From Thioalkalivibrio sp. XN279 (GTDB lineage Bacteria; Pseudomonadota; Gammaproteobacteria; Steroidobacterales; XN24): a stretch of 64,000 nucleotides of DNA. The stretch spans positions 62,001 to 126,000 of the forward strand of contig NZ_JAANBD010000029.1 of NCBI RefSeq assembly GCF_011089885.1, in the 5' to 3' direction. Made by a program: the position numbers and the translations under genes. Of this stretch, positions 1 through 64,000 are shown in pieces. Below the pieces are notes generated by a model, which saw only the letters and a list, made by a program, of their open reading frames with translations, was not told where the DNA came from and did not search any database. Numbering within the stretch: position 1 is the stretch's first letter; each line of letters opens with the position of its first letter.

Positions 1-893
1 TGCAGAAACGCTACACCAGCTACCTGCGCGAGCACCCGCTGGCACGCGCCATCATCGCCACCATGATCACCAACAGCCTGGTGAACCGCATGGGCTCGGT
101 GTTCGCCTTCCGCATGCAGGACGAGACCGGCGCCGACGTCGCTGCAGTGGCGCGCGCCTTCACCATTGCGCGCGAGGTGTTCGAAATCCGCGCCACCTGG
201 GAGGCCATCGAGGCGCTCGACAACCAGGTCGCAGCCTCCGTCCAGCACGCCATGCTGCGTTCGACCCAGGCGCTGCTGAAACAGGCCACGCGCTGGCTGC
301 TGGACCGCCGCGACGAGCTGCCGGACATCGCCGCCGCCGTGGCGCGCCTCAACCCCGGCATTCGCGAGCTCGCCGAGTGCCTGCCGGAGGTGCTCCAGGG
401 CAGTCGCCTGGAGCGCTACGAGGGCGCCATGCAGCTGTACGCCGAGACCGGCCTGCCGGCGGCCCTGGCGCGGCGGATCGCAGCGCTGGCGCCGCTGCAC
501 ACGGCGCTCGACATCATCGCCCTGGCCGAGAACTGCAAGGTCGGGGTGCGCCACGCCGCGGCGGTCTATTTCCGCGTCGGCGACGCGCTGCACCTGGACT
601 GGATCGCCGACCAGGTCGATAACCTGCACGTCGAGGGCATGTGGCAGGCCAAGGCACGCGGCAGCCTGCGCGACAACCTGTTCGGGCTGCACCGCGCGCT
701 GTGCGCGAACATCATCCGCTGCGGCGAGTCCGGGACGGACGCAGGCGCCGCCGTGGCGGCATGGATGCGGTCCGCCGAGGAGCGCACGGCGCACTTCAGC
801 CAGACGCTGGAAGAAATGCGTGACGCGGCGCAGCTGGATTTTGCTACCCTGTCTGTTGCACTGCAGGAAATACGTCGCCTGGCGCAGGACTGA
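1..893 (+). CDS. gdhB: NAD-specific glutamate dehydrogenase, C-terminal part (5' end outside window)
   Basis: The reading frame is open from the window edge to TGA at 893, so only about the last 297 residues are present. The sequence (RAIIATMITNSLVNRMGS near the start, then an all-helical tail with LDIIALAENC and YFRVGD) matches the C-terminal region of the large, about 1,600-residue NAD-dependent glutamate dehydrogenases of Proteobacteria. These oxidise glutamate to 2-oxoglutarate and ammonia in the cytoplasm. The catalytic dehydrogenase core lies upstream of the window. An internal ATG at 63 is not the real start, because homology continues before it. Family assignment is recognition from sequence; the missing N-terminus cannot be judged. 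Confidence 0.85.
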   Translation, partial: QKRYTSYLREHPLARAIIATMITNSLVNRMGSVFAFRMQDETGADVAAVARAFTIAREVFEIRATWEAIEALDNQVAASVQHAMLRSTQALLKQATRWLLDRRDELPDIAAAVARLNPGIRELAECLPEVLQGSRLERYEGAMQLYAETGLPAALARRIAALAPLHTALDIIALAENCKVGVRHAAAVYFRVGDALHLDWIADQVDNLHVEGMWQAKARGSLRDNLFGLHRALCANIIRCGESGTDAGAAVAAWMRSAEERTAHFSQTLEEMRDAAQLDFATLSVALQEIRRLAQD

Positions 894-923
894 GCCTGTG
901 CCCGCGGCCGGAGGAACGCACCC

Positions 924-1679
924 ATGGCCACCGAACCGCTGATCGCGGTATTCATCGATTTCGAGAACCTCGCGCTCGGCGTACGCGACATGAAGGGCGA
1001 CAGCAAGTTTCGCGTCGAGCTCGTCATCAAGCGCCTGCTGGAAAAAGGCCGCCTGGTGTTCAAGCGCGCCTACTGCGACTGGAGTGGCTACCGCGATTAC
1101 ACGCGCGAGTTCCACGCCCACGGCATCGAGATGATCGACATCCCGCAAAGCCGCCACAGTGGCAAGAACAGCGCCGACATCCACATGGTCGTGGACGCGC
1201 TCGACCTGTGCTACGCCAAGCAGCACATCGACGTCTTCGCCCTGCTTTCGGGCGACAGCGACTTCTCGCCGCTGGTCTCCAAGCTGAAGGAGAACGACAA
1301 GCGGGTCATCGGCTGCGGCGTGAAAAGCTCCACCTCGGACCTGCTGATCCACGGCTGCGACGAGTTCATCTACTACGACGACCTGGCGCGCACCGCGGCC
1401 AAGCCGAAGCGCACGCGCAGCAAGGCCGAGAAGCCGGACAAAAAGACCGAGGCCATGGACAAGCTGGTGGAAATCGTCGATTCGCTGGACACCGACTACG
1501 ACCAGCTGTGGGGCTCGATGGTGAAGCAGACCATCAAGCGCGTGCACCCGGGCTTCAGCGAGAGCTACTACGGCTACAAGAGCTTCTCGGACCTGCTCAA
1601 GGACGCGGAGTCACGCGGCCTGATCCGGCTCGAGTTCGACGAAAACCGCGGCAATTACCTGGTGAGCGCGGCCGGCTGA
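924..1679 (+). CDS. NYN domain (PIN-like) protein with C-terminal OST-HTH/LOTUS domain
   Basis: A 251-residue protein. The N-terminal NYN/LabA-type domain (about 1-155) shows the acidic PIN-like pattern: D12 and N15 in FIDFENLALG, D85 in NSADIHMV, and D111/D113 in LLSGDSDFSPLV. A lysine/arginine-rich linker (about 158-178) leads to a C-terminal winged-helix of OST-HTH type (about 178-248). Families with this build are predicted metal-dependent ribonucleases or RNA-binding proteins; the substrate is unknown. A purine-rich GGAGGAA site at 910-916 lies 7 nt before the ATG. It sits 30 bp after gdhB and before gpmA on the same strand, with no clear functional link. Confidence 0.85.
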   Translation: MATEPLIAVFIDFENLALGVRDMKGDSKFRVELVIKRLLEKGRLVFKRAYCDWSGYRDYTREFHAHGIEMIDIPQSRHSGKNSADIHMVVDALDLCYAKQHIDVFALLSGDSDFSPLVSKLKENDKRVIGCGVKSSTSDLLIHGCDEFIYYDDLARTAAKPKRTRSKAEKPDKKTEAMDKLVEIVDSLDTDYDQLWGSMVKQTIKRVHPGFSESYYGYKSFSDLLKDAESRGLIRLEFDENRGNYLVSAAG

Positions 1680-1715
1680 GCCGTCGCCAGGGCCCTTCCA
1701 TCCGGAGCCTGAGAC

Positions 1716-2462
1716 ATGGGACATACGCTGATCCTCCTGCGCCACGGCCAGAGCGAGTGGAACCTGAAGAACCTGTTCACCGGCTGGGTGGACGTGGACC
1801 TGACCGACCAGGGCCTGGCCGAGGCCAGGGAAGCCGCCCGACTGATCAAGGCCGAGGGCCTCGACTTCGATCTCGCCTTCACCTCCACCCTGAAGCGCGC
1901 CATTCGCACGCTGTGGATCGTCATGGACGAGATGGACCGCATGTGGGTGCCGGTGACTCGCGCCTGGGAGCTGAACGAGCGCCACTACGGCGCCCTGCAG
2001 GGCCTCGATAAGGCGGAGACGGTAAGGCGCCACGGCGAGGAACAGGTGCTGACCTGGCGCCGCAGCTACGACGTGCCGCCGCCCCCCATGCCCGCAGACG
2101 ACCCGGGGCACCCGAGCCATGATCCCCGCTACGCCGGCGTCGACCCGGCCCGGCTGCCGGTGGCGGAATCGCTCAAGGACACCCTCGCGCGCGTTCAGCC
2201 CTACTGGGAACAGCATATCGCCCCGGCCATCCGGGCCGGCCGGCAGGTCGTCATCGCCGCGCACGGCAACAGCCTGCGCGCGCTGGTGAAAATGCTCGAC
2301 GGCCTCAGCGAGGAGGAGATCCTCAAGCTCAACATCCCCACCGGCATCCCGCTGGTGTATGAGCTGGACGACGACCTGCGCGCCACCTCCAGGCGCTACC
2401 TGGGCGATCCCGAGGCCGCCAAGCGGGCCGCGGAGGCGGTGGCCAACCAGGCCAAGGGCTGA
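1716..2462 (+). CDS. gpmA: 2,3-bisphosphoglycerate-dependent phosphoglycerate mutase
   Basis: A 248-residue enzyme interconverting 2- and 3-phosphoglycerate in glycolysis and gluconeogenesis. The phosphohistidine motif [10 protein letters not shown] gives H10; the [10 protein letters not shown] stretch, E88 in ELNERHYG and H183 in [10 protein letters not shown] complete the histidine-phosphatase active site. The length matches the dPGM family (about 230-250 residues). The insert with [14 protein letters not shown] (about 126-139) is typical of this class and separates it from broad phosphatases such as GpmB. Its stop lies one base from the stop of the convergent patatin gene, so the two transcripts must overlap. 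Confidence 0.95.
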
Positions 2463-2463
2463 G

Positions 2464-3393
2464 TCAGTCCTGCTGCCGGCTGAGCGTTTCCTGCGCGCGC
2501 TCCCGCCCGAGGGCGATCATTTCCTCGGCGCGATAGAACTCGTAGAACAGGCAGGCGTCGCGCGGCACGTCGATCACCAGGTCGGGCGTGTACGACGCCA
2601 GCTTCATGCGCGCGATGGAGTTCTGCATCAGGTCGAGAGACACCGTGACCACATCGAGGATGCCGGGCACCTTGGGGCCGCCTTGCTCCTCCTCCCCCGC
2701 GGCATCCGCGGCCGTGGCGCCGCCGTCGCCCGGCGCTGGCTCGCCGTCCTGGTGCATCAGCTCCGTGACCCGCTCGCGCGAGCGCTTCGAGTGGGCGTTG
2801 AGGTTGACGGCAATGATCATGTCGGCGTTCTGGTTGAGCGCGGGGGCGATGGGGATCGGGTTGAGCAGCCCGCCGTCCACCAGCACGCGACCCAGGTAGG
2901 GGTGCGGCGTAAACACCGTGGGGATGGCGATGGACGCGCGGATGGCGTCGAACAGCGGGCCCTTGTTGAGCCAGATCTCGCGCTGCTCCAGCAGGTCGGT
3001 GGCGACGGCCGTGAACCCGATCGGCAGGTCCTCGATGACGTGCTCGCCGACCAGTTCTTTCAGCACGCCCATGAGGCGATCGCCCTTGAACAGGCCCTTC
3101 CAGCCGAAGGCCAGGTCCAGCAGGCTGAACATGTCGCGCTTCTCCAGCTTGCGCGCCCACTCCGCGTAGGCCTCGAGCTGGCCGGCGGCATAGATGCCCC
3201 CCACCAGCGCGCCCATGGAGCAGCCGGAGATGTAGACGATCTCGTGCCCCAGTTCCTCCAGGTGCTGGATCACGCCGATGTGCGCCAGTCCGCGGGCGCC
3301 GCCGCTGCCCAGCACCAGGGCGATGCGCTTGCCCTTGCCGTCCCGCCGCCGCGTGCCCGCATGCCCGGTGGTCGGCGCCTGTTCCACGCTCAT
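2464..3393 (-). CDS. Patatin-like phospholipase family protein (RssA type)
   Basis: A 309-residue serine acyl hydrolase of the patatin family. The oxyanion-hole motif GSGGARG (29-35), nucleophile S59 in GCSMG, and catalytic aspartate D173 in VDGGLLNPIP form the Ser-Asp dyad. No signal peptide or membrane segment is visible, so a cytoplasmic enzyme releasing fatty acids from lipids or acyl-CoA is likely. The start ATG overlaps the stop of the upstream enoyl-CoA hydratase by 4 bp (ATGA). It is the last gene of the acyl-CoA oxidation operon, where it could feed free acyl chains to the pathway; that role is inferred. Confidence 0.87.
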   Translation of the reverse strand: MSVEQAPTTGHAGTRRRDGKGKRIALVLGSGGARGLAHIGVIQHLEELGHEIVYISGCSMGALVGGIYAAGQLEAYAEWARKLEKRDMFSLLDLAFGWKGLFKGDRLMGVLKELVGEHVIEDLPIGFTAVATDLLEQREIWLNKGPLFDAIRASIAIPTVFTPHPYLGRVLVDGGLLNPIPIAPALNQNADMIIAVNLNAHSKRSRERVTELMHQDGEPAPGDGGATAADAAGEEEQGGPKVPGILDVVTVSLDLMQNSIARMKLASYTPDLVIDVPRDACLFYEFYRAEEMIALGRERAQETLSRQQD

Positions 3394-4190
3394 GTCCGCG
3401 CCGGCCCGAAGCGCGGCGTTTCGCCCGCCATGCCGGCGCGCACCGCCTCCACCTGGTTCGGCCGCCCGATGATCTGCAGCTGCAACTGCTCCTCCAGCCG
3501 CAGCGCCTCCGCGGCACTGCAGGCCCAGGCCTCGTTGAACAGTCGTTTCACGCCGCGCACCGCGTCGGGCGAGTGGCCGGCGATGGTCTCCGCGAGGGCC
3601 AGCGCCGCGGCCAGTGGATCGTCCGCCAGGCGGGTCACCAGGCCCAGCGCGGCCGCCTCCTCGCCCGGCACGATGCGCCCGGTCCAGGCGAGTTCGAGCG
3701 CGACGTCGCGCCGCACCAGGTTGCGCAGCGTCTGGCTCCCCGCCATGTCGGGGATCAGGCCCCAGCGTACCTCCATCACGGAGAGCTTCGCGTCGGGACG
3801 GGCGATGCGGATGTCGGCGCCCAGCGCCACCTGCAGCCCGCCGCCGAACACCTCGCCGTGCAGCGCGGCGATCACCGGCACCGGGCAGCGGCGCCAGGCC
3901 CAGCCGACCCGCTGCGCCAGGTTGGCCTCCTCGCCCTCGGGCCGGTCGAGCAGCTTGCGCATCTCAGCGGCGCCGCTGGCGAAAGACACCAGGTCCAGCC
4001 CGGCACAGAAGCTCTTGCCCTCGCCGGCCAGCACCACGGCGCGCAGCTCGGGATCCGTCGAGAGGGTGCGGGCGGCCTCGTCCAGCGCCTGGAACATGGC
4101 GCTGTCCAGGGCGTTGCGCTTCTCCGGCCGCGCCAGGGTGACCACGGCCACGTGGTCGCGGCGCTCGATGTTGACGCGTGTCTCGCTCAT
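3390..4190 (-). CDS. Enoyl-CoA hydratase/isomerase family protein (crotonase)
   Basis: A 266-residue crotonase-fold protein. The oxyanion-hole segment KSFCAGLDL (about 59-67) and the GEVFGGGLQVALGADIRIA stretch are conserved. The second catalytic position reads WGLIPDMAGSQTL, an Asp-containing form seen in isomerase-type crotonases rather than the PGAGGTQ form of classic hydratases, so delta3,5-delta2,4-dienoyl-CoA isomerase or a related activity is as likely as hydration. The gene starts 3 bp downstream of the racemase stop and overlaps patatin by 4 bp, so it is translated within the operon. Confidence 0.85.
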   Translation of the reverse strand: MSETRVNIERRDHVAVVTLARPEKRNALDSAMFQALDEAARTLSTDPELRAVVLAGEGKSFCAGLDLVSFASGAAEMRKLLDRPEGEEANLAQRVGWAWRRCPVPVIAALHGEVFGGGLQVALGADIRIARPDAKLSVMEVRWGLIPDMAGSQTLRNLVRRDVALELAWTGRIVPGEEAAALGLVTRLADDPLAAALALAETIAGHSPDAVRGVKRLFNEAWACSAAEALRLEEQLQLQIIGRPNQVEAVRAGMAGETPRFGPART

Positions 4191-4193
4191 TTC

Positions 4194-5351
4194 TCAGTCC
4201 TCTTGCGGCGGGATCACGCCCGCCTCTGCCAGGGCCGCCAGCGCGGCCGCGTCTAAACCTGCCTCCGCGAGCACCGTCCGGGTGTCCGCGCCCGGCCGCC
4301 GCGGCGGCGAGGGCCGCTCCGGCGTGCTGCGGCTGAAACGCGGCGCCGGCGCGTTCTGCATCACCCCGCCGACCTCGACGAAGTTGCGCCGCGCAGCGTT
4401 GTGCGGGTGCTGCGGCGCTTCCGACAAGCCCAGCACCGGCGTCACGCAGGCGTCGCAATCGGCGAACAGCGCACACCACTCGTCGCGCGTGCGCGTGCGG
4501 AACACCTCGGCCAGCTCGCGCTTCAGCGTATCCCAATGCGAACTGTCTATGCGCCCCAAGCGGAAGCCGTGCGGCAGGAAACGTTCCCGGTCCACGCCCA
4601 TGCGCTCGAGAAACTCGGCGTAGAACTCCGGCTCGATCGGCGCCACGGCGAGAAAGCGCCCGTCGGCGGTCTCGTAGGTGTCATAGAAGTGCGCTGCGCC
4701 GCCGAGCAGGTTGGAACCGGTGGCGTCGTCGAACAGGCCCATGGCGCGGAAGCCGCAGAACATGGCCATCATCGAGATGGCGCCGTCGAGCATGGCCGCG
4801 TCGACCACCTGGCCGCGGCCGGAACGCGCGCGCTCCAGCAGCGCGCACACCATGCCGAAGGCCAGCAACAGCCCGCCGCCGCCGAAGTCGCCGACGAGGT
4901 TCAGCGGCGGCACCGGCTTGCCGCCCTTGACGCCGATGCTGTGCAGGGCGCCGGACAGCGCGATGTAATTCAGGTCGTGGCCGGCGCGCGGCGCCAGCGG
5001 CCCGTCCTGGCCCCAGCCCGTCATGCGGCCGTAGACCAGGCGCGGGTTACGTTCCAGGCAGGCCTCCGGCCCGAAGCCAAGCCGCTCCGCCACGCCGGGG
5101 CGGAAACCTTCGAACAGCGCGTCAGCCCCGTCCACCAGCTGCAACAGCGCCTCGAGGCCTGCCGGCTGCTTCAGGTCCAGGGCGACGGAGCGCCGGCTGC
5201 GCGCCAGCGGGTCCGGGATGGCGGGCGGCGCCGGCATGCGCTCGATGCGGATGACGTCCGCGCCCATGTCCGCCAGCATCATGCCGCAGTAGGGCCCGGC
5301 GCCGAGCCCCGCGACCTCGATGATCTTCAGGCCCGCCAGCGGTCCCGCCAT
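4194..5351 (-). CDS. CaiB/BaiF family CoA protein, alpha-methylacyl-CoA racemase type
   Basis: A 385-residue class III CoA-transferase-fold protein. The start ([17 protein letters not shown]) is the ATG that overlaps the stop of the upstream nitronate monooxygenase by one base; a longer in-frame extension is not conserved-looking. The N-terminal motif [33 protein letters not shown] (His of the racemase dyad) and [10 protein letters not shown] (Asp of the dyad) match alpha-methylacyl-CoA racemases more than formyl-CoA transferases. Such enzymes epimerise 2-methyl-branched acyl-CoAs so that the S-specific acyl-CoA dehydrogenase can act. This points to branched-chain or isoprenoid-derived substrates for the operon. 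Confidence 0.85.
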
Positions 5352-6301
5352 CAGCCGCGCTCCGGCCAGGGCACCCCGGCGGCGCAGGCCGCGTCGAACT
5401 CGCTCTTCAGGCGCGCGCACAGCTCGGCGGCGCTGGGCACGTCCTGCACGCCGCCCACCCCCTGCCCGGCCGACCAGATGGTCTTCCACGCCTTGGCCTC
5501 GTCGCCAAGGTCCTTGAGCTTGCCGCTGCCCAGGCCGCGCTTCAGCAGTTCCACGACGTCGAAGTCGTTGGCCTCGAGGCTCTCGCGCAGGAAATTCGCC
5601 GGCACGCCGGAGACCGCGTCCGTGTAGACGATGTCCTTGGCGGCGGCGCGCAGCATCATCTGCTTGTAGGCCTCCGGCGCCAGGCTCTCGCGCGTGGCGA
5701 TGAAGCGGCTGCCCATCCAGGCCAGGTCCGCGCCCATCACCAGCGCTGCCGCGACCTGGTGGCCTTCATTGATGGCGCCGGCCAGCAGCAGGGTGCCGTC
5801 GAAGAACTGGCGGATCTCGCTGGTGAGCGCGAAGGGGCTGGTGGCGCCGGAGTGACCGCCGGCGCCCGCGCACACCGCGATCAATCCGTCCACGCCGGCC
5901 TCCGCCGCCTTGTGGGCGTGGCGGATGCTGATCACGTCGTGGAACACCACGCCGCCGTAGCCGTGCACCGCCTTGACGAGGTCCGGCACCGCACCGAGCG
6001 AAGTGACGATGAACGGCACCTTGTGCTCCACGCAGGCGGCGAGGTCAGCCTCGAGGCGCGGGTTGGAGCGATGCACGATCAGGTTCACGCCCCACGGCGC
6101 GTGGGTCTCGTCCAGCGCGCCGCCGACCTCGTCGAGCCACTCGACGAATTCCGCCGTGCTGCGCCGGTTGAGCGCCGGGAAGGCCGCCGGGATGCCGCCC
6201 TTGCAGGTCTCGATGATCAACTCGGGCCCGGAGACCAGGAACATCGGCGCCGCCACCGCCGGCACCGCGATGCGGCTGCGGAAGGACTCAGGCAGAGCCA
6301 C
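5351..6301 (-). CDS. Nitronate monooxygenase family flavoprotein (2-nitropropane dioxygenase-like)
   Basis: A 316-residue TIM-barrel FMN protein. The N-terminal [21 protein letters not shown] and the glycine-rich [10 protein letters not shown] flavin-phosphate region, plus [30 protein letters not shown], are typical of the family. Translation appears to start at GTG 6301, inside the last 14 bp of the acyl-CoA dehydrogenase, which indicates translational coupling. Members in beta-oxidation operons are often annotated as NMO but some act as enoyl reductases or detoxify propionate-3-nitronate, so the substrate is uncertain. Confidence 0.83.
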
Positions 6302-7448
6302 GGCGCGGATCCAGGCCCATGGAGCGGGCGACGATTTCTTTCATGATCTCGCTGCTGCCGGCATAGATGCGCGACACGCGGGCATTGGCGTACAGTCGGG
6401 AGATGGGGTACTCGTCCATGTAGCCGGCGCCGCCGTGCAGCTGCAGGCACTCGTCCGTGACCCAGCCCTCCAGCTCGCTGGTGAACAGCTTGGCCTCGGC
6501 CGCCACCTCGGCGCTGAGCTTGCCCTCGTTGTGGTCCATGACGCAGCGATCGACGAAGGCCTGCGCGGCGTCGATCTTCGTGCGCATCTCGGCCAGCTTG
6601 AAGCGGGTGTTCTGGAACTCCGCGATCGCCTTGCCGAAGGCGCGGCGCTCCTTGACGTAGTCGATGGTGATACGCAGCGCCGCCTCGGCCGCGGCAACGC
6701 AGCCGCAGGCCACGATGAGGCGCTCCTCGGCAAGGAACTGCATCAGGTAATAGAAGCCCTTGCGTGGATCGCCCAGCACGTTGGCCTTCGGCACCTTGAC
6801 CTGGTCGAAGAACAGCTCCGCCGTGTCCTGCGCCTTGAGGCCCAGCTTCTTCAGGTTGCGGCCGCGGGTGAAACCCTCCATGCCGCGCTCGACCAGGAAC
6901 AGGCCGATGCCGTGCGGATGGTCGGGCACGGTGCGCGCGGCGACGATGAACAAATCGCCGTTGATGCCGTTGGAGATGTAGATCTTCGAGCCGTTCAGCA
7001 CCCAGTGATCGTCCTGCTCCACGGCCATGGTGCGGATGCCGGCGACGTCGCTGCCGGCGCCCGGCTCCGTCATGGCGATGCCGAGGATGGTCTCGCCGCT
7101 GATGCAGCCCGGCAGGAAACGCTGCTTCTGCTCCTCGCTGCCGAGCTGGCCGATATAGGGCGCGCACAGGCGGCTGTGCAGCGACAGGCCGAAGCCCGCG
7201 TCGCCATGGAAGGCGTTTTCCTCGATCAGGATCTGCTCGAAGCGAAAGTCGTGCACGCCCATGCCGCCGTAGGCCTCGTCGGCCCACATCAGGCAATAAC
7301 CCTGGTCGCCCGCCTTCCGGAACAGCTCGCGGTCGATGATGCCGGCCTCCAGCCAGCGGTCGAGGTGCGGCTGCACCTCGGCCTGCAGGAACTTCGTCAC
7401 GGAGTCCCGAAAGATCTCGTGGTCTTCCTCGAAAATATTGCGGTGCAT
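6288..7448 (-). CDS. Acyl-CoA dehydrogenase
   Basis: A 386-residue FAD enzyme that introduces the alpha,beta double bond into acyl-CoA and passes electrons to ETF. The start chosen is ATG 7448 (MHRNIFEEDHEIFRDSV), the standard N-terminus; upstream in-frame sequence is antisense to the next gene. Signature stretches are AMTEPGAGSDVAGI (FAD/substrate loop), LNGSKIYISNG, and LQLHGGAGYMDEYPISR. The C-terminal motif is YAGSSEIMKEIVAR: the YEG glutamate base of medium-chain enzymes is absent, as in long-chain and isovaleryl types, where the base sits on helix G. It is 2 bp from the preceding crotonase gene. Confidence 0.92.
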   Translation of the reverse strand: MHRNIFEEDHEIFRDSVTKFLQAEVQPHLDRWLEAGIIDRELFRKAGDQGYCLMWADEAYGGMGVHDFRFEQILIEENAFHGDAGFGLSLHSRLCAPYIGQLGSEEQKQRFLPGCISGETILGIAMTEPGAGSDVAGIRTMAVEQDDHWVLNGSKIYISNGINGDLFIVAARTVPDHPHGIGLFLVERGMEGFTRGRNLKKLGLKAQDTAELFFDQVKVPKANVLGDPRKGFYYLMQFLAEERLIVACGCVAAAEAALRITIDYVKERRAFGKAIAEFQNTRFKLAEMRTKIDAAQAFVDRCVMDHNEGKLSAEVAAEAKLFTSELEGWVTDECLQLHGGAGYMDEYPISRLYANARVSRIYAGSSEIMKEIVARSMGLDPRRGSA

Positions 7449-7450
7449 AG

Positions 7451-8244
7451 TCACTTCCCCTTGAACTCCGCCTTGCGCTTGCCGAGGAAGGCGGCCACGC
7501 CCTCCTTCGCGTCCTCGCTCTCCACGCACACGTTCTGCAGCTGCGCCTCGTAAGCCACGGCCTCGCTGAAGCTCAGCGTCATGGCAGCGCGCATGGCGAG
7601 CTTGGTGCGCGCCAGGGCGAGCGGCGCCCGCTCCGCCAGGCTTTCCGCCCAGGCCAGGCTCTCGGCGTCCAGCTCGCCCGACGGCACCACGCGGTTGGCC
7701 AGCCCCAGCTCCAGGCAGCGCGCCGCGGGCACGCGCTCGCTTTCCACGCACAGCTGGTAGGCACGGTGATAACCGAGCGTCCGCGCCAGCAGCCAGGTGG
7801 CGCCACCGTCGGGAATGAGCCCGATGGCGGCGAACGGCGAAAGGAAATAAGCGTCCTCCGCCATCATCACCAGGTCGCAGGCGAGCGCGAACGACAGGCC
7901 GATGCCGGCCGCCGGGCCGGCGACCGCGGCGATCACCGGCTTCTCCATGCCCGCGATCATGTCCAGCACGGGGCGGAAGTCCGTGTTGAGGAGGTCCTCG
8001 ACGCGGCGGTCGGTCGGGAAGCCCTGCTTCAGGTCCGCTCCGGCGCTGAACTTGCCCTCTGCCCCGCGCAGCACCACGGCCCGCACCGAGCGGTCCGCGG
8101 CCGCGCGCATCAGGGCATCGCGCAGGTCGTGCGCCAGCTGCCGGTTGAAGGCGTTGAGCACTTCCGGGCGGTTCAGCGTGACCAGCGCGACGCGACCGCG
8201 CTGTTCGTACCGCACGGTCCCGCCGTCTTCCTCTGCGGCCGACA

Positions 8245-8245
<1 letters not shown>
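7451..8245 (-). CDS. Enoyl-CoA hydratase-related protein (crotonase)
   Basis: A 264-residue crotonase-fold protein starting at the ATG that overlaps the FadB-like stop by one base (TGATG). Conserved blocks are VALVTLNRPEVLNAFN, GKFSAGADLKQG (oxyanion hole) and GPAAGIGLSFALACDLVMMAEDA; the second catalytic site reads IGLIPDGGATWLL with Asp, similar to PaaG-type isomerases. It differs clearly from the other crotonase in the operon, suggesting a distinct step such as isomerisation of unsaturated intermediates. Exact reaction not determinable here. Confidence 0.85.
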
Positions 8246-10377
<2,132 letters not shown>

Positions 10378-10389
10378 GATCGACTCCCC

Positions 10390-11598
10390 TCACTCGCGCT
10401 CGAGAATGGTGGCGGTGCCCATGCCGGCGCCGACGCACAGGTTGACCAGCCCGGTGGACAGGTCGCGCCGCTCCATTTCGTCCAGCAGGGTGCCCAGGAC
10501 CATCGCTCCGGTGGCGCCCAGCGGGTGCCCGAGGGCGATGGCGCCGCCGTTGACGTTGATCTGCTCGTGCGGCACGTCCAGCTGCTGCATGAAGCGCAGC
10601 ACCACCGAGGCGAAAGCCTCGTTGAGCTCGAACAGGTCGATGTCGCTGCGCTTCATCTTCGCCCGTTCCAGCGCCTTGTGCGCCGAGGGCGCCGGGCCGG
10701 TGAGCATGATGGTCGGCTCGCTGCCGACCGAGGCGAAGGCGCGGATGCGCGCACGCGTCGCCAGCCCGAGGTGCTCCGCCATGCGCTTGCTGGCCACCAG
10801 CACCGCGGCAGCCCCGTCCACGATGCCGCTGGAGTTGCCGCCGGTGTGGACGTGGTGGATGCGCTCCACGTCGGGATAGCGCTGGATGGCGACGGCGTCG
10901 AAGCCGGCCTGCTGGCCCGGGATCTCGAAGGCCGCCTTGAGCCCGGCCAGGCCCTCGAGCGTCGTGTCGGGGCGCATGTGCTCGTCGTGGTCCAGCACCA
11001 CCTGCCCGAGGCGATCGCGCACCGGCATGATCGACTGGGCGAAGCGGCCTGCCTGCCACGCCTCTGCGGCGCGCCGCTGGCTTTCCAGCGCGTAGGCGTC
11101 GCAGTCTTCGCGGCTGATGCCATAGCGCGTGGCGATGAGGTCCGCGCTGATGCCCTGCGGCACGAAGTAGGTGTTCCAGGCCACCTGCGGGTCGGTGGCC
11201 ATGGCGCCGCCGTCGGAGCCCATCGGAATGCGCGACATCGATTCCACGCCGCCGGCCACCACCAGGTCGGCCTGGCCGGACATCACCAGTGCGGCGGCGG
11301 TGTTCACGGCTTCCAGCCCCGAGGCGCAGAAGCGGTTGATCTGTTTGCCCGGCACGCCCTCGTCGAAACCCGCGTTCAGCGCCGCCACGCGGGCGATGTC
11401 TGCGCCCTGCTCGCCGACCGGGGCCACGCAGCCGATGATGACGTCCTCGATGAGCGCCGTGTCCAGCTGGTTGCGGTCGCGCAGCGACTGCAGCACCTGG
11501 GTGAGCAGCTGCATGGGCGTGATGCCATGGAGGGCGCCGTTGGGCTTGCCGCGGCCGCGCGGCGTGCGCACGTGGTCGAGAATGTATGCGTCTGTCAT
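10390..11598 (-). CDS. Acetyl-CoA C-acyltransferase (thiolase)
   Basis: A 402-residue thiolase, first gene of the acyl-CoA oxidation operon. The start is ATG 11598 ([20 protein letters not shown]); the longer open frame upstream lacks thiolase similarity. The nucleophile is C91 in [12 protein letters not shown]; the C-terminal active site shows [15 protein letters not shown] (His) and NLCVGAGMG (second Cys). It cleaves 3-ketoacyl-CoA to acetyl-CoA and a shortened acyl-CoA, and partners the FadB-like subunit. The 230-bp region upstream carries a candidate promoter and a near-perfect palindrome, the most likely control point for all eight genes. Confidence 0.92.
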
Positions 11599-11691
11599 GA
11601 CTCGCTGTCCCGTGTGTGGTGAGCGCCGGCGCACGCGACCTGGGGATCGCGCCGCAGGCGACTGGGGCGATGGGCTGAACCGCAGACCCTT

Positions 11692-11717
11692 GCGAGTCAT
11701 ACGGCCGTTTGACTCGC
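11692..11717. promoter_or_regulatory. 26-bp near-perfect palindrome, candidate operator of the acyl-CoA oxidation operon
   Basis: Arms GCGAGTCA (11692-11699) and TGACTCGC (11710-11717) are perfect inverted repeats, and the 10-nt centre is also palindromic except for one pair, so 24 of 26 positions are symmetric. On the minus strand it covers the predicted transcription start just below a TATAAT-like -10 box. That placement is typical of repressor operators; TetR-family fatty-acid regulators are one possibility. No regulator gene is adjacent, so the binding protein is unknown. Confidence 0.55.
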
Positions 11718-11719
11718 CC

Positions 11720-11725
11720 ATTATA
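11720..11725 (-). promoter_or_regulatory. Candidate -10 box for the thiolase-led operon
   Basis: The minus strand reads TATAAT here, a perfect sigma-70 -10 hexamer in GC-rich surroundings. At 17 bp spacing the -35 hexamer would be CTGCTG, a poor match, so the promoter may be weak or helped by an activator. Predicted start near 11713, inside the palindrome, giving a leader of about 115 nt to the thiolase ATG. Confidence 0.4.
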
Positions 11726-11827
11726 GACATGCGCGGAGCGCAGCAGCAGGCCCCCGGCGCGTGTTACAAGGATGTTGCGGCGGCCTGCGGGCGCAGGTAC
11801 CTTTGACGGGTTTAGCAGGAGAATCCA

Positions 11828-12625
11828 TTGCGCATCGGCGTGTTCGACTCAGGGCTTGGCGGCGTGTCCGTGTTGCGGGAGATTCGGCGTGAAATGCCGG
11901 ATGCCTCCCTGCACTACGTGTCGGATTCGGCCTGGGTGCCCTACGGTCCGCGCGGCGACGATTTCATCCAGGTCCGCTCGCGCGCCCTGGCGCGCTTCCT
12001 GGTCGAGCACGGCGCCGACGTCGTGGTGGTGGCCTGCAACACCGCCACCGCGGCGGCCGTGCCGCTGCTGCGCGAGACGCTGGGCTTGCCCATCGTCGGC
12101 ATGGAGCCTGCGGTCAAGCCGGCCACCGCTGCCACGCGCAACGGCAAGGTTGGCGTGCTCGCCACCGTGGGCACGCTGCAGAGCGCTCGTTTCGCCGCCC
12201 TGCTGGACCAGTTCGGCAGCGACATCGAGGTGCTGACGCGGGCCTGCCCGGGGCTGGTGGAGCAGGTCGAAGCGGGCGACCTCGACGGCGCGCGCACACG
12301 GGCGCTGGTCGAGCAATACACCGCACCGCTGCTGCGCGCAGGCGTGGACACGCTGGTGCTGGGGTGCACCCACTTCGTCTTCCTGCGCCCGGTCATCGAG
12401 GAGATCGCCGGCAGCGGCATCGAGATCATCGACACCGGCGCCGCCGTCGCCCGGCGCGTGCGCCAGGTGGCGGAGTCCCTGGGCTCGACCTTCGCCCGCG
12501 CCAGCGGCGTGGAGTTCTGGACCAGCGGTGATCCGGCCGTGCTGTCGGCACCGCTCAACAAGCTGTGGGGCGAACGGGTGGTGCTCAGCGCCCTGCCCGG
12601 CGAGTATGCCGGGCGCAGCGCCTGA
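11828..12625 (+). CDS. murI: Glutamate racemase
   Basis: A 265-residue racemase making D-glutamate for peptidoglycan. The two catalytic cysteines are C70 in VVACNTATAAAVP and C180 in VLGCTHFVFL; the substrate-binding start FDSGLGGVSVLREI and YVSDSAWVPYG complete the family pattern. The start is TTG 11828, preceded by AGGAG at 11818-11822; no ATG exists close enough to keep the conserved MRIGVFDSGLGG N-terminus. A TTG start may lower expression. Confidence 0.95.
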   Translation: MRIGVFDSGLGGVSVLREIRREMPDASLHYVSDSAWVPYGPRGDDFIQVRSRALARFLVEHGADVVVVACNTATAAAVPLLRETLGLPIVGMEPAVKPATAATRNGKVGVLATVGTLQSARFAALLDQFGSDIEVLTRACPGLVEQVEAGDLDGARTRALVEQYTAPLLRAGVDTLVLGCTHFVFLRPVIEEIAGSGIEIIDTGAAVARRVRQVAESLGSTFARASGVEFWTSGDPAVLSAPLNKLWGERVVLSALPGEYAGRSA

Positions 12626-12634
12626 GGCGTAGCC

Positions 12635-14134
12635 TCAGCGCTTCCTGGTGAGCGAGCCCAGGATCCCGCGCAACAGCGACTGGCCGATGCTGCGGCCAAG
12701 CTGGCTGCTCATGCTGCGCACCGCGCTCTTCGTCGCCGCCTCGACATACCCCTGCCGGTTGCTGGCGCGCGGGCGGCGCGCTTTCTCTGCTCGCGCCGCC
12801 TCCTCCGCCGCGGCGCGCTCGGCCGCGGCCCGCGCCTCCTCTGCGGCCGCCTGCGCGGCGCGCGCCGACAGGATCTCGTACGCCGACTCGCGGTTCACAG
12901 CCTGGTCGTAGGTGCCGCCGACCGGGCTGCGGCCGCGCACCGTGGCGCGCTCCTCATCGCTGATCGGGCCGATGCGCGAACAGGGCGGCCGCATCAGGCA
13001 GCGCTGCACCACGCCGGGCACGCCCTTGGCTTCCAGCGTCGAGACCAGCGCCTCGCCCACGCCGAGCTCGGTGATCGCGGTCTCCGTGTCCAGCTCGGGG
13101 TTCTGGCGAAACGTCGTCGCCGCGGCGCGCACCGCTTTCTGGTCGCGCGGCGTGAAGGCGCGCAGGGCATGCTGGACCCGGTTGCCGAGCTGGCCCAGCA
13201 CCGGGTCGGGCAGGTCCAGCGGGCTCTGCGTCACGAACCAGACGCCCACGCCCTTGGAGCGCACCAGCCGCACCACCTGCTCGACCTTGCTCACCAGCGC
13301 CGGGGGGGCGTTGTCGAACAGCAGATGCGCCTCGTCGAAGAAGAACACCAGCTTCGGCACCGGCGGATCACCGACCTCGGGCAGCTGCTCGAACAACTCG
13401 GCCAGCAGCCACAACAGGCAGGTGGCGTACACGCGCGGAGAATGGAACAGCGCGCGCGCATCCAGCACATTGATGATGCCGCGCCCCGACAGGTCGGTGC
13501 GCATCAGGTCGGCCAGCTTGAGCGCCGGCTCGCCGAAGAAGCTGTCGCCGCCCTGTGACTCCAGCGCCAGCAGGCGCCGCTGGATGGCGCCGATGGACGC
13601 GCGCGTGATGCGGCCATAGCGCGTCGAAATCTCGCGCTCATTGTCGGCGGCATACTGCAGCAGCGCGCGCAGGTCGGGGATGTCGAGCAAGAGCAGGCCG
13701 TCCTCGTCCGCGAGGCGGAACACCACGTGCAGCACGCCCTCCTGGGTCTCGTTGAGCTCGAGCAGCCGCGCCAGCAGCATCGGCCCCATCTCCGACACGG
13801 TGGTGCGCAGCTGGTGCCCGCCCTGGCCGAACACGTCCCAGAACACGACCGGCGACGGCGCCAGCACCGGGGGCGGCATGCCGATGGTGGCGACGCGCTC
13901 GTCGATCTTGGGATGCGGCTTGCCCGCCTGGGACAGCCCGGCCAGGTCGCCCTTCACGTCCGCCAGGAACACCGGCGCGCCGCGCGCCGAAAAGGCCTCG
14001 GCGAGGACCTGGAGAGAGACCGTCTTGCCGGTGCCCGTGGCGCCCGCGATCAGGCCGTGGCGGTTGGCGTATTTCGGGTCCAGCGTCACATGCCCGGCCG
14101 GGCCGCCGCCAAGGAGAATCATGTCGTCAGTCAC
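12635..14134 (-). CDS. HerA/YjgR-like ATPase (DUF853)
   Basis: A 499-residue P-loop ATPase. Walker A GATGTGKT lies at 31-38 and the Walker B region reads LVFFFDEAHLLFDNAP; an arginine-finger-like LVRSKGVGVWFVTQSP segment follows. A long alanine/arginine/glutamate-rich helix (about 415-465, coiled-coil-like) precedes a basic tail ending in TRKR. Proteins of this family (E. coli YjgR) are HerA-FtsK superfamily members of unknown cellular role. Convergent with murI, 9 bp apart. Confidence 0.85.
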   Translation of the reverse strand: MTDDMILLGGGPAGHVTLDPKYANRHGLIAGATGTGKTVSLQVLAEAFSARGAPVFLADVKGDLAGLSQAGKPHPKIDERVATIGMPPPVLAPSPVVFWDVFGQGGHQLRTTVSEMGPMLLARLLELNETQEGVLHVVFRLADEDGLLLLDIPDLRALLQYAADNEREISTRYGRITRASIGAIQRRLLALESQGGDSFFGEPALKLADLMRTDLSGRGIINVLDARALFHSPRVYATCLLWLLAELFEQLPEVGDPPVPKLVFFFDEAHLLFDNAPPALVSKVEQVVRLVRSKGVGVWFVTQSPLDLPDPVLGQLGNRVQHALRAFTPRDQKAVRAAATTFRQNPELDTETAITELGVGEALVSTLEAKGVPGVVQRCLMRPPCSRIGPISDEERATVRGRSPVGGTYDQAVNRESAYEILSARAAQAAAEEARAAAERAAAEEAARAEKARRPRASNRQGYVEAATKSAVRSMSSQLGRSIGQSLLRGILGSLTRKR

Positions 14135-14152
14135 CTTGCTGCCTCCATCCGA

Positions 14153-15466
14153 TCAGTCAGTCACTTCGTCCAGGCGCGCGGCCCCGAGGGCGCCCGCCAG
14201 GCAGACCAGGCCGAGCACGCCGATGGTTGCGGCCGTGCCCACGACCTCGGCCACCAGGCCGAACACGCCGCCCGCCAGCAGCACCACGCCGATGGCGGTG
14301 TTGCTGACCGCCACGTAGGTGGCGCGCGTCTCGGCCGTGGCCATGTCGACCAGGTAGGTCTTGCGCCCGATACGCACCCCGGCGTGGGCGATGCCGATGA
14401 GAAAAAACGCCGCCACCAGCACGAATTCGCCCGCTAATAACGGTGCGCCGGCCAGCTGCCAGGCCGCAACCCCGAGGCTGAGGAGCCCCGCGCCCGTGGC
14501 CGCGAGCCGCAATACCTCGCGACTGGAACGGTCCGACATGCGCCCCCAGAAACCCGAGCTGACGGTGGAGGCCACGCCGGCCGCCACCAGCAGCGCGCCC
14601 AGCCCGCCGATGCCGGCATCGGACACCTCGCGCGCCAGGGCGGCATAGAACGGCACCAGCAGCGCAGTGGAGACCAGCAGGGCCCGGGTGATGACGAAAC
14701 GCCGGAACGGACGGTCGCTGACCAGGATCGACAGGCTGGCTACGGCTTCGCGCCCCGCATTGCCGCCGCCGGAGGTCGCGCCCGGCTGCTCCCTCAGGCC
14801 GGAGTACAGCCCCGCGCCGAGCAGCCACAGCCCGCCGGCCAGCAGCAACAGCCCGACCAGGCCCGTGGCATCGTCCGGCGCGCCGCCGCGCCACTGCAGC
14901 CACGCGCCGGCGGCAATGGTCGCCAGTCCGGACAGCGCGGTGGCGTAGCCGGTGAGCGTGCCCCGCCGGGTCTTGGAAACGGTCTTGCCCATCACGTCCT
15001 TGGCGGCCACCGAGCTGACGCCGCGCGCCAGGCTGAAGACCACCAGCAGCCCCAGCACCGCCCACCCCGCCGCGGCCCCCTCGAGCCATACCGCCACCAG
15101 CGCCATGAGCATCACGCACGCCGCCTGGACGATGCTGCCGCCGATCCAGAACCACTTGCGCACCGCACGGGCACGAATCGCCGCGGCAACGAACAGCTGC
15201 GGCAACAGCGACAGCGACTCGCGCACCGGCACCAGCAGGCCGATGAAAAACGCCGGCGCACCCGCCGCAGCGAGGAGCCAGGGCAGCACCAGCTTGGCAC
15301 TCGCCAGCTCGTCGCCGATCTTGGTGCACACATTGGCGCCGAGCTGCAGGAAGAAATTTGCCGGCTGGTCGTTGCAGGCGGCGTCCGGGATGTCCTTGCA
15401 GACACGCGCATCCTCGTCGCCGGTGACGAGATCGTAGAGCGAGCCGACCATGTCGGCTCGCCTCAT
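14153..15466 (-). CDS. MFS transporter
   Basis: A 437-residue membrane protein with about 12 hydrophobic segments. The start is taken as ATG 15466, which overlaps the tyrA stop by 4 bp (ATGA), indicating coupling; a second ATG at 15451 is possible. The N-terminus (GSLYDLVTGDEDARVCKDIP) is unusual and hydrophilic, with DQPANFFLQLGANVCTKIGDELASAKLVLPWLL leading into the first helix. Motif-A-like loops (GRMSDRSS and GKTVSKTRRG) support the MFS fold. The substrate cannot be read from sequence; coupling with tyrA does not prove aromatic transport. Confidence 0.8.
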   Translation of the reverse strand: MRRADMVGSLYDLVTGDEDARVCKDIPDAACNDQPANFFLQLGANVCTKIGDELASAKLVLPWLLAAAGAPAFFIGLLVPVRESLSLLPQLFVAAAIRARAVRKWFWIGGSIVQAACVMLMALVAVWLEGAAAGWAVLGLLVVFSLARGVSSVAAKDVMGKTVSKTRRGTLTGYATALSGLATIAAGAWLQWRGGAPDDATGLVGLLLLAGGLWLLGAGLYSGLREQPGATSGGGNAGREAVASLSILVSDRPFRRFVITRALLVSTALLVPFYAALAREVSDAGIGGLGALLVAAGVASTVSSGFWGRMSDRSSREVLRLAATGAGLLSLGVAAWQLAGAPLLAGEFVLVAAFFLIGIAHAGVRIGRKTYLVDMATAETRATYVAVSNTAIGVVLLAGGVFGLVAEVVGTAATIGVLGLVCLAGALGAARLDEVTD

Positions 15467-16605
15467 GCGTCCGCCTCGCGCAGGTAACGCGCCCCGGCGC
15501 GCATGAGCTCGGTGAAGCCGGCGGCGTCGCCCGCAGCGACGGCCCGCTCGACCTGCGCGGCGGCGGCCGCCAGCGCGGCCACCGGCTCGGTGCCGTGCGG
15601 GTTGAGCGACTGGATCTCGAAGTACAGCTCCGGGTTCTCGGCCGCCACCCGCGCAGCCACCGCGAGCTGGGCGCCGAAGGTGGTGCTGGCGAACCCGGCC
15701 AGCTCGTGGATCGGCCGGCCGCTGCGCGCCAGCGCAGTGAAGAAAGCGATGTTGGCTGCATGCGACAGACCCAGCACCCAGGCGACAAGGCGGTCGTGCT
15801 GCTCCAGCGACATCTCCGCCAGCCCCGCGGAGGTCTGCTCGAACAGGGCGCGCGCCTGGGCCAGGGCCTGCGGCGCACCGATATCGACCAGGATGACGTG
15901 CCTGCCGGCCAGCAGGCGCACGTCGGGACCGAACATGGGGTGAATGGAAGCGACGGCGACACCCGCTTCCCGCAGCGCCTCCAGCGAGGCGGCCACCGGG
16001 GCCTTGATGGACCCGATCTCCACCACCAGCCCGGCGGGCTGCAGGGTCACCAGCTCGTCGAGGATCGCCGCGGTCGCGGCCAGCGGCGCCGCCACGATCA
16101 CCAGCTCGGCGCGGCGGGCCGGCTCGCGCCAGTCGGCGTGCCATGGCAGCCCGGGCACGGCGCCGGCCGGGTCCGCCACGCTCACGTCCCAGCCCTGGGT
16201 GGCGAGGAAGCCGGTGAACCAGCGGCCCATGCGCCCGGCGCCGCCGATCACCAGTGCGCTGCGACCCGCACCCGTGCCCAGGGCCTCGAGACGGTCGCGC
16301 TCCTGGCTGGTGAGCGACGCCTCGATCATGGCGCCGACCAGGCGCTCGCCGAGGTCAGGGTCGAGACCGCGGCTCGCGGCGCGCGCCCGCGCCTGCTGGC
16401 GCACTTCGTGCTCGCGCGTGAAGTCGCGCGTCGGCTGGCGGTGCTGGCGCTTGAGCCGTCCGATCTCGGCGACGATCTGCTGCCGGCGTGCCGCCATGTC
16501 CACCAGCTCGCCGTCGATGGCGTCCAGTTCCGCCCTCAGGCGGGCCAGCGTGGCCTGCGGTTCCTCCAATGCCAGTGCCCTCCGGATATCGTGGTTGGCC
16601 AGCAT
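15463..16605 (-). CDS. tyrA: Bifunctional chorismate mutase / prephenate dehydrogenase
   Basis: A 380-residue fusion for tyrosine synthesis. The N-terminal AroQ-type chorismate mutase (about 20-105) shows LRAELDAIDGELVDMAARR, the K52 region and the helix ending in LTSQERDRL. The dehydrogenase follows with NAD-binding ALVIGGAGRMGRWFTGFLA (about 117-135) and the His region ASIHPMFGP. This domain order is typical of Gammaproteobacteria. The start at ATG 16605 (MLANHDIRR) is chosen over an ATG at 16623. Divergent from the CoA-transferase gene 37 bp away. Confidence 0.92.
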   Translation of the reverse strand: MLANHDIRRALALEEPQATLARLRAELDAIDGELVDMAARRQQIVAEIGRLKRQHRQPTRDFTREHEVRQQARARAASRGLDPDLGERLVGAMIEASLTSQERDRLEALGTGAGRSALVIGGAGRMGRWFTGFLATQGWDVSVADPAGAVPGLPWHADWREPARRAELVIVAAPLAATAAILDELVTLQPAGLVVEIGSIKAPVAASLEALREAGVAVASIHPMFGPDVRLLAGRHVILVDIGAPQALAQARALFEQTSAGLAEMSLEQHDRLVAWVLGLSHAANIAFFTALARSGRPIHELAGFASTTFGAQLAVAARVAAENPELYFEIQSLNPHGTEPVAALAAAAAQVERAVAAGDAAGFTELMRAGARYLREADA

Positions 16606-16642
16606 AGCCCAGCACACCCGCATCGGGCATTATCTGGCCGTT

Positions 16643-18352
16643 ATGCATTTGCTCGACCGCATCGGCATGGCTGCACGCATCGTGCGCTGGCGCCTCACCT
16701 GGGAGAGGCGGGACCTGGACTATCGTCCGCCGGGTGCGCTGGATGCACGCTTCATGACGGCGCGCGAAGCTGCGGCCTTGATCCCGGACGGCGCCTGCTG
16801 CCTGTCCACGGGCATGGCGGGCAATGCGCGCTGCTCCACCTTGCTGTGGGCGATCCGCGAACGCTTCGAGCAGGAAGGCCATCCGCGCGAGCTCACCTGG
16901 ATGGCCGTGGGCGGCCAGGGCGGCCGCGGGCGCGCCCCCGGCACGGTCGAGGAACTGGGGCAGCCGGGCCTGGTGACGCGTTTCATTTCCGGCCACGTCG
17001 AAACGACCAAGTCGATGCTGGCGCTGGCCGACGCCGGCCAGCTCGAGATGCATGTCCTTCCGCAAGGGGAGATGTGCTTCGCTCTCGAAGCCCAGGGCGA
17101 GGGCGGCGACGCGGTGCTGAGCCGCACCGGCGTGGGCACCGTGCTGGACCCGCGCTGCGGTCGCGGCTCACCCGTGACGCCCGACGCGGGGCTGCAGCTC
17201 ATCGAGGCCGCGGGCGAGATGCTGCGCTACCGGCTGCCGCGGCTCGATGTCGCGGTGATTGCCGCACCCTGGGCGGACGCCCGGGGCAACCTCTATTTCC
17301 GCGACGCCGCGACCATCACGGAAATCCGCGAGGCGGCACGCGCGGCCCGCGCCAATGGCGGGCGCGTGCTGGCCTCCGTGGCAGGGGTGATTCCGGCCGA
17401 CCCGGAGCGCATCAGCCTGCCCGCCGCGCTGGTGGACGCCATTGCCGTCAACCCGCTGCAGGAACAGACCATCCTCTCGCCACAACGCGACTGCTGGCGG
17501 CTGTTCACGCCGGGCGGCGACGGCGACGACGCGGCCGCGATCGAGAAACTGCGCTTCATCAACCGCTTTCTCCGGCTGACCCCGGTGCGCGGCCCGGTCG
17601 AGTGCGCCCTCGCCCGGCTCGGCGCCCACGTGTTCGCCCGCACGGCCGCGCCGCCGGCCACGGTCAACATAGGAGTCGGCTTCGGCGAAGAAGTCTGCCG
17701 CGAGCTGTACCAGAGCCCGCTGCGTCCGGACCTGACCTTTACCACCGAGACCGGCGTCTACGGCGGCCTCCCCGCCCCGGGCATCTACTTCGGCGCTGCG
17801 GTGCACCCGGAACGCATGGAGAGCTCGGCCTGGATGTTCCGGCACTACCAGGAGCACCTCGACGTCACCGTGCTGGGCTTCCTCGAGGTCGACGCCACGG
17901 GCAACGTCAATGTCTCACGGCGCGGGCCGCGCTTTGCCGACTACGTCGGCCCGGGCGGGCTGCCGAGCATCACGGCCAGCGCACGCACCTGCATTTTCGT
18001 CGGCACCTTCATGCAGGGCGCAAAATGGCGCATCGAGAACGAGCGCATGGTGCTGGAGGCGCCCGGCAAGGCGAAGCTGGTCGACACGGTCTCCGAAGTG
18101 ACGTTCAACGGCCGCGAAGCGCTGCAGGCGGGCAAGCAGGTCTGGTATGTCACCACGGTCGGCGCCTTCCGCCTCACGGACGGCGGGCTGGTACTGGAGA
18201 TGGTGATGCCCGGACTCGATATCGAGCGGGACATCCGGCCCCACTGCGGGCTGCGTTTCGCCCTGCCGGACGGAGGTCCCGCGACCGCGCCGGCCGCCGT
18301 GCTGCGGGATGCTGGCTACGTCCTCGCCTGGGGCGAGGGAATTCGAGCTTGA
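16643..18352 (+). CDS. Family I acyl-CoA:acetate CoA-transferase-like protein (fused alpha-beta)
   Basis: A 569-residue protein with both halves of a family I CoA-transferase. The alpha-like half begins at [28 protein letters not shown]; the beta-like half contains [12 protein letters not shown] and the catalytic-glutamate motif [15 protein letters not shown] with E369. These enzymes move CoA between carboxylates through a glutamyl-CoA intermediate. The first 30 residues are a basic amphipathic extension not usual for the family. The gene is followed 10 bp later by a ThDP enzyme, suggesting that the CoA ester formed or consumed is linked to a decarboxylation or lyase step. Substrate unknown. 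Confidence 0.8.
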
Positions 18353-18362
18353 GGGGGTCTGC

Positions 18363-20090
18363 ATGAACGGCGGGGCGAGAATTGCCAGGGTGCTGCACGA
18401 GCGCGGCGTGAGCGAGATCTTCACGCTCTGCGGCGGACACATTTCTCCCATCCTCGTGGAAGCCAAGCGCATCGGCATCCGCATCACCGACGTGCGCGAC
18501 GAGGCCACGGCGGTGTTCGCGGCGGACGCACATGCGCGGCTCACCGGGATTCCCGGCGTGGCCGCCGTCACCGCCGGACCCGGGCTGACCAACACCATCA
18601 CGCCGCTGAAGAACGCCCAGCTGGCGCAATCGCCGGTGCTGGTGCTCGGCGGCGCCACCGCCACGGCGTTGAAGAAGCGCGGCGCCCTGCAGGACATCGA
18701 CCAGATGCCGCTGATGGCGCCGCACGTGAAGTACGCGCGTGCCGTGCGACGCGTGCGCGATCTCGCACCGGCCGTGGTCGAGGCACTGGAAGCGGCGGCC
18801 GCGGGCGTGCCCGGCCCGACCTTCGTCGAGTGCCCGGTCGATCTCCTCTACGACGAGGAGATCATTCGCGGCTGGTACGCCGACAGCATGCCGCGCGGCA
18901 ACGGCCTCGCCGACAAGGCGATCCGCGCCTACCTCGGCTGGCATACGGATCGCCTGTTCTCCGGCGGCGACAAGATGCCGCGCCCGGCCGAGTTGCCGGA
19001 ACCCGTGATGCCCCGGCCGGAAAGCATGCGCGACATAGCGGCGCGCGTGGCCAGGGCGGAGCGGCCCGTGATGGTGTGCGGCAGCCAGGCCATGAACCGC
19101 CCGCAGGAGGCGGAACAGGTGCGTGCCGCCATCGAGCAGCTCGGCATCCCGGTGTACCTCTCCGGCATGGCACGCGGCCTGCTGGGCAAGGAACACCCGC
19201 TGCTGTTCCGGCATCGCCGCCGCGACGCCATCAAGGGCGCCGACCTGGTGATCCTGGCCGGCGTGCCATGCGACTTCAGGCTGGACTACGGCAAGCAGAT
19301 CCGCCGCAGCGCGCGGCTGGTCTCGTTCAACCTCAGCCGGCGCGACCTGCGCCTGAATCGCAAGCCTGACGACGGCCTGCTGGCCGACCCCGGCATCTGC
19401 CTGCGCCAACTGGCGGAAGCGATGGACGGGCCCGCGCCGCCGCGCGCGGCCTGGCTGGCCGAGCTGGGCGAGCGTGACGCCGCACGCGAGGCCGATATCG
19501 ACGCCAAGGCCGCGGTCTCGGGCGCGGGCGTGAACCCCCTGCGGCTGTGCCGCGAGATCGATGCCGTGCTGCCCGACGACAGCGTGCTGGTGGCCGACGG
19601 CGGCGACTTCGTCGGCACCGCCTCCTACACCGTGCGCCCGCGCGGCCCGCTGCGCTGGCTGGACCCGGGCGCCTTCGGCACGCTCGGCGTCGGTGGCGGC
19701 TTCGCCATCGGCGCGGCGCGCGCGCGTCCCGGCAGCGAGATCTGGATCCTCTATGGCGACGGCTCGCTGGGCTACAGCCTGATCGAGTTCGACAGCTATG
19801 TGCGTCACGGCATGGCGCCCATCGCCATCATCGGCAACGATGCCTGCTGGGCGCAGATCGCGCGCGAACAGGTGAAGATGCTCCAGGACGACGTGGGCGT
19901 GCGCCTCGCGCGCACCGACTACCACCGCGCCGCTGAGGGGCTGGGCGGCGCGGGCCTGGTGATCACCCGCGACGAGGACGTGGCGCCGACGCTGGCGCGG
20001 GCGCGCGAGCTCGCGGCTGCAGGGACGCCGGTGCTGGTGAACGTGCACCTCGCCGAGACGGACTTCCGCGAAGGCTCCCTGTCGATCTAG
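18363..20090 (+). CDS. Thiamine diphosphate-dependent enzyme (acetolactate synthase / 2-hydroxyacyl-CoA lyase-like)
   Basis: A 575-residue ThDP enzyme of the acetohydroxyacid-synthase superfamily. E47 in [13 protein letters not shown] is the cofactor-activating glutamate; [25 protein letters not shown] follows. The ThDP/Mg site is GDGSLGYS (G465-D466-G467) ending at N492 in AIIGND. The start [15 protein letters not shown] is chosen because AGGGGGT lies a few bases upstream, just after the CoA-transferase stop. Relatives include oxalyl-CoA decarboxylase and 2-hydroxyacyl-CoA lyase; the CoA-transferase neighbour favours a CoA-ester substrate, by inference only. Confidence 0.8.
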
Positions 20091-20108
20091 TGGACCGCGG
20101 CGGCGGCC

Positions 20109-20162
20109 CGTCATGGGCTCCCCTCGCTTAGAAGTCTTTATGCGCTCGGTGAGCCCATGACG
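20109..20162 (+). repeat. Hairpin copy A with conserved loop core
   Basis: Perfect 12-bp arms CGTCATGGGCTC (20109-20120) and its complement (20151-20162) enclose a 30-nt loop. Loop positions 20123-20148 match the loop of copy B (inverse strand) at 25 of 26 bases, including CTCGCTTAGAA and TCTTTATGCGCTCG. Complementarity continues imperfectly outside the arms. Confidence 0.75.
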
Positions 20163-20295
20163 ACCCGCCCCGCTGCTACGTCGGTGATGGTGGCGCCCGA
20201 TGAGTCCATGACGGCCCGCTGCCGCGTAGATGCCGTTGGCGCCCGATCAGCCCGTGATTGACCGCCTCCGTTGCCGCGTCGGTGACAGCGACGAC
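20150..20295 (+). repeat. Three imperfect tandem repeats of 46-51 nt
   Basis: Units start at about 20150, 20201 and 20247. Each begins with a form of GAGCCCATGAC followed by a CCCGC-rich stretch; units 1 and 2 both end in GGCGCCCGA. The first unit begins inside the right arm of hairpin A, so the tandem array seems to have grown from the hairpin edge. Confidence 0.6.
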
Positions 20296-20323
20296 CTGCG
20301 GCGTATGAACCTGCTGGGAGGCA

Positions 20324-20399
20324 GCGGCCGGAACATGCCAGGGTCACACGAGCGCATAAAGATTTCTAAGCGAGTGGGACCCTGGCATGGTCCGGCCGC
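20324..20399 (-). repeat. Hairpin copy B, inverted relative to copy A
   Basis: Arms 20334-20345 (CATGCCAGGGTC) and 20378-20389 pair over 12 bp. After one mismatch (20333/20390) the pairing continues through 20324-20332/20391-20399, making a stem of about 21 pairs. The loop core at 20349-20374 read on the minus strand matches copy A at 25 of 26 positions, although the stem sequence differs. Confidence 0.75.
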
Positions 20400-20454
20400 G
20401 GACTCAGCGCGGCGGAACCCCGTCATGGTCCGGCCGCGGACCCAGCGCGACGGA
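20386..20454 (+). repeat. 31-nt direct repeat pair, 38-nt period
   Basis: Positions 20386-20416 and 20424-20454 match at 29 of 31 bases (start CATGGTCCGGCCGCGGAC). The first copy overlaps the right arm of hairpin B. Each copy contains the self-complementary core GGTCCGGCCGCGGACC. Confidence 0.7.
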
Positions 20455-20460
20455 AAGCTG

Positions 20461-21756
20461 TCAGGGGATCCCGGGCAGGTCGCTCAGCAACTCGCGGAAC
20501 GCCGCGAACTCGGGTCCGATCTCGACGAAGTGCCGCGGCCGCGCCATCAGCTCGGCCAGCGCGGGGGGCATCGGCACCTCGGCGCCGACCAGCGGTTCCA
20601 CCACGTCCTCGAACTTCGCCGGGTGCGCGGTCGCCACCACGACCCACGGTCGCTGTGCGGCCTCCGCCGGGAGCAATTCCCAGGCCCGGACCGCTGTCGC
20701 CGTGTGCGGGCACCAGGTGCGCCCGTAGCGGCCGGGACCGGTGCGGATCGCGGCGCGGATCTCTGCGTCGCTCACGCGCACCGCGCTGGCCTCGCCCCGC
20801 GCCGCCTCGGGCGAGCCGGCCATGTGCAGCAGCCGTTCCATGTTGCTGGGGTTACCCACGTCCATGGCGGTCGCCAGCGTCTGCACGGTGGCGCGGGGCG
20901 CCCACTCGCCGCCGGCGAAAAAATCGCCCACGGTCTCGTTGGCGTTGGTGGCGAGCACGACCGGGCCGATCGGCAGGCCGCAACGCCGCGCCCACAGGCA
21001 GGCGAGCGAGTTGCCCAGGTTGCCGCTCGGGATGATGAAACCGGGCGCCGTGCCCGTCTCGCGCCACACCGTGAGTCCCGCCCAGGCGTAATAGGCCGCC
21101 TGCGGCAGCAGGCGGCCGATGCTGATGCTGTTGGCCGAGGTCAGCCCCGCACGCGCCCGCAGGGCTGTATCGCCGAAAGCCTCTTTCACCATGCGCTGGC
21201 AATCGTCGAAGTCCCCGTCCACGCGCAGGCTGAGCACGTTCTCACCCCAGCAGGTGAGCTGCGCCTCCTGGCGGTCGGAGACGCGGCCGCGAGGATAGAG
21301 TAGGACCACGCGGAATCCGGGTCTGCCGCTGAAGGCGGCGGCCACGGCGCCGCCGGTGTCCCCCGAGGTGGCCACCAGCACGGTGCGCGGCCGGTCCCCG
21401 GCGAGACGGGCCAGGCAGGCGGCGAGGAAACGCGCGCCGACGTCCTTGAAGGCTGCGGTGGGGCCGTGAAACAGCTCCAGCACGCGGAAACCGCCCGCCT
21501 CGGTCAGCGGCACCGGGAAATCCAGGGCCTCGGCGCACACCGCATCCAGCTCTGTCGCCAGGGCGTCGCCGGCCACGAACGGCGCCAGCAGGCGGGGCGC
21601 CGTGTCGGCGAGATGAGCACCGGGCGGGAAACGATCGGGCGGCAGCAAGGGGAACTGCTCCGGCACGTACAGGCCGCCGTCCGGCGCCAGCCCGGCGAGC
21701 ATGGCGGCGCCGGCCCCCACGGGCGGCGCCACGCCGCGCGTGCTGAGGTATTGCAT
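20461..21756 (-). CDS. thrC: Threonine synthase
   Basis: A 431-residue PLP enzyme converting O-phosphohomoserine to threonine. The N-terminal MQYLSTRG and the PLP-lysine motif FHGPTAAFKDVGARF (K104) are diagnostic; ATSGDTGGAVAAAF is the phosphate-binding loop. The start overlaps the thrA stop by one base (TGATG), so the two are translated together. No homoserine kinase gene (thrB) separates them, unlike the thrABC arrangement of enteric bacteria. Confidence 0.95.
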   Translation of the reverse strand: MQYLSTRGVAPPVGAGAAMLAGLAPDGGLYVPEQFPLLPPDRFPPGAHLADTAPRLLAPFVAGDALATELDAVCAEALDFPVPLTEAGGFRVLELFHGPTAAFKDVGARFLAACLARLAGDRPRTVLVATSGDTGGAVAAAFSGRPGFRVVLLYPRGRVSDRQEAQLTCWGENVLSLRVDGDFDDCQRMVKEAFGDTALRARAGLTSANSISIGRLLPQAAYYAWAGLTVWRETGTAPGFIIPSGNLGNSLACLWARRCGLPIGPVVLATNANETVGDFFAGGEWAPRATVQTLATAMDVGNPSNMERLLHMAGSPEAARGEASAVRVSDAEIRAAIRTGPGRYGRTWCPHTATAVRAWELLPAEAAQRPWVVVATAHPAKFEDVVEPLVGAEVPMPPALAELMARPRHFVEIGPEFAAFRELLSDLPGIP

Positions 21757-24218
21757 CAGACGTCGGCGCCCAGGTAAGCCGACAGGCGCAACAGGTCGGC
21801 GAACACGCCGGCGGCCGTGACTGCCGGCCCGGCGCCCGGGCCCTGCACCACCAGCGGGTTGTCGCGGTAACGGCGCGTGACGAACTGGATGATGTTGTCG
21901 GTCAGCCTGGCATGCGCAAAGGCATGGTCGGCGGGGAATTCCTCCAGCCCGACCGAGGCGCGACCGCTCGCCCCGTCTAGCCGCGCCACGTGGCGCAGCA
22001 CGTGGCCACGCTCGCGCGCAGCCTCAAGGCGCGCCAGCATTTCACCGTCCCAGCCTGCGTAGCGATCGAGGAACTCGTCGATGCTGGCGCCCTCCAGCTC
22101 CGTGGGCACCAGGCTCTCGACCGCGACCTGCTGCAGCTCGATTTCCAGGCCCATCTCGCGCGCCAGGATGACCAGCTTGCGGGCCACGTCCTTGCCGGAC
22201 AGGTCATCACGCGGATCGGGCTCGGTGAAGCCCAGCTCGCGCGCTTCGCGCACGATGGCGGAGAACGGGCGACTGCCGTCGTAACCGTTGAACAGGAAAG
22301 CCAGCGTGCCCGAGAGGATGCCCTCGATGGCGATGATCTCGTCGCCCGTCTGGCGCAGGTCGCGCAGGGTCTGGATGATCGGCAGGCCGGCGCCCACCGT
22401 GGTTTCGCCGAGGTAGCGCACCCCGGCGGCGCGGCGTGTTTCCTGCAGGCGGCGCCAGTCGTCCAGCGGGCCCGACGCAGCCAGCTTGCTCGGCGTGATG
22501 ACATGGATGCCCTGCGCCAGCCAGTCGGCGTAGCGCGCAGCGACCGCGGGATGGCCGCTGCAGTCGATGATCACCGCGTGCGGCAGGTGCTCGGCCTGGA
22601 CGTGGCGCGTGAAGGCGTCGAGATCGGTGTCGACGCCGGCGGCCAGGGCATCGCGCCATGCCCCGAGGGCCACGGCGCGCGGCGCCAGCACCATGCGGGT
22701 GGAGCCGGCGATGGCGCGCACGCGCAAGTCGAGACGGGACTCGGACGCAAGCCGCGGAATCTCTCCCGCCAGCTGGTCGAGCAGGTGGGTGCCGACCCCG
22801 CCCGGCCCGACCACGCCGATGGAAACCGCCTGCGGCGAAAGATAGAAGGCGGCGTGGACCGCGCGCAGCGCGCGATCGGCGTCCTCGCTCGGGATCACCG
22901 CCGAGATGTTGCGCTCGGAAGCCCCCTGGGCGATGGCGCGCACGTTGACGCCGCTGCGTCCCAGCGCGCCGAACAGCTTGGCCGCTACGCCGGGCAGGCC
23001 CCGCATGCCCTCGCCCACCACGGCCAGGATGCTGCATTCGTGCACCAGTTCGACGCCCTCGACCTGGCCGGCGCGCATTTCGGCGGCGAAGGCCTGGGCC
23101 ACGGCGGCGCGCGCGCGCAATGCATCGGCGCGCGGCACCGCGCAGCAGATCGAGTGTTCGGAACTGCCCTGGGAGATCAGCACCACAGAGATGCCGGCGT
23201 TGCGCAGTGCCTCGAACAGCCGGCTGGCGGTGCCGGGCACTCCGATCAGCCCGGCGCCCTCCAGGTTCAGCAGCGCCATGCCCTCGATGGTGGTCACGCC
23301 CTTGACGCCGCCGCCCTCGCCGACCTCGCCGATGCGCGTCCCCACGGCCTCGGGCCGGGCCGTGTTACGGATCCACACCGGGATGGCGCGCGCGACCAGC
23401 GGCGCCATGGTGCGGGGATGCAGCACCTTGGCGCCGAAATACGCCAGCTCCATGGCCTCGTGCCAGGACAGCTCGGGGATCACGGCGACATCGGGAATGC
23501 GGCGCGGGTCGCCGCTCATCACGCCGTCGACGTCGGTCCAGATGATCACCTCGTCGGCGTCCAGCAGGGCCGCAAATATCGACGCCGTGAAGTCGCTGCC
23601 GTTGCGTCCCAGCGTGGTCGGCGCACCGTGGGGGTCGCGCGCGATGTAACCGGTGATCACGCGCACCGCGGGCGGATCCGTCCAGCTGGCGGCAAAACGC
23701 TCCCGCGTCGGCTCCCAGGACACCGTCGGTCCCAGCTCGCTGTCCACCACGACCAGGGCATCGCGCGCGTCGAACCAGTCTGCATCGACGCCGCGCCGCC
23801 GCAGCTCCGCCGCCAGCAGTCGTGCCGACCACAGCTCGCCATGGCCCGCCACCAGCGCGTAGACCTCCGCGGGCGCCCGGCCGATGAGTGCCGTGGCCTT
23901 GAGCACGTCGTGCAGGTCGGACTGCTCGCGCGCCAGCGCCTGCAGCCATTCGGCCCGCGCCGCGCCCTCGAGCAGGCCCGTGGCGAGCTCGCGGCAGCGT
24001 GCGGCGACGGCCTCGAGCCCGGCAGGCCAGTCGCCGCCTTGTTCCGCCGTGTGCACCAGTGCGTGCAGGGCATCGGTGACGCCGGCAGGCGCGGAGACGA
24101 CGGCCGCCAAGGGCCCGCCTTGCGCCCCGGCCAGGATGCCCGCCACACGGCGGAACTCGTCGACGCCGGCGAGGCTGGTGCCGCCGAACTTGTGAACCGT
24201 GCTGACCTTCTCGTTCAT
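21756..24218 (-). CDS. thrA: Bifunctional aspartokinase / homoserine dehydrogenase
   Basis: An 820-residue fusion enzyme for the first and third steps of the aspartate-family pathway. The start at ATG 24218 (MNEKVSTVHKFGGTSLAG) gives the standard aspartokinase N-terminus; the longer frame upstream is discarded. The kinase catalytic FGGTSLAG and WTDVDGVMSGDPR sites, two ACT-type regulatory segments (ISVVLISQGSSEHSICCAV and VNVRAIAQGASERNISAVI), and the dehydrogenase NAD site SIGVVGPGGVGTHLLDQL follow in order. The ACT segments imply feedback inhibition, by threonine if ThrA-like or methionine if MetL-like; the thrC partner favours ThrA. Confidence 0.93.
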   Translation of the reverse strand: MNEKVSTVHKFGGTSLAGVDEFRRVAGILAGAQGGPLAAVVSAPAGVTDALHALVHTAEQGGDWPAGLEAVAARCRELATGLLEGAARAEWLQALAREQSDLHDVLKATALIGRAPAEVYALVAGHGELWSARLLAAELRRRGVDADWFDARDALVVVDSELGPTVSWEPTRERFAASWTDPPAVRVITGYIARDPHGAPTTLGRNGSDFTASIFAALLDADEVIIWTDVDGVMSGDPRRIPDVAVIPELSWHEAMELAYFGAKVLHPRTMAPLVARAIPVWIRNTARPEAVGTRIGEVGEGGGVKGVTTIEGMALLNLEGAGLIGVPGTASRLFEALRNAGISVVLISQGSSEHSICCAVPRADALRARAAVAQAFAAEMRAGQVEGVELVHECSILAVVGEGMRGLPGVAAKLFGALGRSGVNVRAIAQGASERNISAVIPSEDADRALRAVHAAFYLSPQAVSIGVVGPGGVGTHLLDQLAGEIPRLASESRLDLRVRAIAGSTRMVLAPRAVALGAWRDALAAGVDTDLDAFTRHVQAEHLPHAVIIDCSGHPAVAARYADWLAQGIHVITPSKLAASGPLDDWRRLQETRRAAGVRYLGETTVGAGLPIIQTLRDLRQTGDEIIAIEGILSGTLAFLFNGYDGSRPFSAIVREARELGFTEPDPRDDLSGKDVARKLVILAREMGLEIELQQVAVESLVPTELEGASIDEFLDRYAGWDGEMLARLEAARERGHVLRHVARLDGASGRASVGLEEFPADHAFAHARLTDNIIQFVTRRYRDNPLVVQGPGAGPAVTAAGVFADLLRLSAYLGADV

Positions 24219-24296
24219 GATGGCGTCGAGCCTACGACAGGCGGTGTTGCGCCGCAACGCGGGCGGGGGTTGCCAGCCCGGTGCCGAGCGCGGACG

Positions 24297-25355
24297 ATGG
24301 CCGCCGTGCAACCCGCAACCGACATCGACGTCGCCATCCTGCATGCCTGGGACCTCGTCCCCGGCTCACTGCGGCCGCTCGGGACCGGGCTGATCAACCG
24401 GACCTTCTGCGCGCAGCGGCAGGACGGCAGCCGCTGGGTGCTGCAGCAATTGAACCCGATGTTCCCGCCCGAGGTGCACGAAGACATCGAGGCCGTCACC
24501 GCCCACCTGGCCGCGCGCGGCATGCCCACGCCGCGACTGCTGCGCACGCGCGACGGGCGGCTCTGCATCCCGGCCGCCGGGGGCGCCTGGCGGGTCATGA
24601 ATTTCATGCCGGGCCGGGTGGTGGACGCAATCGAGTCGCCGGCTCAAGCCGGCGCGGCCGGCCGGCTCCTGGCACGCTTTCATCGTGCCCTCGACGACCT
24701 GGCCTACGAGTTCCGCCACCAGCGGCCGCCGGTGCACGAGCCGGCACGGCACTTTGCGGCGCTCGAGTCCGCGCTGGCGACGCACCCGGCACACCGCCTG
24801 CGGCCTGCGGCCGGCAAGTTGGCCGCGCAGATCTTCGCGGCTGCGGCGGCGTTGCCGCGGCTGTCCGACACGCCGCCGCGCATCGTCCACGGCGACCCCA
24901 AGATCAGCAACCTCGTGTTCAGCGCCGGCGACGGGGAAGGCCTGTGCCTGGTCGACCTGGACACGCTCGGGCGCATGGCCCTGCCCTTCGAGCTGGGGGA
25001 CGCCATGCGCTCATGGTGCAGCGTGAGCTCCGAAGACGACCCGGGCGGCCGCTTCTGCGCCCGGCGTTTCGGCGCCGCGGTTGCCGGCTACGCCGCGGAG
25101 GCCCGCGGCTGGTGGACAGCCGAGGAGCAGGGCAGCGTGCTGGCGGCCACCGCCATCATCCAGCTGGAACTGGCGGCGCGCTTTTGCGCGGACGCCCTGA
25201 ACGAATCCTATTTCGGCTGGAACGCCTTGTTGTTCGCCTCCCGTGGCGACCACAACCTGGCGCGCGCGCAGGGCCAGCTGGCGCTGCACGGCTCGCTCCT
25301 CGCCCAGCGCGACGTGCTGGCGGAGGCGCTGGAGCGGGTGAAAAACCCCGCGTAG
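24297..25355 (+). CDS. APH-fold phosphotransferase (NahK/homoserine-kinase-II-like)
   Basis: A 352-residue small-molecule kinase of the aminoglycoside-phosphotransferase fold. The nucleotide-loop region PLGTGLINRTFCAQ is followed by the WVLQQLN lysine-loop position; the catalytic loop is IVHGDPKISNLVF (H198, D200, N205) and the metal site LVDLDTLGRM (D220/D222). It looks most like N-acetylhexosamine kinase (NahK) type proteins. It is divergent from thrA with 78 bp between starts. Because thrB is missing next to thrC and some Pseudomonas use an APH-fold homoserine kinase, that role is a possibility but unproven. Confidence 0.72.
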   Translation: MAAVQPATDIDVAILHAWDLVPGSLRPLGTGLINRTFCAQRQDGSRWVLQQLNPMFPPEVHEDIEAVTAHLAARGMPTPRLLRTRDGRLCIPAAGGAWRVMNFMPGRVVDAIESPAQAGAAGRLLARFHRALDDLAYEFRHQRPPVHEPARHFAALESALATHPAHRLRPAAGKLAAQIFAAAAALPRLSDTPPRIVHGDPKISNLVFSAGDGEGLCLVDLDTLGRMALPFELGDAMRSWCSVSSEDDPGGRFCARRFGAAVAGYAAEARGWWTAEEQGSVLAATAIIQLELAARFCADALNESYFGWNALLFASRGDHNLARAQGQLALHGSLLAQRDVLAEALERVKNPA

Positions 25356-25460
25356 CCTGCCGCAGCACCGCCGGCAGAGTTGCGGCAACTCCCGATTGCC
25401 GGATCGGGTGGCCCTCCCCAAAGTAGAGTTCCAAGCCAGGGGCGTCGGAGGTGCCGTCCA

Positions 25461-25649
25461 GTGATCAAGCAACCGCCAGAGCCCGGTATCGCGGACACGA
25501 ACAGCGTCATCAACCGTCTCGCCGCGCGTCCCGCGCGCATCCCGAGCAAGGTGGTGCTCGGCGGGGACAGCGAAGTCGTCATCGTCCACGGCAAGGACGA
25601 GTACCTGCTGCGTATCACCAGCGATAACAAGCTCGCCCTGAGTCGCTGA
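25461..25649 (+). CDS. hemP: Hemin uptake protein HemP
   Basis: A 62-residue protein. The C-terminal half (VVLGGDSEVVIVHGKDEYLL then RITSDNKLALSR) has the pattern of the HemP/HmuP family, small proteins tied to heme uptake and Fur control. Start is GTG 25461 because a strong GGAGGTG site lies at 25447-25453; a longer frame from 25380 overlaps non-coding-looking sequence. No TonB receptor or ABC heme importer is nearby and I see no clear Fur box upstream, so here it is a lone copy. Confidence 0.75.
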   Translation: MIKQPPEPGIADTNSVINRLAARPARIPSKVVLGGDSEVVIVHGKDEYLLRITSDNKLALSR

Positions 25650-25666
25650 CCGTCATTCCTTGACCG

Positions 25667-26320
25667 TCATGCGCTGAACGGCAGTCGCCCGGCCGGCTCG
25701 CGTTGGGCCAGCAGCTGGGCCAGCGCCCGCCCGTCGATGTTGCCTTCGCGCCAGAACTGCAGGCGCATGCCCGCGGCGAATTCCAACGCCTCGTTCGAGC
25801 GTGCCCGGTGGGGGCTGTCCCCCGGTGGCGGACTGTCCCCGGCAGCGGGCTCGTCGGCGCCGAAGCGCTGTGCCTTGCACCGCGCCTCCGCTCCGGTGCG
25901 CTCCAGCACCACCTGCACCAGCAGCATGCCGCCGGGCGCCAGCAGGTGGCGCGCCTGGGCCATGACCGCCGGGGAATAGAAGTCGATGCAGGTGACGAGG
26001 TCGAAACCGGGCTCGAGCGCCGGCAGCCCATGATCGAGATCGGCTTCGATGCCGTGGACGCGCACGCCGACGCCCGCCGCCTCCGCCTGCGCGCGCAGCT
26101 TGGCGAGCCCGCTGGGGGAAATGTCCACTGCCGTCACATCGAGGCCGCGCTGCGCCAGCCACACGGCCAGCTGGCCCTCGCCGCAGGCGATGTCCAGCGC
26201 GCGGCCGCTCCAGGGCAGGACCGGCTCGAGCTCGCGCACGAGCGGCTTCACGCGCTCCCCCATCACCAGGCCCTCGCGGCCGTAGCGCGCCTCCCAGCGC
26301 TCGCGATCGCTCGTGCTCAT
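25667..26320 (-). CDS. Class I SAM-dependent methyltransferase
   Basis: A 217-residue methyltransferase. Motif I is ALDIACGEGQLAVWLAQRG (about 41-59), followed by DVTAVDISPSGLAKL (SAM ribose acid) and FDLVTCIDFYSP. The start ATG 26320 gives MSTSDRERWEARYGREG, a TehB-like N-terminus, and lies 7 bp below the S-formylglutathione hydrolase stop. Between the last core strands it has an odd Pro/Gly insert (AAGDSPPPGDSPHRARS) encoded by repeat-like DNA. The substrate is unknown; the operon position suggests a link to formaldehyde or thiol metabolism only by proximity. Confidence 0.8.
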   Translation of the reverse strand: MSTSDRERWEARYGREGLVMGERVKPLVRELEPVLPWSGRALDIACGEGQLAVWLAQRGLDVTAVDISPSGLAKLRAQAEAAGVGVRVHGIEADLDHGLPALEPGFDLVTCIDFYSPAVMAQARHLLAPGGMLLVQVVLERTGAEARCKAQRFGADEPAAGDSPPPGDSPHRARSNEALEFAAGMRLQFWREGNIDGRALAQLLAQREPAGRLPFSA

Positions 26321-26327
26321 GCCGCGC

Positions 26328-27200
26328 TCATGCCGTCGCGCCCAGGATCGCGGCATGGTGCCGCAGGTGATCTTCGATGAAGGAGGCGATGAAGAAATAG
26401 CCGTGGTCGTAGCCGGCGTGACGGCGCAGCTCCAGCGCCTGCCCGGCCTTGTGGCAGGCCGCCTCCAGGGCTTCGGGGTACAGCTGCTCGGCGAGGAACT
26501 GGTCCTCCAGGCCCTGGTCGACCAGGATCGACGCCCTGCCCTCGCGTCCGCCGCCGTTCGCGAGCAGCTGCGTCGCATCCCATGCCGCCCAGGCCTCCGG
26601 ATCGGGCCCGAGGTAGGCGGTGAAGGCCTTCTGGCCCCAGGGGCAGCGGCTCGGCGCGGAGATCGGCGCGAAGGCCGAGATCGAGGCGTAGGTGTCCGGG
26701 TGGCGCAGCCCGAGCACCAGCGCACCGTGCCCGCCCATGGAGTGGCCGCAGATGCCCTGCCGCGCCATGTCGGCAGGGAAATGCTCGGCGATGACCCGCG
26801 GCAGCTCGGTGATGACGTACTCGTGCATGCGGTAGTGCGATGCCCAGGGCGCCACGGTGGCGTCGAGGTAGAAGCCGGCGCCGAGCCCGAGGTCCCAGGC
26901 ACCGTCCTCCGCGTCCGGCACGCCCGCGCCGCGCGGGCTGGTGTCCGGCGCCACCAGCATCAGCCCGAGCTCAGCCGCCACGCGCTGCGCGCCGGCCTTG
27001 ATCATGAAGGTCTCTTCCGTGCAGGTGAGCCCGGACAGCCAGGTGAGCACCGGCACCGGGCCGTGCGCGGCGGCGGGCGGCGTGTACACCGCAAAGCGCA
27101 TGTCGCAGCGATTGGCCGTGGAGGCGTGGCGGTAATAACCCACGGTGCCGCCGAAACAGCGGTGCTCGGAGAGCAGCTCGGGCGCGTCCATGCCGGCCAT
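26328..27200 (-). CDS. fghA: S-formylglutathione hydrolase
   Basis: A 290-residue esterase-D-type alpha/beta hydrolase that splits S-formylglutathione into formate and glutathione. The nucleophile elbow is GHSMGG with S154; YYRHAST near the N-terminus and WLSGLTCTEETFMIKAGAQRVA are family hallmarks. It starts one base after the stop of the S-(hydroxymethyl)glutathione dehydrogenase gene, the enzyme of the preceding step. The formate made here is a substrate for the formate dehydrogenase encoded 16 kb away. Confidence 0.95.
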   Translation of the reverse strand: MAGMDAPELLSEHRCFGGTVGYYRHASTANRCDMRFAVYTPPAAAHGPVPVLTWLSGLTCTEETFMIKAGAQRVAAELGLMLVAPDTSPRGAGVPDAEDGAWDLGLGAGFYLDATVAPWASHYRMHEYVITELPRVIAEHFPADMARQGICGHSMGGHGALVLGLRHPDTYASISAFAPISAPSRCPWGQKAFTAYLGPDPEAWAAWDATQLLANGGGREGRASILVDQGLEDQFLAEQLYPEALEAACHKAGQALELRRHAGYDHGYFFIASFIEDHLRHHAAILGATA

Positions 27201-27201
27201 C

Positions 27202-29678
<2,477 letters not shown>

Positions 29679-29739
29679 TCCGGCCGGCGCACACACCCTG
29701 CTATGCTTGTGACCGGATGCCTTCGCCGGACACGACAGG

Positions 29740-31191
<1,452 letters not shown>

Positions 31192-31192
31192 C

Positions 31193-32128
31193 GTGCTGTC
31201 GCGAGTCGCGGAACGCATGTACTGGGGCGCCCGCTACCTCGAGCGGGCGGAAAACACCGCGCGCCTGGTGCGGGTCTACGATGCCGCCCTGATGGATCTG
31301 CCGCCGGAGACCGGCATAGGCTGGCCCTTGCTGGTCGACATCTGCGGCGCCCAGGCGCTGTTCGCCGAGCGCTTCCCGCGCGGCGGCGACACGGAGACAC
31401 TGAAATTCCTCACGGTGGACAACGGCAACCCCGGCTCCATCCTTGCCTCGCTGGAATCGGCGCGGGAAAACTTCCGCACCACCCGTGACCTGTGTCCTAC
31501 CGAGGCCTGGCGCAGCGTCAACGAGCTGTGCCTGTTCGGCCGCAAGGAGCTGCCCAAGATGGCCTCCCCGCGCCGGCGCCACGAGGTGCTGTCCAGCATC
31601 GTACGCCAGGCGCAGCAGCTGACCGGGCTGCTGTCGGGCACCATGAGCCACGGCGACGCCTACCACTTCATCCGCCTCGGCCGAAACCTGGAGCGGGCGG
31701 ACATGACGACCCGCATCATCGACGTCGCGGCAGCGACCCTGATGGGGGCGCATGCCGCCGAGGCGCGCCCGGACAACACGCTGTGGATGGCCGTGCTGAA
31801 GTCGCTCTCGGGCTACCAGATGTACCGCCAGTACGTGCGCCGGCGCATCCGCGACGAGGACGTCGTGCGCTTCCTGCTGCAGGACCCGCTGTTCCCGCGC
31901 GCGGTGGCGCATTGCCTGTTGGAACTGGAGGCCAGCGCCGTCCTGCTGCCCAACCACGAAGAGCCGCTGCGCGCCGTCCTGCGGCTGCAGCGCATCGTCT
32001 CGGAGCAACTGCCCGAGGATGTCAGCGAGGCCCTGTTGCACCAGCTGATGGACGACCTGCAGCTCGAGTTCGCCGCGGTGCACACGCGGGTCGCGGCGAC
32101 CTGGTTCCTGCCCGGCGAGGTCGCGTGA
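31193..32128 (+). CDS. Alpha-E domain protein (DUF403)
   Basis: A 311-residue helical protein starting at GTG 31193, one base after the ATP-grasp stop. MLSRVAERMYWGARYLERAENTARLV at the N-terminus is the hallmark of the alpha-E family, and the second conserved block is FIRLGRNLERADMTTRIID. The family always travels with circularly permuted ATP-grasp proteins and probably works with them as a two-component amide-forming unit. The stop overlaps the next start by 4 bp (GTGA). Confidence 0.9.
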   Translation: MLSRVAERMYWGARYLERAENTARLVRVYDAALMDLPPETGIGWPLLVDICGAQALFAERFPRGGDTETLKFLTVDNGNPGSILASLESARENFRTTRDLCPTEAWRSVNELCLFGRKELPKMASPRRRHEVLSSIVRQAQQLTGLLSGTMSHGDAYHFIRLGRNLERADMTTRIIDVAAATLMGAHAAEARPDNTLWMAVLKSLSGYQMYRQYVRRRIRDEDVVRFLLQDPLFPRAVAHCLLELEASAVLLPNHEEPLRAVLRLQRIVSEQLPEDVSEALLHQLMDDLQLEFAAVHTRVAATWFLPGEVA

Positions 32129-33159
32129 AGCGTTTTCTCTGCAGCTGCGGCCTCACCGTGTTCTTCGACGACTACGCCTGCACGGGCTGCGGCGCGCAGC
32201 TGGGCTATGCGCCGGAGATGTCGGCCTTCCTGGCGCGGCCCTCGCCGCAGCAGCCCTTCCTGGCCCCGGACGGCAACGCATGGAAGCCCTGCCGCAACCG
32301 CATCGACCACCGCGCCTGCAACTGGCTGCTGCGCGCCGACGACCCGCTCGATTTTTGCCTGGCGTGCCGCCTCAACCGGGTCATCCCGAACCTCGGCACG
32401 GAGCACAACCTGCGGCTGTGGCGCCGCACCGAGCAGGCCAAGCGCCGGCTCGTGTACAGCCTGATCAACCTCGGCCTGCCGCGCGCGGCCGGCGACGGGC
32501 GGCCGCCGCTGCGCTTCGAGTTCCTCGAGGACCAGCGCAGCAACCCGGACGTGGCCGAGTCTCTGGTCATGACGGGCCATCGCGCCGGGATCATCACCAT
32601 CAACCTGCTGGAAGCGGACGACGTGGCGCGCCACGCGGTGCGCGAGCAGATGGCCGAGCGCTACCGCACGCTGCTGGGGCATTTCCGCCACGAGAGCGGG
32701 CACTACTACGAGCACGTGCTGGTGCCGCCGGGACTCGCGCGCGACACTTACCGAGAGCTGTTCGGCGACGAGCGCATCGACTACGACGCGGCGCTCGCGC
32801 ACTACCATGCCGAGGGTCCGGACCCGACCTGGAACGGCCGCTGCATCAGTCCCTATGCTTCGGCACACCCCATGGAGGACTGGGCCGAGACGTGGGCGCA
32901 CTACCTGCACATCAGCGACGCGCTGGAGACGGCGCGCGCCACGGGCCTGATCCGCGAGGCGCCCACGGACGACTGGGAAGCTGAGCTGGCGCTGTGGATT
33001 CCGGGCGCGGTGAGCCTCAACGAGATGGCGCGCTCACTCGGCCTGGACGATCCCTATCCTTTCGTCATCACGCCACCGGTGCGCGCCAAGCTTGGCTTCA
33101 TTCATCAACGACTCGCAGCAGCTCGGCAGGACGCGGCGGTAGCGGCGGCAGGACGCTGA
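32125..33159 (+). CDS. Putative zinc-binding metallopeptidase
   Basis: A 344-residue protein starting at GTG 32125. The N-terminal part has a zinc-ribbon-like pattern: C6, C8, C19, C22, then C56, C65, C78 and C81. The catalytic-looking motif is RHESGHYYEH, an HExxH with H189, E190 and H193; the downstream SAHPMEDWAETWAHYLHI may give the third ligand. No signal peptide, so cytoplasmic. It sits third in the ATP-grasp/alpha-E operon, where a transglutaminase-like cysteine protease is normally encoded. Its last 62 bp overlap the convergent Anbu gene. Confidence 0.82.
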   Translation: MKRFLCSCGLTVFFDDYACTGCGAQLGYAPEMSAFLARPSPQQPFLAPDGNAWKPCRNRIDHRACNWLLRADDPLDFCLACRLNRVIPNLGTEHNLRLWRRTEQAKRRLVYSLINLGLPRAAGDGRPPLRFEFLEDQRSNPDVAESLVMTGHRAGIITINLLEADDVARHAVREQMAERYRTLLGHFRHESGHYYEHVLVPPGLARDTYRELFGDERIDYDAALAHYHAEGPDPTWNGRCISPYASAHPMEDWAETWAHYLHISDALETARATGLIREAPTDDWEAELALWIPGAVSLNEMARSLGLDDPYPFVITPPVRAKLGFIHQRLAAARQDAAVAAAGR

Positions 33160-33853
33160 AGGCCTTTTCCACGTAGCCCTGCCAGGCGCGGCCGAGCTCG
33201 CGCAGGTAATCGTCGTCCGGCCCGAAAATCATGTGGCGCACCAGCTGCGGTCGCTGCGGGTCGTAGATCAGCACCTCGATCGGCGGCCCCACGGTGACGT
33301 TGCTGCGCATGGTCGCGTCCATCGACAGCAACATCACGCGCGCTGCGTCGTCCAGCTCCAGCCCGGGCTTCACCAGCCGGTCGAGGATGGGCTTGCCGTA
33401 CTTCAGCTCGCCGATCTGCAGGAATGGCGTCTGGTTCGAGGCGCGGATGTAGTTCCCCTCGGGATAGACCAGGAAGATCCCCGGGGCGCGCCCGCGGATC
33501 TGGCCGCCGAGGATGAAGGTGGCCGTCATCGCGGCATCCGACTCGCCGCCCTCGGAATGCTTGCGCCGCTGCTCGGCGTTGATGCCGCCGAGGTACTCGG
33601 CCGCCTCCGCCATGCTCTGCACGGTGCGCAGGTTGGGGCGGCGGTCGAACTCGAGGTCGTGGCGGATGCGCGTCCGGACCGCCTGGGTGGTGCCCAGGTT
33701 GCCGGCCGAAAGCAAAACGAAAAAGCGGTCCGGGGCCTCCAGCAGGACGTGCATCTTGCCGAAGACGCTGACCTGGTCCGGTCCCGCATTGGTGCGCGAG
33801 TCCGAGGCGAACACCAGGCCTCGATCCACGGACAGGGCGACGCAATAGGTCAT
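33098..33853 (-). CDS. Anbu proteasome-type protease
   Basis: A 251-residue N-terminal-nucleophile hydrolase. ATG 33853 gives MTYCVALSVDRGLVFASDSRTNAG: after Met removal T1, D17 and K32 fit the proteasome catalytic Thr/Asp/Lys arrangement. The sequence matches Anbu (ancestral beta-subunit-like) rather than HslV: no hslU is nearby, and the length exceeds HslV (about 175). Anbu forms helical or ring assemblies in the cytoplasm; its substrates are unknown. It is transcribed toward the ATP-grasp operon, overlapping it tail to tail, and follows a small conserved-looking gene by 10 bp. Confidence 0.9.
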   Translation of the reverse strand: MTYCVALSVDRGLVFASDSRTNAGPDQVSVFGKMHVLLEAPDRFFVLLSAGNLGTTQAVRTRIRHDLEFDRRPNLRTVQSMAEAAEYLGGINAEQRRKHSEGGESDAAMTATFILGGQIRGRAPGIFLVYPEGNYIRASNQTPFLQIGELKYGKPILDRLVKPGLELDDAARVMLLSMDATMRSNVTVGPPIEVLIYDPQRPQLVRHMIFGPDDDYLRELGRAWQGYVEKAFSVLPPLPPRPAELLRVVDE

Positions 33854-33863
33854 GCTGCTCCGC

Positions 33864-34262
33864 TCAGGGGATGCGGATCTTGCCGCCGCCGGGCGCGCCC
33901 GGCATGCCCGGCGGCACCGCGGCGCCACCGGCTTCCGGCAGGATGATGGAGCCCGCGGCCTCGCGGCGCATTTCCTGCAGCCGCTGCATGGTTTCCTGCA
34001 CGGCCTTCTCCGCCGCCGGCCCGAAGCCTTCCACCGCCTCGGCCAGCGACCCCGCCGGGATCTCGAAGGACAGGGGCAGCGCCCCGGCCGGCGTCATGAC
34101 CTGGGCCTGGCCGACATAGAGCACCGGGCGACCGTCGTCGCGCGCGCCCGCAGCCGTCACGGGGGTGAGCCGCTGGATGGTTCCGACGCGGCGATCCGTG
34201 AACATTTCTTCGCTGTAGAGGTCGGCGGCGTTCATGCCGGCACCGTTGTCCTGCTCTGCCAT
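33864..34262 (-). CDS. Conserved hypothetical protein upstream of Anbu
   Basis: A 132-residue protein from ATG 34262 (MAEQDNGAGMNAADLYSEE). It has a short beta-rich middle (VGTIQRLTPVTAAGARDDGRPVLYVGQAQVMTPAGALPLSFEIPAG), a helix with LAEAVEGFGPAAEKAVQETMQRLQEMRREA, and a disordered Pro/Gly tail ending GGGKIRIP. No cysteines, signal peptide or membrane segment. I do not recognise a named family. It is 10 bp upstream of anbu and surely co-transcribed, so a partner, adaptor or substrate of the peptidase is a fair guess only. Confidence 0.7.
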   Translation of the reverse strand: MAEQDNGAGMNAADLYSEEMFTDRRVGTIQRLTPVTAAGARDDGRPVLYVGQAQVMTPAGALPLSFEIPAGSLAEAVEGFGPAAEKAVQETMQRLQEMRREAAGSIILPEAGGAAVPPGMPGAPGGGKIRIP

Positions 34263-34345
34263 GTGTAGGTTCCCATTGAAGCGGATTTGGGTGCGAACCT
34301 TAGCAAGTTCGGCCCACGGGTGGAACGGACCAGGCCGCTCCAAAG

Positions 34346-34371
34346 GAAAAGGGCCCCTTGCGGGGCCCCTT
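34346..34371 (-). terminator. Rho-independent terminator of the RRM protein gene
   Basis: On the minus strand GGGCCCC and GGGGCCC pair around a GCAA tetraloop, extended by A-T pairs, then TTTT. It is 39 bp below the RRM stop. Confidence 0.75.
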
Positions 34372-34409
34372 GCCTGCGCGGGGCCGTGGCCCCTTGCGTG
34401 GTCGATGCC

Positions 34410-34697
34410 TTACCAGCGACCGCCGCCGCCGCCACCGCTACGGGCGGGGCGCTCTTCGCGCGGCTTGGCCTGGTTGACCTTGATGTTACGGCCGTTCAGG
34501 GGCTTGTCGTTCAGCCCGCGAATCGCAGCCTCAGCCTCGGAGTTGTCCGACATCTCGACAAAGCCGAAGCCCTTGGACTGGCCCGAGAACTTGTCGGTGA
34601 TGACAGTGGCGCGAGTGACGCTGCCGAACTCCGAAAATGCATTCCGCAGGTCGTCTTCGGTCACGCTGTAGGCCAGATTTCCAACATAGATATTCAT
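34410..34697 (-). CDS. RNA-binding protein with single RRM and glycine-rich tail
   Basis: A 95-residue protein. RNP2 is IYVGNL (3-8) and RNP1 is KGFGFVEM (about 41-48); the C-terminus RSGGGGGGRW is a short RGG-like tail. The start MNIYVGNLAY is preferred; ATG 34712 would add MSTNV. Bacterial single-RRM proteins bind RNA and are often cold-induced. It lies 91 bp downstream of a DEAD-box helicase in the same direction, a sensible pairing for RNA remodelling, and ends at a clear terminator. Confidence 0.9.
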   Translation of the reverse strand: MNIYVGNLAYSVTEDDLRNAFSEFGSVTRATVITDKFSGQSKGFGFVEMSDNSEAEAAIRGLNDKPLNGRNIKVNQAKPREERPARSGGGGGGRW

Positions 34698-34788
34698 AAC
34701 GTTTGTGCTCATTCCATACATAAGTGCGTCGTAGTGATGATGCAGCCGCGGGTACCCGACGCACGAAGCGCCCGCCGCTGAGTTGCCC

Positions 34789-36060
<1,272 letters not shown>

Positions 36061-36210
36061 AAGTACGCGTGATCTCCTGATCAGGTATTTCGCCCAGCGG
36101 AAGCTTCGCTCCGGCCGGTCCAGGCTCGATGTTCAAGTTGCTCGAGGCTGACCAGTTGGGGTGCTGCCGCAAGGGCCGGATGCAGACCGGTGTGCATCAG
36201 GAGTGGGCGC

Positions 36211-36239
36211 ACTATAGCACAGGGCCACAAAAAACAATG
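36211..36239 (-). promoter_or_regulatory. Candidate promoter of the rhlE gene with long leader
   Basis: The minus strand has TATAGT at 36216-36211 with CATTGT 17 bp upstream, in an AT-rich island unusual for this GC-rich window. The start would be near 36203, giving a leader of about 143 nt before ATG 36060. Confidence 0.45.
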
Positions 36240-36298
36240 ATTTATTTTCGCTCCGGGTCGCGGGGCGGCCCCGGTGCCCGCAACCGTGCTGCCCGGCG

Positions 36299-36745
36299 TC
36301 AGTCTCCCAGCGCCACGATGCACTCGATCTCGACGCGGGCGCCGAGCGCCAGGCCGTTGACCCCGAGCGCACTGCGCGCCGGCCTGTTTTCGGGGAAGAA
36401 CTCCCGGTAGACCTCGTTCATCGCCGCCCACTCGCCCATGTCGGCGAGGAACACGGTGCACTTCACCACTCGGTCCATGGAACCGCCGTGGCGCAGCACC
36501 GCCGCGCGAATGTTCTCCAGCGTCTGGCGCGTCTCCGGCTGGATGCCGCCAGGCGCCAGCTCAGCAGTGCCGGGCTTGTTGCCGAGCATCCCGGAGAGGA
36601 ACAGCAGGTCGCCGGCGCGGACGGCCTCGGAGAACGGCCACTTGCCCTCGGTGTCGCCCGGCGGCGGGTAGAACTCGACCTCGGTCGCGAGGGCGGTGCA
36701 GGCCAGCAGCATCGCCGCCAGGAAAGTGATGGTGCGTGTACTCAT
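36299..36745 (-). CDS. Secreted RidA family protein
   Basis: A 148-residue protein with an N-terminal signal peptide (MSTRTITFLAAMLLACTALA, then TEVEF) followed by a RidA/YjgF fold: PFSEAVRAGDLLFLSGMLG, TRQTLENIRAAVLRHGGSMDRVVKCTVFLAD, NRPARSALGVNGLALGARVEIECIVAL. The arginine in RPARSALGV corresponds to the ligand-binding Arg of RidA imine deaminases. Export to the periplasm is unusual for this mostly cytosolic family. It is 23 bp below a GMC dehydrogenase gene and probably in its operon. Confidence 0.85.
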   Translation of the reverse strand: MSTRTITFLAAMLLACTALATEVEFYPPPGDTEGKWPFSEAVRAGDLLFLSGMLGNKPGTAELAPGGIQPETRQTLENIRAAVLRHGGSMDRVVKCTVFLADMGEWAAMNEVYREFFPENRPARSALGVNGLALGARVEIECIVALGD

Positions 36746-36768
36746 GCCTGTGATCCCCTCAGTTGCCC

Positions 36769-38430
36769 TCAGATCTCGCCGCGACGGGCGAACTCGCCGA
36801 TGTGATGAGCGGCCCGGAAGGCCAGCGCCATGATGGTCATGGTGGGCTGCCCGCGACCCGACGTCACCATGCTCGAGCCGTCGCAGATGAACAGGTTGGG
36901 CACGTCATGGCTGCGATGGTAGCGGTCCACCACGGCGCGCTGCGGATCGTCGCCCATGCGGCAGGTGCCGAGCAGGTGCGCCCCGACGGTTTCCGGCTCC
37001 ACCGGCTTGCGCCAGGTCTTCTCCGCGCCCGCCGCGTCCAGGATGCGCTCCGCCCAGTCCTGCAGGAAGGTCGCCATGGCCAGGTCGTGCGGGTGGTCGT
37101 TGTACGTGACGCGCATGGCCGGCCGGCCGAAGCGGTCCTTCAGCTCGGGGTCCAGCGTGATGTTGTTCCGGTCCATGGCCAGCGAGGTGGTGCTGGCGGC
37201 CAGCATCATGCTGCGCGTGAAGCCGTAGGCCAGGTCCCGCTTGAAACCCGCGCCCCAGCGCGGCGTGTCGGGCGGCATGCCGGTGAGCGCGTAGAGCATG
37301 GGCGAAGCGCTGAGGAAGGGGCGCGCGTCGATGGCGCCGCCACCGTAGAAGCCGCGCTTCGGGTCGGAGTCGTAGAAGTCATGCACGATGCGGCTGCACT
37401 GCACGCTCTTGTAGTCATGCAGCGGCTGGTCGAACCAGGCGTAGGTCGCGGAGTGGGCGTTGAACATCAGGTTGCGGCCGACCAGGCCGCTGCCGTTGGC
37501 GAGGCCGTCCGGGAAACGCTCCGAGGCCGACATCAGTAACAGGCGTGGCGTCTCGGCGCCGTTGGCGGCGACGATGACGACCCTGGCGCGCTGCCCCTGC
37601 TCCTGTCCCGCGGCGTCATAATAAAGCACCTCGCTGGCGCGGCCGCGCGCATCGGTCTCGATCCGGTGCACCGTGCACTGCGAGCGTATCTCGCAGCGGC
37701 CGGTCGCCTCGGCCTGGGGAATCATGGTCACCAGCGTCGAGGACTTGGCGCCGGTCTCGCAGCCGAAGCCCATGCAGAAGCCGCAGTGGATGCAGGGCGC
37801 GCGGCCGTTGAAGGGCTGGGAGAGAATCGCCACCGGCGCGACCTGGGGATGCAGGCCGAGTTCGCGCGCACCTTTCTCCAGCAGCACGCCGGACGACTTC
37901 ACCGACATCGGCGGCAGCGGATAGGGCCGCGAGCGCGGCGGATCGAATGGCCCGGGCGCGCCGGAGACGCCGATCTCCCAGTCGACGCGGGTGTAATAGG
38001 GCTCCAGCTCGTCGTAGTCGAGCGGCCAGTCCGCGAGGTCCGCGTTGTCGATCGCTCCGAGCAGGCTGCGCTCCTTGAAATCCACCGGGCGCAGGCGCCA
38101 GAAGTTGGCCGAGAAATGCACGCTGCTGCCGCCGACCATGCGTGCGTAGTAGGCCGGCGGGAAGTCCGGGACCTCGGCCTTTTCGCTCGCGTCGTGGCGG
38201 AAGGTCTGCGGGTCCCCGCCAAGCGGGCCGCCCACGTACTCGTGATTGAACATCACCGAGAGCTCGTCGTGGGTGAACTCGTGAGTGCGGCGGTAGCGGC
38301 CCTGCTCGAGCACCACGACCTTGAAACCCTGCACCGAGAGTTCGCGTGCCAGGATGCCGCCGGCCGAGCCGGAACCGATGATGACGAAGTCCACCGCTTC
38401 GCGCTGCGGGAAGCGCGGCTGCTCAATCAT
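36769..38430 (-). CDS. GMC family oxidoreductase (gluconate 2-dehydrogenase large-subunit type)
   Basis: A 553-residue FAD oxidoreductase. The dinucleotide-binding motif is VDFVIIGSGSAGGILARELSVQ (14-35), and the GMC C-terminal signature region is VGAHLLGTCRMGDDPQRAVVD followed by NLFICDGSSMVTS. A cysteine-rich stretch (CIHCGFCMGFGCETG) could bind a cofactor or metal. Partner genes are a TAT-exported subunit 3 upstream (8-bp overlap) and secreted RidA downstream. The large subunit has no signal peptide and would be exported with its partner. Alcohol, sugar acid or sterol substrate is undetermined; no cytochrome c subunit is adjacent. Confidence 0.87.
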   Translation of the reverse strand: MIEQPRFPQREAVDFVIIGSGSAGGILARELSVQGFKVVVLEQGRYRRTHEFTHDELSVMFNHEYVGGPLGGDPQTFRHDASEKAEVPDFPPAYYARMVGGSSVHFSANFWRLRPVDFKERSLLGAIDNADLADWPLDYDELEPYYTRVDWEIGVSGAPGPFDPPRSRPYPLPPMSVKSSGVLLEKGARELGLHPQVAPVAILSQPFNGRAPCIHCGFCMGFGCETGAKSSTLVTMIPQAEATGRCEIRSQCTVHRIETDARGRASEVLYYDAAGQEQGQRARVVIVAANGAETPRLLLMSASERFPDGLANGSGLVGRNLMFNAHSATYAWFDQPLHDYKSVQCSRIVHDFYDSDPKRGFYGGGAIDARPFLSASPMLYALTGMPPDTPRWGAGFKRDLAYGFTRSMMLAASTTSLAMDRNNITLDPELKDRFGRPAMRVTYNDHPHDLAMATFLQDWAERILDAAGAEKTWRKPVEPETVGAHLLGTCRMGDDPQRAVVDRYHRSHDVPNLFICDGSSMVTSGRGQPTMTIMALAFRAAHHIGEFARRGEI

Positions 38431-39061
38431 GATCGTGGCCCCCGCCCGTCATGGCCTGGTGGCCCAGGGTACTGGCGCCGACGGCAGCGTCGTAATGGCC
38501 GAAGGGCGGCGCCCAGCCATGGCGATGGTCGAAACCGATCAGCTTCCAGCCCGCGTAACCGCGATTGCCGCCGTAAATGGGCAGGGCGAACATCCCGGCC
38601 ACCGTCAGGTAGTGCACCAGGCCGAAGAACGGCGTCTCCTCGATCTGGCGCAGCAGGGCGTCCTGGCGCTCGGCGTCGAGCGCGGCAAAAGGCTGCCCGT
38701 GCGCCTCGACCGCGCGGGCGTCGAGGCCGGCACGCCCCTCGGTCAACAGCCCGGCCGAGTCGGACATGAAGCTGCCCACGGCCTGGTCGATGAAATGGAT
38801 CACGCCCGCCTCGTGCGCACCCGGCGTGTCGTCACTCGGGACGACCCGGGCCGCCACGGCCGCGAGCGCGGCGGCTTCCGCGGCGTCGAGATGGAGAAAG
38901 GCGGCACCGGCCTCGTGCGCCTTGGCGGCAGCCCCGGCGGCGGCGAGCAGGGCGGGCGCATGCGCGGCCATCAGGCTGGTACCGATGACACCACCCGAGG
39001 CGGCAAGGAAATCGCGCCGGGTCATCCCGGATGGACGGCAGGGGCCCCGGTCTGGCTTCAT
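38423..39061 (-). CDS. Gluconate 2-dehydrogenase subunit 3 family protein (TAT-exported)
   Basis: A 212-residue small subunit. A twin-arginine signal MTRRDFLAASGGVIGTSLMAAHAPALL begins at residue 13; start at 39061 or at that internal Met (39025). The mature part has the family pattern DAAEAAALAAVAARVVPSDDTPGAHEAGVIHFIDQAV and ETPFFGLVHYLTVAGMFALPIYGGNRGYAGWKLIGF, ending in a His-rich tail. It likely carries the FAD subunit across the membrane. The TAT motif and 8-bp overlap with the GMC gene support a two-subunit periplasmic dehydrogenase. Confidence 0.87.
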   Translation of the reverse strand: MKPDRGPCRPSGMTRRDFLAASGGVIGTSLMAAHAPALLAAAGAAAKAHEAGAAFLHLDAAEAAALAAVAARVVPSDDTPGAHEAGVIHFIDQAVGSFMSDSAGLLTEGRAGLDARAVEAHGQPFAALDAERQDALLRQIEETPFFGLVHYLTVAGMFALPIYGGNRGYAGWKLIGFDHRHGWAPPFGHYDAAVGASTLGHQAMTGGGHDHD

Positions 39062-39193
39062 CGCTGTTGTTCCTGGTCGAGGCGAACGCGCCGTGGCGCC
39101 GAGGATAATCGTCGCTGCCGGCGAAAGCGATTCGCGCACTGCAGCACGAGGCGCAGGCGCGTTATAGTCGGCAATTAGCCACGGAGCGCCGCG

Positions 39194-40213
39194 ATGAGTG
39201 GTCGCCAGGACAACGCCCTCGCCTACCAGGACCTGCAGCCGGACGACATCCTCGATTCCGTGGAGAGCCTCGGGCTGGTTTGCGACGGCCGCCTGCTGCC
39301 CTTGAACAGCTACGAGAACCGGGTCTACCAGGTAGGCCTCGAGGACGGCGGCCCGGTGATCGCGAAGTTCTATCGCCCCGGCCGCTGGAGCGATGCCGCC
39401 ATCCAGGAAGAGCACGATTTCGCTGCCGAGCTGGCGGCGCACGAGGTGCCCGTGGTGGCGCCGCTGCGGCGCGACGGGCAAAGCCTGCACCGCCACGCGG
39501 CTTTTCGCTTCAGCGTGTCGCCGCGGGTGGCGGGCCGGGAGCCCGAGCTCGACGATTTCAACCTGCTCAGGCAGGTCGGGCGGCTGGTGGGCCGGCTGCA
39601 CCTGTGCGGCGAGACTCGCCGCTTCGAGCACCGCCCGCAACTGACGCCGGCGCGCATGGGCGCAGAGTCCGTGGATTACCTGCTGCGCCAGGACTTCCTC
39701 CCCGAGGCGCTGCGTCCCGCTTACCAGAGCCTGTGCCGGGACCTGCTGCAAGCCGTCGACCAGGCGTGGGCGCGCGTGCAGCCTCGTACGCTGCGCCTGC
39801 ACGGCGACTTCCATCCCGGCAACGTGCTGGTGCACGAAAGCCAGGCGCGGATCGTCGACCTGGACGACTGCTGCACCGGTCCCGCCGTGCAGGACCTGTG
39901 GATGTTCCTGTCCGGTGAGCGCGCAGAGCAGGAACCGCAGCTGGCGGAACTGCTGGCGGGTTACACGGAGTTCCGCCGCTTCGAGCTCGCAGAGCTGCAG
40001 CTGGTGGAGCCGCTGCGCAGCCTGCGTATCATGCATTACGCGGCCTGGCTGGCACGACGCTGGAACGACCCGGCCTTCCGCATTGCCTTTCCCTGGTTCG
40101 GCACGCCGCGCTACTGGGACGAGCACGTGCTGTCCTTGCGCGAGCAGCTGGCGCTGGTGCAGGAACCGGCGCTGGAATGGCAGCCGCCGCAGGCTGCGGA
40201 GAACGCTTATTGA
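39194..40213 (+). CDS. srkA: Stress response serine/threonine protein kinase (YihE/SrkA/RdoA)
   Basis: A 339-residue kinase of the YihE family. The N-terminal LNSYENRVYQVGLEDGGPVIAKFYRP holds the nucleotide-loop and lysine; RLHGDFHPGNVLVHE is the catalytic loop and IVDLDDCCTGPAVQDLWMFLSG the metal site. E. coli SrkA counters stress-induced death linked to MazEF. Start ATG 39194 has ACGGAGCG just upstream, and a TATAGT -10-like box at 39163-39168. Divergent from the GMC operon. Confidence 0.93.
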   Translation: MSGRQDNALAYQDLQPDDILDSVESLGLVCDGRLLPLNSYENRVYQVGLEDGGPVIAKFYRPGRWSDAAIQEEHDFAAELAAHEVPVVAPLRRDGQSLHRHAAFRFSVSPRVAGREPELDDFNLLRQVGRLVGRLHLCGETRRFEHRPQLTPARMGAESVDYLLRQDFLPEALRPAYQSLCRDLLQAVDQAWARVQPRTLRLHGDFHPGNVLVHESQARIVDLDDCCTGPAVQDLWMFLSGERAEQEPQLAELLAGYTEFRRFELAELQLVEPLRSLRIMHYAAWLARRWNDPAFRIAFPWFGTPRYWDEHVLSLREQLALVQEPALEWQPPQAAENAY

Positions 40214-40230
40214 TCGGGCCCGGATAATAG

Positions 40231-40650
40231 ATGAGTATTAGGCACATGAATACTCAAGCCGCCCCAAGCGCCCCCCCTGCGCCCCTGCCAGGCCGCCTGA
40301 ACCGGGAATTCCTCACCATGCAGCGCATGGTGGAGATCTGGTGTCGCGACAAGCACGGCGGGGACGTCCGCCACCATGGCCCCTGCGCCGACTGCAGCGA
40401 CTTCCTTGAGTACGCCCATCGCCGCCTCGAGAAGTGCCCCTACGGCGAGGACAAGCCCACCTGCGCCAAGTGCCCCATCCATTGCTACAAGCGCGCGCAG
40501 CGCGAGCTGGCGCGGGACATCATGCGCTATGCCGGTCCGCGCATGACCTTGCGCCATCCCTGGCTGTCGCTCATGCACCTGGTCGACAAGGTGCGCAAGG
40601 TCGAGCATCCGATGGCGCTGCGGCGGCGAAATGCCGGCAGGGACGACTAG
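40231..40650 (+). CDS. ygbA: Nitrous oxide-stimulated promoter family protein (YgbA)
   Basis: A 139-residue cysteine-rich protein (or 134 if ATG 40246 is used). Conserved residues include VEIWCRDKHG, CADCSDFLEYAHRRLEKCPYGEDKPTCAKCPIHCYK and MRYAGPRM: six cysteines in CxxC-like sets suggest metal or cluster binding. YgbA family genes belong to nitric-oxide (NsrR) regulons in enteric bacteria and are linked to recovery from nitrosative stress. An 8-bp inverted repeat covers the start region, suggesting direct control there. It lies 17 bp below srkA but probably has its own signal. Confidence 0.87.
   Translation: MSIRHMNTQAAPSAPPAPLPGRLNREFLTMQRMVEIWCRDKHGGDVRHHGPCADCSDFLEYAHRRLEKCPYGEDKPTCAKCPIHCYKRAQRELARDIMRYAGPRMTLRHPWLSLMHLVDKVRKVEHPMALRRRNAGRDD
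40232..40256 (+). promoter_or_regulatory. Inverted repeat over the ygbA start, candidate operator
   Basis: TGAGTATT (40232-40239) and AATACTCA (40249-40256) are perfect 8-bp arms with a 9-nt spacer. The left arm starts within the first possible ATG (40231) and the second ATG (40246) sits in the spacer. It could be a repressor site or a hairpin over the ribosome site. It only loosely resembles an NsrR site. Confidence 0.45.
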
Positions 40651-40735
40651 GCCGGGAGTCGGACCACGACGCGGTGTTGCTCGTACCGAAACGGGTGTTA
40701 GCATTTCCCGGTCTCGACTCTGCAGGTGTTGATCG

Positions 40736-41479
40736 ATGTCCGGAGACCCCGTTTCCCGCCGCGGCTTCCTCAAGCTCTGCGCCAGTACCGGCGCCTTGGT
40801 CGCCGGCAGCCCCGCGCTGCTGGCCAGGACGCCGCCTGAACGCAGCCATTCCACCCCGGCCCGCCTGGTGCACAGCAGCGGACGGCCGCTGCGCCTGGAC
40901 GACCTGGAGGTGGGTGAGAACTATGTTTTTCACTACCCCTACGTGACCACGCCCTGCTTCATCCTCAACCTGGGCAAGCCGGCCTTGCCCCGGGACGGGC
41001 TGGAGATGGACGACGGGCGCAAGTACAGCTGGCGAGGAGGAGTCGGGCCGCAACGGTCGGTGGTGGCGTTCTCGGCGATCTGCGCCCATCGCATGAGCTA
41101 CCCGACGCCGACGGTCAGCTTCATCAACTACCGCCACGAGCCCACGGCTTACACGACCCGGGAGCTCAAGATGGCCCGGCGCGAGCAGGTGATTTACTGC
41201 TGCTCCGAAGGCAGCGTCTACGACCCCGCGGAAGGATGTCGCGTGCTCGGCGGACCGGCGCCCCAGCCCCTGGCCGCGGTGGATCTCGGCCTGGACGAGG
41301 ACACGGGCGAGCTGCGCGCCCTGGGCATGTACGGGGGCGACATGTTCGAGCGTTTCTTCGAGAAGTTCGGCTTCCAGCTCGCCCTGCAGAGCGAGATCTC
41401 CGACATCCGCGCCCCGGTCGGCGAAGCCACCCAGGTAGTCCGCCTCAGCGACTACAGCTCGAACAGCAACGTCTGCTGA
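40736..41479 (+). CDS. TAT-exported Rieske-like protein with altered ligand motif
   Basis: A 247-residue protein with a twin-arginine signal (SRRGFLKLCASTGALVAG, 7-24). A Rieske-like domain follows: CAH (C117, H119) for the first motif and YCCSEGSVYDPAEG for the second. In ordinary Rieske proteins the second motif is CxxH; here the aligned position after C155 is E158, so one histidine ligand appears to be glutamate and the usual disulfide cysteines are also missing. Periplasmic electron transfer is likely if a cluster binds. ATG 40736 is the only good start. Neighbours give no clear partner. Confidence 0.7.
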   Translation: MSGDPVSRRGFLKLCASTGALVAGSPALLARTPPERSHSTPARLVHSSGRPLRLDDLEVGENYVFHYPYVTTPCFILNLGKPALPRDGLEMDDGRKYSWRGGVGPQRSVVAFSAICAHRMSYPTPTVSFINYRHEPTAYTTRELKMARREQVIYCCSEGSVYDPAEGCRVLGGPAPQPLAAVDLGLDEDTGELRALGMYGGDMFERFFEKFGFQLALQSEISDIRAPVGEATQVVRLSDYSSNSNVC

Positions 41480-41527
41480 GCGCGGCCGGCCGGCTCGCGC
41501 AGCGGGTTACGCGCGGCACGCCGCGTC

Positions 41528-42289
41528 TCAGCCCGGGCGGCGCCGCAGCAGGGCCTCCGCCTCGGCATGCCCCTGCAGCCGCGCCACGTCGGCCGGCGTG
41601 CGCCCTTCCCCGTCGGCAGCGCCGGGCTCGGCCCCGGACTCGAGCAGCCGCCGCACGATCGGTGCGTAGCCGCGTCCTGCGGCGATGTGGAGCGCCGTGG
41701 CGCCGGATTCTTCCCGTGCCTGGAGATCGGCCCGCCCGGAGGCGAGGATGGCGTCGACCGCCCGGATGTACCCGCCGGAGACGGCGCGCATCAGGGGGGT
41801 CCAACCGTAGGCATCAGTCTCGGCCGGGTTTGCGCCGGCCTCGAGGAGGATGGGAATGAGGGCGTGGCGTCCCTTCGCGGCAGCCACCAGCATGGGCGTC
41901 CACCCGATCCGCGCACGCGCATTGGGGTCCGCGCCGGCGCCCAGGAGGAGCCGCGCCATGGCGGTGTCGCCCGCCGAGACGGCGTACATCAGCGCGGTGC
42001 CGCCATTGGCATTACGCTCGTCCACTTCGGCGCCCGCCTCGAGCAGGGCCTGCGCCCGCGCCATGTCACCGTCCCCCGCCGCCTGCATCAACTCGGTCTT
42101 GCCGAGCGACGACGGCGCGGCATAGTCGTGCATGGTCTCGAGCCTGCCGTCCCAGGCGCGTGGATCCACTGCCTCTTCGGCCGCGACGGCGAGGGCCGGG
42201 GCAAGCGCGAGGACGGCCGCAAGCGGCCGCAGGACGCTTGCGACAGTCTTCTTCGCCGGCCCTGACGGGGTAGTCGAACTCATGCCCAT
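41528..42289 (-). CDS. Secreted ankyrin-repeat protein
   Basis: A 253-residue protein. A basic N-terminus and hydrophobic segment (VLRPLAAVLALAPALAVAAEEA, 19-40) form a probable signal peptide. Five to six ankyrin repeats follow, each with the GxTPLMxA theme: GKTELMQAAGDGD, GGTALMYAVSAGD, GWTPMLVAAAKGR, GWTPLMRAVSGGY, GATALHIAAGRGY, GRTPADVARLQGH. Ankyrin repeats bind other proteins; in the periplasm the partner could be a redox protein, but nothing in the sequence says which. It is just downstream of the formate dehydrogenase operon terminator, same strand. Confidence 0.85.
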   Translation of the reverse strand: MGMSSTTPSGPAKKTVASVLRPLAAVLALAPALAVAAEEAVDPRAWDGRLETMHDYAAPSSLGKTELMQAAGDGDMARAQALLEAGAEVDERNANGGTALMYAVSAGDTAMARLLLGAGADPNARARIGWTPMLVAAAKGRHALIPILLEAGANPAETDAYGWTPLMRAVSGGYIRAVDAILASGRADLQAREESGATALHIAAGRGYAPIVRRLLESGAEPGAADGEGRTPADVARLQGHAEAEALLRRRPG

Positions 42290-42331
42290 AACATGCCCTG
42301 ATTCGGAGTGCTTGACCAGCCCCTGAAATGA

Positions 42332-42355
42332 ACGGGGGCGCCGAAGCGCCCCCGT
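42332..42355 (-). terminator. Terminator of the formate dehydrogenase operon
   Basis: Perfect 10-bp stem (ACGGGGGCGC with GCGCCCCCGT) around a TTCG tetraloop on the minus strand, followed by TCATTTC. It lies 24 bp after the gamma-subunit stop. The U-tract is weak but the stem is very stable. Confidence 0.7.
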
Positions 42356-42378
42356 CCTCCTGGGTCAGATACCGCGCC

Positions 42379-43479
42379 TCAGGTAGCGAGCGGCTGGCGT
42401 GCCCCCGCGCCACTGCTGGCATCCTTGGGATTGCCGTGCTTCATGACTTCCTCGTACCACAGGTTGTGGTGCGCCTTGGCCCAGAGCTCGTCGACCTGCC
42501 CGCTGACCATGCCCTCGAGCGTGCCCTGGTTCCCCAGGGTACCGAGATACATGTGGCCCAGCGAGAACGCGATCAGGGCGATGCCGCTGATGGCGTGCGC
42601 GATGTGGGCCAGCTGCATGGTGCTGCGCTCCCAGCCGAAGTTGGGGAACAGCAGGTAGAAGCCCGACACGACCAGCACGATGCCGCCGAAGAACAGCAGC
42701 CAGTACCAGATCTTCTCGCCCGCGTTGACGAAGCCGGCCGGCGGATGTTTGCTGCGATCGAAGTAGCCGCCGCCCATCTTGAGCCAGGTCAGATCGTAGG
42801 CCTTCGGCAAGCTTTCCTTGATCCACGGCAGCATCATCAGCACCAGGCCGATGACGAAGGGCACTGCGAGCCAGTCATGGATCGGCTTGGCCAACCCGGC
42901 CCACGCGGCGAATGCTTCCTTGCCCATCCAGGGCGACAGCACGGTGCGCCCGAACAGCAGGCTCAGGCCAGTGATGCCGAGGATGATGAAAAGAATCGCC
43001 GTGTACCAGTGGATCACCCGCTCGAACAGGGTCCAGCGGGTGATGGTGCGGCCGGAGCGCTGCTCCAGCTTCACCGTGCCTGCGATGAGGTGGAACAGGA
43101 TAATGGCTGCGAATACCGCGATCAGGCCGATGCCGCCGTAGCGCAGGATCGGTCCTTCGCGCACCGCGCGCCAGACGTCGCCACCGCTCTGGATCAGGAC
43201 ACCCGTCTCCGGGCCGACGACTGCGGAGTATCCCGAAGTGCCCCCGCGGGCCTCGCGCCAGAAATCACGGCGCTGCTGCTCAGCCTTGGACAAGGCAGCG
43301 GCGTCGTCCTGCGACTGCTGCTGGGCCACGGCCTGGCCTGTCGTGTCACCGGTCAACAACATCCCGGTGAGCGGCAGGATCATGGATAAACCGAGCACGA
43401 GGGCCACCGTCCACAGCGCGCGGCGAACCTTGCGCTGCTTCCGTCCCTCGGTACCCGATTGAGTTCTTTCGACCATCAC
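42379..43479 (-). CDS. fdhC: Formate dehydrogenase gamma subunit (cytochrome b556)
   Basis: A 366-residue membrane subunit anchoring the periplasmic FdhAB and passing electrons to quinone. An N-terminal hydrophobic segment (ALWTVALVLGLSMILPLTGMLLTG) and four further membrane helices are visible. Candidate heme histidines lie in LFERVIHWYTAILFIILG, KPIHDWLAVPF and LAHIAHAISGIALIAFSLGHMYLG. The N-terminal extra-cytoplasmic segment of about 70 residues is typical of the longer FdhC/FdnI form found outside enterics. Last gene of the operon, 31 bp below a lipoprotein gene. Confidence 0.92.
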   Translation of the reverse strand: MMVERTQSGTEGRKQRKVRRALWTVALVLGLSMILPLTGMLLTGDTTGQAVAQQQSQDDAAALSKAEQQRRDFWREARGGTSGYSAVVGPETGVLIQSGGDVWRAVREGPILRYGGIGLIAVFAAIILFHLIAGTVKLEQRSGRTITRWTLFERVIHWYTAILFIILGITGLSLLFGRTVLSPWMGKEAFAAWAGLAKPIHDWLAVPFVIGLVLMMLPWIKESLPKAYDLTWLKMGGGYFDRSKHPPAGFVNAGEKIWYWLLFFGGIVLVVSGFYLLFPNFGWERSTMQLAHIAHAISGIALIAFSLGHMYLGTLGNQGTLEGMVSGQVDELWAKAHHNLWYEEVMKHGNPKDASSGAGARQPLAT

Positions 43480-43510
43480 GTGGAGTCCTCCCGTCGTGTG
43501 GGCTAGATAA

Positions 43511-43693
43511 CTAGCGGTCGCGCTGCTTGGCTGCCCGTTCGTCGAGCTGGGTCCTCAGTTCTTCCGACCTGAGGTCCTCGACGAGCGGGTCGCTGGCACC
43601 CTTGTAGACACCGGGCTCGTAGACGGTCACATCCGAACAGCCGGCCAGCGCAAAGAGTGCGATAGCCGAAAGAGCCAGGGTGAAAGTTTTCAT
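43511..43693 (-). CDS. Small lipoprotein in the formate dehydrogenase operon
   Basis: A 60-residue protein. The signal MKTFTLALSAIALFALAGC ends in a lipobox (LAGC, Cys19), so the mature protein is 42 residues, lipid-anchored, and highly charged (DPLVEDLRSEELRTQLDERAAKQRDR). It lies between the beta and gamma subunit genes, 62 bp after fdhB. I do not recognise a named family. It could stabilise the complex at the membrane; that is inference from position. Confidence 0.72.
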   Translation of the reverse strand: MKTFTLALSAIALFALAGCSDVTVYEPGVYKGASDPLVEDLRSEELRTQLDERAAKQRDR

Positions 43694-43755
43694 TGTTCGT
43701 CTCCAGCTTCGGTGCGGGGCGGCCGGAGCCGCCCCGCCCGATATTTGCAGCGTGA

Positions 43756-44343
43756 TCAGGCCTGCTTGTACGCTGTCTCCCAACCCCAGGTCTGGGGCCG
43801 GCTGCCACGCTTGAGGACACGCTCGCGGTAGATGTCGGCGACCATGTCGCCGTCACCCGCCAGCAGGGCCTTGGTGGCGCACATCTCGGCACACAGCGGC
43901 AGCTTGCCTTCGGCGATGCGGTTGCGCCCGTACTTGACGTACTCCGTCTCGGAGTTGTCGGAGTCGGGGCCGCCCGCGCAGAAGGTGCACTTGTCCATCT
44001 TGCCGCGGATGCCGAAGGCCTCCTTCTGCGGGAACTGCGGCGCGCCGAAGGGGCACGCGTAGAAGCAGTAGCCGCAACCGATGCAGAGGTCCTTGTCGTG
44101 CAGGACGATGCCGTCGTCGGTGGTGTAGAAGCAGTCCACCGGGCAGACGGCAGCGCAGGGCGCATCCGTGCAGTGCATGCAGGCCACAGAGATCGAGCTC
44201 TCGCCCGGGAGGCCGTCGTCGAGCGTAACCACGCGCCGACGATTCACGCCCCAGGGCACCTCGTGCTCGTTCTTGCAGGCCGTCACACAGCCGTTGCACT
44301 CGATGCAGCGTTCGGAATCACAAAGAAACTTCATTCTCGCCAT
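43756..44343 (-). CDS. fdhB: Formate dehydrogenase beta subunit (4Fe-4S electron transfer)
   Basis: A 195-residue iron-sulfur subunit. Cysteine clusters are CDSERCIECNGCVTACKNE, CMHCTDAPCAAVCPVDCF, CIGCGYCFYACPFGAPQFP and CTFCAGGP, enough for four [4Fe-4S] clusters linking FdhA to the cytochrome b subunit. No own signal peptide, so it is exported with TAT-bearing FdhA. It has no C-terminal transmembrane anchor, unlike E. coli FdnH, so docking relies on FdhC. It starts 14 bp below fdhA. Confidence 0.93.
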   Translation of the reverse strand: MARMKFLCDSERCIECNGCVTACKNEHEVPWGVNRRRVVTLDDGLPGESSISVACMHCTDAPCAAVCPVDCFYTTDDGIVLHDKDLCIGCGYCFYACPFGAPQFPQKEAFGIRGKMDKCTFCAGGPDSDNSETEYVKYGRNRIAEGKLPLCAEMCATKALLAGDGDMVADIYRERVLKRGSRPQTWGWETAYKQA

Positions 44344-44357
44344 GGTGAATTAACTCC

Positions 44358-47252
44358 TTACGCCGGGCGAATCTGGCAGAGAGAGGCCTTGGTCTCCTGC
44401 ATATTGGTGACCGAGTCGTAGCCGTAGGTGAAGGCGTCGTTACACGCCGAGCCACGGACGTACGGGTGCGTGCCTTCCGGGTACTTGGAGAGCAGGTCCT
44501 TGCCTTCGAACCAGCCACCGAAGTGGAACGGCGTGAACACCACGCCGCGCCCGACACGCTCGGTAACCATGGCCTTGACCTTGATCCGGCCGCCTTCGGG
44601 GCCGTCCAGCCAGACCCACTGGCCATCCTTGATGCCGCGGTCATTCGCATCGCCGGGATGGATCTCGACGAACATGTCCTGCTGCAGCTCGGCCAGCCAC
44701 GGGTTGGACCGGGTCTCCTCGCCGCCGCCCTCGTACTCCACCAGGCGACCGCTGGTATGAATCAGCGGGAAGTCCTTGGAGAAGTCCTGTGCCTGGATGG
44801 ACGCGTAGCGTGCAGGCAGGCGCCAGAAGGCCTTGCGGTCAGGATAGGTCGGGTACTGCTCGACCAGGTCGCGGCGGTTCGCGTACAGCGGCTCGCGGTG
44901 GACCGGGATCGGATCCGGGAAGTTCCAGACCTTGCAGCGGGCCTTGGCGTTGCCGAACGGGGCACAGCCATGCTCGATGGCGACGCGCTGGATACCGCCG
45001 GAGAGGTCGGTCTTCCAGTTCTTGCCCTCGGCGGCGACCTTCTCTTCCTCGGTCAGGTCATCCCACCAGCCGAGCTGCTTCAGCATGTCGGCGGTGAACT
45101 CGGGATACCCGTCCTGGATCTCGGCGCCCTTGCTGTAGGAGTCCTCGGCGAGCAGGTTGACACCCTCGTGCTCCACGCCGAAACGGGCGCGGAAGTTGAG
45201 GCCGCCTTCCTTGACGTGCTTGCTGGTGTCGTACAGCACATGGGTACCGGGATGCTTGAACTCCGGGGTGCCCCAGCACGGCCACGGCAGGCCGTAGGTG
45301 TCGCCGTCGCAGGGACCGCCCTCGGCCTTCAGCGTCGTCACGTTGAAGGTGTGCTTGTTCTCGAGGTGCAGCTTGAGGCGCTCCGGGCTCTGGCCGGTGT
45401 AACCGATCGTCCACATGCCGCGGTTGAACTCGCGCGTGATGTCCTCGATCAGCGGCTCCTCGCCATTGACCTTGATGTTCTTGAACATCTGCTGGTCGAA
45501 ACCGAGCTTCTTGGCCAACATGTACATGATGGCGTGGTCGGGCTTGGACTCGAACAGCGGGTCGATGATCTTCTCGCCCCACTGCAGCGAGCGGTTGGAA
45601 GCCGTGCGCGAGCCGTAGGTCTCGAACTGCGTGCAGGCCGGCAGGAGGTACATACCCTCCTTGGTGCGGTCGGGCAGCACGGCGGTGTGGGTCGGGTACG
45701 GATCGACCACCACCACCAGGTCCAGGTTCTCCAGCGCCTTCTTCTGCTCGGCACCGCGCACCTGGCTGTTCGGGGCGTGACCCCACATCATCAGCGCCTT
45801 CAGCGCGGTCTTCTGCGAGACGTTCTCGTCGCTCTCGTTGGCGCCGTCGAACCAACGCGACACGGTGATGCCCTTGAGGTTCATCGCCGGCGTCATCTTG
45901 TTGCCGTCCGCGTAGCTGGCCTGGTCGAAGCGGGACTTGATCCATTCGAAGTCGATGTCCCACACACGCGCCCAGTGCTTCCAGGAACCCTCGGCGAGGC
46001 CGTAATAGCCCGGCAGGGTGTCGGCCAGGATGCCGAAGTCGGTCGCGCCCTGCACGTTGTCGTGGCCGCGGAAAATGTTGGCGCCGCCGCCGGACTTGCC
46101 GACGTTACCGAGCGCCAGCTGCAGCACGCTGTAGATACGCGTGTTGTTGTTGCCGACGGTATGCTGCGTGCCGCCCATGCACCACACGATGGTGCCGGGC
46201 CGGTGCTCGGCCATGGTCTTGGCAGCCGCCTTCACCTCGTCGCCGGGAATGCCGGTGACGTTCTCGACCACATCCGGCGTCCACTTGGCCGCCTCGGCAC
46301 GGATCTCGTCCATGAAGGCGACGCGCTGGCTGATGTATTCCTTGTCCTCCCAGCCGTTCTCGAAGATGTGCCAGAGCAGGCCGTAGATCAGCGGCACGTC
46401 GGTGCCGGGGCGCAGGCGCAGGAACTGGTCGGCATGGGCGGCGGTGCGCGTGAAGCGCGGGTCGGCCACGATGACCTTGGCGCCGTTCTCCTTGCCGCGC
46501 AGCACGTGCTGCATCGATACCGGATGGGCCTCGGCGGCGTTACTGCCGATGAAGAAGATGCACTTGGAGTTGTGCATGTCGTTGTAGGAGTTCGTCATCG
46601 CGCCGTAGCCCCAGGTGTTGGCCACACCGGCGACGGTCGTCGAGTGACAGATGCGGGCCTGGTGGTCGACGTTGTTCGTCCCCCACATGGCCGCCATCTT
46701 GCGATACAGGTAGGCACCCTCGTTGCTGAACTTGGCCGAACCGACCCACATCACGGCGTCGGGGCCGTGCTGCTCGCGAATGCCCATGAGCCGGTCACCG
46801 ATCTCGTCGATGGCCTGGTCCCAGGACAGCCTCTGCCACTTGCCGTTGACCAGCTTCATGGGGTACTTCAGGCGGCGCTCGCCATGGCCGTGCTCACGCA
46901 CCGACGCGCCCTTGGCGCAGTGCGAGCCCAGGTTCAGCGGCGAGTCGAAGTCCGGCTCCTGGCCGGTCCAGACGCCGTTCTGGACTTCGGCGATCACGCC
47001 GCAGCCCACTGAGCAGTGGGTGCAGACGGAACGCTTGATTTCCACCGGGCCCTTGACGAACTTGCGCTCGGCGGCGGTCGCCTGGGAGCGCTTCATCATG
47101 GCCGGCGGCAGGGTGGTCGCGATCGCGCCGGCGCCGAGCGCCAGGCCGGTACGACGCAGGAAAGTGCGTCGATCGATCGCGCTACCGAGCACGCCGCTCA
47201 GCGCACCGGTGGATTCTGTAGAAGGATGGTTTAATTTCTTGGTCAGCTTCAT
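44358..47252 (-). CDS. fdhA: Formate dehydrogenase alpha subunit (Mo/W-bisPGD, Cys-type)
   Basis: A 964-residue catalytic subunit oxidising formate to CO2 in the periplasm. A TAT signal (DRRTFLRRTGLALGAGAIA, 27-45) precedes a [4Fe-4S] site C77, C80, C84 and C112. The metal ligand is C202 in ARICHSTTVAG, with cysteine in place of selenocysteine; no in-frame TGA is present. SDFGI-like and C-terminal molydopterin-binding blocks (VEIHPGDANDRGIKDGQWVWL) are intact. Nearby tungstate-importer genes make tungsten a real option for the active-site metal. First structural gene after the TAT-signal and TorD-like genes. Confidence 0.95.
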   Translation of the reverse strand: MKLTKKLNHPSTESTGALSGVLGSAIDRRTFLRRTGLALGAGAIATTLPPAMMKRSQATAAERKFVKGPVEIKRSVCTHCSVGCGVIAEVQNGVWTGQEPDFDSPLNLGSHCAKGASVREHGHGERRLKYPMKLVNGKWQRLSWDQAIDEIGDRLMGIREQHGPDAVMWVGSAKFSNEGAYLYRKMAAMWGTNNVDHQARICHSTTVAGVANTWGYGAMTNSYNDMHNSKCIFFIGSNAAEAHPVSMQHVLRGKENGAKVIVADPRFTRTAAHADQFLRLRPGTDVPLIYGLLWHIFENGWEDKEYISQRVAFMDEIRAEAAKWTPDVVENVTGIPGDEVKAAAKTMAEHRPGTIVWCMGGTQHTVGNNNTRIYSVLQLALGNVGKSGGGANIFRGHDNVQGATDFGILADTLPGYYGLAEGSWKHWARVWDIDFEWIKSRFDQASYADGNKMTPAMNLKGITVSRWFDGANESDENVSQKTALKALMMWGHAPNSQVRGAEQKKALENLDLVVVVDPYPTHTAVLPDRTKEGMYLLPACTQFETYGSRTASNRSLQWGEKIIDPLFESKPDHAIMYMLAKKLGFDQQMFKNIKVNGEEPLIEDITREFNRGMWTIGYTGQSPERLKLHLENKHTFNVTTLKAEGGPCDGDTYGLPWPCWGTPEFKHPGTHVLYDTSKHVKEGGLNFRARFGVEHEGVNLLAEDSYSKGAEIQDGYPEFTADMLKQLGWWDDLTEEEKVAAEGKNWKTDLSGGIQRVAIEHGCAPFGNAKARCKVWNFPDPIPVHREPLYANRRDLVEQYPTYPDRKAFWRLPARYASIQAQDFSKDFPLIHTSGRLVEYEGGGEETRSNPWLAELQQDMFVEIHPGDANDRGIKDGQWVWLDGPEGGRIKVKAMVTERVGRGVVFTPFHFGGWFEGKDLLSKYPEGTHPYVRGSACNDAFTYGYDSVTNMQETKASLCQIRPA

Positions 47253-47304
47253 CGCCGATTCTCCGCGTTTTGACCGATGGGGGTACGCATCCGATCCGGG
47301 GGGA

Positions 47305-47514
47305 TCAGATACGAGCCCTCTGGTAGTAGGTTCGGATGTGCGGCGTCTCGTGGTAGCCCTTCGCCGTATCGGGCTTGGACACCGGGGCGTCCATCTGCGG
47401 GGCCGCGACCGCCGTACCGGTCGCCATGGCGACCGCGGTGGCGCCGCTGGCCATTGCCAATCCTTTCAGGAACCGGCGTCTGCCGTTCGTTTCCACTTTT
47501 GCTTTCAGGCTCAT
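47305..47514 (-). CDS. Formate dehydrogenase region TAT-signal small protein
   Basis: A 69-residue protein, start MSLKAKVETNGRRRFLKGLAMASG at 47514. The twin-arginine motif RRRFLKG (12-18) and hydrophobic stretch GLAMASGATAVAMATGTAVA fit an exported or TAT-anchored peptide; the remainder (APQMDAPVSKPDTAKGYHETPHIRTYYQRARI) is short and basic at the end. It matches the small TAT proteins found directly before fdhA in many Proteobacteria. The function is unknown; a role as assembly or export helper is inferred. Confidence 0.82.
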   Translation of the reverse strand: MSLKAKVETNGRRRFLKGLAMASGATAVAMATGTAVAAPQMDAPVSKPDTAKGYHETPHIRTYYQRARI

Positions 47515-47557
47515 TGTGCTCTCCACTTGAGTCCGCTCCAATCGAACTTGCTCCAAC

Positions 47558-48232
47558 TCAGCTCACGCTCGGCTTTGCGGTCGGCGTTGCGCGAAATTCG
47601 CTGAGATACCTTTTCTCAACCTCGATGAACTGCTCTCCGAGCTGGCCGGCCGCACGGTAGAACCGTGCCGAGGGCGCCTGCTGCAGATCCCGGAAAAAGC
47701 GGCCCATCCAGGGCGAAATATGACGGTCGAAGAAACCTGCCTGGGACTCCAGGGTCGCGGGCTCTTCGCCGGTAATGATCATGGCCATCACGTCGCACAA
47801 CGCGGCGGCGTGATCCTCTGGCTCCGTGACGCCTTCCTGGCGCTCGAACCCGAGGAACCTGAGCTCCTCGCGCAAGCGCGCCAGGGGCTTTTCCATCAGG
47901 AATCCGGTCAGGTACCAGGAGCCGTACGGCACGAGCTCGCCGCGGCCGACGCCGATGAACAGGTCCTGGTATTCGTCCGCCAGTTCGGCGGGGGAGCTGC
48001 GGCCGGCGGCCTGCGCGAGCATGCGCCAGGCGGCGCCGATGAGGTCGTCGCTGTCGCCCTGGCCGGCCTCGATCGCCGCGAGGACACTGAGGAGGCGTTC
48101 GTCCGGGGCGTTACCCAGCAACTGGGCCAGCAGGCTCCAGGTGTTGGCGCGCAGCAGGTCTTCCGCCGCTACGGCGTGCGCTGCGTTGCGCTGCGTCGAC
48201 TCCATCCCGACTTCCGCGGTGGCCTCGGTCAT
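47558..48232 (-). CDS. TorD/DmsD-family chaperone for formate dehydrogenase
   Basis: A 224-residue helical cytoplasmic chaperone. Family marks are LADEYQDLFIGVGRGELVPYGSWYLTGFLMEKPLARLREEL and the EDHAAALCDVMAMIITGEEP stretch. It should bind the FdhA TAT signal until cofactor insertion is complete. ATG 48232 (MTEATAEVG) is chosen over ATG 48265, because the sigma-54 element at 48268-48283 predicts a transcript starting at about 48257, below the upstream ATG. Leads the operon torD-like, TAT protein, fdhA, fdhB, lipoprotein, fdhC. Confidence 0.85.
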   Translation of the reverse strand: MTEATAEVGMESTQRNAAHAVAAEDLLRANTWSLLAQLLGNAPDERLLSVLAAIEAGQGDSDDLIGAAWRMLAQAAGRSSPAELADEYQDLFIGVGRGELVPYGSWYLTGFLMEKPLARLREELRFLGFERQEGVTEPEDHAAALCDVMAMIITGEEPATLESQAGFFDRHISPWMGRFFRDLQQAPSARFYRAAGQLGEQFIEVEKRYLSEFRATPTAKPSVS

Positions 48233-48267
48233 CGTGTGCTCGTCTTTCTCATTATGGTCTTTCATTT

Positions 48268-48283
48268 TGCAACTATCAGGCCA
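48268..48283 (-). promoter_or_regulatory. Sigma-54 (-24/-12) promoter of the formate dehydrogenase operon
   Basis: The minus strand reads TGGCCTGATAGTTGCA: TGGC at -24 and TTGCA at -12 with exact GG-N10-GC spacing. The predicted start is about 48257. Sigma-54 promoters need an ATP-driven enhancer-binding protein; a matching gene lies at 52688-54136. Confidence 0.75.
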
Positions 48284-48331
48284 GCGTTTTATGGAAGAAA
48301 AGACTCAAAGAAGACCCATATTCCACATTCC

Positions 48332-48344
48332 GGGGTCAGACCCC
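48332..48344. repeat. GGGGTCAGACCCC palindrome
   Basis: A perfect 6-bp-arm palindrome with one central base, upstream of the fdh promoter. The same short palindrome is, to my knowledge, common in extragenic repeats of environmental Gammaproteobacteria; only one copy is visible in this window. Confidence 0.5.
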
Positions 48345-48353
48345 GTTGACATT

Positions 48354-48390
48354 GAGACATTCTGTCCGAACGATTGCGGCTAAATGTCTC
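48354..48390 (-). promoter_or_regulatory. Candidate enhancer region of the fdh operon
   Basis: Arms GAGACATT (48354-48361) and AATGTCTC (48383-48390) form an inverted repeat. It includes GACATTCTGTC (48356-48366), a GACA-N3-TGTC palindrome centred about 104 bp above the predicted sigma-54 start, where enhancer-binding proteins usually bind. Confidence 0.5.
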
Positions 48391-48400
48391 GATTTCGGCC

Positions 48401-50071
48401 TTACAAACCGGCCGGTCCGCCCTGGCGGCCCGACTTGAACATGTCCTTCACGCGGCAGTGGTCGCACATCTGCAGGCGTCGGCGGGAGTCCTCGTCCTGG
48501 AACATCCAGTGGCCCTCCAGCTTCTTCAACATGTTGTCGAGCATGGAGCGGGTTCCGAAGGGCTTGCCGCAGGAAATACAGCAGAACGGCTGTTCCTCGT
48601 TGAGCACCCGCGGTTGCTGGCGCGCCTCGGCGTCGAACAGGAAGCGCGGCTTGAGGGTGATGGCGTCCTCCGGGCAGGCCTTCTCGCACAGCCCGCATTG
48701 CACGCAGTTCCACTCCGTGAACTTGAGCTGCGGCAGGTCGCCGCCGGCATTCAGCGCGGCCGTCGGGCACACGCTGACGCATCCCATGCACAGCGTGCAG
48801 GTGTCCTTGTTCACGCGGACCTCGCCGAAAGACGCGCCGGCCGGCAGCTCGGCGACTTTGTGCGGCGACGGGGCATGCCGGTAGAGATGCTCGATGGCAA
48901 GGCGCAGGATGCCGCGCTTGTCGTCCGGGCAGACGAACTTGGCCGGCTTGCAGCACGCCTCCGCGGGCAAAGGCTGCCACCAGCCCTCCGCGTCCCGGGC
49001 CGCCTCGGCGACGTTGAGCACCAGCAGCGACTCGCGCGCATACCCCATGCCTTCGAGCAGGGGGCGGCCGAATTCCACCTGGGCCCGCAGCTCGTCGACC
49101 ATGCGGCGCGGCGCACTCGCCGTCACCGTGATGACCACGGCGCGAGCGCCGTAGGCCAGCGCCGCGAGCCAGGTGTCGAGGCCGAGCGAGCCCACCTCCT
49201 CGACCTCGAAAGGCAGGACGTCCTCCGGCATCGCCGGACCCAGGGTGTCCTGGATGGTCTTGCTCGACCAGGCATCGTGGATCATCAGCACGGGGCCCTG
49301 CCCGCCCGCCGCGGTGAAGTCGCCCAGCAGCGTCCTCAGGTGCGCCAGCAGGTCGTTCACTGCAGGGAAGGCGTAACTCATGGCACCGCTGGGGCATGCA
49401 GCGACGCAGCTGCCCGCGCCCTGGCACAGGTAGGGGTCCACACTCACCTTCTCGCCGATGGAGGTGATGGCGATGGTCGGGCAGGCGTCGATGCAGCGCG
49501 TGCACCCGGTTAGCCCGCTGCCACCGTGGGCGCAGATCGAGGGATCGTAGTTGAAGTACTTCGGCTTCTCGAACTCCCCCTGCATCTCCGGGATCTCGGC
49601 CAGCGCCCGCTCGAGGGCCGATGGGCTGCGTCCGCCCGCGTAGTAGCCGACCGGCGGCACCTCGTGCGGCAGCAGCGGCGGATCACAGAGGTCCAGCACG
49701 AGATCGAAATGCGGCGTCGCGGCGCCGGAAGCCTCGGCGAGGGAGAACGTGTCCTCGCCGCTGGCCAGGTTGATGGTGAAGCGGCCCAGGCGGCCATGCA
49801 CCTCGGGCCGGCCGCCGCGCACCACCACGAAGTCGCCGACCTTGGACGGCTCGGGGGCGGCCTCGCCGGGCACCATGATCGTGCTCGGGACCCCCGCGCC
49901 CAGCTGCCGGGCAGCATCGAGCGCGGCTGCTTCCTCGCCTATGATGGCGAGGCGGCCGCTGGACTGGTAGGTCACGATCGAGGTCGGCTCCCCCTCGATC
50001 GTCGCGGTCTTGGCCAGGACCTGGGCGCGCGCGCGGCCCGCGTCGGTGGTGGCGGGAAGCTCAAGCGTCAC
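48401..50071 (-). CDS. 4Fe-4S ferredoxin-type protein of the formate dehydrogenase island
   Basis: A 556-residue cytoplasmic iron-sulfur protein. Start GTG 50071 gives MTLELPATTDAG and overlaps the DUF3306 gene by 11 bp. Cluster sites are CAHGGSGLTGCTRCIDACP, CQGAGSCVAACPSGA, CTLCMGCVSVCPTAA and CVQCGLCEKACPEDA, plus a C-terminal CCISCGKPFG and CDHCRVKD zinc- or iron-binding tail. The middle (about 240-390) resembles a heterodisulfide-reductase/MvhD-like domain without clear cofactor motif. Such proteins occur beside TAT-type formate dehydrogenases with DUF3305/DUF3306 and may supply electrons or clusters for maturation. Confidence 0.85.
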   Translation of the reverse strand: MTLELPATTDAGRARAQVLAKTATIEGEPTSIVTYQSSGRLAIIGEEAAALDAARQLGAGVPSTIMVPGEAAPEPSKVGDFVVVRGGRPEVHGRLGRFTINLASGEDTFSLAEASGAATPHFDLVLDLCDPPLLPHEVPPVGYYAGGRSPSALERALAEIPEMQGEFEKPKYFNYDPSICAHGGSGLTGCTRCIDACPTIAITSIGEKVSVDPYLCQGAGSCVAACPSGAMSYAFPAVNDLLAHLRTLLGDFTAAGGQGPVLMIHDAWSSKTIQDTLGPAMPEDVLPFEVEEVGSLGLDTWLAALAYGARAVVITVTASAPRRMVDELRAQVEFGRPLLEGMGYARESLLVLNVAEAARDAEGWWQPLPAEACCKPAKFVCPDDKRGILRLAIEHLYRHAPSPHKVAELPAGASFGEVRVNKDTCTLCMGCVSVCPTAALNAGGDLPQLKFTEWNCVQCGLCEKACPEDAITLKPRFLFDAEARQQPRVLNEEQPFCCISCGKPFGTRSMLDNMLKKLEGHWMFQDEDSRRRLQMCDHCRVKDMFKSGRQGGPAGL

Positions 50072-50732
50072 GTTGCTTATCCTCGCTGGGGTCGGTGGCT
50101 GCATCCGGTGCCTCACCGGAAGCATCATCTGGCTGTTCGTCCGCGTCCGCGCCGGCCGAGGCCACGGCCTCGTTCCCGGCGGAATCCGCTGCGTCCTCGG
50201 CACCCGGCCGGGCCTCCGGATCGGCGGCAGCGGACGCCGCGGCGGCATCCGCCTCCTCCGCCTCAAGCTGCTGCTTCAGCAGGCGCTCCGCAGCGTGCTT
50301 CATGTCGGCGGTCACGATGTCGCCGAGCGCCGGAAAGCTGGTGAAGTCGTCGATGTAGTCGTCCAGCTCGCAGATGTAATTGAACTTCTGGCTGCGGAAC
50401 AGCTTGCGCAATGCCTGCTTGCGCAGCGCCCCGCTGACGCGGGGCGACATGAAGCCACTGTAATCCGAATGCTCGTCCAGCGCTTCCAGCGGCGGCAGGT
50501 CCTCGTCCGCGGGCGGCAACTGCGCCTCGGATCCCTCAGCGGCCTCGTCCCGGGCCGCACCCGTGTCCGCAACCTCTTCCGCAGCCGGCGGCGCAGGTGG
50601 CTGCGGCGAGGGTTCGCCGTCGCGCGCCGCAGGGTCGCTCTTCAGGCGCGCCCAGCGGCGCAGGAAAGGCTCGGGCTCGGGCGCCTTGTCCGGCTCGGGC
50701 GCAGGAGGGGTCCAGAATTCTTTCTCGCTCAT
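50061..50732 (-). CDS. DUF3306 domain-containing protein
   Basis: A 223-residue acidic protein. The conserved part is short: FLRRWARLKSDP near the N-terminus and EHSDYSGFMSPRVSGALRKQALRKLFRSQKFNYICELDDYIDDFTSFPALGDIVTADMKHAAERLL (about 85-150). Both ends are Ala/Glu/Asp/Pro-rich and probably disordered. DUF3306 genes occur with DUF3305 and formate dehydrogenase genes; function unknown. It starts 4 bp below DUF3305 and overlaps the ferredoxin gene. Confidence 0.85.
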   Translation of the reverse strand: MSEKEFWTPPAPEPDKAPEPEPFLRRWARLKSDPAARDGEPSPQPPAPPAAEEVADTGAARDEAAEGSEAQLPPADEDLPPLEALDEHSDYSGFMSPRVSGALRKQALRKLFRSQKFNYICELDDYIDDFTSFPALGDIVTADMKHAAERLLKQQLEAEEADAAAASAAADPEARPGAEDAADSAGNEAVASAGADADEQPDDASGEAPDAATDPSEDKQRDA

Positions 50733-50736
50733 GGTG

Positions 50737-51222
50737 CTACTGTCGTTCCTCGCCGCCCCAGTCTTCGCGGCGGCGCTTCTTGCGTTCCTTGGGCTTGAAG
50801 TGAGTCATGACGAACTCTTCCAGCTGGCCGATGATCTCGGCGGGCACCGGCACCGCGAACACCTTGTAGTCCGCCTCGACGGCACTGGTGGATTCGTCAT
50901 GGTCGGCCGTCACGGCGACCGGCTGCAGCTCACCGTCTTCCTCACTGCAGATGATGAACAGCGACGGCCGGGTGCCGGTGAGATTGAACCAGTAAGTCTC
51001 TGCCGCATCGCGGTACAGGTCCAGGCGCAGGCCGTCCCAGAGATACTGGGTGGCACCTTCAATTTCTCGCAGCGGCACGCACCGTGACTCGCCCGCGGCG
51101 AAGCGCTCGCCGGCCAGGACGGCCACGCCTTCCCAGTTCGCCAGGCTCCAGCCGGCACGCTGGATGACCTTGCGCGCCAGCACGGCGCCAACGGGGATGC
51201 TGAGCTGAGGCTTGGGACGCAT
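50737..51222 (-). CDS. DUF3305 domain-containing protein
   Basis: A 161-residue protein starting at ATG 51222 (MRPKPQLSIPVGAVLARKV); GGAAC lies 5 bp before it. ATG 51249 would add nine residues. Conserved parts are SIPVGAVLARKVIQ, TQYLWDGLRLDLYRDAAETYWFNLTGTRPSLFIIC and the C-terminal VPVPAEIIGQLEEFVMTHFKPKERKKRRRED. DUF3305 proteins are companions of formate dehydrogenase loci; function unknown. First gene of the DUF3305-DUF3306-ferredoxin unit. Confidence 0.83.
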   Translation of the reverse strand: MRPKPQLSIPVGAVLARKVIQRAGWSLANWEGVAVLAGERFAAGESRCVPLREIEGATQYLWDGLRLDLYRDAAETYWFNLTGTRPSLFIICSEEDGELQPVAVTADHDESTSAVEADYKVFAVPVPAEIIGQLEEFVMTHFKPKERKKRRREDWGGEERQ

Positions 51223-51416
51223 AGGGTTCCGTCGAGTGTTGCTGGACATCGCAGCAGGGAGGCCGGCTAGAGTACCAGCTTGCCCCGCCGCCCGCTCATG
51301 CGCGCCGCGCGGCGCCGAACTGCCGAAGGATACGGAATGCTTCTTGCATGACTCAAGCCCCGAGGAGCCGCGCGGGCCCGGGGCCGCGCGCCGCACAAAG
51401 TGAGGAGCCCATCGCA

Positions 51417-52364
51417 ATGCACGGCGACACATTCATCGACGACGAGGGGGCCCGCGGCAGCCGCGCGCCGGAAGCGGAGACGCTGCCGCGCTTCATGAGC
51501 GTGAAACAGGTGGCGCGCTACCTGCAGGTGAACGAGAAAAAGGTTTACGCACTCGCCGCCGACGGCATCATTCCCGCCAGCAAGGTCACCGGCAAGTGGC
51601 TGTTTCCGCGCGACCTCGTCGATCTTTGGTTGCTCGAATCCAGCCATGGCGGCTTGCTGTCCGACCGCATGCTGCTGGCCGGCAGCGACGATCCCCTCAT
51701 CTATCGCGTCATCATGCAGATCGCCAACGAGGTGCAGGCCAAGGCGCTGATCAGCTATACCGCCACCGGCACGCAGCTCGGCCTCTCGCTGCTGGCGCGG
51801 CGCCGCGCCGACCTGTGCGGCATCCACTGGGGCCCGGCGGAGGAGAGCCGCCAGCGGCATCCCGCGCTGCTGCGCCAGTATCCCCAGCATCACGACTGGG
51901 TCCTGGTGCGCGGCTTCCTGCGCGAGCAGGGCCTGATCATTGCCGCCGGCCTGGCAGGCAGCGACCCGGAGGAACTGTTCTCGCGCGACAAGCAATGGGT
52001 GATGCGGCAGGAAGGCGCCGGCTCACGCCGTTTCCTCCAGGAACTGGTGACCCGCCACGGCCTGGATCCCGCCGCGCGGCGGGCCTCGGTGCGCGCCTAC
52101 TCCGAGCGCGACGCGGCCTCGGCCATCGCCATGGGCTATGCCGACGTCGGCATCGGCATCCGCGCCGCGGCGACGGAGTTCGGCCTGGATTTCATGCCCA
52201 TCGGCTGGGAGGCGTTCGACTTCGCCATGCCCAGGCGCATGTTCTTCCGCACCCTGTTCCAGAAGATGCTCGACTACCTGCGCAGCAGCGAGTGCCACCG
52301 GCTGGCACAGAAGTTCGGCGGCTACGACTTCAGCGAGACCGGCAACCTGGTCTGGCCAGTCTAG
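51417..52364 (+). CDS. Excisionase-type HTH regulator with periplasmic-binding-like sensor domain
   Basis: A 315-residue regulator. The N-terminal winged helix (FMSVKQVARYLQVNEKKVYALAADGIIPASKVTGKWLFPRDLVDLWL, about 26-72) is of the MerR/excisionase HTH_17 type. The remainder is a two-lobe PBP-like domain (GTQLGLSLLARRRADLCGIHWGP, MGYADVGIGIRAAATEFGLDFMPIGWEAFDFAMPRR) resembling molybdate/tungstate-sensing regulators. ATG 51417 follows a good GAGGAG site at 51401-51406. Its place between the fdh accessory genes and the tungstate importer suggests an oxyanion sensor. It is divergent from DUF3305. Confidence 0.85.
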   Translation: MHGDTFIDDEGARGSRAPEAETLPRFMSVKQVARYLQVNEKKVYALAADGIIPASKVTGKWLFPRDLVDLWLLESSHGGLLSDRMLLAGSDDPLIYRVIMQIANEVQAKALISYTATGTQLGLSLLARRRADLCGIHWGPAEESRQRHPALLRQYPQHHDWVLVRGFLREQGLIIAAGLAGSDPEELFSRDKQWVMRQEGAGSRRFLQELVTRHGLDPAARRASVRAYSERDAASAIAMGYADVGIGIRAAATEFGLDFMPIGWEAFDFAMPRRMFFRTLFQKMLDYLRSSECHRLAQKFGGYDFSETGNLVWPV

Positions 52365-52370
52365 CGTTCA

Positions 52371-52399
52371 CGCGGGGCGCCCGTTGCGAGCGCCCCGCG
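52371..52399. terminator. GC hairpin between convergent genes
   Basis: Perfect 10-bp stem (CGCGGGGCGC with its complement) and a 9-nt loop between the stops of the regulator (+) and the DUF6494-like gene (-). No U-tract on either side, so termination is plausible but not certain. Confidence 0.5.
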
Positions 52400-52406
52400 C
52401 CCGGAC

Positions 52407-52628
52407 TCAGGCGAGATCCAGCTGCTCGCTGATGACGTGCTCGACGCCCAGGCCAGGCAGCTCCAGGGTCACCTTCGCCGCCACCGAGTCGCCCGGCTTG
52501 AGCGTGCCCGCCTCGAGCGCCGCGCGCACCGCCTGCTCGATCTCGCGCTGCGAGGTGATGCCGACGACCTTGAGGAACTTGCGAATCTCGAGGTTGAACT
52601 TGTCTTCGTCCAGGGAGGCGTTGCTCAT
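52407..52628 (-). CDS. Small DUF6494-like protein
   Basis: A 73-residue cytoplasmic protein: SLDEDKFNLEIRKFLKVVGITSQREIEQAVRAALEAGTLKPGD and then a beta-rich AKVTLELPGLGVEHVISEQLDLA. It matches the pattern of the small DUF6494 family. A GGAGAATC-type site lies just upstream of ATG 52628. It is 59 bp downstream of the sigma-54 regulator gene, same strand. Function unknown. Confidence 0.7.
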   Translation of the reverse strand: MSNASLDEDKFNLEIRKFLKVVGITSQREIEQAVRAALEAGTLKPGDSVAAKVTLELPGLGVEHVISEQLDLA

Positions 52629-52687
52629 GGGGATTCTCCGCGATGTGAGTGAAGTGAAAGAGAAAGGGCCGTGCAGCGGGCTGCGCT

Positions 52688-54136
52688 TCAGGAGCGTTCG
52701 CCTTCCAGGCCGTCGAACTGCATGCGGCGCTCCAGCGTCTTGCGCGACACGCCGAGGCGCCGCGCCGCGGCGGACTTGTTGCCGCCCATGGCGCGCAGCA
52801 CCCGCGCCATGTGGTGCTGCTTGACCTCCTCGAGCGTCCAGTCGAGCGGATACTCGGCCACCTCGGCCGGCCCCGCCTCAGCCTCCGCCTCCGCCGCCGC
52901 GGCGAGCTGGTCCAGGACCAGCCCGCCCAGCATCAGGCTGCGCTCGATGAAGTTCTTCAGCTCGCGCACGTTGCCGGGCCAGCGGTATTCGCGCAGGCGC
53001 GCCATGCCGGGCCCGTCCAGTGGCAGCGCGGCCACCCCCAGGCTGCCCGACAGGGTGTCCATGAAATGTCGCGCCAGCGACTCGATGTCATCGGGGCGGT
53101 CGCGCAGCGGCGGCAGGTTGACCTGCGCCACGTTGAGGCGGAAATAAAGGTCTTCGCGGAAGCGGCGCTCCTTCACCAGGAGCGGCAGCTCGTGCTGGGT
53201 CGAGGCCACCACGCGCACTTCGACCGGCACCTCCTGGTCCGCGCCCACCGGCCGCAGCGTGCCTTCTTCAAGCACGCGCAACAGCTTGACCTGCAGGCTG
53301 AACGGCATCTCGCTCACCTCGTCCAGGTACAGCGTGCCGCCCCGTGCCGCGACGAAGAGGCCCTCGCGCCCCTGGTGCGCGCTGGTGAAGGCGCCCTTGG
53401 TGTGACCGAACAGCTCGCTCTCCAGCAGTTCCGGCGCGATGGCGCCGCAGTTCACCGCCACGAACTGGCCGCGGCGCATGCTGAGCGCGTGCAGCCAGCG
53501 CGCCACCAGTTCCTTGCCGGTGCCCGTCTCGCCCTCGATCAGCACCGTGCCCGGCAGCGGCGCGATACGCTCGATCAGGGCGCGCACTTCACGCATCTGG
53601 GGGCTGTCGCCAATCAGGTCGCGGCCGCGGGCCACGCCGTTCCTGGCGCGCAGCCGCGGCGCGGCGGACTGCTCACGCTCCCCTGCAGCAAGATCGCGCA
53701 GCGTCGCCAGCAGGGCATCCGTCTGCAGCGGACGGCTCAGCACCGCCGCGTTGCGCCCGGCCAGCGCCGTCTCCAGGGCCTCGGCCTGGCCGGGCTCGGC
53801 AAGCAGCACGATGCGGACGGGGACTTCTTCGCGTTCCAGCTCACCGAGCCAGTCGAGCGCGGCCGCATCGGGCAGCTCGGAGTTGACGACGAGAAATCCG
53901 AAGTGACAGCGGGCCATGAGCTGGCTGGCTTTCAGGGCGCCTTCCGCCGAGTCCACCAGCGCGACGTGGCGGCGCAGGGACTGGCGCAGCTGGCTGCGGA
54001 AATCAGGTCCGCCGCCGACCACGAGCACGGAGGCGCCCCTGAGGTCCACGTTCCCGTTGTTCGTCGCGAGTTTCAAGGCGTGTTGTCCTGTCTCTTTCGG
54101 CTCAAGGGTGGAGCGCGAGCGTACCGCCTGCGCCAT
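52688..54136 (-). CDS. Sigma-54-dependent enhancer-binding regulator (NtrC family) with degenerate receiver
   Basis: A 482-residue activator. The receiver-like N-terminus (about 35-150) lacks the acidic pair (G41, G42) and the phospho-acceptor (N85 in FLVVNSELPD), and has Arg for the conserved Lys (SRPL, R135). The AAA+ domain has Walker A GETGTGKE (202-209), the sigma-54 contact loop GAFTSA (248-253; consensus GAFTGA) and Walker B GGTLYLDEV. A Fis-type HTH (about 445-477) ends it. Divergent from tupB, whose sigma-54 promoter lies 115 bp away, so this is its likely activator. It is probably active without phosphorylation. Confidence 0.88.
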   Translation of the reverse strand: MAQAVRSRSTLEPKETGQHALKLATNNGNVDLRGASVLVVGGGPDFRSQLRQSLRRHVALVDSAEGALKASQLMARCHFGFLVVNSELPDAAALDWLGELEREEVPVRIVLLAEPGQAEALETALAGRNAAVLSRPLQTDALLATLRDLAAGEREQSAAPRLRARNGVARGRDLIGDSPQMREVRALIERIAPLPGTVLIEGETGTGKELVARWLHALSMRRGQFVAVNCGAIAPELLESELFGHTKGAFTSAHQGREGLFVAARGGTLYLDEVSEMPFSLQVKLLRVLEEGTLRPVGADQEVPVEVRVVASTQHELPLLVKERRFREDLYFRLNVAQVNLPPLRDRPDDIESLARHFMDTLSGSLGVAALPLDGPGMARLREYRWPGNVRELKNFIERSLMLGGLVLDQLAAAAEAEAEAGPAEVAEYPLDWTLEEVKQHHMARVLRAMGGNKSAAARRLGVSRKTLERRMQFDGLEGERS

Positions 54137-54163
54137 AAAGACTCAACAATGGGATAAAACCTG

Positions 54164-54174
54164 GACAAATTGTC
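54164..54174. promoter_or_regulatory. GACA-N3-TGTC palindrome, candidate enhancer of tupBC
   Basis: GACAAATTGTC is centred about 109 bp above the predicted sigma-54 start of tupB, and 33 bp from the regulator's start codon. The same GACA-N3-TGTC form lies at the same distance above the fdh promoter. It could serve both activation and autoregulation. Confidence 0.5.
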
Positions 54175-54251
54175 GCGCTGCGCCAAATTTTCCAGGCTCG
54201 GCCAGCACCAGGCTCGGTAATCATAACGCATCGGGAGCGCCGCGGTGGCGC

Positions 54252-54267
54252 TGGCATTGGCCTTGCA
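54252..54267 (+). promoter_or_regulatory. Sigma-54 (-24/-12) promoter of the tungstate importer operon
   Basis: The sequence TGGCATTGGCCTTGCA matches TGGCAC-N5-TTGCA at all but one position of the two blocks, with correct spacing. Predicted start is about 54278, leaving a 66-nt leader to tupB. Confidence 0.78.
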
Positions 54268-54343
54268 TGACAACAGACCCGGGCGCGCCCGGGAAGTTCG
54301 GCGGCGCTCATGCCAAGGCTCGGCAAGGATACCCCAGGACGCA

Positions 54344-55048
54344 ATGAACGACTTCTCCGCCGCTTTCGCCATGGCGGCGCAGCTGGTGTTGAGTTTCGAC
54401 CCCGAGCTGGTCGAGATCGTGCTGCTGTCGCTCTACGTCAGCCTGTCCTCGGTGGCGCTGGCGGCGCTGTTCGGGCTGCCGCTGGGCGCCACCATCGGCA
54501 TGCTGCGCTTTCCCGGCCGCCGCGCCGTCATCGTCATGATGAACGCGCTGATGGGCCTGCCGCCGGTGGTGGTGGGGCTGGTGGTGTACATGCTGCTGTC
54601 GCGCGCGGGACCGCTGGGCGAGTTCGGGCTGCTGTTCACGCCCACGGCCATGATCATCGCGCAGTTTATCCTGGTGGCGCCGATCGTCAGCGCCCTGTCC
54701 CGCCAGGTGGTCGAGGACCTGCACGAGGAATACGGCGAGCACCTGCGCTCGCTCGACGCGGGGCCGCTCGACAGCGCCGCCACCCTGCTATGGGACGGCC
54801 GGTTCCGCCTGCTCACGGCGGTCCTGGCCGGCTTCGGCCGCGCCATCGCCGAGGTCGGCGCCGTGCTCATCGTCGGCGGCAACATCCTGCATCACACGCG
54901 CGTGATGACCACCACCATCGCGCTGGAGACCAGCAAGGGCAACCTGGCCCTGGCCCTGGCGCTCGGCATGATCCTCATCGTGCTCGCAGCCGCGGTGAAT
55001 GCCGCAGCCAGCATCCTGGCCGGCGTGGCGGAGCGGCAGCATGGCTGA
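54344..55048 (+). CDS. tupB: Tungstate ABC transporter permease
   Basis: A 234-residue inner-membrane permease with about five to six helices. The EAA-like loop is VVEDLHEEYGEHLRSLDAGPLDSAATLLWDGRFRLLTAVLAGFGRAIAEVGAVLIVGG, typical of TupB/WtpB oxyanion permeases. Start ATG 54344 lies 66 nt below the predicted sigma-54 start. The gene overlaps the ATPase by 8 bp. The matching binding protein (tupA) is encoded 4 kb away on the other strand, so the importer is split into two transcripts. Confidence 0.9.
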   Translation: MNDFSAAFAMAAQLVLSFDPELVEIVLLSLYVSLSSVALAALFGLPLGATIGMLRFPGRRAVIVMMNALMGLPPVVVGLVVYMLLSRAGPLGEFGLLFTPTAMIIAQFILVAPIVSALSRQVVEDLHEEYGEHLRSLDAGPLDSAATLLWDGRFRLLTAVLAGFGRAIAEVGAVLIVGGNILHHTRVMTTTIALETSKGNLALALALGMILIVLAAAVNAAASILAGVAERQHG

Positions 55049-55817
55049 GGTCCGGACAACCCACGACCGGCGCGCGGCCAGCACGGACCAGGCGCCAGCC
55101 GCACATCCCCTCATGCCGCTGGAGGTGCACGAGGTGAGCTTTGCCGCCGGCGGCAAGCAGATCATCGACAACGTCAGTTTCACCATTCGCGGCGGGGCGC
55201 GCACCGTCATCCTCGGCCCCAACGGCTCGGGCAAGAGTGTGCTGCTGCGGTTGCTGCACGGGCTGCTGGCCCCGGCGTCGGGGCGCATCAGCTGGGGCGG
55301 GTTGAGCCCCGCGCGGGCACGGCGGCGGCAGGGCATGGTCTTCCAGCGACCGGTGATGCTGCGACGCTCGACCCTGGCCAACCTGACGCATGCCCTGGCA
55401 GTGCATGGCATGCCGCGCGCCCAGCGCAGGGAGCAGGCCCGCCGCGCGCTTGCCGTGGCCGGCCTGGAAGACCGGGCGCGGCAGCCCGCCCGGACCCTGT
55501 CTGGCGGCGAGCAACAGCGTCTTGCGATCGCGCGGGCCTGGGCGCTCGAGCCCGAGGTGCTGTTGCTGGACGAACCCACTGCGAATCTCGACCCGGAAGC
55601 GACTGCGGCGATCGAGGCGCTGGTGCGCGCCGTCGAGGCGCGCGGGACACGGATCATCATGACCACGCATGACATCGGCCAGGCGCGGCGACTTGCCACC
55701 GAGGTCATGTTCCTGCATCGCGGCCGCCTGCTGGAGCACGATGCGGCCCATGCCTTCTTCGCCGGCCCCGCCACGCCGGCCGCCGCCAGCTTCATCGGCG
55801 GCGGCCTGCCGCTCTGA
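55041..55817 (+). CDS. tupC: Tungstate ABC transporter ATP-binding protein
   Basis: A 258-residue ABC ATPase. Walker A GPNGSGKSVLL, signature LSGGEQQRLAIARAWA, Walker B VLLLDEPTANLD and the H-loop MTTHD are all present. The first 30 residues (MAEVRTTHDRRAASTDQAPAAHP) are a non-conserved extension before LEVHEVSFAAGGKQII, and ATG 55041 gives an 8-bp overlap with tupB. It powers tungstate (or molybdate) import with TupB. Confidence 0.9.
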   Translation: MAEVRTTHDRRAASTDQAPAAHPLMPLEVHEVSFAAGGKQIIDNVSFTIRGGARTVILGPNGSGKSVLLRLLHGLLAPASGRISWGGLSPARARRRQGMVFQRPVMLRRSTLANLTHALAVHGMPRAQRREQARRALAVAGLEDRARQPARTLSGGEQQRLAIARAWALEPEVLLLDEPTANLDPEATAAIEALVRAVEARGTRIIMTTHDIGQARRLATEVMFLHRGRLLEHDAAHAFFAGPATPAAASFIGGGLPL

Positions 55818-55882
55818 TACGGCACGCAGCCGGCAGCGAAAATCCTTATCATTGCGGGCCGGCCCGCTATCATGCAGACCCC

Positions 55883-56503
55883 ATGGACGCGCAAGACAAA
55901 CGACTGCCCATCACCGCGGTAATCCTCGCCGGCGGCCGCGCCACGCGCATGGGCGGCCAGGACAAGGGCCTGGTCCAGCTCGCCGGGCGGCCCATGATCG
56001 CCCACGTGCTGGCGGCGCTCGCCCCGCAAGTGGAATGGCTGGTGATCAACGCCAACCGCAATCTCGATCGCTACGCCGGCTTCGGCTGGCCCGTGGTGCG
56101 CGACGACGACACCGGCTTTCTCGGGCCGCTGGCGGGGCTGGCGGCGGGGATGCGCTCGGCCTCCACCACGCTGGTCATGACCGCCCCCTGCGACTGCCCG
56201 TTGCTGCCGCCCGACCTGGCGCTGCGCCTGCACGACGCCCTCGAGCGGGAGGACGCGGAAATCGCCGTGCCGCACGACGGCGAGCGCCTGCAGCCGGTGT
56301 TCATGCTGGTGCGGCGTACGCTCAGGGACAGCCTCGAGACTTACCTGGCCAGCGGCGGCCGCAAGATCGACCGCTGGTTCGAACACCATCGCCTCGCGGA
56401 AGTCGACTTCTCGGACCGGCCGGACACCTTCGTCAACGTCAACGACCCGGAGGAGCGGCGCGCCGTCGAGGCACGGCTGGCGCCCGCAGGAACCACACGA
56501 TGA
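55883..56503 (+). CDS. mobA: Molybdenum cofactor guanylyltransferase
   Basis: A 206-residue enzyme attaching GMP to molybdopterin to make MGD, the cofactor form used by FdhA. The nucleotide-binding motif VILAGGRATRMGGQDKGLVQLAG (14-36) with the consensus GGxxxRMGGxDKG, and the metal-binding TAPCDCPLLPPDL, are diagnostic. It starts 65 bp after tupC and overlaps moeA by 4 bp (ATGA), so it is likely in the sigma-54-driven unit. Confidence 0.93.
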   Translation: MDAQDKRLPITAVILAGGRATRMGGQDKGLVQLAGRPMIAHVLAALAPQVEWLVINANRNLDRYAGFGWPVVRDDDTGFLGPLAGLAAGMRSASTTLVMTAPCDCPLLPPDLALRLHDALEREDAEIAVPHDGERLQPVFMLVRRTLRDSLETYLASGGRKIDRWFEHHRLAEVDFSDRPDTFVNVNDPEERRAVEARLAPAGTTR

Positions 56504-57759
56504 AACACCACAATCCCGGCTGCGGCGGCGGCCACGACGATCCCGCCCAGACGCTGCAACAGGCGCTGGCCAACATCAGCGCAGAGATCCACCCGGTCGA
56601 GGGCTTCGAGTGCGTCGCCACGCGCGACGCCCTGGACCGGGTGCTGTATGCGCCCGTGCACTCCCGTGTCGACGTGCCCGCGCACAGCAACTCGGCCATG
56701 GACGGTTACGCCCTCGCCGGCGCCGGACTGCCTGCCGAGGGCGAACGCGCCTTTCGCGTCATCGGCACCGCGTTCGCCGGGCATCCCTTCGCCGGCACGG
56801 TCGGCGACGGAGAGTGCGTGCGCATCATGACCGGTGCGCCCGTGCCCGACGGCACCGACACGGTGGTGATGCAGGAACGCGTGCGCCGCGAAGACGACCA
56901 CGCGCACATCGGCGCCGGCCACCGGCCCGGGGACAACGTGCGCATGGCGGGCGAGGACCTCAAGGCCGGCGCCGTGGCGCTGGAGCCGGGCGTGCTGCTG
57001 CGCCCGGCCCACCTCGGCCTGGTCGCCTCGCTGGGCATCGGTGAAGTGAAAGTGCGCCGACGCCCGCGGGTCGCATTCTTTTCCACCGGGGACGAGCTCG
57101 CCTCCATCGGCGAGCCGCTCGGGCCGGGCCAGATCTACGACAGCAACCGCTACACCCTGTTCGGCATGTTGACGCGGCTCGGGGTCGAGGTCATCGACCT
57201 CGGCGTGGTGCGCGACACGCGCGAGGACCTGGAGCAGGCCTTTCACCTGGCGGCGGCGCAGGCCGACGCCATCATCACCTCCGGGGGCGTCTCCGTGGGC
57301 GAGGCGGATTTCGTCACCGAGACACTTGACAGGATCGGCGACGTCGGTTTCTGGACCGTGGCCATCAAGCCGGGCCGACCGGTGGCGTTCGGCCGCGTCG
57401 GGGGCGCGCTGTTCTTCGGCCTGCCCGGCAACCCGGTGTCGGTGATGGTGACCTTCTACCAGCTCGTGCAGCCGGCGCTGCGCATCCTTGCCGGCATCGC
57501 CACGCCCGAGGCCCCGGCGCTGGTCACCGCGGTGCTCGAGTCGAGGCTGAAGAAAAAGCCCGGCCGGCGCGAGTTCCAGCGCGGGGTGCTGCGGATGGCC
57601 GCGGACGGCAGCTATCGCGTCGAGACGGCCGGCAGGCAGGGGTCGGGCATCCTGCGCTCCATGGCGCACGCCAACTGCTTCATCGTGCTGCCGGAGGATT
57701 GCGGCGACCTGGACGCCGGCGCGCAAGTGACGGTGCAACCCTTCGCCGGCTTGTGCTGA
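56500..57759 (+). CDS. moeA: Molybdopterin molybdotransferase
   Basis: A 419-residue enzyme inserting molybdate (or tungstate) into adenylated molybdopterin. Blocks in order: VDVPAHSNSAMDGYAL, IMTGAPVPDGTDTVVMQE, RPRVAFFSTGDELASIGEPLGPGQIYDSNRYTL, TSGGVSVGEADFV and ALFFGLPGNPVSVMVTFYQLVQPAL. ATG 56500 overlaps mobA. The N-terminal His/Gly-rich stretch (MKHHNPGCGGGHDD) is odd and could bind metal. MoeA homologues specialised for tungsten exist, so which metal this one prefers is open. Confidence 0.93.
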   Translation: MKHHNPGCGGGHDDPAQTLQQALANISAEIHPVEGFECVATRDALDRVLYAPVHSRVDVPAHSNSAMDGYALAGAGLPAEGERAFRVIGTAFAGHPFAGTVGDGECVRIMTGAPVPDGTDTVVMQERVRREDDHAHIGAGHRPGDNVRMAGEDLKAGAVALEPGVLLRPAHLGLVASLGIGEVKVRRRPRVAFFSTGDELASIGEPLGPGQIYDSNRYTLFGMLTRLGVEVIDLGVVRDTREDLEQAFHLAAAQADAIITSGGVSVGEADFVTETLDRIGDVGFWTVAIKPGRPVAFGRVGGALFFGLPGNPVSVMVTFYQLVQPALRILAGIATPEAPALVTAVLESRLKKKPGRREFQRGVLRMAADGSYRVETAGRQGSGILRSMAHANCFIVLPEDCGDLDAGAQVTVQPFAGLC

Positions 57760-57782
57760 GCCGCGCCCCGAAGGAGCGCGGC
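57760..57782. terminator. Hairpin between convergent moeA and porin genes
   Basis: GCCGCGC and GCGCGGC (7 bp) enclose a 9-nt loop right after the moeA stop. No U-tract; it may end the moeA transcript or serve both directions. Confidence 0.35.
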
Positions 57783-57809
57783 CCAGCCGGATTGCGCGCC
57801 TTTGACAAG

Positions 57810-58946
57810 TCAGAAGTGAAACGCGGCCCGCGCGATGAGGATGTTGGGCGACTCGTCGCCCACGACCTGCCCATCCACTGCGGCAGCGCTGTCCTGCACG
57901 TCCACCATGATGTAGTTCAGCATGAAGCGCACGTTGGGGTTGGCGTAGTAATTCACGCCGACTGAAACGTTGTCCTGCTCGCCGCCCTGGAAACCGGAGT
58001 CGTTCAGGTCGACGCTGCTGTAGCGCAGCGCCAGTTCCCAGGCGCCCCGTTCCGGGTCGCCCGGCGTGATGCCGCGGAAGCGGCCGCCACGATACCCGCG
58101 CGTCTCGCCCGTGAGCATCCACGAGCCGTGCACGTACCAGCCTGAGAAATCGGGTTCAGCGCCCGCGCTGCGGCCCACGCCGACGCCGAGGTACTCTCCC
58201 TGGACCATCACCGGGCCGGACTGGAATGCCGCCTCGAAGCCATACTTGGTGGTGCTCTCGACGTCGCTGATGCTGCCGGTGTCGATCAGCCGGTTGCCGT
58301 CGGCGCGGGCCTCGGGCCGATCGGAGAAACGCGCGCTGGCGTAGTCGCGCACGTCCTCGTAAGCCACGGACAAGCCGAGGTGTAACAGGCCCGCGTCGAG
58401 TTGCGGCGCGTACATGAAGCGGGCGCCGATGCCGATGGGATCGTCGCCCGGCTCGTTGTCGCCGATGGCGCGGCCGTAGACCATGCCCTGGAAGCCCAGG
58501 GCACCGCTGAAATAGTCGTAGCCGAGGCCCAGCCGATAACCGTCCACCAGCGCATTGGAGGGCGACGGCCGCTCGATGAAGGGCATGGTATTGGTGCTGG
58601 ACAGCTCCTCCATGCCCTGGGGCACTTTGAAGTGGCCGATGTTCAGCGTGCCGCCACGCCAATTCCGCCGCAGGACCACGTCCTGCGCGCTGGTCTCGTT
58701 CTCGGCGAAGTCGTATTCGATGACCGCCGACCAGTCGTCCGTAAGCACGCCCTGCATCCCGATGCGGGTGCGGCGCACGTTGAACCCGTCATCCAGGTCG
58801 AGTTCGTCGTTGTCGTGGATGCCGTAATCCAGGTGCAGGCGGCCGCGGAGCTCGAACTCGGGCGCCGCAGCAGCGGCGGCCGGGTAATAAGCCAGCGCGG
58901 CGCCGAGCATCGTGCACAGCGCAACGCGCAAGGTTGTTTGTTTCAT
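57810..58946 (-). CDS. Porin of the OprO/OprP (phosphate/anion-selective) type
   Basis: A 378-residue outer-membrane beta-barrel. Signal peptide MKQTTLRVALCTMLGAALAYYPAAAAAA, then FELRGRLHLDYGIHDNDELDLDDGFNVRRTRIGMQGVLTDDWSAVIEYDFAENETSAQDV, the usual opening of OprO/P-like porins. It ends in the terminal aromatic motif ILIARAAFHF. Strands alternate Tyr/aromatic girdles. The related porins of Pseudomonas carry phosphate or polyphosphate. Here it lies between moeA and tupA in a molybdate/tungstate setting, so tungstate or molybdate passage across the outer membrane is an attractive but untested idea. Confidence 0.82.
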   Translation of the reverse strand: MKQTTLRVALCTMLGAALAYYPAAAAAAPEFELRGRLHLDYGIHDNDELDLDDGFNVRRTRIGMQGVLTDDWSAVIEYDFAENETSAQDVVLRRNWRGGTLNIGHFKVPQGMEELSSTNTMPFIERPSPSNALVDGYRLGLGYDYFSGALGFQGMVYGRAIGDNEPGDDPIGIGARFMYAPQLDAGLLHLGLSVAYEDVRDYASARFSDRPEARADGNRLIDTGSISDVESTTKYGFEAAFQSGPVMVQGEYLGVGVGRSAGAEPDFSGWYVHGSWMLTGETRGYRGGRFRGITPGDPERGAWELALRYSSVDLNDSGFQGGEQDNVSVGVNYYANPNVRFMLNYIMVDVQDSAAAVDGQVVGDESPNILIARAAFHF

Positions 58947-59003
58947 CTTGGGAATTCCTCTTGTCCGTCTATGGGCCGAGCGCGCAGGACAGAGCGCGCC
59001 GCG

Positions 59004-59831
59004 TCAGTCGGAGTGAGCGCTCGGAAAAAATAGTTGCTCACCGCGCACTTTGAAATCCGCAATTGCCGACTGGCCCGCCGCGGACACCAGCCACTCGTGC
59101 CAGGCCTGCGCCAGGTCGTGCTTCAGGTGGGGCAGCCGCTCGGGGCTGAGCAGCAGGCTGCCGTACTGGTTGAACAGCACCGGGTCGCCCGCGAACACGA
59201 TCTCGAGGTCCTGGCGGTTGGCAAAGGCGATCCAGCTGCCGCGATCGGCCAGCACGTAGGCGTCCATTGCCGCGGCGGAGTTCAGGGTCGCGCCCATGCC
59301 GCTGCCGAGCTCGCGATACCAGCTGGCTTTCGGCAAGCCGCCGGCCGACTCCCAAATGCGCTGTTCTGCGCGGTGGGTACCGCTGTCGTCGCCGCGGGAG
59401 GCAAAGATCGCTTCCTTCTCGCGGATCATCCGGAAGGCCTCCGCCGCCGTCCTGGCGGCCTTGACGCCGGCCGGGTCTTTAGCCGGACCGATGACCACGA
59501 AGTCGTTGTACATCACGTCGCGGCGCTCGGTGGCGAAGCCTTCCGCCACCATCTGCTCCTCGCCAGCCGTGTCGTGGACCAGCAGGCAATCGGCGTCGCC
59601 GTTGCGGGCGATGGCAAATGCCTGGCCGGTGCCCACCGCCACCACGCGGACGTCGATGCCGGTAGCGCTGCGGAATAGCGGGACGAGATGAGAAAACAGG
59701 CCGGTGTTTTGCGTCGACGTCGTGGAGGCCAGCACGATGAAGCGGCCGTCTTGCGCGGACACGACACCACTTGCGCCAGGCAAAAGGCAGGCAAGCACGA
59801 GCAACCAGTGGCGTAGGCGAAAGCGGTCCAA
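59004..59831 (-). CDS. tupA: Tungstate ABC transporter substrate-binding protein
   Basis: A 275-residue periplasmic binding protein. TTG 59831 is chosen because GGGGAGGG lies 6 nt upstream and it gives a clean signal peptide (MDRFRLRHWLLVLACLLPGASGVVSAQ). The TupA hallmark is LASTTSTQNTGLFSHLVPLF, plus VGTGQAFAIARNGDADCLLVHD, MYNDFVVIGP and SRGDDSGTHRAEQRIW. TupA proteins bind tungstate very tightly and discriminate it from molybdate. The gene is 65 bp from divergent moaB and 4 kb from tupBC. Confidence 0.92.
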   Translation of the reverse strand: MDRFRLRHWLLVLACLLPGASGVVSAQDGRFIVLASTTSTQNTGLFSHLVPLFRSATGIDVRVVAVGTGQAFAIARNGDADCLLVHDTAGEEQMVAEGFATERRDVMYNDFVVIGPAKDPAGVKAARTAAEAFRMIREKEAIFASRGDDSGTHRAEQRIWESAGGLPKASWYRELGSGMGATLNSAAAMDAYVLADRGSWIAFANRQDLEIVFAGDPVLFNQYGSLLLSPERLPHLKHDLAQAWHEWLVSAAGQSAIADFKVRGEQLFFPSAHSD

Positions 59832-59896
59832 GCGGCCCTCCCCGAGTTCGCGTCGATTACAATGGCCCGTCCCGCCAGGCCAACCGGAACGCAATT

Positions 59897-60415
59897 ATGA
59901 CCGATCGCAGCTTCGTCGCGCTCAACATCGCCGTCCTTACCGTTTCCGACAGCCGCGGCGAAGCGGAGGACAAATCCGGCAAGCTGCTGGTCGAGCGGCT
60001 GACCAGGGCCGGCCACCGCTGCCACGAGAAGCGCATCGTGCGCGACGACACCTACCAGATCCGCGCCGTGGTCTCGGGCTGGATCGCGGACCCGGAGGTC
60101 CACGCCGTCATCACCACCGGCGGCACCGGGGTGACCGGGCGTGACGGCACGCCGGAAGCCGTGCAGCCGCTGCTGGACAAGACCCTGGACGGCTTCGGCG
60201 AGATCTTCCGCATGATCTCCTGGCAGCAGATCAAGACCTCGACCATCCAGTCGCGCGCCGTCGCCGGCGTGGCCAACGGCACCTACGTGTTCTGCGTGCC
60301 GGGCTCCTCGGGCGCCTGCGCCACCGCCTGGGACGAGCTCATCGAAGCGCAGCTGGACAAGCGCACGCGGCCCTGCAACCTCGTGGACCTGATGCCGCGG
60401 CTGCTGGAGACATGA
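59897..60415 (+). CDS. moaB: Molybdenum cofactor biosynthesis protein MoaB
   Basis: A 172-residue MogA/MoaB-type protein: LNIAVLTVSDSRGEAEDKSGKLL, VITTGGTGVTGRDGTPEAVQPLL and YVFCVPGSSGACATAWDELI. It should adenylate molybdopterin before metal insertion by MoeA, or be a MoaB form linked to tungsten enzymes in some microbes. ATG 59897 is the conserved start. It overlaps the following BNR protein by 4 bp (ATGA). Confidence 0.92.
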   Translation: MTDRSFVALNIAVLTVSDSRGEAEDKSGKLLVERLTRAGHRCHEKRIVRDDTYQIRAVVSGWIADPEVHAVITTGGTGVTGRDGTPEAVQPLLDKTLDGFGEIFRMISWQQIKTSTIQSRAVAGVANGTYVFCVPGSSGACATAWDELIEAQLDKRTRPCNLVDLMPRLLET

Positions 60416-61500
60416 GCGGAACCCGGCGCATGTTGCTGGTCGGCACCCAGAAAGGCCTGTTCATCGCCCGGCCCGATGGGGACGGTGATGGCGACGGATG
60501 GACCCTGGACGGGCCCCATGTCGCGGGCTACGAGATCATCCACTGCTGCGCCCCGCCGGCCGAACCCGGCGTGATCTACGCCGCCGCCAGCCACAAGATC
60601 TGGGGCGCGCACATCTACCGCAGCGAGGACGGCGGGCGCAGCTGGGCGTCGCTCCCGGCGGCCCCGCAGCATCCCGCCGGACTGCACCAGACCGCGCTGA
60701 AGTCGATCTGGTACCTGGCCGCGGCGCCGGGCGGCCGACTGTACGCAGGCATCGATCCGGCCGGCCTGTTCTACAGCGACGACCGCGCCGCCAGCTGGCA
60801 CCCCGTCGCGGCGCTCAACGAGCACCCGACCCGGGACACCTGGGAGCCCGCGCGCGGCGGCTTCTCGCTGCACTCCATTCGCATCGACCCGGCGAACGCC
60901 GACCGCCTCTACGTCGCCATATCGGCCGGCGGCGTATATCGCACTGAGGACGGCGGCACCAGCTGGGCGCCGGCCAACGCCGGCGTGCGCGCCGAGAACC
61001 TGCCGACGCCCTTCCCCGCCAGCGGCCACAACGTGCACCGCCTGGTCATGCACCCGCTGCGCCCCGAGCGGCTGTACCGGCAGTGCTACCACGGCACCTG
61101 GCGCAGCGACGACGCCGGCCGCAGCTGGACCGAGATCACCGCGGGGCTGCCGGGCAATTTCGGCTACGCCATCGCGGTCGATCCGCGCGACCCCGACACG
61201 CTCTACCAGGTGCCGGAGTCCGACTCGCACATGCGCACCGTGGTCGACGGCCGGCTGCGCGTGTACTGCAGCCGCGACGCCGGCGCGAGCTGGGCGTCCA
61301 TGAGTGACGGCCTGCCGCAAAGCCATGCGTGGGTGACGGTGCTGCGCGAGGCCATGGATGCCGACGCCGACGGCGGCGTGTATCTCGGCACCTCTGGCGG
61401 GCACCTGTTCGCCAGCCGCGACGGCGCGCGCAGCTGGCAGCTGGTGGCCGGCTTCCTGCCGCGCATTCTCTCGGTGCAGGCGGTGGACGGCACGGCATGA
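60412..61500 (+). CDS. BNR/Asp-box repeat beta-propeller protein
   Basis: A 362-residue protein without signal peptide. Repeated Asp-box elements (SEDGGRSWASL, SDDRAASWHPV, TEDGGTSWAPA, SDDAGRSWTEI, SRDAGASWASM, SRDGARSWQLV) show a six-bladed propeller, as in exo-alpha-sialidases, but the catalytic Arg triad and Tyr are not obvious, so glycosidase activity is doubtful. It is coupled by ATGA overlaps to moaB before it and to a YqeC-like gene after it, so it is likely tied to molybdenum/tungsten enzyme maturation or to an unknown cytoplasmic substrate. Confidence 0.85.
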   Translation: MSGTRRMLLVGTQKGLFIARPDGDGDGDGWTLDGPHVAGYEIIHCCAPPAEPGVIYAAASHKIWGAHIYRSEDGGRSWASLPAAPQHPAGLHQTALKSIWYLAAAPGGRLYAGIDPAGLFYSDDRAASWHPVAALNEHPTRDTWEPARGGFSLHSIRIDPANADRLYVAISAGGVYRTEDGGTSWAPANAGVRAENLPTPFPASGHNVHRLVMHPLRPERLYRQCYHGTWRSDDAGRSWTEITAGLPGNFGYAIAVDPRDPDTLYQVPESDSHMRTVVDGRLRVYCSRDAGASWASMSDGLPQSHAWVTVLREAMDADADGGVYLGTSGGHLFASRDGARSWQLVAGFLPRILSVQAVDGTA

Positions 61501-62252
61501 GCGGCGACCTGCTGGAGCTTCTCGGCGCCCGCGAGGGCATCGTCTGCGCCACCGGCGCCGGCGGCAAGAAAAGCGTGCTGTTCGCCATCGCGGCACGGCA
61601 CCCCGGGCGCGTCGCCTTCACCACCACGGTGCGCACCCTGCCGCCGCCCGAGGCCCTGGGGGGGCAGGTCATCCTGGCGGGTGAGGAGCAGCTGGAAGAG
61701 CAGCTGCGCGGGCTCGGGCCGCAACCCTTCCTCGCCTACGCCTGCCCCGGGGACAAGCCTGGCCGCCTTGCCGGCGTCCCGGGCGCCCGCATCACCGCGC
61801 TGCACCATGCGCTCGGCTTCGATCTCACCCTGGTGAAGGCGGACGGCGCGCGCATGCGCTGGGTCAAGGCCCCGGCGGCGGATGAGCCCGTGCTGCCGCC
61901 CGGCACGACCACGCTGCTGCCGGTGATGTCGGCGCGGGCGCTCGGCGAACCGCTCGGGGAGCGCATCGCGCACCGCGTCGAACGGCTCGCGGAACTCGTC
62001 GGCATCGCGCCCGGCGAACCTTTCACCCCGGCCTGCGCCGGCCGCCTGCTTGCGAGCGCGGACGGCCTGCTGCGGGGCGCGGGAAATGCACGGGTGGTGC
62101 CGGTGATCAACATGGTGGACGACGCCGAGAAGCTGGCGCTCGCGACTGCGGCGGCCGAGACGGCGCTGGAGTTGACTGGCCGCTTCGACCGGGTAGTGTT
62201 GATGAGACTGAACCGGCCCGATCCCGTGGTCGCCGTCATCGGAGCCCGCTGA
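61497..62252 (+). CDS. yqeC: Putative selenium-dependent hydroxylase accessory protein YqeC
   Basis: A 251-residue protein. A P-loop-like ATGAGGKKS lies at 18-26 and the pattern TTTVRTLPPPE, VKADGARMRWVKAPAADEPVLPPGTT and MNRPDP-like LMRLNRPDPVV follow the YqeC family. YqeC occurs with selenium-dependent molybdenum hydroxylases, where it is predicted to act in cofactor maturation. No such hydroxylase or selenium gene is visible here, so it may serve another Mo/W enzyme. It overlaps the BNR gene by 4 bp and touches moaD-like downstream. Confidence 0.8.
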   Translation: MSGDLLELLGAREGIVCATGAGGKKSVLFAIAARHPGRVAFTTTVRTLPPPEALGGQVILAGEEQLEEQLRGLGPQPFLAYACPGDKPGRLAGVPGARITALHHALGFDLTLVKADGARMRWVKAPAADEPVLPPGTTTLLPVMSARALGEPLGERIAHRVERLAELVGIAPGEPFTPACAGRLLASADGLLRGAGNARVVPVINMVDDAEKLALATAAAETALELTGRFDRVVLMRLNRPDPVVAVIGAR

Positions 62253-62531
62253 GTGAGCACCGTCACCGTACAGATTCCGCCGCCGCTGCGGCCCTTCGCC
62301 GACCAGGTCGCCGCGCTCGAGGTCGAGGCGGCGACCGTGGGCGAGGCGCTGGCACGCATCGGCGCCGGGCGCGAGGCATTGCTGTCGCGGGTACTGACGC
62401 CGGAAGGGGAACTCCGGCCCTACGTGAACGTGTTCGTCGGCGCGCGCAATGCCCGCCACCTGGACGGGCTCAGCACGGCGCTCCAAGAGGGCGACGTGGT
62501 CGCCATCATTCCGGCCGTCGCCGGGGGCTGA
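62253..62531 (+). CDS. MoaD/ThiS family small sulfur carrier
   Basis: A 92-residue ubiquitin-like protein starting at GTG 62253, right after the yqeC stop. It ends in VAIIPAVAGG, the diglycine tail that is thiocarboxylated when such proteins donate sulfur to molybdopterin. VQIPPPLRPFADQ at the start fits MoaD. The standard partner MoaE is not nearby, so this may be a MoaD-like carrier for tungsten-enzyme or other cofactor synthesis. Confidence 0.88.
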   Translation: MSTVTVQIPPPLRPFADQVAALEVEAATVGEALARIGAGREALLSRVLTPEGELRPYVNVFVGARNARHLDGLSTALQEGDVVAIIPAVAGG

Positions 62532-62565
62532 AACTCGTCGGCAGCGTGCGCGGCTGGGGCGGCCG

Positions 62566-63021
62566 CTAGAAATCCATCAGCATGTTCGCGTTGCGCGCCA
62601 GCTTGTGCTTCTCGCGCTCGGCGCGCGCCCGCAGGCTGGCGAACAACTCTTTCTGCTCCGGCGTGCCGCTCTTGGCCTCCAGCCGCAGGTACAAGCCCTC
62701 GAGCCAGGCCAGCACTTCCAGCCCGAGGCCGAGCAGCTCGTCGGGATCCGCTTTCTCGTGCAGCGCTTCCTTGATGCGCGCATGGATCCCGCTGTCGTTG
62801 ATGGTGAAGGGATCCCACTCCTTCAGCGCCGGGTCTTCCGCGCGGTGGCTGAAGCTGCGCACGCTTTCGGCCAGCTCTTTTTCCCGCTCGCTCATGTACT
62901 CCAGCATCATGCGCGAGCGGCCCTTGGCGGTGCGCCCGGCCAGCTCCGCGTAGGAATCGGCCAGCCCCTCGTGGAACTCTTCGATATAGGACATGACTTC
63001 GCCGGTCTGGTTGAATCTCAT
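62566..63021 (-). CDS. Helical rubrerythrin/ferritin-like conserved protein
   Basis: A 151-residue all-helical protein: EEFHEGLADSYAELAGRTAKGRSRMMLEYMSEREKELAESVRSFSH and LGLEVLAWLEGLYLRLEAKSGTPEQKELFASLRARAEREKHKLARNANML. Repeated Glu with Glu-x-x-His/Lys spacing hints at a ferritin-like four-helix bundle, but an iron-binding ExxH set is not certain. No cysteines. Start ATG 63021 overlaps no gene; it follows the CBS gene by 15 bp. Function unknown. Confidence 0.65.
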   Translation of the reverse strand: MRFNQTGEVMSYIEEFHEGLADSYAELAGRTAKGRSRMMLEYMSEREKELAESVRSFSHRAEDPALKEWDPFTINDSGIHARIKEALHEKADPDELLGLGLEVLAWLEGLYLRLEAKSGTPEQKELFASLRARAEREKHKLARNANMLMDF

Positions 63022-63036
63022 GCGGGTGCTCCCGGC

Positions 63037-63447
63037 TCAGGGCCGTTCCTGTTCCATTTCCTGCAGCGCCTGCAGGACGTCGCGCAGGCTGATGTTGCCG
63101 ACCACGCGGCTGTTCTTCAGCACCGGCAGGCCGCGGTGGTAGAACTGGCCGCCGCGGTGCAAGAGCTTGGCGATATCCATGATGCTGTCATCGATGTCCA
63201 CGGTCTCGAACTCGGTGCACATGAAGTCGCGCACGCGCCCGCCGCGGGAGCCGTGGTAGCCGGCCTGCATCTCCGCCGCGAGGCAGTCGGTCTCGGACAG
63301 CACGCCGACGAGGTTGCCGAGCCGGTCGATCACCGGCCCGCCGGAGATCCCTTTCTCGACCATGATGCCGGCAGCCTCCAGCACCTCCATCTCGGGGGAG
63401 AACTGGATCAGGTTGCGGGACATGTAATCGCGTGCCGTGAAGCCCAT
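63037..63447 (-). CDS. CBS domain pair protein
   Basis: A 136-residue protein made of two CBS motifs: ARDYMSRNLIQFSPEMEVLEAAGIMVEKGISGGPVIDRLGNLVGVLSETDCL and VRDFMCTEFETVDIDDSIMDIAKLLHRGGQFYHRGLPVLKNSRVVGNISLRDVLQAL. CBS pairs bind adenosine nucleotides and act as energy or stress sensors. Start chosen at ATG 63447 (MGFTARDYM). It lies 10 bp below nqrM. Confidence 0.88.
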   Translation of the reverse strand: MGFTARDYMSRNLIQFSPEMEVLEAAGIMVEKGISGGPVIDRLGNLVGVLSETDCLAAEMQAGYHGSRGGRVRDFMCTEFETVDIDDSIMDIAKLLHRGGQFYHRGLPVLKNSRVVGNISLRDVLQALQEMEQERP

Positions 63448-63457
63448 CGCCCTCACC

Positions 63458-63649
63458 TCATTGTCCTTGTGCCGCGCGCCGGCGCGCGCAGGGACGACGG
63501 CAGGCGCCGCCGCAGTCGGAGTCCACGCCGGGCACCCGGTTCAGGCCGCCGCAGCTGCCCTCGATGCGCCCGCGCCCGGCCATCACGCCGATGGCCATGC
63601 CGGCGATGGCAGTGAGAAACAGCAGGAAAGCGATCACGAATACGGCCAT
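63458..63649 (-). CDS. nqrM: Na+-NQR maturation protein NqrM
   Basis: A 63-residue membrane protein: an N-terminal helix (AVFVIAFLLFLTAIAGMAIGVMAG) and a cysteine-rich end with SCGGLN (C33) and C46, C50, C54. NqrM delivers iron for the [2Fe-2S]/iron site between NqrD and NqrE. It lies 4 bp after the nqrF stop, the usual place at the end of nqrABCDEF. Confidence 0.92.
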   Translation of the reverse strand: MAVFVIAFLLFLTAIAGMAIGVMAGRGRIEGSCGGLNRVPGVDSDCGGACRRPCARRRAAQGQ

Positions 63650-63653
63650 GCGC

Positions 63654-64000
63654 TCAGCCTCCGAAGTCGTCGAGGAGGATATTCTCTTTCTCGACCCCGA
63701 GATCCGCCAGCATCTTCAGCACTGCCTGGGTCATCATCGGCGGGCCGCAGATGTAGTACTCGATATCCTCCGGGGCCGGGTGGTCCTTGAGGTAGTTGTC
63801 GTACAGCACCTCGTGGATGAAGCCGGTATGCCCCTGCCACTCGTCTTCCGGCAGCGGGTCGGACAGCGCAATATGCCAGGTGAAGTTTTCGTGCTTGCGC
63901 TCGAGCTCCTCGAACTCCTCGTGGTAGAACATCTCGCGCTTGCTGCGCGCGCCGTACCAGAACGTCATCTTGCGGCTGCTGTCGAGGCGCTTGAGCTGGT
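63654..64000 (-). CDS. nqrF: Na+-translocating NADH:quinone reductase subunit F, C-terminal part
   Basis: The reading frame is open to the window end; about 115 C-terminal residues are present. [38 protein letters not shown] and [35 protein letters not shown] are the NADH-binding end of NqrF, which takes electrons from NADH through FAD. The 2Fe-2S and FAD domains lie beyond the window. Partial at its 5' end. Confidence 0.95.

Follow-up and report, generated by a model that had tools for sequence, protein, structure and literature searches.

Two hairpins in mirror orientation lie in the spacer between two convergent genes of Thioalkalivibrio sp. XN279, and they share their loop while their stems differ in sequence. 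What kind of element keeps its loop and changes its stem, and which strand is it that has to fold? The hairpins were noticed in the window, i.e. the whole stretch of 64,000 nucleotides that was analysed. The upstream gene encodes a thiamine-pyrophosphate (TPP) dependent enzyme (18309-20090, + strand; Pfam PF02776, PF00205, PF02775), and its end at 20090 touches the left hairpin. The convergent gene encodes threonine synthase (20461-21756, - strand; Pfam PF14821, PF00291) and ends 54 nt from the right hairpin (locus L102). The left hairpin is modelled at 20089-20181 on the + strand (model R1, E 5.4e-16, 78.8 bits); it has its 26-nt core at 20123-20148 (+, pattern match) and perfect 12-bp arms at 20109-20120 and 20151-20162, read from the sequence. 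The right hairpin is modelled at 20316-20407 on the - strand (R1, E 1.1e-18, 89.6 bits), with its core at 20349-20374 (-, pattern match) and perfect 12-bp arms at 20334-20345 and 20378-20389, also read from the sequence. A linker at 20182-20315, delimited by the two R1 matches, separates them.

The original prediction, of two opposite hairpins that share a core and have perfect arms of different sequence, is borne out: the cores are identical at 25 of 26 positions and match twice in the window as compared to a mean of 0.00 in 100 shuffles, and the arms are perfect and differ between the hairpins. The extent of the stem was underestimated, since pairing continues imperfectly past the 12 bp to 26 modelled pairs in each hairpin. 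Fold z-scores against shuffles range from -5.9 to -9.6 for the four strands folded.

The window's core variant, searched within 3 mismatches, occurs at three places in the window's genome (G000). A slightly wider core pattern occurs at 12 places in G000 and at 5 and 6 in two congeners; a search of 94 other genomes of the order gave no match. Altogether the core pattern matches 6 of 396 genomes of the order, where a reversed control pattern gave no hits; in 369 genomes of the class only the window's own genome matches. Model R1 (92 positions, 26 pairs) found many more copies than the core pattern. In 57 loci of three congeneric genomes, fetched around element matches and thus chosen for carrying elements, its 139 matches reduce to 100 places, once 39 overlapping duplicates, mostly on the opposite strand, are dropped. 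These copies split into 50 in G000 and 37 and 13 in the congeners G001 and G002. Three G001 contigs (those with L130, L131 and L105) end inside a hairpin copy, so copy numbers are minimum values. From 84 matches a second model, R2, was built; under stricter filters it had hits in 4 of 117 genomes. At E up to 0.01, weak matches counted, it gave 10, 25 and 16 matches in G077, G269 and G305, further element genomes from two other families. One weak R1 hit was obtained in G026 (E 0.0148), and a single core hit in G065 with 2 mismatches was dropped, its flanks being unpaired by eye. Rfam gave no match in the window at the gathering cut-off; at permissive thresholds again nothing exceeded the cut-off, with six sub-threshold hits across four loci (E up to 5). 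Viral contigs, plasmids and phages gave no match, and a literature search by title and abstract found no account of this hairpin element. The window hairpins are one unit of a dispersed, extragenic foldback repeat family.

Among the 100 copies there are 34 close pairs, and 32 copies stand alone as singles. In 32 of the 34 close pairs the hairpins are inverted, with 56-258 nt between them. Convergent genes surround 26/34 pairs and 15/32 singles; divergent genes surround 0/34 pairs and 1/32 singles, some singles having no neighbour on one side (gene neighbours in the congener loci were called with a home-made codon model). Among spacers of at least 50 bp in the element loci, 39 of 58 with an element are convergent as compared to 5 of 138 without. 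For G077, G269 and G305, cruder ORF calls, at least one of them wrong (L146), give both neighbours for 28 of 38 copies, 15 convergent and none divergent.

It had been proposed that the stems covary, an argument to be tested on further copies. Many such copies were found, their stems differ, and the argument holds. In alignment A1 (23 copies) 24 of 26 pairs have changed on both sides, and the covariation score is 0.600 as compared to 0.165 in shuffled alignments and 0.07-0.15 with the helix slid. For 22 of 27 G000 loci there is an element-bearing G001 locus with at least 2 common reciprocal-best neighbour genes. Hand-pairing of 33 orthologous hairpins yields 858 pair positions: 536 are unchanged Watson-Crick pairs, 142 have changed on both sides and are still Watson-Crick, 91 have changed on one side only and so gained or lost a mismatch, 26 are gaps and 63 are other mismatch cases. 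Stem identity is 0.74 between orthologues, 0.55 within a genome and 0.53 for other cross-genome pairs. This shows that stem sequence is free while pairing is kept, and that stems follow the locus.

Mismatches tell the two strands apart. We write F for the complement of the core strand, and count mismatch classes as read on the core strand. In the window the left core reads on +, so F, which the family keeps foldable, is - there, and the right core reads on -, so F is + there; every mismatch in the modelled stems of these two hairpins has C on the core strand. Stem cells of the 100 copies hold 2222 Watson-Crick pairs, 117 A.C and 11 G.T. After near-duplicates are thinned out at 0.8 identity, which leaves 49 copies, the counts are A.C 48 vs G.T 10, C.T 55 vs G.A 2 and C.C 32 vs G.G 7. 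The best count comes from one-sided changes between orthologous copies, with A.C 45 vs G.T 3 (p 1.3e-10), next to C.C 25 vs G.G 5 and C.T 11 vs G.A 1. Strand-unbiased mutation predicts equal numbers of A.C and G.T. A.C on the core strand is G.T on F, so that a wobble-paired helix is kept on F, and the core strand may do without one. Folding energies agree: with RNA as with DNA parameters, F is the more stable strand in 94 of 97 copies (3 truncated copies omitted). In G269 and G305 the bias repeats (33 vs 10, p 6e-4) and F is more stable in 27/27 copies; in G077 the bias is weak (6 vs 2, p 0.29) and F is more stable in 8/11. For these three genomes 5 of 43 rows were removed as duplicates. An older local-alignment count, with over-extended arms, gave A.C vs G.T of 9 vs 0 in G077 (4 copies), 15 vs 6 in G269 (6) and 4 vs 3 in G305 (3). 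Only one DNA strand, F, is thus shown to be kept foldable in the family.

The loop had been taken for a conserved stretch selected in single-stranded form. The data support selection on a folded single strand, and the mismatch bias even tells which strand it is; the picture of a bare, conserved loop needs correction, as its ends form a non-canonical helix motif and it varies among copies and genomes. The loop ends TC...TC on the core strand are a tandem G.A/A.G on F beside the stem, reading CGAG/CGAG in the window. In RNA, sheared tandem G.A pairs occur within 5'-CGAG-3'. The outer G.A motif is present in 94/100 loops of the three congeneric genomes, 25/27 of G269/G305 and 10/11 of G077; in three of the nine loops without it, GGGC/GCCC, which forms ordinary pairs, takes its place. 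The pair just inside is, over the three groups, G-C in 93 loops, A.C (G.T on F) in 23, C.C in 5, A-T in 5, C-G in 2 and G.T in 1. The F-strand tip AGANUU occurs in 86/100, 18/27 and 10/11 copies, and the longer core-strand GAANTCTT in 62/100, 18/27 and 10/11. The loop is conserved though not fixed: TCTGATG loops are found in 17/37 G001 copies as compared to 2/50 G000 copies. Core identity is highest between orthologues (0.765), followed by 0.744 and 0.752 within genomes and 0.706 for other cross-genome pairs. Loops follow the locus less than stems do, as would be expected if loops undergo gene conversion or adapt to a trans-acting factor. Genome-specificity of the loop is only partial, core identity being highest between orthologues, and this counts against the explanation preferred below.

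A fold specific to one strand, whose tip is partly conserved, calls for a partner that recognises a single strand. We tentatively favour, from the sequence comparisons, an RNA-level 3'-end element, in which the F-strand hairpin would be read by a putative trans-acting factor. The selected object would be RNA, in which G.U is tolerated, and the factor would bind F-strand RNA by reading its tip and its G.A helix. When transcription leaves one of two convergent genes, the RNA would contain the near hairpin in its weaker-strand form, followed by the far hairpin in its F form. The far F hairpin would be reached just before the transcript runs antisense into the neighbour gene, and may mark, process or protect the 3' end of the transcript there. 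RNA is favoured because of the position behind genes and the conservation in place. Several findings count against it. Single hairpins in unidirectional spacers have F sense or antisense to the upstream gene, the strand bias in G077 is weak, and tolerance of G.T fits single-stranded DNA (ssDNA) equally well. For the window's own two hairpins RNA folding energy favours neither strand (F vs core strand, -55.1 vs -56.2 and -59.2 vs -58.9 kcal/mol).

It is also quite possible that the family is a non-autonomous mobile element with an ssDNA step, similar to REPINs or terminal inverted repeats (TIRs). F would be the substrate of an HUH/Y1-type or other transposase and the inverted pair the replicating unit. 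Gain and loss, the paired layout and the likeness to REPINs favour ssDNA. Many units at different loci are homologous through the linker, over up to ~400 bp and in both orientations, and presence is patchy, as the 6 of 396 genomes of the order illustrate. With the gene ends of 12 G000 loci as queries, 18 matches were obtained in G002. In five orthologous G002 spacers, where the gene ends lie close together, there is no R2 match at E up to 5; the flanks of these element-free sites are too diverged to place insertion boundaries or a target site duplication. At a further G002 site (L210) half a hairpin is followed by other DNA (by eye). From these sites we infer that an element is gained or lost as a block. 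In G002 there are other genes between copies. The locus orthologous to the window (L123, G002:C17, 3995-6916) has two units instead of the window's single one, and they flank an SBF-family transporter gene (PF01758) and smaller ORFs, by eye probably arsC and arsR.

The layout resembles that of published repeats. According to two papers, REP, BIME and REPIN sequences are extragenic and dispersed, often form close inverted pairs and lie behind genes in convergent or unidirectional spacers, and compensatory changes are reported for REPIN hairpins (PMC3733652, PMC3116915). Marks of REPs and REPINs are a GTAG (or CGTC) tag at the hairpin foot, a palindrome of 20-40 bp and a repeat-flanked RAYT gene with a Y1_Tnp domain (PMC3733652, PMC3116915). 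The TIR repeats of TIRYT transposases are inverted, some of them self-complementary, occur as dimers and form repeat families (PMC3733652). The present family is likewise dispersed, extragenic and arranged in inverted doublets, and shares with the TIR repeats self-complementary inverted repeats in dimers. Unlike REPs and REPINs it has no GTAG/CGTC tag in the 15 nt beyond the model ends or in 8 flanking R2 model positions. Its hairpin is ~92 nt long, with 55/57 aligned positions paired in one G077 copy; it keeps the loop and leaves the stem free, and its mismatches are strand-biased. Unlike the TIR repeats it has no Y1 gene that we found between or beside copies. Y1_Tnp gave 0 matches in G000, the genome with most copies. 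In the five other element genomes Y1 genes are present and were not seen linked: among the matches listed, none lies within ~35 kb of a copy on the same contig, where G269 and G305 consist of hundreds of contigs and linkage could be missed. G001 and G002 have four Y1 genes, none of them with an R2 match at E 1 or better beside it, and three genomes of the same family with Y1 carry no element. Searches for Y1 and integron integrase in the element genomes found no recombinase or transposase linked to copies. Retention at orthologous loci also argues against mobility, and copying of units would not give the nearly unrelated stems of G077.

The arms of the eleven G077 copies have a mean identity in register of 0.36 as compared to 0.29 when shuffled (maximum of 300 shuffles 0.33), whereas for the window's genus arm identity is 0.52, and for G269/G305 it is 0.62. 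Still, in the four copies examined the arms pair almost perfectly (33/33, 34/35, 39/42 and 55/57 aligned positions). At L146 the palindrome is bounded by two TAG stop codons, one of a zinc-peptidase gene and the other of a HemN-like gene convergent with it; two ORF callings disagree on the left ORF and Pfam supports the stop-to-stop one. At L143 an uninterrupted palindrome of 50 positions spans TAA to TAA of convergent genes. It is the inner part of 71 true pairs in four blocks (79 aligned positions including mismatches), and only these inner 50 are uninterrupted. The genes at both stop-to-stop palindromes are confirmed by Pfam. An overlap of palindromes with coding ends was not borne out, and the palindrome figure for L152 (+) is left out, as it merges two hairpins. 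Because the arms are nearly unrelated and near-perfectly paired, it is conceivable, though doubtful, that the ~26-nt core is a pivot for intrastrand template switching, with F folding via the tandem G.A and adjoining DNA being copied into a matching arm. If so, this would be a sequence that builds palindromes out of local DNA. Strong selection on structure may also cause the G077 palindromes. That gradual compensatory change gave these stems is hard, not impossible, to conceive; the other route would be an inverted duplication of local DNA about the core, on which the pivot reading builds.

An intrinsic bidirectional terminator or a plain mRNA-stabilising hairpin between convergent genes would suit the location behind stop codons in convergent spacers, and the two G077 palindromes that span stop codon to stop codon. 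It is improbable, since there is no T-tract past either model end (T fraction 0.03-0.37 per column over 15 nt on both strands) and the R2 consensus flanks are not T-rich, which also argues against a standard terminator within the favoured RNA-level element. Moreover, such a hairpin does not require the conserved loop, the tandem G.A or the strand bias.

Integron attC sites keep structure over sequence, fold as the bottom strand behind genes and carry AAC/GTT core boxes. The present hairpins are like them in structure kept over sequence, in a position behind genes and in the strand that folds, since F, seen from the gene that precedes the hairpin, is the bottom strand. An attC-like recombination site with cassettes between sites would also suit L128 (G002:C34, 3884-6903), orthologous to L087/L106, where three strong hairpins of one orientation lie around a HigB-like toxin gene with its HTH/M78 partner and a ccdAB pair. 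Two of the three have a weak opposite partner 33-34 nt away (R2), which makes the array less cassette-like, as it also resembles inverted pairs. Unlike attC, the family is arranged in inverted pairs, and RYYYAAC/GTTRRRY boxes were not seen by eye in alignment A1. Integron integrase is above cut-off in G001 and G002, with no R2 match beside these two genes; of its 4 matches in G000, none reaches the curated cut-off. We regard this relationship as highly improbable. Equally so is a double-stranded DNA site or cruciform, bound by gyrase or a nucleoid protein, which would suit palindromes in convergent spacers, since both strands would then fold and mismatch classes should balance, instead of 45 vs 3.

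The family's single-stranded form and its folding strand can be read from sequence alone, and ~150 model matches in six genomes are available for testing. The family allows selection at the level of RNA and at the level of ssDNA to be compared for bacterial dispersed palindromes, a question that REP-type repeats also raise.

Some units deviate from the common layout. In L081 (4592-4683) the core is inverted with respect to a homologous stem, so that both cores of the unit point one way, as recombination between the arms would do. The units of L119, L122, L079 and L103 have a truncated arm of one hairpin subtype directly before the start of another copy, as if copies were nested. In L107 (G001:C28, 4005-11083) two opposite hairpins are separated by 7 kb of DNA, in which ORFs with RHS-like repeats were recognised by eye. 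The window itself has degenerate repeats with a spacing of 46-52 bp in the linker region (20162-20296) and a 38-bp direct repeat (20376-20451, 87% alike), which starts within the right hairpin and extends beyond it.
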